From assembly GCF_000855665.1 (NCBI RefSeq), contig NZ_JXSS01000083.1:1-34482 (forward strand): a stretch of 34,482 bases of DNA, given 5' to 3'. Source of the DNA: Lysobacter sp. A03 (GTDB taxonomy: Bacteria > Pseudomonadota > Gammaproteobacteria > Xanthomonadales > Xanthomonadaceae). Both the position numbers and the translations under genes were made by a program. Under the pieces are notes generated by a model. It was given only the letters and a program-made list of their open reading frames with translations. It made no database searches and was not told the DNA's origin. Below are positions 1 through 34,482 of the stretch, in pieces (the first letter of the stretch is position 1; every line of letters begins with the position of its first letter).

Positions 1-1
1 G

Positions 2-397
2 AACCTGACCAGCCGCAACAAGGCGGGCAAGGCGATGCTGTCGCTGACCCCCAACGCGAGCGTGCTGCAGCCGGCCGCGGTGGACAATCCGGCGCAGGAC
101 CGCGTGGTGGTCGCCACCAGCGCGGGCCACCTGCTCGCGTTCCCGGTCGCGGAGTTGCCGGAACTCGACAAGGGCAAGGGCAACAAGCTGATCGACATTC
201 CGCGCGCGAAGCTGGGCACCGAGCGGGTGATCGCGGTCGCCGTGGTCAACGAAGGCGGCTCACTTCTGGTCAAGTCCGGCGCGCGCACCATGACGCTCAC
301 CTGGAAGGATCTGGATGCCTACACCGGCGCCCGCGCCGCCCGCGGCGGCCTGCTGCCGCGCGGTTGGCAGAAGGTCGACGGCCTGCAGTCCGAATAG
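2..397 (+). CDS. parC: DNA topoisomerase IV subunit A, C-terminal end (partial)
   Basis: Only the last 131 codons are present; the reading frame is open from base 2 and ends in TAG. ParC is the DNA-cleaving and rejoining subunit of topoisomerase IV, which decatenates sister chromosomes with ParE. What is visible is the end of the C-terminal beta-pinwheel DNA-binding domain: a blade with SRNKAGKAML, then VVVATSAGHLLAFPV, the basic loop ELDKGKGNKLIDIP, and a tail reading TGARAARGGLLPRGWQKVDG. From memory these align well with the E. coli ParC tail (LSKGKGNKIINIP, TGERGRRGTLMRGLQRID). GyrA is the alternative, but its pinwheel and acidic tail differ. The catalytic tyrosine lies upstream of the window. 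The stop codon overlaps the ribosome-binding site of tpm, so the two are probably co-transcribed. Confidence 0.9.
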   Translation, partial: NLTSRNKAGKAMLSLTPNASVLQPAAVDNPAQDRVVVATSAGHLLAFPVAELPELDKGKGNKLIDIPRAKLGTERVIAVAVVNEGGSLLVKSGARTMTLTWKDLDAYTGARAARGGLLPRGWQKVDGLQSE

Positions 398-408
398 GAG
401 CCGCACCG

Positions 409-1065
409 TTGGAACCCGACTTCTGGCAACAGCGCTGGCAGGAAGGCCGCATCGGCTTCCACCAGGACCGTGAAACCCCGTTGATGCTCAAGCACTGGCC
501 GTCGCTGCAGGTGCCAGCAGGCAGCCGGGTGTTCGTTCCTCTGGCGGGGAAGACGCTGGACATGCTGTGGTTTGCCGATCAGGGCTACCGCGTGCTGGGA
601 ATTGAACTGGCGACGACGGCGATCCAACAATTCCTCGCCGAACACGGTCTGCAGGCGGAAATCACCGACGCCCCCGACGCCCGCCATTACCGGGCCGGTG
701 ATATCGAGTTGATCAACGGCGATGTGTTTGAGCAGGACCCCGCACAGCTGGCCGGGTGCGACGCCGTCTACGACCGCGCCGCGCTGATCGCGCTGCCGCC
801 CGCCCTGCGCCAGCGCTACGTGCGCGAGGTGTACGGCCGGTTGCCCAGCGGCTGCCGTGGCCTGCTGATCACCCTGGAATACCCGCAGTCCGAGAAAGCC
901 GGCCCGCCCTTCAGCGTCGAGGAAGACGAGGTGCGGGCGTTGTTCAGCCCCCAATGGGAGGTCGGCGTCCTCGAGCGTCGCGAGATCCTCGCCCAGCAGC
1001 CGAACTTCAGCGCCGAAGGCGTAAGCGCCCTGCACACCGTGGTGTACGAACTGCGCCGGCGATAG
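409..1065 (+). CDS. tpm: Thiopurine S-methyltransferase family protein
   Basis: 218 residues, the same length as Pseudomonas bacterial TPMT. The family transfers a methyl group from S-adenosylmethionine to thiopurines; in bacteria the enzyme also methylates selenite and tellurite species. I place the start at TTG 409, because AGGAG at 396-400 sits 8 nt upstream and the protein then begins MEPDFWQQRWQEGRIGFHQ, the usual start of the family. An earlier TTG at 364 would add 15 unconserved residues read out of frame through the end of parC. The fold is a Rossmann methyltransferase: VPLAGKTLDMLWFADQGYRV is the SAM-binding motif I region with the following helix, GIELA ends strand 2, CDAVYDRAALIALPP is motif IV, and LLITLEYPQ is a late core strand. 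It lies 11 nt after parC and converges on asnB across 38 nt. The native substrate is unknown. Confidence 0.88.
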   Translation: MEPDFWQQRWQEGRIGFHQDRETPLMLKHWPSLQVPAGSRVFVPLAGKTLDMLWFADQGYRVLGIELATTAIQQFLAEHGLQAEITDAPDARHYRAGDIELINGDVFEQDPAQLAGCDAVYDRAALIALPPALRQRYVREVYGRLPSGCRGLLITLEYPQSEKAGPPFSVEEDEVRALFSPQWEVGVLERREILAQQPNFSAEGVSALHTVVYELRRR

Positions 1066-1103
1066 GTCTCTGCCGATACCTGATCGCCGGGCAGGAAATC
1101 ACC

Positions 1104-2798
1104 TTACGCGTTGGCCGCCTGGTGCACGCCGCGCATCGCCCGTCCCGACGGGTCCGCCGCATTGGCAAACGATGCATCCCACGCCAGCGCGGTCTCGGTC
1201 GAGCAGGCGATCGACTTGCCACCGGGCACCGTACGGGCGCAGACATCGCCGGGAAAATGCTGCTCGAACAGCTCGCGATACCAGTAACCCTCCTTGGTCA
1301 CGGGGGTGTTGATGGGAAATCGGGTTGCCGCATCCGCCAGCTGCGCGTCACTGACCATCGCTTCTGCGTGATCCTTGAGGCCGTCGATCCAGCCGTAGCC
1401 GACGCCGTCGCTGAACTGCTCCTTCTGCCGCCACAGGATCGAGTCGGGCAGGTAGCCCTCGAAGGCCTCGCGCAGCACCGCCTTCTCGATGCGAACCGTG
1501 CCGTCCGCGCGCATACCCACCATCTTGGCGCTGGCATCCATCTTCATGGCGACCTCCATGAAGGCCACGTCCAAGAACGGCACCCGCGGCTCCACGCCCC
1601 AGGCCATCATCGACTTGTTGGCACGCAGGCAGTCGTAGTTATGCAGCGCGTCGATCTTGCGCACCAGCTCCTCGTGGAACTCGCGCGCGTTGGGCGCCTT
1701 GTGGAAGTACAGGTAGCCGCCGAAGATCTCGTCGCTGCCCTCGCCCGAGAGGACCATCTTCACGCCCATCGCCTTGATCCGCCGCGCGAGCAGGAACATC
1801 GGGGTGGAGGCGCGGATGGTGGTGACGTCATAGGTCTCGATATGCCGGATCACCTCGGGAATGGCGTCAATACCCTCCTCCTGGGTGTAGGTGAAACCGT
1901 GGTGGACGGTGCCCAGCGCCTCGGCCGCGATCTCGGCAGCGGCCAGATCGGGGGAGCCTTCCAGCCCGATGGCGAACGAATGCAGTCGCGGCCACCACGC
2001 CTCGGCCTGGTCGTCCTCCTCGATGCGCTTGCGTGCGAACCGCGCGGCGCAGGCGGCGACCAGTGAGGAATCCAGCCCACCTGACAACAGCACGCCGTAC
2101 GGCACATCGCACATCAGCTGGCGATGCACGGCCGCCTCGAAGGCTTCGCGAAGCTCGGCCGGATCGACCCGAACGCCGACGGTGGCGGCGTGGTCACGCC
2201 ACGGCCGCTGGTAGTAACGGACCACTTCGCCGTGTGCGCTGTCGTAGAAATGCCCGGGTGGAAACTGGGCGACGTCATCGCAGATGTCGGCCAGCGCTTT
2301 CATCTCCGAGGCCACGCACAGGCGTCCGGCGGCATCGTGGCCCCAATACAGGGGCACCACGCCGATCGGATCGCGCGCGATCAGCACCCGCTGCGCGGCC
2401 CGATCCCACAACGCGAAGGCAAAGATGCCGTTGAGGCGGTTCAACCAGCCACCGATGTCGGCGTCCTCGCGGAACAGCGCGCTGATGACCTCGCAGTCCG
2501 ACTCGGTCTGGAAGTCGTAGGGCTGGCGCAGCGACGCTTTCAGCTCGCGGTGGTTGTAGATCTCGCCGTTGACCGCCAGCACCAGGTCGCCGTCGGCGGA
2601 GCGCATCGGCTGCGCGCCACCGGCCGGATCGACGATGGCCAGGCGCTCATGAACCAGGATCGCCGCCTCATCGACGTACACACCGCTCCAGTCCGGACCG
2701 CGGTGGCGTTGACGCCGGGAATGCTCAAGCGCGAGGGCGCGCAGCGGTTGCAGATCGTCACCGGGTTGCTGGCGGAAGATGCCGAGGATCGAACACAT
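1104..2798 (-). CDS. asnB: Asparagine synthetase B (glutamine-hydrolysing)
   Basis: 564 residues (E. coli AsnB 554). It converts aspartate, glutamine and ATP to asparagine, glutamate, AMP and pyrophosphate in the cytosol. Cys2 (MCSILGIF) is the N-terminal nucleophile of the class II glutaminase domain; RHRGPDWSG (32-40), ERLAIVDP (51-58) and NGEIYNH (77-83) are its glutamine-binding motifs. The synthetase domain has the ATP pyrophosphatase loop SGGLDSS (239-245), then MVLSGEGSDEIFGGYLYFHKAP and RVPFLD, all typical of AsnB. The ATG is fixed by Cys2 and by CAGGAG on the minus strand about 9 nt upstream. The gene stands alone, convergent with tpm and divergent from the M28 peptidase at 3174. Its 5' leader carries a terminator and an Asn-rich leader ORF (separate entries), so expression is probably attenuated according to charged tRNA-Asn supply. 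Confidence 0.96.
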   Translation of the reverse strand: MCSILGIFRQQPGDDLQPLRALALEHSRRQRHRGPDWSGVYVDEAAILVHERLAIVDPAGGAQPMRSADGDLVLAVNGEIYNHRELKASLRQPYDFQTESDCEVISALFREDADIGGWLNRLNGIFAFALWDRAAQRVLIARDPIGVVPLYWGHDAAGRLCVASEMKALADICDDVAQFPPGHFYDSAHGEVVRYYQRPWRDHAATVGVRVDPAELREAFEAAVHRQLMCDVPYGVLLSGGLDSSLVAACAARFARKRIEEDDQAEAWWPRLHSFAIGLEGSPDLAAAEIAAEALGTVHHGFTYTQEEGIDAIPEVIRHIETYDVTTIRASTPMFLLARRIKAMGVKMVLSGEGSDEIFGGYLYFHKAPNAREFHEELVRKIDALHNYDCLRANKSMMAWGVEPRVPFLDVAFMEVAMKMDASAKMVGMRADGTVRIEKAVLREAFEGYLPDSILWRQKEQFSDGVGYGWIDGLKDHAEAMVSDAQLADAATRFPINTPVTKEGYWYRELFEQHFPGDVCARTVPGGKSIACSTETALAWDASFANAADPSGRAMRGVHQAANA

Positions 2799-2830
2799 GG
2801 GGGGGAACTCCTGAAGGGAAAAAACTACGG

Positions 2831-2864
2831 AAAAAAAAGGCCCGCACTTCGCAGTGCAGGCCTT
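2831..2864 (-). terminator. Intrinsic terminator in the asnB leader (attenuator)
   Basis: On the minus strand AAGGCCTGCACT (2864-2853) pairs with AGTGCGGGCCTT (2848-2837) across a GCGA tetraloop: 12 bp with one G-U pair, followed by a run of eight T's (2838-2831), two of which are in the stem. It lies 32 nt upstream of the asnB ATG. No minus-strand gene ends here, because the next gene upstream (M28 peptidase, 3174) is divergent. The hairpin can therefore act only on transcripts started in the asnB leader. No T-run follows in the plus direction. Confidence 0.88.
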
Positions 2865-2910
2865 GGATTCGATTCGTGCGTTTTGTCGTACGCGCTAGTC
2901 GTCGGCCTGC
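2856..2910 (-). promoter_or_regulatory. Antiterminator pairing of the asnB attenuator
   Basis: GCAGGCC (2910-2904, inside the Pro-Gln-Ala codons of the leader ORF) is an exact complement of GGCCTGC (2862-2856) in the 5' arm of the terminator, so 7 GC-rich base pairs can form in place of the terminator. A ribosome stalled on the Asn codons (2936-2922) would leave GCAGGCC largely free and favour this pairing. A ribosome at the TAG (2897-2895) would cover it and allow termination. Complementarity is seen; the switch is inferred from known trp/his/thr attenuators. Confidence 0.7.
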
Positions 2911-3020
2911 GGGAGGCGGACGTTGTTATTCCAGTTGAGCTGAGCCGCACAATGCGTCGCACACGGCGTGGAACCGGTGACGAAGGACGCGAAGAAAATC
3001 TGGGCGGAAGCTGGACGCAT
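2895..3020 (-). CDS. Putative asnB leader peptide (Asn-rich, attenuator)
   Basis: Small ORF on the asnB strand, 41 codons plus TAG if started at ATG 3018-3020; an in-frame ATG at 3036-3038 would give 47. Its C-terminal part reads CAAQLNWNNNVRLPQADD: four Asn codons out of five (AAC TGG AAT AAC AAC, 2936-2922), 8 codons before the stop. No other role for such a short peptide is apparent. Position and composition match leader peptides of amino-acid operons, in which the ribosome stalls at codons for the end product. After the stop (2895) come 30 nt and then an intrinsic terminator. The initiation site is the weak point: the ATG directly follows a 7-bp palindrome whose GGGGGA is the only SD-like sequence. 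Asn-codon clustering and the matching RNA elements are seen; translation is inferred. Confidence 0.7.
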   Translation of the reverse strand: MRPASAQIFFASFVTGSTPCATHCAAQLNWNNNVRLPQADD

Positions 3021-3037
3021 TGGGGGAGCTTCCCCCA
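3021..3037. repeat. Perfect 7-bp palindrome in the asnB / M28 divergent region
   Basis: TGGGGGA-GCT-TCCCCCA, arms of 7 bp with a 3-nt spacer. It lies between the two possible start codons of the asnB leader ORF on the minus strand, and about 135 nt upstream of the M28 peptidase on the plus strand. It could be an RNA hairpin covering the leader's SD-like GGGGGA, or an operator. No T-run follows, so it is not an intrinsic terminator. Confidence 0.6.
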
Positions 3038-3173
3038 TCCGGATGCCACACGCAAGCGCTCATCCAGCTCGCCGGCGCTGCTGACCCGCGAAAACTGATG
3101 GGTCCACTGATCCTCGCCGCATGCCGGCGCCGTTATCATCGGCAGACCGTTCCGGCCCGGCCTGGGGAAATAG

Positions 3174-5495
3174 ATGCCGCACAAGAGACGATCCGCTGGA
3201 GCGGGTTCGCACGCAGACGCGATGCAGTCGGAAACAGCGCGCTGGGCATCGCTGGCCGTGATCGTGTTGTTTGTGCTTTCCGCTGCCTTGTCACTGCGCG
3301 GCGACCAGCCGCCTGCCAGCGTCGGGATCGATGCGCCGGCCACCGTGTTTTCGGCGTCGCGCGCAGCCACGGTGCTGGCACGGGTGCTCGGCGACGAGCA
3401 GCCCCACCCCACCGGCAGCGCTGCCAATGCGCGCGTCCGCGATCGCATCGTCGCCGAGCTGGCCCGCATCGGTGTACAGGCACAGGTCCAACGCCGGTTT
3501 GCCTGCGGCGCCAGCACCTGCGCGACGGTGGAGAATATCGTCGCCCGGATTCCGGGCACGAATGCGGACCAGGCCGTCCTACTGGCGGCCCACTACGACT
3601 CTGTGGGCGCAGGACCGGGGGCCTCCGACGATGGCGCCGGCGTTGCCACCCTGATTGAATCGGCGCGGGCCCTGCTCGCCGGCCCGCCACTGGCCCGCGA
3701 CGTCTGGCTTCTGGCCAGCGACGGCGAGGAGCTAGGCCTGATTGGTGCGGAAGCCTTCGTGCGCGAGCCCGAGTTCACCCGTATCGCGACGGTGATCAAC
3801 CTGGAGGCCCGCGGCACGCGCGGTGCGAGCCTGTTGATCGAAACCCAGCCCGGCAACGCGCAGATCATCGCGGCACTGCGCCGCGCGCTGCCTCGCGCCA
3901 GCGGCTCATCGCTGGACTACGAAATCTACCGCAGCCTGCCCAACGACACCGACTTCACGGTGTTCAGCCGCGAGGGGCGCGAGGGCCTGAACTTTGCCTG
4001 GGCGAAGGGCGCGGCGCGCTACCACACCCCGCTGGACAACCTCGCCCATCTGGACCGGGGCTCGCTGCAGCATCACGGCGACAACGCATTGGCGATGACG
4101 CGCGAGCTGGCGGGACGGGCTCCCTCCGCCACAGCAGATTCCGCAGGCGGTGTCGCTCAGGACGCGGTGTTTTTCAACCTGTTTGGCGCGACCGTTGCCG
4201 CGTGGCCGGTGATGCTTAATCCGTTCCTGCTCGCCCTTGGACTGGCGCTGTGGCTCGCACTTGGCGTGCGCCTGGTCCGACGCGGTTCGCGTACGGCAAC
4301 GTTGGCGTTCGCGTCGATTGCGGTGCTGGCACTCCTGGCGGTCTTGGCCGGACTGGGCTGGGGAGTCCACGTGCTGTTGCAGGCGTTGGGCGCAATGGCG
4401 GCGATGTGGACCGCGCAGAGCGCGCTGCTGGTCGCCACGTTCGTGGCCCTGGCCTTGCCGCCGATGCTGCTGGGCGGCTACGCGGTGCAGCGCTGGTGCG
4501 GCCTGCCGGCCCTCGCCTTGGCGACCTTGTTGCCGTTTGCGATCGTCGCGGCGGCGGCGGTGGCCGCAATGCCGGGAGCCAGCTACCTCGGGCTGCTGCC
4601 GCTGCTGGCGGCGGGCATCTGCGCACACCTCGTCCTCGGGCGACCCGTACTCTGGTCAGCTGTCGCCGCTGTTGTGGCGGCCGGCCTCTGGTTTCCGTAC
4701 GCGGTGGATTCGTACCCGGCCATCGGGCATCCCGGTTTGCCTGCAACCACGCTGTTGAGCGGCGTCATCGTGCTGCCGTTGTTGCCCGCGCTACTGAGCC
4801 TCCGCCGCGCGGTGTGGGCGCTGGCGCTCGCAGGTGTGGCGGTGACGTTCGCATGCGCGCTGCTCGCCCTCGCCCGACCCGCGTTCGATGCGGACGTGCC
4901 GCGCCCGGCGAACCTGTTGTATGCGGGTGACAGCGACGCCGCACGGCTGTACCTGAAACCACTTGCGACGATGCCGGTGGGCTTCATGCGCCAGGCAGGC
5001 TTTGCGGACGTCTCCCGTCCGGTCACGGCGTGGTTGGGGTGGGGGTATCCGAGCGCGAACGGGCCGACACTGCCGGCGCCTTCTCTGCAGGTCGAGTCCG
5101 ACGGCATCCGCGATGGCCGACGCCACATCGCGATTCGCGTGACGTCCACCCGAAATGCCAAGGAAGGAGGATTGGTGCTGCCGGGCGACATCGACGTGGC
5201 CTCCATCCGGGTCCAGGGGCAAGCGTTGGCGCCGTCGCGCTGGCACGCCGAGCCAACGCGCTGGCGCCGTATAGCCCTCGTAGGACTACCCTTGGAAGGC
5301 GCGGTGTTCGAGTTCGAAACAGCGCCCGGACGGAATCTGGAGGTGTACGGCTATGACCGCTCGGCCGGCCTCCCGCCGGTGATGGAGCCCGCGGCCCGTG
5401 CACGCGATGCGGTGGCGATGCCGATCCACGGCGGCGATTCGACGATCGCGTGGCAACGCATCGAGGTAGCCGCGACACCGCAGTCGCAAAAATGA
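3174..5495 (+). CDS. Polytopic membrane M28 family zinc metallopeptidase
   Basis: 773 residues. A first membrane segment (about 25-42) precedes an M28 aminopeptidase-type domain with all expected zinc ligands and catalytic residues: His140 (AAHYDS), Asp152 (SDDGAG), Glu185/Glu186 (SDGEELG), Glu211 (INLEARG) and His284 (ARYHTPLDN). After about residue 340 come some eight hydrophobic helices and then a soluble C-terminal region of about 190 residues. This resembles the membrane-anchored M28 group that includes eukaryotic FXNA/ERMP1, with the catalytic domain probably periplasmic here. The ATG at 3174 has GGGGA about 5 nt upstream; a second in-frame ATG at 3222 is possible. The gene diverges from asnB and ends 4 nt before the converging dapE stop. 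The substrate cannot be told from sequence; an exopeptidase on small peptides is the family expectation. Confidence 0.87.
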   Translation: MPHKRRSAGAGSHADAMQSETARWASLAVIVLFVLSAALSLRGDQPPASVGIDAPATVFSASRAATVLARVLGDEQPHPTGSAANARVRDRIVAELARIGVQAQVQRRFACGASTCATVENIVARIPGTNADQAVLLAAHYDSVGAGPGASDDGAGVATLIESARALLAGPPLARDVWLLASDGEELGLIGAEAFVREPEFTRIATVINLEARGTRGASLLIETQPGNAQIIAALRRALPRASGSSLDYEIYRSLPNDTDFTVFSREGREGLNFAWAKGAARYHTPLDNLAHLDRGSLQHHGDNALAMTRELAGRAPSATADSAGGVAQDAVFFNLFGATVAAWPVMLNPFLLALGLALWLALGVRLVRRGSRTATLAFASIAVLALLAVLAGLGWGVHVLLQALGAMAAMWTAQSALLVATFVALALPPMLLGGYAVQRWCGLPALALATLLPFAIVAAAAVAAMPGASYLGLLPLLAAGICAHLVLGRPVLWSAVAAVVAAGLWFPYAVDSYPAIGHPGLPATTLLSGVIVLPLLPALLSLRRAVWALALAGVAVTFACALLALARPAFDADVPRPANLLYAGDSDAARLYLKPLATMPVGFMRQAGFADVSRPVTAWLGWGYPSANGPTLPAPSLQVESDGIRDGRRHIAIRVTSTRNAKEGGLVLPGDIDVASIRVQGQALAPSRWHAEPTRWRRIALVGLPLEGAVFEFETAPGRNLEVYGYDRSAGLPPVMEPAARARDAVAMPIHGGDSTIAWQRIEVAATPQSQK

Positions 5496-5499
5496 AGGC

Positions 5500-6645
5500 T
5501 CACGCGCCCGTTGGCACCAGCAGCTTCTCGACCAGCGCGTGATACAGATCGGGCAGCGCTTCCAGATCGGCCACAGCCACGTTCTCGTCCACCTGGTGGA
5601 TGCTGGCATTCACCGGGCCGACCTCTATGCACTGGGTCCCCAGCGTCGCGATGAAGCGCGCATCGGACGTGCCACCGCCGGTGCTTTCTTCCGGCGCTTC
5701 GCCGCACAGCTCGGTCAGCACCTCGCGCGCGGCCTGCCGCAGCGGACCCTCCGGGGTAAAGAATGGCTCGCCGCTGCGATGCCAGTGGATCGCGTAATCA
5801 AGCCCGTGCGCGCGCAGCACCTGCTCGCACTCCTGCTCCAGGGCGGTGGCGTTCCAGGTCGGGTTGTAGCGCAGGTTGAATACCACTTGCAGGGCACCGG
5901 GAATCACGTTGCTCGCACCGGTGCCCGCTCGGATGTTGCTGATCTGCAGGCTGGTGGGCGGAAAGGTTTCGAAGCCCTCGTCCCAGCGTCGCGCCGTCAG
6001 CGCCGCCAGTGCCGGCAGCGCCTGGTGAACCGGATTGCGCGCCTTGTCCGGGTAGGCGACATGGCCCTGGATGCCGCGCACGTCGAGGGTCGCAGTGAGG
6101 CTGCCGCGCCGACCGACGCGCAGCAGATCGCCCAGCTTCGTGGTCGAGGATGGCTCGCCGGTGATGCACCAGTCGATGCGCTCACCGCGCTCACGGAACA
6201 GCTCGGTGACCCGGCGCACGCCGTCGATCGCGTCGCCCTCCTCATCGGAGGTCAGCAACAGGGCCAGCCGGCCGGCGTGGTGGGGATGCGCAGCGACGAA
6301 GCGCTCGGCGGCGATGACGAACGCGGCAACGCTGCCCTTCATGTCCGCCGCGCCGCGCCCGTACAGCACGCCGTCGCGGATCTCCGGCGCAAACGGGTCA
6401 CTGGTCCAGTCCGCTACGGGACCTGGGGGCACCACGTCGGTATGGCCCAACAGCACCAGCGTTGGCCCGTCGCCCTCACCGTGTGTCGCCCACAGGTTGT
6501 CGACCGCGCCGAAGCGCAGGTGCTCGCAGGCGAAGCCGGCGCGTTGCAGGCGCTCGCTGATCAGCGCCTGGCAGCCGGCATCGTCGGGCGTCACCGAGGC
6601 CCTGCTGATCAACTCACACGTAAGCGCGAGAACGTCGCTGCTCAT
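5500..6645 (-). CDS. dapE: Succinyl-diaminopimelate desuccinylase
   Basis: 381 residues (E. coli 375). It hydrolyses N-succinyl-LL-2,6-diaminopimelate to LL-diaminopimelate and succinate in the succinylase branch of lysine/DAP synthesis, which supplies peptidoglycan and lysine. Di-zinc M20 peptidase features: His68 and Asp70 ([11 protein letters not shown]), bridging Asp101 (GRGAADMKG), general base Glu135 with Glu136 (TSDEEGDA), Glu164 (ITGEPS), and a C-terminal His in [20 protein letters not shown] is the substrate-binding loop near the end. The ATG overlaps the yffB stop by 4 nt (ATGA), as expected for the last gene of map-glnD-dapD-yffB-dapE. It converges on the M28 gene across only 4 nt, with no visible terminator between them. 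Confidence 0.97.
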
Positions 6646-6998
6646 TGGCCGAAGCGCTGCTTGAAACCATTGTCACTGAAGCGCTGGGAGATCTGGCCGT
6701 CGTCGGTGACCACGACCGGGCGTCGGATCAACTGCGGGTACTCCTTGAGCAGCAACTTCCACTCCGCGTCCGAGCCCGGATTTTTGCGCGACTCCGGCAG
6801 CTGCCGCCAGGTGGTTGAGGATTTGTTGATCATCGCCTCCCAGCCGCCCAGCTTTTCCTGCCATTCCACCAGCGTCTCCGGCGACTGCCGGTTGTCGCGG
6901 TAATCGATGAATTCGTGGGGAATCCCGAATCGGTCCAGCCACTTGCGCGCCTTGCGGCAGGTGTCGCAGTTTGCCAAGCCGTAGAGGGTGGTGGTCAT
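6642..6998 (-). CDS. yffB: ArsC/Spx-family thiol reductase-like protein YffB
   Basis: 118 residues, the usual length of the ArsC/Spx thioredoxin-fold family. It begins [20 protein letters not shown], with the family cysteine at position 11, and has the cis-proline region IRRPVVV at about 92-98. E. coli yffB is likewise directly upstream of dapE, and the STTWRQL and [12 protein letters not shown] segments match YffB rather than true arsenate reductases. The role in E. coli is uncertain (a glutathione-dependent thiol reductase has been proposed). This copy has a second cysteine (C11-D-T-C14), where E. coli YffB, as I recall it, has Ile, giving a CxxC pair able to form a disulfide. It starts 10 nt after the dapD stop and overlaps dapE by 4 nt. 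Confidence 0.85.
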
Positions 6999-7008
6999 GG
7001 TTGCCTCC

Positions 7009-7875
7009 TCAGTCGGCCAGCCCGCGCAGCAGGTCGTTGATGCTGGTCTTGGAGCGGGTCCGCTCGTCCACCTGCTTGACGATCACCGCGCAGTACAGGG
7101 AGTGCGAGCCGTCTGCCGCCGGCAACTGCCCGGAGACCACGACGCTGTAGGGCGGCACGCTGCCGTAGCTGACCTCGCCGGTGGCGCGGTTGTAGACGCG
7201 GGTGCTCTGGCCCAGGAACACGCCCATACCGATCACGCTGTGATGGCCGACCACGAAGCCCTCGACCACCTCCGAGCGCGCGCCGATGAAGCAGTGGTCC
7301 TCGATGATCGTGGGCGTGGCCTGCAGCGGCTCCAACACGCCGCCGATACCGGCGCCGCCGGACAGGTGACAGTGCTTGCCGATCTGCGCGCAGGAACCGA
7401 CGGTCGCCCAGGTGTCCACCATGGTCCCCTCGCCCACGTAGGCGCCGATGTTGACGAAGCTGGGCATCAGCACCACGTCGCGGCCGATATGGGCGCCGCG
7501 GCGGACGATCGCACCGGGCACGACGCGCGCGCCAACCTCGCGGAATGCGGCCTCGTCGAAGTCGCCAAAACGCGCCGGGATCTTGTCCCAGAACGGTGCA
7601 GGCCGGGCATCGATGACGCCCATCTCCTGGGTGCGGAAGTACAGCAACACCGCCTTCTTGAGCCATTCATTGACCTTCCAGCCATCGCTGCCGTCAGGCT
7701 CGGCGACGCGCAGCTCGCCCGACTCGATGCCGGCAATGGCGCGCTCGACCATCGGCGTGACGGAGCCGGCGAGTTCGTCGGCGGCAAGGCTTTCGCGACG
7801 CTCGAAGGCGTCTTCGATCACGGCCCGAAGCTCGTCGGTGCTGGCAGGGTTCAGGGCGGTGTTGCTGGGGTTCAC
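7009..7875 (-). CDS. dapD: 2,3,4,5-tetrahydropyridine-2,6-dicarboxylate N-succinyltransferase
   Basis: 288 residues (E. coli 274). It transfers succinyl from succinyl-CoA to tetrahydrodipicolinate, the committed step of the succinylase DAP/lysine pathway whose later step is dapE, two genes downstream. An N-terminal helical domain (about 1-95) is followed by a left-handed parallel beta-helix of hexapeptide repeats (about 115-240): [59 protein letters not shown]. The segment [12 protein letters not shown] and the Lys/Arg-rich tail ([15 protein letters not shown]) are characteristic of DapD. The ATG overlaps the glnD stop by 4 nt. The first 10 or so residues ([10 protein letters not shown]) exceed the E. 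coli start, but no better start with an SD is visible. Confidence 0.97.
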
Positions 7876-10532
7876 AGCGGTTCTCCTTCAAGACAGGCAA
7901 GCAATGCGGCGCTTAATGCCTGTTGGCGGTCCGCGTCCAATGGCTGGCTGTGGCCGTGGGCATCGGTAGCGGTGATCTGGAAGACGTCCTCGGCGCGCGC
8001 GCCGAAGGTGGCGATGCGCGCGTCGTGGACGCGCATGTGCTGCTGGCGCAGGATCTGCGCGACATCGGCGAGCAGCCCCGGACGATCGGTGCACACCAGG
8101 CTGAGCGTGGTCCGCCCGTCGCCGGCATCGTCGAAGCCGATCGTGGGCGCGATGCGGAAGTGTCGCAGGTGCCGCGGCTGGGTGCGCTTGGCAGGGCGGA
8201 TGTCATCCAGCGGGCCTTCCAGCGCCAGCGACAGGCGCTCTGCGACGTCGGCGGCGACGGGTGCCCGACGCGAGTCGCCGGGGATGACTTCAAAGGTGTC
8301 GAAAATGGTGCCGTTGGGGCCGTCCAGCACGCGAGCCTGCTGGATCTCCAGCCCGCAGCGGTCGAGCACGGCAACGATCGCGGCGAACAGGCCGTCACGG
8401 TCCAGCGAGTGCACGAACACCTCCAGCGCGCCGGTATCGGCGGCCACCGGGCGCACCCTGACCTTGGTCCGTCCTGGCTCCAACCGATGCAGCGCGGCCG
8501 CCTGCCAGGCCAGCTGATACGGACGACCGCGCTGGAAGCCGGCCTCGGGCATGCGCGCGAACAGCTCGGCAATCGTCGCCTCGTCCATGCCCTGGGCGGC
8601 CAGCAGGCCTTCCACCGCCTGCCGCGTTTCGGCGATGTGCTCGGTGACTGCAACCGGATTTTCCAGCCCGCGCCGCAGCGCCAGTCGCGTCGCGGTGTAG
8701 AGGTCGGCCATCAGCCGGTTCTTCCACGCATTCCACAGCTTGGGCGAGGTGCCGGCGATGTCGGCGCAGGTCAGCAGATAGAGATGGTCCAGCCGCTCGC
8801 GATCACCGACCGCGGTGGCGAAGCCGTGGATCACGTCGGGATCGGCGATGTCCTGTTTCTGCGCGGTGATCGACATCAGCAGATGCTTTCGCACCAGCCA
8901 CTCCACCAGCGCGGTGTCCGCCTCGCCCAGGCCGATGGTGGTGCAGAACTCGCGCGCGTCCTCGGCGCCGAGCTCGGAATGATTGCCGCCGCGACCCTTG
9001 GCGATGTCATGGAACAGCCCCGCCAGCAACAGCAACTCGGGCTTGCGCAGCCGCGGCCAGACTTCGTGGGCCAGCGCAAAGCGTTCGCTGGACTCAGGGC
9101 TTTCAAAGGAAGCAATGTTCTTCAGTACGGCCAGCGTGTGTTGATCGACGGTATAGACGTGGAACAGGTCGAACTGCATCCGCCCGGAGACCTTCAGGAA
9201 GGCGGGTATCCAGCGTCCCAGGACGCCCAGCCGCGCCATCCGCGTCAGCGTGCGGACCGGCTGCTCGCCGCGCAGCAGGCGCAGGAACCGCTGGTGCAAT
9301 TCGGGACTGGCGCTGGCGAAGTCGGGAAAGCTGGGCAGCGCTTCGGCCAATGCACGCGCGGTATGCGAATGCAATCCGCTCAACTCGCCGCGCGCGGCCC
9401 AGGTCGCGAACAGCGCGAAGACCTCGCCGGGATCGCGTGGCCAGTCGGGATCGCGTGCGGCCAGGTAACCGCGGCGCAGCTCGAACAGCTCGTCCAACGG
9501 CTCCGGCTCGGCCTCACCTTCCAATTGCTCTTCAAACCGCTGCAGCAGGCGTTCGCCAATGCGCAGCACCAGCGACGCGTTGCGGTAAAAGCCCTGCATC
9601 ATCTGCTCCACGGCCAGGGTCCCGCCAACGTCCTCAAATCCCAGTCGGGTGGCGAGCAGCTTCTGGTAATCGAATCGCAGGCGCTCCTCGCGCTTGCCTG
9701 CGACCAGATGCAGGCCGTAGCGGAGCCGGGCCAGCGCGCGACGCTCACGCTCCAGCGTCGCCACCTCGTCGGCGCCCATCTGGCCGAACGCCACCAGCGA
9801 CTCCATGTCCGCGGTACCGATGATGCGCAGCGCCATCCAGTTGAGGGTCTGCACGTCGCGCAAACCGCCCGGGCCTTCCTTCAGGTTGGGCTCGAGGTTG
9901 TCGGCGGTGTCGTCGAAACGCGCGTGGCGCTCACGCAATTCCAGCCGCTTGGCCTCGAAGAACTGCTGTGGTGGCCAGACCAATCGCGGCGACACTGCGC
10001 TCTGCAACTCGCGGCGCTCGTGCTCGTTGGCCATCAGCGGCCGCGCTTCCAGCAGGGCGGTCAGTACTGTGATGTCCTCGATGGATGCTTCGGTGCACTG
10101 CTCCAGCGAACGCACCGCGTGGCCGACCGGCAGGCCGCAGTCCCACAGCAGGGCAAACAGGCGCGCCAGGTCCTCGGCGTGGGCGAGCGATTGGGCAGGC
10201 TCGGCCAGCACCAGCAAGTCGATGTCGGACTGCGGATACAGCTCCCCGCGCCCGTAGCCACCGACGGCAAACAGCGCCAGCTCGGCGGCCGACGGAATGC
10301 AGCGCTGCCAGGCGGCCTGGACGACTGCGTCGACCTCGGCAGCGCGCTCGGCCAGCAGTCGGTCGATCTCGGCATCCGCGTCGAAACGGCTGGCGAACGC
10401 GGCATCGGCGTCTGCCAGATGCTCGCGGGCGTGCGCCGCCCATTCCGCGTCCTGACCAAGCTCGGCGCGGTCGGGACCCTCGGTCACTCCCGGGAACGAG
10501 GCCCGTTCGCTCCCCGGGCCCGGAGATTTCAT
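7872..10532 (-). CDS. glnD: Bifunctional [protein-PII] uridylyltransferase / uridylyl-removing enzyme
   Basis: 886 residues (E. coli 890). It senses glutamine and reversibly uridylylates PII proteins (GlnB/GlnK), thereby controlling glutamine synthetase and NtrBC-type nitrogen regulation. Domains in order: nucleotidyltransferase with [19 protein letters not shown] (91-109; Asp103 and Asp105 are the metal-binding pair); a GlnD-type linker; an HD phosphohydrolase domain with [16 protein letters not shown] (about 504-519), giving the uridylyl-removing activity; and two C-terminal ACT domains (about 705-780 and 815-886, the second with [16 protein letters not shown]), which bind glutamine. All catalytic motifs are intact. 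The ATG overlaps the map stop by 4 nt and the TGA overlaps dapD by 4 nt, the same order as E. coli map-glnD-dapD. Confidence 0.97.
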
Positions 10533-11305
10533 AGGTCGTTGTCGTCACCCGGCAGGCGGGTGAGGATCTCGACACCGTCGTCGGTGACGACCACGGTGTG
10601 TTCCCACTGCGCCGACAGGGAGCGGTCCTTGGTCACCACCGTCCAGCCATCCGGAAGCACGCGGGTATGACGCTTGCCGGCGTTGATCATCGGCTCGATG
10701 GTGAACGTCATGCCCGGCTTCAGCACCAGCCCTTCGCCGGCATTGCCGTAATGCAGCACCTGCGGTTCGTCGTGATAGACCTTGCCGATGCCGTGGCCGC
10801 AGTACTCGCGAACCACGCTGAAACGCTCACTTTCGGCGTACTGCTGGATGGCGTGGCCGACGTCCCCCAGCGTTGCGCCGGGCCGTACCGCGCGGATTCC
10901 GCGGAACATCGCCTCGCGGGTCACGTCCACAAGACGCCGGGCCAGCACCGAGGGCGTGCCGGCGTAATACATGCGGCTGGTGTCACCGTGCCAGCCGTCC
11001 TTGATCACTGTCACATCGATATTGACGATGTCGCCGTCCTTGAGGACCTTCGACTCGGCCGGAATGCCGTGGCAAATGACGTTGTTGACCGACGTGCACA
11101 CGGTCTTGGGAAATCCCTTGTAACCCACGTTGGCCGGGATCGCACCTTGTACATCGATGATGTGGTCGTGGCAGATGCGGTCCAGCTCTTCGGTGGTCAC
11201 GCCTGGCTTCACGTGCGGCGCGACGACCTGGAGCACCTCGGCGGCCAGCCGGCCGGCGATACGCATCTTCTCGATTTCTGTTGGGGTTTTGAGGTTGATA
11301 GGCAT
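10529..11305 (-). CDS. map: Methionine aminopeptidase, type I
   Basis: 258 residues (E. coli 264). It removes the initiator methionine from nascent proteins with small second residues. The five metal ligands fall at the same numbers as in E. coli: Asp97 (NIDVTV), Asp108 (HGDTSRMYY), His171 ([10 protein letters not shown]), Glu204 (TIEPMIN) and Glu235 (QWEHTVVV); His79 (CHGIP) is also kept. It is the first gene of the minus-strand operon and is divergent from rpsB, as in many gammaproteobacteria. A GATAAT box at 11317-11312 lies so close to the ATG that the transcript may be leaderless. GGGTGA directly abuts the ATG and is too close for a normal SD. Confidence 0.98.
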
Positions 11306-11311
11306 TCACCC

Positions 11312-11317
11312 ATTATC
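11312..11317 (-). promoter_or_regulatory. Possible -10 box for map (leaderless transcript)
   Basis: GATAAT on the minus strand, 5 of 6 matching TATAAT, ending 6 nt before the map ATG (11305). A start about 7 nt downstream would fall on or next to the A of the ATG. At 16-17 nt spacing only TTCAGG/CTTCAG is available as a -35, which is weak. Confidence 0.35.
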
Positions 11318-11397
11318 GCCGATTTACGGTTGCCCTGAAGCCCGACCGTCCGCGAGGCAAGCCGCAGGTTGCCGTCCGTTGTGGGAGAGGCCGTGGA

Positions 11398-11426
11398 TTG
11401 CGGCTCTGGGAGTACTCGCGTACAAT
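11398..11426 (+). promoter_or_regulatory. Sigma70-type promoter of rpsB-tsf
   Basis: TTGCGG (11398-11403), a 17-nt spacer, then TACAAT (11421-11426): 4 of 6 and 5 of 6 matches to consensus at ideal spacing. Transcription would start near 11433, about 215 nt before the rpsB ATG. The core CGTACAATTGC is repeated exactly upstream of pyrH. Confidence 0.65.
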
Positions 11427-11648
11427 TGCGCGGCTGGGTGGGTCAACCACCTGCGTCCACGCCGGACGACACCGGCGAATACACACCTGCTGCCAAAGCC
11501 CGTGCCGGGGTGCTTCAAGGCCACAAGCCGCGAAGTTCGGTCACGGAAGCAGCGGGGAAGAACAACCCCGGAATCCCCGCATCGGCCCAGCCGGTGCAGC
11601 CGCCCCAACCTTATTGGCGGCCGGATTCCCCTATCGGAGTTTCATCCC
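11427..11648 (+). promoter_or_regulatory. rpsB 5' leader, candidate S2 autoregulatory region
   Basis: About 220 nt without a gene between the rpsB promoter and ATG. It holds several hairpins: GCCGG/CCGGC around 11461-11476; GCGGGG/CCCCGC around 11552-11580; and GCCGCC-CC-AA/TTGGCGGC at 11599-11621, just before the SD GGAG (11636-11639, 9 nt from the ATG). In E. coli a long conserved rpsB leader mediates repression of rpsB-tsf by S2. That this leader does the same is inference from position and structure; I have not aligned it. The rest of the 343-nt map/rpsB gap (11306-11397) shows only the possible map promoter. Confidence 0.45.
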
Positions 11649-12575
11649 ATGCCACAGATCACCATGCGCCAGATGCTGGAAGCCGGCGTCCACTTCGGCC
11701 ACCAGACCCGCTACTGGAACCCCAAGATGGGTCCCTACATCTTCGGTGCGCGCGGCAAGATCCACATCATCAACCTGGAGAAGACCGTCCCGTTGTTCAA
11801 CGACGCGATGAACTTCATCTCCAGCATTGCGCAGAAGCGCGGCATCGTCCTGTTCCTGGGCACCAAGCGCAGCGCGCGTGAGTCGATCAAGGAAGAAGCC
11901 GAGCGTTGCGGCATGCCTTACATGAACCAGCGTTGGCTGGGCGGCACCCTGACCAACTTCGCAACTGTGAAGAAGTCGGTCGGTCGCCTGAAGGAGCTGG
12001 AAGCATTCGAGACCGACGGCACGTTCGAGAAGCTGGTCAAGCACGAAGTGCTGAACCTGCAGCGCGAGCGCGACAAGAAGATGGCGTCGCTGGGCGGCAT
12101 CAAGGAAATGAACCGCCTGCCCGACGCGATCTTCGTGATCGACATCGGCCATGAGGACATCGCGATCAAGGAAGCCAAGAAGCTCGGCATTCCGGTCATT
12201 GCGGTGGTCGACACCAACTACGACCCGACCCTGGTCGATTACGCGATCCCGGGCAACGACGACGCGATCCGCGCCGTGCAGCTGTACGCCCGCGCCGCCG
12301 CCGACGCGGTGCTGGAAGGCAAGGCCGCTGCGCCGTCGGCCGCCAGCGTTCGCGAAGAGGACTTTGCCGAGGGCGATACCGGCAAGGCCCCGCGCCGCGC
12401 TCCGGCCAAGAAGGCCGCCAAGGCCGATGAGCCCGTCGCGGCCGACCAGTCCAACCCGGTTGTAGCGCCGGTCAAGGGCACCGCTGACGAGACCGTCACC
12501 GCGGCCGATGACGTTACGGCAGAGCAGGTTGACCAGGCCGCGGACGCGGCAGCTGCGGCGGTCAAGGCAGAGTAA
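11649..12575 (+). CDS. rpsB: 30S ribosomal protein S2, with extended C-terminal tail
   Basis: 308 residues. S2 joins the small subunit late, binds at the head-body hinge and is needed for S1 binding. The start is ATG 11649 with SD GGAG 9 nt upstream; the frame stays open further upstream but contains no S2 sequence. Signatures: [20 protein letters not shown] at the N terminus, then [39 protein letters not shown] and [20 protein letters not shown]. The conserved fold ends near residue 225. The remaining 80-odd residues are Ala-, Asp/Glu- and Lys-rich ([15 protein letters not shown], then an acidic Ala-rich end), well beyond the 241-residue E. coli protein. The gene is followed by tsf after 141 nt. 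Confidence 0.97.
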
Positions 12576-12632
12576 ATCCCTGGTCGCGTCGCTGGCTCAC
12601 ATCGGCGGCGCGGCTATCTCCTGCACGAACGG

Positions 12633-12651
12633 CCGGGACGAACATTCCCGG
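12633..12651 (+). other. Hairpin in the rpsB-tsf intergenic gap
   Basis: CCGGGA (12633-12638), a 7-nt loop, then TCCCGG (12646-12651), in the 141-nt gap between rpsB and tsf. No T-run follows. It could be a weak attenuator or processing site that sets the S2 to EF-Ts ratio; the role is inferred only from position. Confidence 0.4.
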
Positions 12652-12716
12652 TCCCGTTGCCGCTTACAGCGACGGCGTTGCCGCTCGTGCACCCCCGAAC
12701 ATCCGAGGTATTCCCC

Positions 12717-13586
12717 ATGGCAGAAATCACCGCATCCCAGGTCAAGGAGCTGCGCGAGCGCACCGGCGCCGGCATGATGGAGTGCAAGAAGGCACTCGTG
12801 GCCAACGACGGCGACGTGCAGACGGCGGCCGAGTGGCTGCGCAAGCAGGGCCTGGCCAAGGCCGACAAGAAGGCCGACCGCGTCGCCGCCGAAGGCCGCG
12901 TTGTCGCCGCCCAGGCGGACGGCAAGGCCGTGCTGGTCGAGATCAACTCCGAGACCGACTTTGTCGCCAAGGACGACAACTTCCTCAACTTCACCGACGC
13001 GGTCGCCCAGGCTGCCCTGCATGCCGCCGACATCGAAACGTTGAAGAGCACCAAGCTGGCCTCCGGCGATACCGTCGAGGAAGCCCGTGCCGCGATCGTC
13101 GCCAAGGTCGGCGAGAACCTGCAGGTGCGCCGTATGGCCCGCATCGACAGCGCCAACACCGTGGCCGCGTACGTCCACGGCGGCCGGATCGGCGTTCTGG
13201 TCGAGCTCAAGGGCGGCGATGCCGATCTCGCCCGCGGCCTGGCGATGCACGTTGCCGCCATGAATCCGCCGCACATCTCCCCGGCCCACGTACCTGCCGA
13301 GTTCATCGCCAAGGAGAAGGAAATCGCCCTGGCCCAGGTCAAGGACACCGGCAAGCCGGCCGAGATCCTGGAGAAGATGATTGCCGGCAAGCTGGCAAAG
13401 ACCGTCAACGAGCTGTGCCTGACCGGTCAGCCGTACGTGCTCGACACCAACCAGAGCGTCGAGCAGGTGCTCAAGGCCGCCGGCGCTGAAGTCGTCAGCT
13501 TTGCCCGTCTCGCAGTCGGCGAAGGCATCGAGAAGCAGGCCGACGACTTCGCGTCCGAAGTGATGAAGCAGGCCGGTCTGGCGTAA
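12717..13586 (+). CDS. tsf: Elongation factor Ts
   Basis: 289 residues (E. coli 283). It is the nucleotide exchange factor that releases GDP from EF-Tu. The start is ATG 12717, with GAGG at 12705-12708 (8 nt spacing) and the standard beginning [20 protein letters not shown]; an ATG further upstream would add 20 unrelated residues. The N-terminal UBA-like domain includes [24 protein letters not shown] (key residues Cys, Lys-Lys-Ala-Leu; quoted from its start), and the EF-Tu contact motif ETDFVAKD follows. Two core subdomains and a coiled-coil region follow. It is the second gene of rpsB-tsf, ending at a strong intrinsic terminator (13612-13641), so pyrH, often the next gene in gammaproteobacteria, is transcribed separately here. 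Confidence 0.97.
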
Positions 13587-13611
13587 CGTCAAACCTGCTG
13601 AAGTTGTAGAT

Positions 13612-13641
13612 AAAAGCCGCGGAGCGATCCGCGGCTTTTTT
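13612..13641 (+). terminator. Intrinsic terminator of rpsB-tsf
   Basis: AAAAGCCGCGGA (13612-13623) and TCCGCGGCTTTT (13628-13639) form a perfect 12-bp stem around a GCGA tetraloop, followed by further T's to 13641. It starts 25 nt after the tsf stop. Confidence 0.93.
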
Positions 13642-13707
13642 GTTGGCGGACCAGAACAAAAATGGCCTGTCGGGAAACGTGCCGGCAAGTCGCGAAGCCT
13701 ATTGCCC

Positions 13708-13742
13708 AAAAGAAAAGGCCGGCCCTTTTCGAGCCGACCTTC
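13708..13742 (-). terminator. Intrinsic terminator of the TonB-dependent receptor gene
   Basis: On the minus strand AAGGTCGGC pairs with GCCGGCCTT (9 bp, one G-U) across a 9-nt loop, followed by TTCTTTT. It lies about 40 nt past the receptor stop codon at 13782 and faces away from tsf. Confidence 0.8.
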
Positions 13743-13781
13743 CTTCAACCAAATCAGTTCAACAAGCGCTCAATCCGGAGA

Positions 13782-16700
13782 TCAAAAATCCACGGAGGCC
13801 GTGAACATCAGGTAGCGCGGGGCCTGTTGCGATAGCGGCATCATGAACGTGTTGTCCACCGTGTACGGGTCGGTCTCGGCCTGCACCTGCACCTGGGTGA
13901 CCTTGCGCTCGTTTAGGACGTTGAATACCTGCAGACCCAAGGCGACCTTATGTTCAAACGCCGCCGGACGGTAGCTCACTGAAAGGTCCAGGGGGTGGGT
14001 CCAGCTGGTGCGCTCCTGGCCCGGCGTTGCGATTTCGCCGAAGCAGGTGTGGTAGCTGGAACCGTACCCGATCGGATCACCCGCCGAAGAGCTCTCGTCG
14101 ATGCTGCCGTCGGGGCTGTAGTAGCCCAGGCAGCTGATCGGCATCCCGGAGAGCACCCGAAGCTTGCCACTGACCAACCATTCCGGTGTGATCTCGTAAC
14201 TGCCCCGGATTTTCAGCTGGTGGCGACGATCGTTGGCGAGATAGCCGTTGGCGAAAGCCATGATCTCCGCGGCATCCCAGTCCTGCGTCTTGGAGATGTT
14301 CGATTGGCCGAACTCTGACTTCACCTGGCCCTCGTTGTTGCCCTCCAACTTGGAGTACGTGTAGTCAAGCCGCGCTTCCCAGGTGCCGTTGAATGGGCGT
14401 TCCAGATACAGGTCAAGCGCCTTGTAGGTACGGGTCGTGCCCTCTGTGAAGCCCCAATCCGACCCGGACATCTGGACTTCGGTACGGCCTGAACCGTCCA
14501 CGTTCTTCAAACTAAAGGTATTGGTGCCGCCGGGGTTGAACATGTAGCAGGACGCAATTTCAACACTGTCGGGATCCAGTCCAAGCGTAGTCATCTTGTC
14601 CGCGATCTTGGCCGCGTCGCACACATCGTCTATGGATGATTTCAGGTCGCGATAGGTCAGCTTCGCACCGTAAGCCCAGTTGTCGCCCCAGGTTTTGTCG
14701 AAGCCCAGGATGTACTCGTCCTGGTACATGTTCTTCATGTCCTTCGGAGCGAACGCGAGCACATCGATCGGCTCGCCATACTCGCCGTTGGCAGACACCG
14801 GACCCGGAGGCGGCGCGCCATTTACGCCCGGAACCTCCGTCAGGCCGGTCGGATTGCCATACTGGTCGATGCCGGTATAGGTGTAGTACTGGCGGGTGTA
14901 CGTGGAAGCCGAAGCGCCACGGATCGCCACGTTGTTGGGCATCGCCAGAAAGTAGCGACCCGCGTTGGCAAACAGCTTGAGCGACGAGTCACCGAACACG
15001 TCCCAACTGGCGCCCAGACGCGGTGCCCACTGGTTCTTGGCATCCATGTAGACCTCGCCCACGTTGTTCGCATTCGTAAACTGGTCGTTTCGGACACCTA
15101 CCGAGAGCAGGAAGTTGTCAGTGACTTGCCAGCGGTCCTCCAGGAACCAGGCTTTCTGGTCCAGGGTCATGCTAGTGGAGTCGAAGTACACCAGACTGTT
15201 TACGTAGTAGCCGTCCGGGTTCGTAGCCGAGACAGGACTGCCGACACCCAGTGCGGGAACAATGTTGCCGGCCGCCTTGCTGTACTGCCACGCCGGATTG
15301 ATCTGTGCGTTGCCTTCGTTGCTGGCCTCCGTCTTCAGGTTGTCGACACCCGCAGTAAGCGTGTGGTCGCCGACCAGCCATTCCAGGTCCGCTCGCAGGC
15401 CATCGGTGTAGTCGCGTCCGTTACGCCCACGGTACCCCTTGAGATCGTTGCGGATGGGATTGCCCCCAGTGATTGCCGGGTTCTGGTTGGGAGTGCCGAA
15501 CAGATATGCCTGCCCCGGGAGGCTGTAGACCAGGTCCTGATTCAGGAAATTCGCGCGACCGTAGGTAGCGTTCAAGGTAAGGCTGTCGGTTAGATAGCCG
15601 GTGTACTTGAAGATCGAGAACTCGCTCCGCCTGCGGATCTCGGTCGGGTACGCGTTGGCGAGCTGAACGCCTTCGGTCCCGGTATCGAAATCGTACTCGT
15701 ACAGACGGCCTTTCCTGTGATTGTCGGAGTACATGTACGAGTACTCCAACAGGTTGCTGTCATTGATGTTCCAGTTGAGCTTGGCGTAGATTTTTGGCTT
15801 GGAACGGATGTTGTGCGTACTGCTGGTACCTCCCTCCACTGGCGTCAGGTTGGTGCTGACTTCCTCCGCCTCGCCCGACACATAGAAGAACAGGCGGTCC
15901 CGGATAAGCGGGCCGCTTGCGTAGCCGGTCATGCTATGGCTCCACTCTTCGTCATGGCTGTCGCGGCTGTACAGCGCTCCGGCCGAATCCGGATCGCCGT
16001 AGACGTACTGATAGGGCGTACCGGTATCCGGATTGATCGGAATGTTCGGGTTGCCGTTGGCTTTCGCGAAGTCGAGATTTGGATAGTAGATGTCGCGCTG
16101 ATCGGAACGACCCTGCTTCGGGGTCCATGTTGCCTGTCCGCCGAAGTGCACTTCGTTGCTGCCGCTTTTGCCGATCTGGTTGATCACGCCGCCGTCGGAG
16201 CGGCCGTACTGGGCGCTGTACCCACCAGTGTAGGTTTCCTGCTGGGCGATGGAGTTGTACGGCATGCTGAAGCCGCCGATGTTCGAGAGCGGCTCGCCGG
16301 AGAAATAACCGTTGATGTAGTAGGCATTCTCAGACACGCCTGCGCCACCAAACGAGACGCTGCTGCCGAAAAAGCCGCCCGCGCCGACGTTGGCTCCGGG
16401 CGCAAGCAACGCAATCGCTTCGGCCGAGCGCTGTATCGGCAGGCGTTCCAGTTGCTCCGCGGTAACGATCGACCGGGTGTCAACCGCGGTCACGTCAATT
16501 GCGGGGACGCTGGCGGCGGTGACGCTGACCGTTCCAAGCGTTGTCGCCCCGCCGCCCGTGAATGAGACGTCAGCGGTCCTGCCGACGATGACGGTAACGT
16601 CCTTTACACCGACCGTTTCACCGTTGCGTTGCACAGCCACGGTGTAGTCGCCGATCGGGAGAGATCCGACGCTATAGCGTCCGGAGGCGTCCGACGCCAC

Positions 16701-16877
16701 TGTGCGCCTGAAGCCACTGTTGTTTGAAATCACGATGCTGGTGCCTTCACCACCCGCGACAGTACCGCTGATGCTGCCCGAGGTGCTCTGGGCCTGTACG
16801 GATCCGACAAAGCACAGACCCAGGGCGACGGTCAACGCGCTCCGACGAAAAATTCGATTGATAGACGGTTTCGACAC
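13782..16877 (-). CDS. Oar-like TonB-dependent outer-membrane receptor
   Basis: 1031 residues. A signal peptide (about 1-29, ending VGSVQAQ) is followed by a carboxypeptidase-regulatory-like beta-sandwich (about 32-105; GSISGTV, ASGRYSVGSLPIGDYTV), a plug domain (about 115-250; VTAEQLERLPIQRSAEAIALL, with NAYYINGYFSGEPLSNIGGF and YGRSDGGVINQIGKSGSN), and a long beta-barrel ending in an aromatic residue (FTASVDF) as required for outer-membrane insertion. This is the layout of Oar family proteins (named from Myxococcus), abundant in Xanthomonas and Lysobacter; many are thought to take up peptides or oligosaccharides, but the ligand here is unknown. I see no clear TonB box. The gene is monocistronic, with its own terminator, and sits in reverse orientation between tsf and pyrH. 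Confidence 0.9.
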   Translation of the reverse strand: MSKPSINRIFRRSALTVALGLCFVGSVQAQSTSGSISGTVAGGEGTSIVISNNSGFRRTVASDASGRYSVGSLPIGDYTVAVQRNGETVGVKDVTVIVGRTADVSFTGGGATTLGTVSVTAASVPAIDVTAVDTRSIVTAEQLERLPIQRSAEAIALLAPGANVGAGGFFGSSVSFGGAGVSENAYYINGYFSGEPLSNIGGFSMPYNSIAQQETYTGGYSAQYGRSDGGVINQIGKSGSNEVHFGGQATWTPKQGRSDQRDIYYPNLDFAKANGNPNIPINPDTGTPYQYVYGDPDSAGALYSRDSHDEEWSHSMTGYASGPLIRDRLFFYVSGEAEEVSTNLTPVEGGTSSTHNIRSKPKIYAKLNWNINDSNLLEYSYMYSDNHRKGRLYEYDFDTGTEGVQLANAYPTEIRRRSEFSIFKYTGYLTDSLTLNATYGRANFLNQDLVYSLPGQAYLFGTPNQNPAITGGNPIRNDLKGYRGRNGRDYTDGLRADLEWLVGDHTLTAGVDNLKTEASNEGNAQINPAWQYSKAAGNIVPALGVGSPVSATNPDGYYVNSLVYFDSTSMTLDQKAWFLEDRWQVTDNFLLSVGVRNDQFTNANNVGEVYMDAKNQWAPRLGASWDVFGDSSLKLFANAGRYFLAMPNNVAIRGASASTYTRQYYTYTGIDQYGNPTGLTEVPGVNGAPPPGPVSANGEYGEPIDVLAFAPKDMKNMYQDEYILGFDKTWGDNWAYGAKLTYRDLKSSIDDVCDAAKIADKMTTLGLDPDSVEIASCYMFNPGGTNTFSLKNVDGSGRTEVQMSGSDWGFTEGTTRTYKALDLYLERPFNGTWEARLDYTYSKLEGNNEGQVKSEFGQSNISKTQDWDAAEIMAFANGYLANDRRHQLKIRGSYEITPEWLVSGKLRVLSGMPISCLGYYSPDGSIDESSSAGDPIGYGSSYHTCFGEIATPGQERTSWTHPLDLSVSYRPAAFEHKVALGLQVFNVLNERKVTQVQVQAETDPYTVDNTFMMPLSQQAPRYLMFTASVDF

Positions 16878-16927
16878 GCAGTTACTCCTTCAATTACGGT
16901 CACGGAATGGCCACAACGGGCCGCCCG

Positions 16928-16957
16928 ACTATGACTTTTCGAGCCAATGCTTAACAA
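16928..16957 (-). promoter_or_regulatory. Possible promoter of the TonB-dependent receptor
   Basis: On the minus strand TTGTTA (16957-16952), an 18-nt spacer, then CATAGT (16933-16928). It lies just downstream of an AT-rich stretch (GTAAATTAATTTC) that stands out in this high-GC window and could act as an UP element. The matches are moderate and the start site is unknown. Nothing else is seen in the 267-nt gap except the pyrH -10 box. Confidence 0.35.
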
Positions 16958-17106
16958 GAAATTAATTTACGGATGCTGATTTACGTGATGCCGATCACAT
17001 ATTTGTGCATCTTCGGGCCAGCGCTTCATGGCGCAAAAGTCCTCACTAAAAATCAACCGCTTGGAGCTGCTTGGCGGTCGGCCCAATCAGCCGGCGCGGG
17101 CTGCCG

Positions 17107-17112
17107 TACAAT
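17107..17112 (+). promoter_or_regulatory. -10 box of pyrH
   Basis: TACAAT, 32 nt upstream of the pyrH ATG, embedded in CGTACAATTGC, the same 11 bases as at the rpsB promoter. At 17-nt spacing the -35 (CAATCA) is poor, so the call rests on the -10 and the shared core. Confidence 0.45.
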
Positions 17113-17144
17113 TGCCCCGCTTGCCTATTCATACGAGGTCCTCC

Positions 17145-17870
17145 ATGTCCCAGCTCGCCTACCGCCGCATCCTGTTGAAGTTGTCCGGCGAGGCGCTGAT
17201 GGGCAACGAGGACTACGGCATCGACCCGCTGGTGATCCATCGGCTGGCGCGCGAGGTGATGGAGGCTCAGGAAGCCGGCGCGGAAGTGGCGCTGGTGATC
17301 GGTGGCGGCAACATCTTCCGCGGCGCCGGGCTTGCCGCTGGCGGCATGGACCGGGTGACCGGCGATCAGATGGGCATGCTGGCCACGGTGATCAACGCGC
17401 TTGCCATGCAGGACGCGCTGGAGAAGCTGGGCGCGAAGGCGCGTGTGATGAGCGCCATCAAGATCAACGACGTCTGCGAGGACTACATCCGCCGCCGCGC
17501 GATCCGACACCTGGAAAAGGGCCGGCTGGTGATCTTCGCAGCCGGCGTGGGTGCCCCGTTCTTCACGACCGACTCCGGCGCGGCCCTGCGCGCGATCGAG
17601 ATCGGCGCGGACCTGCTGCTGAAAGCGACCAAGGTCGATGGGGTGTATGACAAGGACCCCAACAAACACTCAGACGCGGTGCGCTACGACCGGCTGACCT
17701 ACGACGACGTAATCCGCCGCAACCTGCAGGTGATGGATACCGCCGCGTTCGCGCTGGCCCGCGACAGCGACCTGCCTCTGCGCATCTTCGATATGACCCA
17801 GCCGGGCGAACTGCTGAAAATCCTCCGCGGCGAGGATATCGGCACCCTGGTGCAGGGCCGGAGCGAATAG
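17145..17870 (+). CDS. pyrH: UMP kinase (uridylate kinase)
   Basis: 241 residues, identical in length to E. coli PyrH. It phosphorylates UMP to UDP with ATP for RNA, sugar nucleotide and pyrimidine deoxynucleotide supply; the bacterial enzyme is hexameric and GTP-activated. The start is ATG 17145, with GAGGT 5 nt upstream. Amino-acid-kinase fold motifs: [14 protein letters not shown] at the N terminus, [10 protein letters not shown] (UMP/phosphate loop), [33 protein letters not shown] and [14 protein letters not shown] (ATP site). It is followed after 32 nt by a CDF transporter instead of directly by frr. Confidence 0.97.
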
Positions 17871-17902
17871 TGTCCACTTCGGCGGCGTGGCACGATTGAG
17901 CC

Positions 17903-18814
17903 ATGCATTCCGGACCTCACCAGCACGCCCCGCCCCACGCCACCCGCGCCTTCGCGGTGGTCACGCTGGCCAACTTGGCCTACACGATCATCGAGGCCGG
18001 CTACGGCTTCCACACCAATTCGCTGGCGTTGCTGTCGGATGCGCTGCACAACCTGGGTGACGTGTTCGGGCTGGCGCTTGCGTGGGGCGCAGCCGTACTT
18101 GCGCGGCGTCCGCCGACGGAGCGCCACACATTCGGTTGGCGACGCGCGACCCTGCTCTCGCCGCTGGCGAACGCCGTGCTGCTGGTAGGGTTCGCCGGCG
18201 CCTTGGCGTGGGAGGCGATCCGGCGCTTTGGCGCGCCGCCGTCGATCCCGGGCCTTTCGATCATGGCGGTTGCCGCGGTCGGCATCGTGGTGAACCTGGG
18301 CGGCGCATGGATGATGCGCGATGGTCACGAGCACGATCTCAACCGGCGCGGTGCATTCCTCCACTTGCTTGCCGATGCCGCGATCTCGGTCGCCGCGGTG
18401 GGCGCGGGCGCAGGCATCTGGTGGCTGGGATGGAACTGGCTGGACCCGGTGATCTCGTTGCTGGTCAGCGTGGTCGTCGCCCTGACCGCGTTCGGCTTGC
18501 TGCGCGAGAGTTTCAACGCGGCGATGGACGCGGTGCCGCGCACGGTAGACCAAGCGGCGGTGGCTGCGTACATCAACAGCCAGCCGGGAGTCGTGGACGT
18601 CCACCACCTGCACATCTGGTCGCTGGGGACGGGCGAGATCGCGATGACCGCGCACGTGGTCCGTCCGGCCGACAGCGCGGACCACGACGAGTTCCTCGAC
18701 CGCCTGCACCGCAAGCTGGACGAGAGGTTCGGCATCAACCACCCGACCCTGCAGATCGAGCACGGCACTTCCTGCGAGCACGACGAGCACAACCGCGCGC
18801 CCCACTCCCATTGA
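17903..18814 (+). CDS. Cation diffusion facilitator (Zn2+/Cd2+-type) efflux protein
   Basis: 303 residues. It is a CDF antiporter expected to export divalent metal (usually zinc) from the cytosol in exchange for protons. It has six hydrophobic segments in about residues 16-205 and two HxxxD metal sites in helices II and V: His49-Asp53 (SDALHNLGD) and His154-Asp158 (HLLADA), the Zn/Cd signature of the CzcD/ZitB group. The C-terminal cytoplasmic domain (about 206-285) contains VVDVHHLHIWSLGTGEIAMT and ends IEHGTSCEHDEHNRAPHSH; His-rich ends also occur at the N terminus (MHSGPHQHAPPH). It lies between pyrH and frr, genes usually adjacent, and has no strong SD (possibly TTGAG). Metal specificity is inferred. 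Confidence 0.9.
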   Translation: MHSGPHQHAPPHATRAFAVVTLANLAYTIIEAGYGFHTNSLALLSDALHNLGDVFGLALAWGAAVLARRPPTERHTFGWRRATLLSPLANAVLLVGFAGALAWEAIRRFGAPPSIPGLSIMAVAAVGIVVNLGGAWMMRDGHEHDLNRRGAFLHLLADAAISVAAVGAGAGIWWLGWNWLDPVISLLVSVVVALTAFGLLRESFNAAMDAVPRTVDQAAVAAYINSQPGVVDVHHLHIWSLGTGEIAMTAHVVRPADSADHDEFLDRLHRKLDERFGINHPTLQIEHGTSCEHDEHNRAPHSH

Positions 18815-18898
18815 CATCGGTCGTGCACCGACGCGACGGGCCGGCGGTGACCGGGGTTCGCTATACTTCGCCGATTACCGCAAAGACCGGAACCGGCG

Positions 18899-19456
18899 AT
18901 GTTGAATGAGATCACGAAAGACGCGCAGGCCCGCATGGGCAAAAGTATCGAGTCGCTGCGCCAGGCGATGAGCAAGGTACGCACCGGCCGTGCCTCCACG
19001 TCCCTGGTCGACCACCTGAAGGTGAACTACTACGGCTCCGAGATGCCGCTGTCGCAGGTGGCGAGCATCGCCGTCAACGACGCGCGCTCGCTGACCATCA
19101 CGCCGTGGGAGAAGCCGATGGTCGCCGCGGTCGAGAAGGCCATCATCAACTCCGACCTGGGCTTGACCCCCAACACGGCCGGCACGGTGATCCGGATCAA
19201 CCTGCCGGCCCTGACCGAGGAACGCCGCCGTGACCTGGCCAAGATGGTCAACGGCGAAGGCGAGGACGCCAAGGTGGCGATCCGCAACATCCGTCGCGAC
19301 GCCAACCAGCAGGTCAAAGAACTGTTGAAGGAAAAGGAGGCCAGCGAGGACGACGCGCGCCGGGTCGAGGACGAGATCCAGAAGATCACCGACGCCGCGA
19401 TCAAGGACGTCGATGATGTCGTGAAGGCCAAGGAGCAGGAGCTGATGGCTGTCTGA
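18899..19456 (+). CDS. frr: Ribosome recycling factor
   Basis: 185 residues, exactly the E. coli length. With EF-G it splits post-termination ribosomes. The sequence covers the three-helix bundle and the small beta/alpha domain: [18 protein letters not shown], then [62 protein letters not shown] and the C-terminal helix ending in [12 protein letters not shown]. The ATG at 18899 fits the conserved N terminus ([10 protein letters not shown]), but no clear SD precedes it. TATACT at 18862-18867 could be a -10 box without a good -35. It is followed 19 nt later by uppS. Confidence 0.97.
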
Positions 19457-19475
19457 CGGCCGGTCCGTCGATACC

Positions 19476-20234
19476 ATGGTCCCATCCGCACCACCCAGCC
19501 CCGCCATCCCGCGCCACCTGGCCATCATCATGGATGGCAACGGGCGCTGGGCCGAGCGCCGCCATAGACCGCGCATCATCGGCCACCGCGCCGGCGCCCG
19601 CGCGGTCAACCTGTGCATTGATTTCTGCATCCTCAAGGGCATCCAGGCGCTGACCCTGTTCGCTTTCTCCAGCGAAAACTGGGGACGGCCCGAGGGAGAG
19701 GTCGGCGCGCTGATGAAGTTGTTCATGAACGCGCTGGAACGCGAGGTCGATGAACTCGACCGGCGCGACGTGCGGATCCGCTTCATCGGCGAGCGCGAGC
19801 GCTTCAGTCCAGCGATCGTTGCGCGGATGGAATCCGCCGAGCTGCAGACGGCTGGAAATGCCGGTCTGCAACTGTCGATCGCAGCCAGCTATGGCGGCCG
19901 CTGGGACATTACCCAGGCAGCGCGGACCTTGGCCGCCGATGTCGCGGCCGGACGCCTGCGGATCGAGGACATCGACGAAGCGGCCATGGGACGCCACATG
20001 ACACTCGCCGACGTACCGGCGCCGGATCTGTTCATCCGCACCGGTGGCGAGATGCGCATCAGCAACTTCGTGCTGTGGCAGCTGGCCTACACCGAGCTGT
20101 GGTTCACCGAGGCGTTGTGGCCGGAGCTGGATGCGGCAACACTGCAGAGTGCGCTCGACCACTATGCTTCCCGTGAGCGTCGCTTCGGGCTTACCGGGGC
20201 GCAGGTTGCCCCCCTCCAAGAGAGCACCGAATGA
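19476..20234 (+). CDS. uppS: Undecaprenyl diphosphate synthase (cis-prenyltransferase)
   Basis: 252 residues (E. coli 253). It condenses farnesyl diphosphate with eight isopentenyl diphosphates to make the C55 carrier used for peptidoglycan and O-antigen. Conserved regions: HLAIIMDGNGRWAERR with catalytic Asp20, GHRAGARAV, LTLFAFSSENWGRP, SYGGRWDI, and PDLFIRTGGEMRISNFVLWQ (diphosphate-binding Arg residues), then LAYTELWFTEALWPE. The start is at ATG 19476, 19 nt past frr; residues 1-10 are Pro-rich and unconserved. The stop overlaps the cdsA start by 4 nt (ATGA). Confidence 0.97.
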   Translation: MVPSAPPSPAIPRHLAIIMDGNGRWAERRHRPRIIGHRAGARAVNLCIDFCILKGIQALTLFAFSSENWGRPEGEVGALMKLFMNALEREVDELDRRDVRIRFIGERERFSPAIVARMESAELQTAGNAGLQLSIAASYGGRWDITQAARTLAADVAAGRLRIEDIDEAAMGRHMTLADVPAPDLFIRTGGEMRISNFVLWQLAYTELWFTEALWPELDAATLQSALDHYASRERRFGLTGAQVAPLQESTE

Positions 20235-21094
20235 CCCGCATCCGCCTGATTGCCGCGTTGGTGATGGCTCCAAGCGCCATCGCCGCAATCCTGTTTCTCC
20301 CCACCGCGTGGCTGGTGACCCTGGCCGCCGTCGTGTTCCTGATGGGCCTGTGGGAGTGGTATGACCTGTCCGACATCGACGAGACGCTGGCCAAGACGGT
20401 CCTGCTGCTGGCCCACCTTGCCTTGATGGTAGCGCTGGTCTGGGCGTCGCGATCCGGCTCGGGCTTCAGCTTTGCGCTCTTCGAACTGGCAACCCTGGTC
20501 GGGGTGATCTGGTGGCTGCTGGCACTCGTTTGGCTGGGTCGCTACCAGTTCGCCAGCGACCACACCACGCATGCACGCGTGTTCAAGCTCGCTGCCGGCG
20601 CCCTGGCGATCATTCCCGCCTGGTGCGCCCTGGGCTGGCTGCACGCCAGCGATCCGACTGTCAGCCTGGTGGGCTCGATCCCCAAGGGGCATTTCTGGCT
20701 GTTGACTGCTTTGATGATGGTCTGGGCGGCCGACAGTGGCGCCTATTTCGTCGGTCGTCAGTTCGGCCGGCACAAGCTGTCGCCGCGCATCAGTCCCAAC
20801 AAGACCGTCGAAGGCCTGATCGGTGGGTTGGTCGCGGGTGTGGCGATGGCGATGGCGATCTCTCTGTTGGCCGGCGCCGAGCGCAGCCAGCTGCCAGCAA
20901 TCGCATTGGTGGCGATGGTGGCGACGCTGTTCTCGGTTGCCGGTGATCTGTTTGAAAGCCTGCTCAAGCGCCACGCCGGGGTGAAAGACTCCGGCACCCT
21001 GATCCCGGGCCATGGTGGCGTCCTGGACCGTCTCGATGGTGTGCTCGCCGCCCTGCCCGCGTTTGCCCTGGGCAAGGGTCTGATGGGCTTCTGA
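20231..21094 (+). CDS. cdsA: Phosphatidate cytidylyltransferase (CDP-diacylglycerol synthase)
   Basis: 287 residues (E. coli 285). This inner-membrane enzyme makes CDP-diacylglycerol from CTP and phosphatidate, the precursor of all bacterial phospholipids. About eight hydrophobic helices span the protein. The CDS signature is near the C terminus: [20 protein letters not shown] followed by GVLDRLDG, with the metal-binding acidic residues and the Lys-Asp pair intact; [15 protein letters not shown] and [12 protein letters not shown] are also conserved. It overlaps uppS by 4 nt and shares one base with the dxr start (TGATG), so translation is probably coupled. Confidence 0.96.
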
Positions 21095-22323
21095 TGAACG
21101 CGGTTGCTGCTCCCTCGGACACCGTCCGCCACGACATCGCGGTACTGGGTGCCACCGGCTCCATTGGCAGCTCGGCGCTGGACGTCATCGCGCGGCATCC
21201 GCAGCGCCTGCGCGCGACTGTGCTCGGCGCCGGCCACAACGTCGCTGCACTGATCGAGCTGTGTCGTATCCACCGGCCGCTGCACGCCGTGATCGCCGAC
21301 GCCGACCGTTTCGCCGAGCTTCGCGACGGTCTCGCATCGGCCGGACTGGCCACGCGGGCGCACGCCGGCGCCGATGCGGTCAGCGAGCTGGCCGCCGGAG
21401 ACGCCTGCGACACCGTGGTTGCGGCCATCGTCGGCGCGGCGGGCCTGCCTTCGACCCTGGCAGCAGCGCGTGCCGGCAAACGCCTGTTGCTGGCCAACAA
21501 GGAGTCGCTGGTGCTTGCCGGCGAGCTGCTGATGGCAGCCGCCCGCGAGGGTGGCGCGACGATCGTGCCCATCGACAGTGAGCACAACGCGATCTTCCAG
21601 TGCCTGCCGGCTGCGACCCGACTGGCCGCAGGAGAGCGCGGCGCGGGCCTTGCGCGGATCATCCTCACCGCCTCCGGCGGCCCGTTTCGAGGACGCTCCC
21701 GCGCTTCGCTGGAAGAGGTCTCGGTCGAGGAAGCGGTCAAGCATCCCAAGTGGTCCATGGGCCCTAAGATCTCAGTGGACTCGGCGACCCTGATGAACAA
21801 GGGCCTGGAGGTGATCGAGGCCCATCACCTGTTCAGCCTGCCCGGCGAGCGGATCGATGTGCTCGTCCATCCGCAGAGTCTGGTCCACTCAATGGTGGAG
21901 TTCATCGATGGCTCCACCTTGGCTCAGCTCGGACTGCCGGACATGCGTACGGCGCTGGCTGTGGGGCTGGGCTGGCCCGAGCGGCTCGAATCGGGCGTAT
22001 CAGGATTGGACCTTTTGGCGCAGGGCGGACGGCTGGATTTTGAAAAGCCCGATCTGGAAGCGTTTCCCTGCCTGCAACTCGCGTACGACGCGCTTGCGGC
22101 CGGCGGTACCGCGCCTGCGGTATTGAACGCAGCCAACGAGGTCGCGGTTGCGGCCTTCCTGGAACGTCGAATCGGCTTCTTGTCCATTCCTGCGCTGGTT
22201 GCGGAGACCCTTGCCGCCCTGCCCGCAATCCCCGCCAACTCGTTGGAAGCGCTCCAGGACATCGATCAGCGTGCCCGCCGGCACGCCGTTCAGGGGCTGG
22301 CCGCCCACCGGCTGCCAGCATGA
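21094..22323 (+). CDS. dxr: 1-deoxy-D-xylulose 5-phosphate reductoisomerase
   Basis: 409 residues (E. coli 398). It makes 2-C-methyl-D-erythritol 4-phosphate from DXP using NADPH, the committed MEP-pathway step feeding uppS and quinones; it is the fosmidomycin target. Motifs: GATGSIG (19-25) for [21 protein letters not shown], the metal-binding [41 protein letters not shown] (active-site loop and Lys/Asn contacts), [12 protein letters not shown], and the C-terminal [12 protein letters not shown]. All catalytic residues look intact. The N-terminal 13 residues before [11 protein letters not shown] are longer than usual. It is 1 nt overlapped with cdsA and followed by rseP after 45 nt. Confidence 0.97.
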
Positions 22324-22368
22324 GCCTCTTGATCCCGGTGGCAGATGCAAACGTGGCAGATTCCGTCC

Positions 22369-23793
22369 ATGGCTGAGCTGATCGGTTCCGTCTGGTGGCT
22401 CCTGGTGAGCCTTGGCCTGCTGGTGACCTTTCACGAGTTCGGCCATTACTGGGTGGCGCGCCGCTGCGGCGTCAGGGTCCTGCGTTTCTCGGTGGGCTTT
22501 GGCAAACCGCTGTTCATGCGCCGCGGGAAGGACGGCACCGAGTACGTGGTCGCCGCCATCCCGCTGGGTGGCTACGTCAAGATGCTCGACGAGCGTGCGC
22601 TGATCGAGGACATGCCCGCCACGGCGGGCACCGCGGATTCCGGCGCAACCATCGACGCCGGCGAGACATTGTCCGAAGCCGACCGCGCCGGAGCCTTCAA
22701 CCGCCAGTCGGTTTGGAAGCGGATCGCGATCGTCATTGCCGGCCCAATCGCCAACCTGCTGCTGTGCGTGCTGCTGCTGTGGGCGATGTTCGTGATCGGA
22801 CGTCCGGATTACGCGCCGGTGCTCGGCCAGGCCACCGGGATTGCGGCCGATGCCGGGCTGCACCGGGGCGACACGATCACCGCTGTCGGAGACCGTCAAA
22901 CGCCCACGTGGAGCGAGGTCCAGATGGCCCTGATTCCGTCGGCGCTGGATCGCAGCGACGTCCAGCTGCAGGTGCTGGACGCGAATGGCAACGCAGGCAC
23001 CCGGCGCCTCGCTCTGTCGCACCTGCCCGTCGATTTTGATGAACGTCGTGCGGTCGAAGTGATCGGCCTGGTTCCGCGCCATCACTCGCTGCCGGCAGTA
23101 GTGGGCCAGGTGGCTCCGGATACCGCGGCCTGGGGCGTTCTCGCCGAAGGCGACCGGATCAGCGCGATTGACGGCCATGCGGTACGCGAATGGTCCGATC
23201 TGGGGCCGCTGGTGCAGGACCTGGGTGAGCGCGGCGGACGCGGCATGGTCGAAGTCATACGAGATGACGAGCGCCTTGCGCTGGAGCTTGAGCCGACCCG
23301 CGTCACGCCCGAAGGTGGCGAGACCTATTGGGCCATCGGGATCTCTCCGGCGCGCCCCGAGCTGCCCGCCATGGACGCCGAATTGCGCTACGGACCGATC
23401 GCCGCGGTGCCCGCCGCGCTGCAGGAAACCGCGCATCAGGCCGGCCAGTTGTTCTCGATGATCGGCCGCGCCTTCAGCGGCCGCGTTGAGGTGCGCAACA
23501 CCGTGGCCGGTCCGATCACCATCGCCCGCGCGGCCAATGCCTATGCCGGCCAGGGCGCTGCGTGGTTCCTGTCCTTGCTGGCAATGCTGTCCCTGAGCCT
23601 TGGCATACTGAACCTCCTGCCAATCCCGCTCTTGGACGGCGGACACCTGCTGTATTACCTTATCGAGTTGGTCAAAGGCAGCCCGGTGAGCGAGCGCACG
23701 ATGGCCTATGGCCAATACATCGGCCTGATGCTCATCGCCGCGCTCATGGGCCTGGCGTTCTACAACGACATCGTGAACAACCTGCTGCACTGA
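22369..23793 (+). CDS. rseP: Site-2 zinc metalloprotease RseP
   Basis: 474 residues from ATG 22369 (E. coli 450). This inner-membrane S2P protease makes the second, intramembrane cut of RseA-type anti-sigma factors to release sigma-E, and clears signal-peptide remnants. With this start the zinc site HEFGH falls at His22, Glu23 and His26, the same numbers as in E. coli; an upstream ATG at 22345 would add 8 residues and cannot be excluded, since neither has a strong SD. Two PDZ domains lie in the periplasmic part (about 125-210 and 225-315), and NLLPIPLLDGGHLLYY carries the third zinc ligand (Asp). An insertion after residue 75 (Ala/Thr/Asp-rich, IEDMPATAGTADSG) is variable in the family. It is followed by bamA after 106 nt. 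Confidence 0.95.
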   Translation: MAELIGSVWWLLVSLGLLVTFHEFGHYWVARRCGVRVLRFSVGFGKPLFMRRGKDGTEYVVAAIPLGGYVKMLDERALIEDMPATAGTADSGATIDAGETLSEADRAGAFNRQSVWKRIAIVIAGPIANLLLCVLLLWAMFVIGRPDYAPVLGQATGIAADAGLHRGDTITAVGDRQTPTWSEVQMALIPSALDRSDVQLQVLDANGNAGTRRLALSHLPVDFDERRAVEVIGLVPRHHSLPAVVGQVAPDTAAWGVLAEGDRISAIDGHAVREWSDLGPLVQDLGERGGRGMVEVIRDDERLALELEPTRVTPEGGETYWAIGISPARPELPAMDAELRYGPIAAVPAALQETAHQAGQLFSMIGRAFSGRVEVRNTVAGPITIARAANAYAGQGAAWFLSLLAMLSLSLGILNLLPIPLLDGGHLLYYLIELVKGSPVSERTMAYGQYIGLMLIAALMGLAFYNDIVNNLLH

Positions 23794-23899
23794 TGCCGCC
23801 TGCCCTGACTGCCACTGCCGCCACCCGTTCACCCTATTCCGCTGCCTCCACGGGCACCTGCCCCGGCGAGTGCCGCAAGTTCCCCAACCGGACGTGACA

Positions 23900-26353
23900 A
23901 TGACGCGACCCATCCCCCGCCGCCTGCTGGTCCTGGCCCTTGCTTCGGCGCTTTCCACGGTTCCCGCGTTGAGCGCGATTGCGCAGCAGCAGCCGACAAT
24001 CGCCGCCCCGGTCGGCCCGTTCACCGTCAGTGACATCCGCGTGGACGGCCTGCAGCGGATTTCCGCCGGCACCGTGTTCACCTACCTGCCGGTGGAGCGT
24101 GGCGACACGATGGACCAGGCTGCCGCGGGGGACGCCATCCGCGCGCTGTACAAGACCGGCTTCTTCGAGGACGTCCACATCGGTCACCAGGGCGACATCC
24201 TGGTCGTCACCGTCACCGAGCGTCCTGCGATCAACAAGCTGACCCTGACCGGCAACAAGGACATCAAGACCGAGGACCTGATGAAGGGCCTCAACGACAT
24301 CGGCCTGACCGAAGGCAACACCTTCGACCGGCTGAGCCTGGACCGCGTGACCCAGGAACTGACGCGCCAGTACAACAACCGTGGCAAATACAACGTCAAG
24401 GTGACACCGTCCGTGGCCGCGCTGCCGCGCAACCGCGTGGACGTGACGATCGCGGTGGAAGAAGGCAAGGCTGCGCGGATCCAGCACATCAACCTGATCG
24501 GCAATGAGCTGTTTGATGACAAGGAGATCACCGGCGGCTGGGAGTCGGGCGTCCACAACTGGCTGAGCTGGTACCGCCGCGACGACCAATACTCGCGCGA
24601 AAAGCTCTCCGGGGACCTGGAAAAGCTCAACAACTACTACCTCGACCGCGGCTACGTCGACTTCAACATCGACTCCACCCAGGTCTCCATCAGTCCCGAC
24701 CTGCAGGACATGTTCATCACCGCAGGCGTGACCGAGGGCGAGCAGTACAAGATCTCCAGTGTCGAGATCACCGGCGACACCGTGCTGCCCAAGGAAGACA
24801 TCGAGAAGATGGTGCTGGTCAAGCCCGACCAGGTGTTCTCGCGCAGCCTGCTGGAAATCAGTTCCGATGCGATCACCGCGACGCTGGGCAACATTGGCTA
24901 CGCCTTCGCCCAGGTGAACCCGATTCCGGACGTGAACCGGGAAGATAAAACCGTCGCGATCGCAATGCAGGTGGTCCCGGGGCCGCGCGTCAACGTGCGC
25001 CGGATCAGCTTCAAGGGCAATACGCGTACCGCCGATGAAGTGCTGCGCCGCCAGATGCGCCAGTTTGAAGGCGCCTGGTACTCGCAGGCCGCGATCGACC
25101 GCTCGAAGATCCGCGTCCAGGGTCTGGGCTACTTCGACAAGGTCGACGTGGAAACCGTGCCCGTGCCGGGCACCAGTGACCAGGTCGATGTGGTCTACAA
25201 CGTCAACGAGGTCGCCGCCGGCAGCTTCGTGTTCGGTCTGGGCTATTCGCAGCTGACCGGCCTGAGCACCCAGGTGCAGGTATCGCAGAACAACTTCCTC
25301 GGCAGCGGGAACCGGATCGCTGTGCAGGCGCAGCGCAATGATTATCTGCAGCGCTACGACTTCTCCTTCACCGATCCCTACTTCACCGACAACGGCGTGT
25401 CGCTGGGCTACAACCTGCGCTGGAGCGAGTTCAACAACTCCAACTTCAACACCGCGCGCTACTCCTCCACCAGCGGCATGGCGCAGATGGTGCTCGGGGT
25501 GCCGATCACCGAGACCGACAGCTTCACCACCCTGCTCGGCATCGACAGCAACCAGATCTTCGCCTACCGCGGCTCCACGCCGGAATCCATCGTCGACTAC
25601 ATCGACGCCGTCGGCCAGCGCACCTTCCACGCCTGGCGCGGCGAGATCGGCTGGGCCCGCAACACGCTCAACAGCGCGCTGACGCCGACCCGCGGCATGT
25701 CGCAGCGCCTGTGGCTGGAAGCCACCCTGCCCGGCTCGACGGTCGAGTACTACAAGCTCAACTACAGCCTGTCGCACTTCTGGCCGCTGTCGCGCCACCT
25801 GGTGCTCAACACCCGCGCCGAGCTCGGCTACGGCGACAGTTACGGCGACGCCTCGGTGCGCAACATCTGCTACACCGCGCCCACCCAGGCCAATCCGGAT
25901 CCAGTGCAGACCGAAAATTGCGATCCCAGCTCGGCTGACTACGTCAAGACCGTCACCGCCGACGGCCTCCCGTTCTTCGAGAACTTCTACGCCGGTGGTA
26001 CGCGCTCGGTCCGCGGCTTCAAGGACAACACCCTTGGCCCGCGTGAGGCTGCGCTTTACAGCAACTACCTGCAGCCGATCGGCGGCGCGGTGAAGACCGT
26101 CGGCTCGGTGGAGATGATCTTCCCGACCCTGATCGACAGCACCGCGGCCCGCGTATCCGCGTTCCTCGACTTCGGTAACGTGTTTGCGAGCACCGACGAT
26201 TTCGATGCCGGCGAGTTGCGAGCCTCCACCGGTCTGGCACTGATGTGGCGCTCGCCGATGGGCCCGATCACGATCAGCTACGCGTTCCCGGTCAAGAAGG
26301 AAGACGGCGACCAGCTGGAGCGCCTGCAGTTCACGTTCGGCGGCTCGTTCTGA
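23900..26353 (+). CDS. bamA: Outer membrane protein assembly factor BamA
   Basis: 817 residues from ATG 23900 (E. coli 810). It is the Omp85 core of the BAM complex that inserts beta-barrel proteins into the outer membrane. A signal peptide (about 1-29) is followed by five POTRA domains (about 35-430; PFTVSDIRVDGLQRISAGTV begins POTRA1, and VRRISFKGNTRTADEVLRRQ begins POTRA5), then a 16-stranded barrel. The conserved barrel motif VRGFKDNTLGP, the L6 lock, is at about 702-712, and the protein ends LERLQFTFGGSF with a terminal Phe. A GTG at 23870 would add 10 residues ahead of the signal peptide and is less likely. No SD is obvious. lpxD follows after 17 nt, with no skp between them. Confidence 0.96.
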   Translation: MTRPIPRRLLVLALASALSTVPALSAIAQQQPTIAAPVGPFTVSDIRVDGLQRISAGTVFTYLPVERGDTMDQAAAGDAIRALYKTGFFEDVHIGHQGDILVVTVTERPAINKLTLTGNKDIKTEDLMKGLNDIGLTEGNTFDRLSLDRVTQELTRQYNNRGKYNVKVTPSVAALPRNRVDVTIAVEEGKAARIQHINLIGNELFDDKEITGGWESGVHNWLSWYRRDDQYSREKLSGDLEKLNNYYLDRGYVDFNIDSTQVSISPDLQDMFITAGVTEGEQYKISSVEITGDTVLPKEDIEKMVLVKPDQVFSRSLLEISSDAITATLGNIGYAFAQVNPIPDVNREDKTVAIAMQVVPGPRVNVRRISFKGNTRTADEVLRRQMRQFEGAWYSQAAIDRSKIRVQGLGYFDKVDVETVPVPGTSDQVDVVYNVNEVAAGSFVFGLGYSQLTGLSTQVQVSQNNFLGSGNRIAVQAQRNDYLQRYDFSFTDPYFTDNGVSLGYNLRWSEFNNSNFNTARYSSTSGMAQMVLGVPITETDSFTTLLGIDSNQIFAYRGSTPESIVDYIDAVGQRTFHAWRGEIGWARNTLNSALTPTRGMSQRLWLEATLPGSTVEYYKLNYSLSHFWPLSRHLVLNTRAELGYGDSYGDASVRNICYTAPTQANPDPVQTENCDPSSADYVKTVTADGLPFFENFYAGGTRSVRGFKDNTLGPREAALYSNYLQPIGGAVKTVGSVEMIFPTLIDSTAARVSAFLDFGNVFASTDDFDAGELRASTGLALMWRSPMGPITISYAFPVKKEDGDQLERLQFTFGGSF

Positions 26354-26370
26354 CGGCGGACCCGGCCGTC

Positions 26371-27399
26371 ATGACCTCACCTGCCCCGACCGTGGCCGAG
26401 CTGGCCGAACGGTTCTCGCTCGGCGTGCGCGGCGACGCGACTGCACGCATCCATGGTGTCGGCACCCTGGCCCACGCGGGCGAGGGACAGCTCGCCTTCC
26501 TGGCCAACCCCAGGTATCGCAGCCAGCTGGAGGGCTCGAAGGCCGCCGCGGTAGTGATGCGCGCAGCCGATGCGGAGGGCTACGCCGGCACGGCGCTGGT
26601 CGCCGAGGATCCGTACACGGCGTTCGCAAAGATTGCCGCGACATTCGAAGTGCCCCCCGCGCGCGAGCCCGGGGTGCACCCCATGGCTGACATCCATCCC
26701 GACGCCGTCATCGACCCTGCGGCGCACGTCGGTGCCTTCAGCAGCATCGGCGCGGGCAGCCGCGTCGAGGCCGGCGCGTTCATCGGCCCGGGCTGCATCA
26801 TCGGTGAGGACTGCGTGGTGGACACCGGCAGCGAACTGCTGGGCCGGGTCACCCTGGTGACCCGGGTGCGGCTGGGCCAACGCGTGCGCATCCATCCCGG
26901 CGCGGTGATCGGTGCCGACGGCTTCGGCCTGGCGATGGATGCGGGACGCTGGATCAAGGTGCCACAACTGGGCGGCGTGGTGATCGGCGATGACTGCGAG
27001 ATCGGTGCCAACACCTGCATCGACCGTGGCGCGATCGAGGACACCGTGCTGGAGGAGGACGTGCGCCTGGACAACCTGATCCAGGTTGGCCACAACGTCC
27101 GCATCGGCGCACATACAGCCATGGCCGGCTGCGTCGCCATCGCCGGCAGCGCCCGGATCGGGCGCTATTGCATGATCGCCGGCGGTGCCGGCATCGCCGG
27201 GCACCTGGAGATCTGCGACCGGGTGGTGGTGACCGCAATGAGCCTGGTGAGCGGTTCGATCCGCGAACCCGGAGAATACTCGTCCGGCACCGGGCTGATG
27301 GACAATCGCAGCTGGCGCAGGAACGCCGCGCGATTCCGGCAACTGGACAGGATGGCGCGCCAGTTGCGCGACCAGGAACTTAAGGACGACACGCAATGA
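26371..27399 (+). CDS. lpxD: UDP-3-O-acylglucosamine N-acyltransferase
   Basis: 342 residues (E. coli 341). It adds the second 3-hydroxyacyl chain, from acyl-ACP, to UDP-3-O-acyl-glucosamine in lipid A synthesis. The N-terminal uridine-binding domain (about 1-100; [27 protein letters not shown]) is followed by a left-handed beta-helix of hexapeptide repeats ([19 protein letters not shown], then [19 protein letters not shown]), the catalytic His region [20 protein letters not shown], and a C-terminal helix. The start is at ATG 26371, 17 nt after bamA, matching the family N terminus; upstream extension of the frame runs through bamA. The stop overlaps fabZ by 4 nt. Confidence 0.97.
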
Positions 27400-27857
27400 C
27401 CGATGCACTCAAGCTCCCGATCGATGTTCCGGGTATCCAGGCGCTGCTGCCGCACCGCTACCCGTTTCTGCTGGTCGACCGGGTGACGGAGCTGGATCCG
27501 AACAAACGCATCCTCGCCTACAAGAACGTCACCAACAACGAGCCGTTCTTCAACGGCCACTTCCCCGGTCAGCCGGTGATGCCCGGCGTGCTGGTAATCG
27601 AGGCGTTGGCCCAGGCCGGTGGTCTCCTCACCCAGCTCTCGCTGGGCGGAACCTTCGAGAACAAGCTGTTCTATCTGGTCAAGATCGACGGTGCGCGGTT
27701 CTCGCGCATGGTCGTTCCCGGCGATCGCCTGGACCTGGAGGTGATCCTCAAGCGGACCATCCGCAACATGGCGCTGTACCAGGGCATCGCCCGGGTCGAC
27801 GGCGAACAGGCCGCATGCGCCGACATCCTGTGTGCCGAGGTCGTCAACAAGCCATGA
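27396..27857 (+). CDS. fabZ: (3R)-hydroxyacyl-ACP dehydratase FabZ
   Basis: 153 residues (E. coli 151). It dehydrates beta-hydroxyacyl-ACP in fatty acid elongation and competes with LpxA and LpxD for the same 3-hydroxyacyl-ACP pool, which probably explains the conserved placement. Hot-dog fold with [14 protein letters not shown] and the catalytic pair His55 ([13 protein letters not shown]) and Glu69 ([10 protein letters not shown]), spaced as in the family. It overlaps lpxD and lpxA by 4 nt each (ATGA at both ends), implying translational coupling in lpxD-fabZ-lpxA-lpxB. Confidence 0.97.
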
Positions 27858-28639
27858 GCCCGGCGGTCATCCACCCCAGCGCGATCGTCGAAGCCGGGGC
27901 ACGGCTCGCCGATGGTGTGACGGTGGGCGCCTTCAGCTACATCGGTGCGGACGTGGAGATCGGCGCCAATACGGAAATCGGTCCGCACTGCAGCGTGCAC
28001 GGACCGGCCCGGATCGGCCGCGACAACCGCTTCATCGGCCACGCCGCCATTGGTGGCGAGCCGCAGGACAAGAAGTACGCCGGCGAACGCGTCGAGCTGG
28101 TCATGGGCGAGCGCAACACGGTTCGCGAGTTCGTCACCATCAACCGCGGCACCCAGGGCGGCGGCGGTGCCACCCGCATCGGCGATGACAACTGGCTGCT
28201 CGCCTACACCCACATCGCCCACGACTGCGTGATCGGCAACGACTGCGTGTTTTCCAACAACGCGACCCTGGCTGGCCACGTCATCGTCGGCGACCACGTG
28301 ATCCTCAGCGGGTTCGCCGGCGTCCACCAGTTCTGCCGGATCGGTGCGCACGCGTTCATCGGCATGGGCGCGTTTGTCAACGGTGACGTGCCGCCGTTCG
28401 TGATGGTGGCCCAGGAAGGCTACAGCCGGCCGCGCGGGATCAACAACGAAGGCCTGAAGCGGCGCGGCTTCGACGCCGAGCGCATCGCCATGATCAAGCG
28501 GGCCTACCGCGCCCTTTACGTGGCCGGCCACACGCTGGAGGAGGCTCAGGCCCGCCTGCGCGAAATGGCGGGCGACAGCGACGATGTACGCCAGCTGCTG
28601 GACTTCATCGACAGCAGCGATCGGCCCCTGCTGCGGTGA
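27854..28639 (+). CDS. lpxA: UDP-N-acetylglucosamine acyltransferase
   Basis: 261 residues (E. coli 262). It catalyses the first step of lipid A synthesis, moving a 3-hydroxyacyl chain from ACP to the 3-OH of UDP-GlcNAc. A left-handed beta-helix (about 1-185) carries the catalytic His123 ([13 protein letters not shown]) and conserved His142 (LAGHV) and His158 ([11 protein letters not shown]); a C-terminal helical domain includes [19 protein letters not shown]. Counting from the shared HQFC block, Met171 (FIGMGAF) occupies the E. coli Gly173 acyl-ruler position. P. aeruginosa also has Met there and uses 10-carbon chains, so a C10-length acyl chain is predicted here. The start at ATG 27854 overlaps the fabZ stop by 4 nt; the stop overlaps the lpxB GTG by 4 nt. 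Confidence 0.97.
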
Positions 28640-29838
28640 GCGACAGCCGTGCCGTGGCGGAGATCTTCAACGAGCTCCCCCCGACCCGACCCAAACGCAT
28701 TGCCCTGGTGGCCGGAGAAGCGTCCGGCGACCTGCTCGGCGCGGACTTGATCGAGCAGCTCCGCCTGCGCTGGCCGGGCGCGGAATTTGTCGGGGTCGGG
28801 GGTCCGGCGATGCGCGATGCTGGCATGGAAACCTGGTTCGATGCCTCCGAGCTCGCGGTGATGGGCCTGTCGGAGGTACTGCGCCACCTGCCGCGCCTGC
28901 TCCGCCTGCGGCACGAACTGCGCGAACGCGTGCTGGGGTGGCAGCCCGACGTGTTCATTGGTATCGACGCGCCGGACTTCAATCTGGGCGTGGAGAAGTG
29001 GCTGAAGCAGCGCGGTGTGCGCACCGTGCACTACGTCAGCCCGTCGGTATGGGCCTGGCGCGAGAAACGCGCGGCCCGGATCGGTGAGAGCGCCGATCTG
29101 GTGCTGTGCCTGTTTCCGATGGAGCCGGCGATCTACGCCAGGCACGATGTTGACGCGCGCTTCGTCGGGCATCCGCTTGCCGACACAATGCCTCTGGTAC
29201 CCGACCGCGATGCGGCGCGGGCGACGCTCGAACTGGATCCCCAACGACCCGTGCTCGCCCTGTTGCCGGGGTCACGGGTGGGCGAGATCCAGCGTCTGGG
29301 TGCCGACTTCATCGGCGCGGCAGCACGGGTGCTTGCCGCCGAACCGGCGCTGCAGGTGGTCGCACCGATGGCCGGACCGCAGGCACGCGACGCGTTCGCG
29401 GCCGCCTTGGCCGCCCACCCTGACGCCGCTGCGCTTTTGCGAGCGCTGAGCGTGGTGGACGGACAGTCACGCACCGCGATGGTCGCCAGCGACGTGATCC
29501 TGCTGGCCTCCGGCACGGCGACGCTGGAGGCGATGCTGGCGAAACGACCGATGGTCGTCGCCTACAAGGTGTCCGCGCTGACCTATTTGTTAGTGAAAAC
29601 CCTCGGCATGCTCAAGGTCGATCATTACGCGCTGCCCAACGTGCTCGCAGGGGAGGAAGTCGTGCCCGAGCTGATGCAGGACGAATGCCGCCCGGAGGTG
29701 TTGGCAGATGCGTGCCTGGCATGGCTCCGCGGCGCCGACACCCGCGCCCTGCAATCGCGCTTCCTCACGCTGCACGACTCGCTGCGCCGCGGCGCCTCCG
29801 CGCAGGCTGCACAGGCGATCGTCGAGCTCGTATCCTGA
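28636..29838 (+). CDS. lpxB: Lipid-A-disaccharide synthase
   Basis: 400 residues (E. coli 382). This peripheral inner-membrane GT19 glycosyltransferase condenses 2,3-diacylglucosamine-1-phosphate with its UDP form to the lipid A disaccharide. Motifs: [20 protein letters not shown] at about 22-41, [69 protein letters not shown] and the nucleotide-binding [20 protein letters not shown]. It starts with GTG at 28636, overlapping the lpxA TGA (GTGA); the N-terminal 20 residues (to PTRPK) are an unconserved extension. rnhB begins 4 nt after its stop. Confidence 0.97.
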
Positions 29839-29842
29839 GCCG

Positions 29843-30478
29843 ATGGGCCGCTGCACCGACCAACTCACCCTGCAACTGGACACCGTCAGGGCTGCCGAAC
29901 CGTTCGCCGGTGTGGACGAGGCCGGACGTGGGCCACTGGCCGGTCCGGTCGTGGTCGCCGCCGTGGTGTTTGCGCCGGGTCGCACCCCGGTCAACGGGCT
30001 GGACGATTCCAAGGTGCTGTGTGCGCGACGGCGCGATGAGCTGTACGCGCGAATCGTGGAGCGCGCGCTTGCCTGGCACGTGGTCGCCGTGGAGGTCGAG
30101 GAGATCGACCGCATCAACATCTACCAGGCCACGATGGCCGGAATGCGGCGTGCGGTGGAGGCCGTCAGCCACCTTGCCGTCGCGGCTCGCATCGACGGCA
30201 ACGTGATCCCGAAGGGGCTGCCTTGCCCGGCGGAAGCGTGGATCGGCGGTGACCGCCGCGACCGCGCCATCATGGCCGCCTCCATCCTCGCCAAGGTCAC
30301 CCGCGACCGGCTGATGGTCGCGCTGGACGAGCAATGGCCGCACTACGGCTTTGCCTCCCACAAGGGCTACGGCACCCCGGCGCACCTCGCCGCGCTGGAC
30401 CTGCACGGCGCCTGTCCGCACCACCGGCGCAGTTTTGGCCCGGTGCGGAAGGTCATCGAAAGAGACGCTCCGGTCTAA
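29843..30478 (+). CDS. rnhB: Ribonuclease HII
   Basis: 211 residues (E. coli 198). It nicks the RNA strand of RNA-DNA hybrids and removes single ribonucleotides from DNA. The DEDD active site is complete: Asp25 and Glu26 ([16 protein letters not shown]), Asp118 ([12 protein letters not shown]) and Asp137 ([14 protein letters not shown]). LDDSKVL and the C-terminal [13 protein letters not shown] and HRRSFGPVR also match. The start at ATG 29843 is 4 nt past lpxB; the frame is open upstream through lpxB but holds no RNase HII sequence. The stop lies 1 nt from the converging M28 peptidase stop. In E. coli dnaE follows directly; here it is 2.9 kb away. Confidence 0.97.
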
Positions 30479-30479
30479 C

Positions 30480-32126
30480 TCAGCGCCGCGCCGCTTCGCT
30501 GCGGTCGCGCAGTGACTTGAACTCCGAACCGTCGCGCCACTGCGGCCAGCGCGTGGAATTGGCAAGGTCGTGGCCGATATCGAACATCAGGTCGATGTCC
30601 TGCATCGCCCCATCCAGGTTCCAGTCCGGACCGTAGGCATCGCAGGGCTGGTGGTAGCAGCGGTCGGTGTAGTCGTCCACCCACGCCTGCCCCGCGGCGA
30701 CGCCGCCATCCGCCAGGTCGGAGGCTCCCGCGATCCCCATCATCAGCAACACGGGCACACCCTGGCGCGCGAACGAGAAATGATCGGCACGATAGAACAG
30801 GCCGCGCTCGGGCATGGTTTCCGGGGTCACCTCCCGGCCCTGCCGAGTGGCGTATCGGGTCAGGTCGTCTTCGAGGCTGCTCTGGCCCTCGCCGACCAGG
30901 ATCACGTCCCGCGCCTTGCCGGCGGTCTGCAGGATGTCGATGGTCAGGTTGGCCACGGTCGTGTCGATCGGGTAGACCGGGTCGGCGGTGTAGGCCTCCG
31001 ACCCGAGCAGCCCGCGCTCCTCTGCGGTCCAGATGCCGAAAACGATGCTTCGATCCGGCGCCGGGGCCGCCTTGAACCGGCGCGCGATCTCCAATAGCCC
31101 GGCGACGCCGAGCGCGTCGTCATTGGCTCCGGAGCGGTACACCTTGCCGTCGGCGTCGGCGGGTCCCTTTCCGTAGGCGTCCCAATGGGCGCCGTAGAAC
31201 ACCACTTCCTCGGGGCGCTTTTTGCCGGTGATCCTGCCCAGCACGTTATGGCTTTGCACCACTTCATGGGTGACCGGGATATCAACCGAAAACGTGGCGT
31301 TCTTCAGCGCTACGGGATGGAAATCCGTGCGTCGTGCGGCAGTGCGCAGGTCCGCAAGATTCTCGCCCGCGGCGGCAAACAAGCGGTCCGCGGTGTCGCC
31401 GGCGATCCAGCCCTGTACCACCAGGCTGGTCAGCTGGGCAGGGGCGCGGACGATGTCGTAGTTCTCGCCCTGCGGGCTGGCGACCACATTCCAGCCATAG
31501 CCGGCCGCTTCGGTGTCGTGCACGATCAGCGCCCCGATGGCGCCACGACGCGCGGCCTCCTCGAACTTGTAGGTCCAGCGGCCGTAGTAGGTCATCGTCC
31601 GGCCGCCGAACGTCCCGGCCACCGCCTCGTTCTTTTCCGCAGCGAAGTCCGGGTCGTTGACCAGAAATACCGCGACCTTGCCGGACAGGTCCACGTCCTT
31701 GTAGTCGTCCCATTGGCGCTCGGGCGCACTCACGCCGTAGCCGACGAACACCAGCGGTGCCGCATCGATCAACGCGCGGTCATCAGGGCGGATCGTCGAG
31801 AGATAGACCTGATCGCCACGCTGCCAGGGCTGCGTTTTGCCGTCGACCGTCACCCCAAGCGCTGCCGGTTCACCGAGCTGGGTATGCAGCAAAGGCGCAC
31901 GTTGCACCCAGCTGCCGTCCTTGCCGCCAGGCTCCAGCCCAATGGCCTGCATCTGGCCGATCAGGTAGCCGACGGTTCGCTCCTCGCCCACCGTGCCCGG
32001 GGCCCGGCCCTCGAAGAAGTCCGAGGACAGCGTGCTCACCGTTTCGGCGACGCGCTGCGCGGAGTCCTGGGCCATAGCCGGCAAGGCGAGGAGAGCGAGC
32101 AATGACAGAGGGAGCAGGGATTTCAT
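30480..32126 (-). CDS. Secreted M28 family zinc metallopeptidase with PA domain
   Basis: 548 residues. A signal peptide (about 1-19, LALPAMA then QD) directs export to the periplasm or beyond. A protease-associated domain lies at about 120-265 (LVFVGYGVSAPERQWDDY, DLSGKVAVFLVNDPDF, ARRGAIGALIVHD). The M28 catalytic domain follows with His314 (YGAHWDAYG), Asp336 (SGANDDALGVAG), Glu369/Glu370 (WTAEERGLLGSE), Asp397 (LTIDIL) and His492 (CYHQPCD); Cys490 and Cys495 flank that last ligand and could form a disulfide. Aminopeptidase activity is the family expectation; the substrate is unknown. The gene separates rnhB from dnaE on the opposite strand, and its stop is 1 nt from that of rnhB. The ATG gives a standard signal peptide. 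Confidence 0.9.
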   Translation of the reverse strand: MKSLLPLSLLALLALPAMAQDSAQRVAETVSTLSSDFFEGRAPGTVGEERTVGYLIGQMQAIGLEPGGKDGSWVQRAPLLHTQLGEPAALGVTVDGKTQPWQRGDQVYLSTIRPDDRALIDAAPLVFVGYGVSAPERQWDDYKDVDLSGKVAVFLVNDPDFAAEKNEAVAGTFGGRTMTYYGRWTYKFEEAARRGAIGALIVHDTEAAGYGWNVVASPQGENYDIVRAPAQLTSLVVQGWIAGDTADRLFAAAGENLADLRTAARRTDFHPVALKNATFSVDIPVTHEVVQSHNVLGRITGKKRPEEVVFYGAHWDAYGKGPADADGKVYRSGANDDALGVAGLLEIARRFKAAPAPDRSIVFGIWTAEERGLLGSEAYTADPVYPIDTTVANLTIDILQTAGKARDVILVGEGQSSLEDDLTRYATRQGREVTPETMPERGLFYRADHFSFARQGVPVLLMMGIAGASDLADGGVAAGQAWVDDYTDRCYHQPCDAYGPDWNLDGAMQDIDLMFDIGHDLANSTRWPQWRDGSEFKSLRDRSEAARR

Positions 32127-32299
32127 CGGCGAGTCGACCCCATCGGGAATACGGCGTGGACGGTACGCCGGAACGGCAGCGTAGCGTTTCGGGCGAGCGT
32201 AAGACTGTGCAAGCTGGTCACAATCATCCGCTAAAAAAGCGGTGTATCACGAGGTGGTCTGTTCGCCTTGGTCATCAGGTAATAAACGGGAACGGCCCC

Positions 32300-32333
32300 C
32301 GAAACGCTGGTCAGGCATTCACCTGCCGTTTCG
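32300..32333. repeat. Hairpin CGAAACG...CGTTTCG with inner CAGG/CCTG
   Basis: Outer arms 32300-32306 and 32327-32333 (7 bp) and inner arms CAGG 32312-32315 / CCTG 32322-32325 (4 bp). The 5' arm also pairs with CGTTTCGGG at 32185-32193 (9 bp), so two alternative foldings are possible. Confidence 0.5.
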
Positions 32334-32337
32334 CAAT

Positions 32338-32371
32338 CGTGGATAAACCAACGCGCCCACCCTTATCCACG
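32338..32371. promoter_or_regulatory. Inverted pair of DnaA-box-like sites
   Basis: CGTGGATAA (32338-32346) and TTATCCACG (32363-32371) are exact inverse complements 16 nt apart. Each matches the DnaA box TTATCCACA at 8 of 9 positions. They lie about 210 nt upstream of the DUF1232-like gene and 1 kb upstream of dnaE. They may be DnaA sites or the operator of an unrelated dimeric regulator. Confidence 0.45.
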
Positions 32372-32582
32372 GGCCTCGCGGCATCTCGTGCGTGTCGCCC
32401 CGGTGGACTTCCGGCACTCGCCAGTGGGCCAGCGAGCGAGCACGCTGGAGTCGTGGAGCGTGACCGGTCGCAGACCCATTGCACAGTGACTTGCCCGCTC
32501 TGGCCTGTCGCGGATGACGGTGGCTACCGTTGGATCCGCCAGCCACCCCGTCCAGGCATGGACAAGCATTGAGGCCATCCTC

Positions 32583-33233
32583 ATGAACGCGTCCCTATTC
32601 GTCGTGTCCCCGCTGCCAGCAAGCCTGTTCAGCGGCGCGGTGCGACTGAACTCCAACCGCCACTCGATCGGCGACTTCGTACCCGACCCGGTCCGTCTGG
32701 CGCACTTCAATGCGTTGCTGATGCAGATCAGTGCCGAGCATCCCCAGATCGACGGCGACCAGTTGGCCACCGCTGCGCGCGAGCTGATACTCCAGGCCCG
32801 GGACGGACGTATCCCCCAGTCCATCCGCGAGCGCATCCGCCGCGCGGGCGCCATGGACCTGATGCAGTCCGATCCGGAGTGGGAGACGGAGGCCAAGGCG
32901 GCGATTGCTGCCGCCACAGCGCTGGACTACCTGCATGGCAAGGACACGCTGATTCCCCACAGCCTGCCCGTGGTGGGCTGGCTGGACGGTGCGGTCGTGG
33001 TCGAAACCGCATGGCCGACCCTGGCCGACGAGGTCAGGGACTACCTCGACTTCTGTCGCCTGCGTCGCATCGAGGCCGGTTTGCGCGGCGAGTCACGCCG
33101 GCATTTCGGCTTCACCCGGGACCAGCTCGACGACGCCCGGACCGCGGAATGGCTGTGGACGGAACACTGCCGGAGGACCGGACGCAGCAGCTACCTGTCG
33201 CAAGATGAGCCTGGGCGTTTCCGGGTGAACTGA
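32583..33233 (+). CDS. DUF1232/YkvA-like domain protein, function unknown
   Basis: 216 residues from ATG 32583, chosen because GAGG (32571-32574) sits 8 nt upstream; an in-frame ATG at 32514 lacks an SD. Residues about 113-150 (ALDYLHGKDTLIPHSLPVVG, then WLDGAVVVETAWPTL) resemble the DUF1232 core, whose pattern is a hydrophobic helix, D-x-I-P, then a P-V-x-G-x-x-D-D turn; the second Asp is Gly here. The rest is mixed helical and charged, with no signal peptide; the C terminus is Arg-rich. The family has no established biochemical role. The gene lies alone between divergent M28 and co-directional dnaE and ends just before a strong GC hairpin. Confidence 0.6.
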   Translation: MNASLFVVSPLPASLFSGAVRLNSNRHSIGDFVPDPVRLAHFNALLMQISAEHPQIDGDQLATAARELILQARDGRIPQSIRERIRRAGAMDLMQSDPEWETEAKAAIAAATALDYLHGKDTLIPHSLPVVGWLDGAVVVETAWPTLADEVRDYLDFCRLRRIEAGLRGESRRHFGFTRDQLDDARTAEWLWTEHCRRTGRSSYLSQDEPGRFRVN

Positions 33234-33239
33234 GCCATT

Positions 33240-33270
33240 GCGCGCCGCGGGCCGGAAACCCGCGGCGCGC
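33240..33270. other. Perfect 12-bp GC hairpin after the DUF1232-like gene
   Basis: GCGCGCCGCGGG (33240-33251) and CCCGCGGCGCGC (33259-33270) with a 7-nt loop, starting 7 nt after the stop codon. No T-run follows in either direction, so it is not a canonical intrinsic terminator; it could stabilise the 3' end or block read-through into dnaE. Confidence 0.7.
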
Positions 33271-33283
33271 GTACGGTCGTCTT

Positions 33284-33320
33284 CGGTCCCCGCAAGGCTT
33301 GTCAAGGCCTTGCCGGACCG
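33284..33320 (+). other. Stable hairpin upstream of dnaE
   Basis: CGGTCC and GCAAGGC (33284-33298) pair with GCCTTGC and GGACCG (33307-33320): 6 plus 7 bp around a small internal bulge, with an 8-nt loop. It ends about 50 nt before the dnaE ATG. It may be part of the dnaE leader or a terminator-like element paired with the upstream GC hairpin. Confidence 0.5.
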
Positions 33321-33371
33321 ACCGTGGCTGATACTCTGGGCGTTGCCCCAGCCGGTCGGTCCACGGCACGA

Positions 33372-34482
33372 ATGCCAGCTCGCTTCACCCACCTACACCT
33401 GCACAGCGAATTCTCTCTCGTCGACTCCACCATCCGGGTCAACGAGCTGGTCAAGCGCTGCGTGGCGCTTGGCCAGCCGGCGGTCGCCCTGACCGACGTC
33501 AACAACCTGTTTGCCGCGGTGAAGTTCTATCGCGCTGCGGAACAGGCCGGGGTCAAGCCGATCCTGGGCGCGGACATCGGCCTGGCAGATGGCAACGAGG
33601 CCAGCTCGCGCCTGACCCTGCTATGCCGCGACCACACCGGTTACCTGACCCTGTCGCGCCTGCTCAGCCGGATGTGGATGGAAGGCCACCGTACCGACAG
33701 CGTCGCGTTGCGCCCGGAATGGCTGCGCGAGGACAACGAGGGCCTGTTCGCCCTGGCGGGACGACAGAGCCTCGCCGGGCGCATGGCGACCTCGCAGCGG
33801 CCCGAGCTGGCCGAGGCCTGGCTGGCGGACTGGCAGGGCATCTTCGACGACCGCCTGCACCTGGAATTGACCCGGACCGGGCGCGCCGACGAACCCGTGT
33901 TCAACGAATTCGCGATCCACGCCTCGGCCAAGCGCGGGCTGCCGCTGATCGCCAGCAACGATGTCCGCTTCCTCGATCGCGACGGCTTCGATGCGCACGA
34001 GGCGCGGGTCTGCATCTCCACCGGCCGCGTGTTGGACGACCCCAAGCGGCCGAAGGAGTACAGCTCCGAGCAGTACCTGAGGTCGTCCGAAGAGATGGCG
34101 GAGTTGTTCGCCGACGTCCCCGACGCGATCGACAACGCACTGGCGCTGGCGACCCGCTGCAACCTCGAGATGCAGCTGGGCACCTACTACCTGCCCGCCT
34201 TCCCGGTACCCGATGAGCACACCATCGAGTCCTGGTTGCGCAGTCAGGCGCACGACGGACTGGACGCACGCCTGGAGAAGGTGCTGCTGGTCGAGGGCCG
34301 GCTCGCAAACGACTTGACCCGGCAGGACTACGAGGACCGCCTCGATACCGAGCTCGGCGTCATCCTGTCGATGGGTTTCCCCGGCTACTTCCTGATCGTT
34401 GCGGACTTCATCAACTGGGGCAAGGAACAGGGCATTCCAGTCGGGCCGGGGCGTGGTTCCGGTGCCGGCTCTCTGGTGGCAG
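33372..34482 (+). CDS. dnaE: DNA polymerase III alpha subunit, N-terminal part (partial)
   Basis: 370 complete codons, running off the window with no stop. It is the replicative polymerase catalytic subunit. The N terminus is a PHP domain: [40 protein letters not shown] and [12 protein letters not shown], followed by [20 protein letters not shown]. The palm begins with [20 protein letters not shown], and the last residues [13 protein letters not shown] form the nucleotide-binding start of the palm; the catalytic aspartates lie beyond the window. In the PHP site the first HxH (HLHLH) is kept, where E. coli has HLRVH, but the usual TDHGN and GCE motifs read TDVNN and GAD, so metal-dependent proofreading is unlikely. 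No strong SD precedes the ATG. rnhB, its usual neighbour, is 2.9 kb upstream. Confidence 0.96.

Follow-up and report, generated by a model that had tools for sequence, protein, structure and literature searches.

A probable asparagine-reading transcription attenuator ahead of asnB in Lysobacter sp. A03 and its relatives

The stretch of DNA analysed here (the window: 34,482 nt of contig NZ_JXSS01000083.1 from Lysobacter sp. A03) carries on its minus strand a gene for a glutamine-hydrolysing asparagine synthase B (asnB), preceded by a short open reading frame (ORF) whose translation ends in QLNWNNNVRLPQADD and by a hairpin followed by a run of T's, the latter lying 32 nt ahead of the asnB ATG (2798). 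The individual features are collected in Table 1. Their coordinates (leader, arms, terminator and T run) had been given in an initial annotation, and direct re-reading found all of them correct, together with the exact complementarity of GCAGGCC to the 5' arm of the terminator; a third hairpin (arms 1 and 2), overlooked there, completes the classical 1:2 / 2:3 / 3:4 set. A terminator scan returned two overlapping matches (vs 0.6 in shuffles), and a 91-nt segment of the window folds at a z-score of -3.72. The gene upstream of the element (3174-5495) is divergent from asnB. More broadly, asnB and this divergent, peptidase-like gene are clustered with dapE, an arsC-like gene, dapD and glnD (window 1104-10532), and at three related loci (L025-L027) the end of dapE was seen by eye to lie directly upstream of the leader.

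Table 1. Features of the element in front of asnB (positions in the window)
Feature	Position	Strand	Description	Basis
-35-like box	3055-3050	-	TTGCGT, 17 nt ahead of the -10-like box	fits TTGC-17/18-(T/C)ANNNT of other leaders; weak
-10-like box	3032-3027	-	GAAGCT, 6 nt ahead of the leader ATG (3020)	poor TATAAT match; position in relatives supports
Leader peptide ORF	3020-2895	-	41 codons plus stop TAG (2897-2895)	direct reading
Sensor codons	2936-2922	-	Asn-Trp-Asn-Asn-Asn	direct reading; Asn enrichment in relatives
Asn codons of the leader	2936-2934, 2930-2928, 2927-2925, 2924-2922	-		
Arm 1	2922-2914	-	CGTCCGCCT; partner 2908-2900	97.0% of helix cells paired; CG to UA double change at one pair
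Arm 2	2910-2900	-	GCAGGCC (2910-2904) with arm 3; AGGCCGACG (2908-2900) with arm 1	
Arm 3	2862-2856	-	GGCCTGC, common to antiterminator and terminator	exact complement of GCAGGCC
Terminator hairpin (arms 3 and 4)	2864-2837	-	12-bp stem, GCGA loop	
T run after the terminator stem	2838-2831	-	eight T's	direct reading
Shine-Dalgarno-like motif of asnB	2812-2808	-	AGGAG	direct reading
asnB, asparagine synthase B (glutamine-hydrolysing)	2798-1104	-		NCBIfam: NF006949 847 bits, TIGR01536 426 bits, both above cut-off

The conservation of this arrangement was followed in the family Xanthomonadaceae, in which AsnB (E <= 1e-150) was recovered from 135 of 149 genomes, yielding 129 upstream regions at first and five more later (L264-L268), with one locus (L017) placed at a contig end. 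Counting Asn codons over the final 40 codons of the best short ORF located at most 400 nt from asnB, at least four were found in 112/129 regions (against 1/129 reverse complements and 23/645 dinucleotide shuffles), at least three in 116/129 (against 10/129 and 82/645, respectively) and at least five in 99/129. The ends of the leader peptides form groups (e.g. NNNNRNNASLPRAGD, NNNNRNNLRANNRARPMRVCD, NRNNANNRNAERRPRR and NNNNNRRPPSRGPTA), and the homologous leader of the nearest relative (L006) ends in QLNSNNNVRLPQADD. The expectation of the initial annotation that relatives would keep the Asn codons, the complementary arm and the terminator was checked, and all three are retained.

The 13 regions with fewer than three Asn codons comprise L124-L134, in which AsnB is 63-66% identical to that of the window, and L042 and L049. 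Among the later additions, L266-L268 have a leader, which is absent from L264 (AsnB 64%) and L265 (62%). Overall (and with L083 removed by eye), the leader accompanies 118 of the 121 family AsnB genes that are at least 69% identical and none of the 13 at 62-66%; since these 13 (L124-L134, L264 and L265) are all devoid of it, we suggest that they represent a second asnB lineage under other control. At L042 (with L275) and L049 (with L276) we observed by eye that inserted, partly repeat-like sequence parts a leader-like sequence from asnB, and such insertions should alter the control of the gene. A further exception belongs to the window's own genus: in genome G003 (L083, L274) asnB is present and neither leader nor terminator was visible on inspection (although L083 passes the Asn-codon count), which would represent loss or replacement.

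The spacing between the elements was assessed in 108 of the 129 regions (those with leader and terminator by rule; the 21 lacking either were left out), in which the segment that pairs best with the 5' arm of the terminator measures 5-9 nt. Counted from the first base of the final Asn codon, arm 2 starts at 14 nt in 61/108 leaders (as in the window, 2924 to 2910) and at 13-19 nt in 95/108, where choosing the best pairing inflates the complementarity itself, not the constancy of the offset, to which shared ancestry adds. Given the ribosome footprint, a 14-nt offset places arm 2 just past a ribosome whose A site is occupied by the last Asn codon. The offset holds whatever the distance from arm 2 to the stop, which is mostly 10-26 nt (108 leaders). 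If a footprint is assumed for a ribosome at the stop, arm 2 would start within it in 79 of 95 leaders and upstream of it in 16, and would end within it in 93. The spacing agrees with the claim that a ribosome stalled on the Asn codons would leave GCAGGCC mostly free and one at the stop would hide it, and the near-fixed 14-nt step reads like an evolutionary footprint of the leading edge of a stalled ribosome.

These regularities bear on a very unlikely alternative, namely that the short ORF encodes a functional small protein, with the hairpin acting as its terminator or that of the upstream gene, and with asnB transcribed from its own promoter further downstream. The position of the ORF is indeed conserved, and terminators commonly separate transcription units; however, peptide length (18-66 residues among leaders with a scored promoter) and N-termini vary freely, whereas the Asn codons are kept at a fixed distance from arm 2, and arms 1 and 2 would serve nothing in a plain terminator. 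A terminator of the upstream gene is further at odds with the divergent orientation of that gene in the window. We hold it to be even less probable that the Asn-rich nascent peptide itself arrests the ribosome, with free asparagine or another signal (and not slow decoding) as the input: our computations do not separate nascent-chain arrest from stalling at the codon level, but the residues that flank the Asn codons differ among groups (NNRNNASLPRAGD, NNRARPMRVCD, NNNNANNNTRIDGWAGV), unlike those of an arrest motif.

Pairing was evaluated in an alignment of 21 leaders (A1), in which 96.0% of cells are paired for the terminator, 92.5% for the antiterminator (vs 24-42% in slid registers) and 97.0% for the 1:2 hairpin, as obtained with RNAalifold. 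The compensatory changes that had been named as prospective support were found as double changes at six terminator pairs, one antiterminator pair (GC in 12 rows, AU in nine) and one 1:2 pair (CG to UA in the window and its nearest relative). In eight of the nine AU rows (window included), the shared base of arm 3 is limited to a U-G pair on the terminator side, as one would predict for an arm with two partners to satisfy. For the antiterminator this support did not extend to a test controlled by the AsnB tree (64 of 90 rows; 26 were dropped as having no core motif, arm or terminator), where the covarying pair changed twice on each arm and both independent pairs of changes agree (2/2, p 0.5), and another pair gave a mixed outcome; the tree-controlled covariation rests on two events, which are too sparse for significance. 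When all 95 leaders were submitted together, RNAalifold recovered the terminator alone because the spacers align poorly, and group alignments were used in place of this one. The 1:2 and terminator hairpins were also predicted for another Xanthomonadaceae group of 29 sequences and, with different sequence, in three groups of Rhodanobacteraceae (10, 9 and 3 sequences).

In folding computations the antiterminator forms before arm 4 exists in 93/95 leaders and the terminator forms with a ribosome at the stop in 94/95, but this support is weak, given that shuffled spacers pair equally well with arm 3 in 797/1900 controls. As the terminator wins at equilibrium in 92/95 leaders, the switch would have to be kinetic, as it is in trp.

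A search for promoters (TTGNNN-(16 to 19 nt)-NANNNT, 3-59 nt ahead of in-frame ATGs) located such a promoter-like pair 6-7 nt ahead of the ATG in 108/145 leaders, against 6/2900 shuffles. Many Rhodanobacteraceae leaders are without a promoter score, and a generic scan did not list the TTGCGT/GAAGCT pair of the window. Of 78 leaders counted (those with a CAGGAT-type -10 box were excluded because CAGGAT contains AGGA), one has a Shine-Dalgarno-like motif ahead of its start codon; asnB has such a motif at 114 of 119 loci. Since the promoter pair lies 6-7 nt from the ATG and Shine-Dalgarno motifs are scarce, the leader mRNA is probably leaderless, its transcription starting at the leader ATG, which is a trait that the initial annotation had missed. 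A start downstream of the leader ORF, regarded there as incompatible with attenuation, is not what the promoter placement predicts.

Taken together, the cluster of Asn codons, the three mutually exclusive hairpins, their spacing, their conservation and the placement of the promoter, all drawn from the sequence and its comparison among relatives, support the earlier interpretation, and we consider it very likely that the element is a ribosome-mediated (trp-type) transcription attenuator that reads asparagine ahead of asnB. It combines a leader ORF with Asn codons, an intrinsic terminator before the structural gene, an antiterminator that excludes this terminator, a 1:2 hairpin that takes up the antiterminator arm, a spacing fitted to ribosomes stalled or at the stop, and a downstream gene that makes the sensed amino acid. 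That the ribosome stalls, that the terminator works in vivo and which way asnB responds are inferences from these features. Transcription would start at the leader ATG, and a ribosome would load on the leaderless mRNA and trail the RNA polymerase. With ample charged tRNA-Asn, this ribosome would pass the Asn codons and reach the stop, where it would cover arm 2 or let arms 1 and 2 pair; with arm 2 so engaged, arm 3 would pair with arm 4, the terminator would form and asnB would not be transcribed. With charged tRNA-Asn scarce, the ribosome would stall on the Asn codons and cover arm 1, leaving arm 2 just outside its leading edge, and the free arm 2 would take arm 3, so that the terminator would be blocked and asnB transcribed.

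Trp-type attenuators are known from the trp, his, thr, ilv, leu and phe leaders. Typically (in the passages cited), a leader rich in codons for the product amino acid is followed by alternative hairpins and a terminator (PMC7298713, PMC4117421), and the element described here resembles them in its product-codon-rich leader, its 1:2, 2:3 and 3:4 hairpins and its intrinsic terminator before a biosynthetic gene; it differs in reading asparagine and preceding asnB, a pairing absent from the open literature searched. In that literature no asparagine leader-peptide attenuator was found (a mention in a subscription journal is possible), and within it the asparagine specificity is the new part. As regards the probable leaderless start, the cited passages describe the Sinorhizobium meliloti trpL attenuator as having a leader ORF that begins at the transcription start (PMC7298713), and report for Streptomyces lividans leucine, tryptophan, alanine, isoleucine, methionine and threonine leaders, several of them leaderless (PMC8079986). 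As far as these passages go, the likeness lies in a leader ORF at the transcription start (predicted here, with 5' ends mapped there), and the difference in the amino acids read and in the phyla or classes concerned, which are other than that of the window. With the Asn-specific T-box leaders of Firmicutes, the proposed mechanism would share tRNA-Asn charging as input and the choice between terminator and antiterminator. Those leaders bind uncharged tRNA directly and contain no translated ORF, unlike the window element, which has one and gives no Rfam match. Least probable of all, to the point of being scarcely credible, is that the hairpins sense something other than translation (through T-box-like tRNA binding or as a riboswitch): a terminator with an antiterminator would suit any such input, but a scan of the window returned no Rfam 15 family at gathering score, and this reading would leave the Asn codons, and their distance from arm 2, without explanation.

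The attenuator was further traced beyond the family in a wider AsnB search, from which 80 loci were kept; at the first 44 of these (L135-L178, AsnB 66-80% identical) a short ORF with at least three Asn codons is present in 40. By record title, the leader-bearing loci include Xanthomonas, Stenotrophomonas, Pseudoxanthomonas, Lysobacter, Luteimonas and Thermomonas, as well as Arenimonas, Rhodanobacter, Dyella, Frateuria and Fulvimonas; the Rhodanobacteraceae carry the leader too, with other sequences. The four loci without it (L143, L151, L175 and L178) are all titled outside the order, and no leader was found before asnB in L143 (80% identical, titled as a Holophagales MAG), L151 (75%, Rhodococcus sp. 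RD6.2) and L175 (75%, a Deltaproteobacteria MAG). Within the order, the survey covered 46 of the 53 genomes outside the family that gave a match, and an Asn ORF was found at all 17 examined loci with AsnB at 74% or above; two of these 17 (L272 and L273) have only three and four Asn codons, each followed by a terminator-like hairpin. Among the order loci with AsnB at 60-69% (n=29), one (L252) appeared by eye to be leader-like with a terminator. Two further candidates (L261 and L279) have four Asn codons in an ORF and were rejected as not leader-like by eye. Loci from Vibrio, Photobacterium, Shewanella, Pseudoalteromonas, Colwellia and similar genera showed no consistent Asn leader, and the Asn-containing ORFs of some AT-rich gammaproteobacterial loci (L191) were set aside as not common to congeners.

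Among the genomes tested, asparaginyl-tRNA synthetase (AsnRS) is present in 23/23 and GatB in 0/23; the transamidation route should therefore be missing from these cells, whose Asn-tRNA would have to be made from free asparagine. We find it likely that a leaderless asparagine attenuator is shared by Xanthomonadaceae and Rhodanobacteraceae, is probably ancestral to both, and, in cells that lack GatCAB, ties asparagine synthesis directly to the charging of tRNA-Asn. If so, the range of ribosome-mediated attenuation would extend to asparagine in a large number of genera. The short ORFs ahead of asnB would gain a function, Gammaproteobacteria would have a likely case of a leaderless leader peptide, and the element could serve as a small reporter for tRNA-Asn charging. 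The Asn codons of the leaders are AAT in 74/166 cases (45%), vs 29/255 (11%) in asnB of the same 28 relatives (L006-L034), an excess that may reflect sharper sensing or RNA constraints.

Occurrence elsewhere in genomes was surveyed with a covariance model (R1) built from A1. In the window's own genome this model scored 96.6 bits at asnB, and no other site exceeded 28 bits; among 275 genomes of the class, 46 had a match at E <= 0.01, all of them at or below 30.5 bits except the window's own. None of the 36 other R1 loci (own genome and class) has an Asn-rich leader beside the match on its strand, an absence that carries little weight because, of four family genomes (G000, G009, G028 and G069), the asnB leader was found only in G000 (R1 misses other sequence groups and diverged versions). 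A crude look for codon runs in six genomes revealed no classical His leader before hisG and no Phe leader before pheS. At the six hisG loci (L321-L326), which have no run of His codons, an upstream ORF that we take to resemble a TrpR/YerC-like repressor ends near hisG. At the pheS loci (L327-L332), all six genomes have a hairpin of the GGGGAAGG..CCTTCCCC type (or GGGAGAAGG..CCTTCTCCC) followed by T's shortly before pheS, which is perhaps another attenuator or the terminator of the upstream gene.
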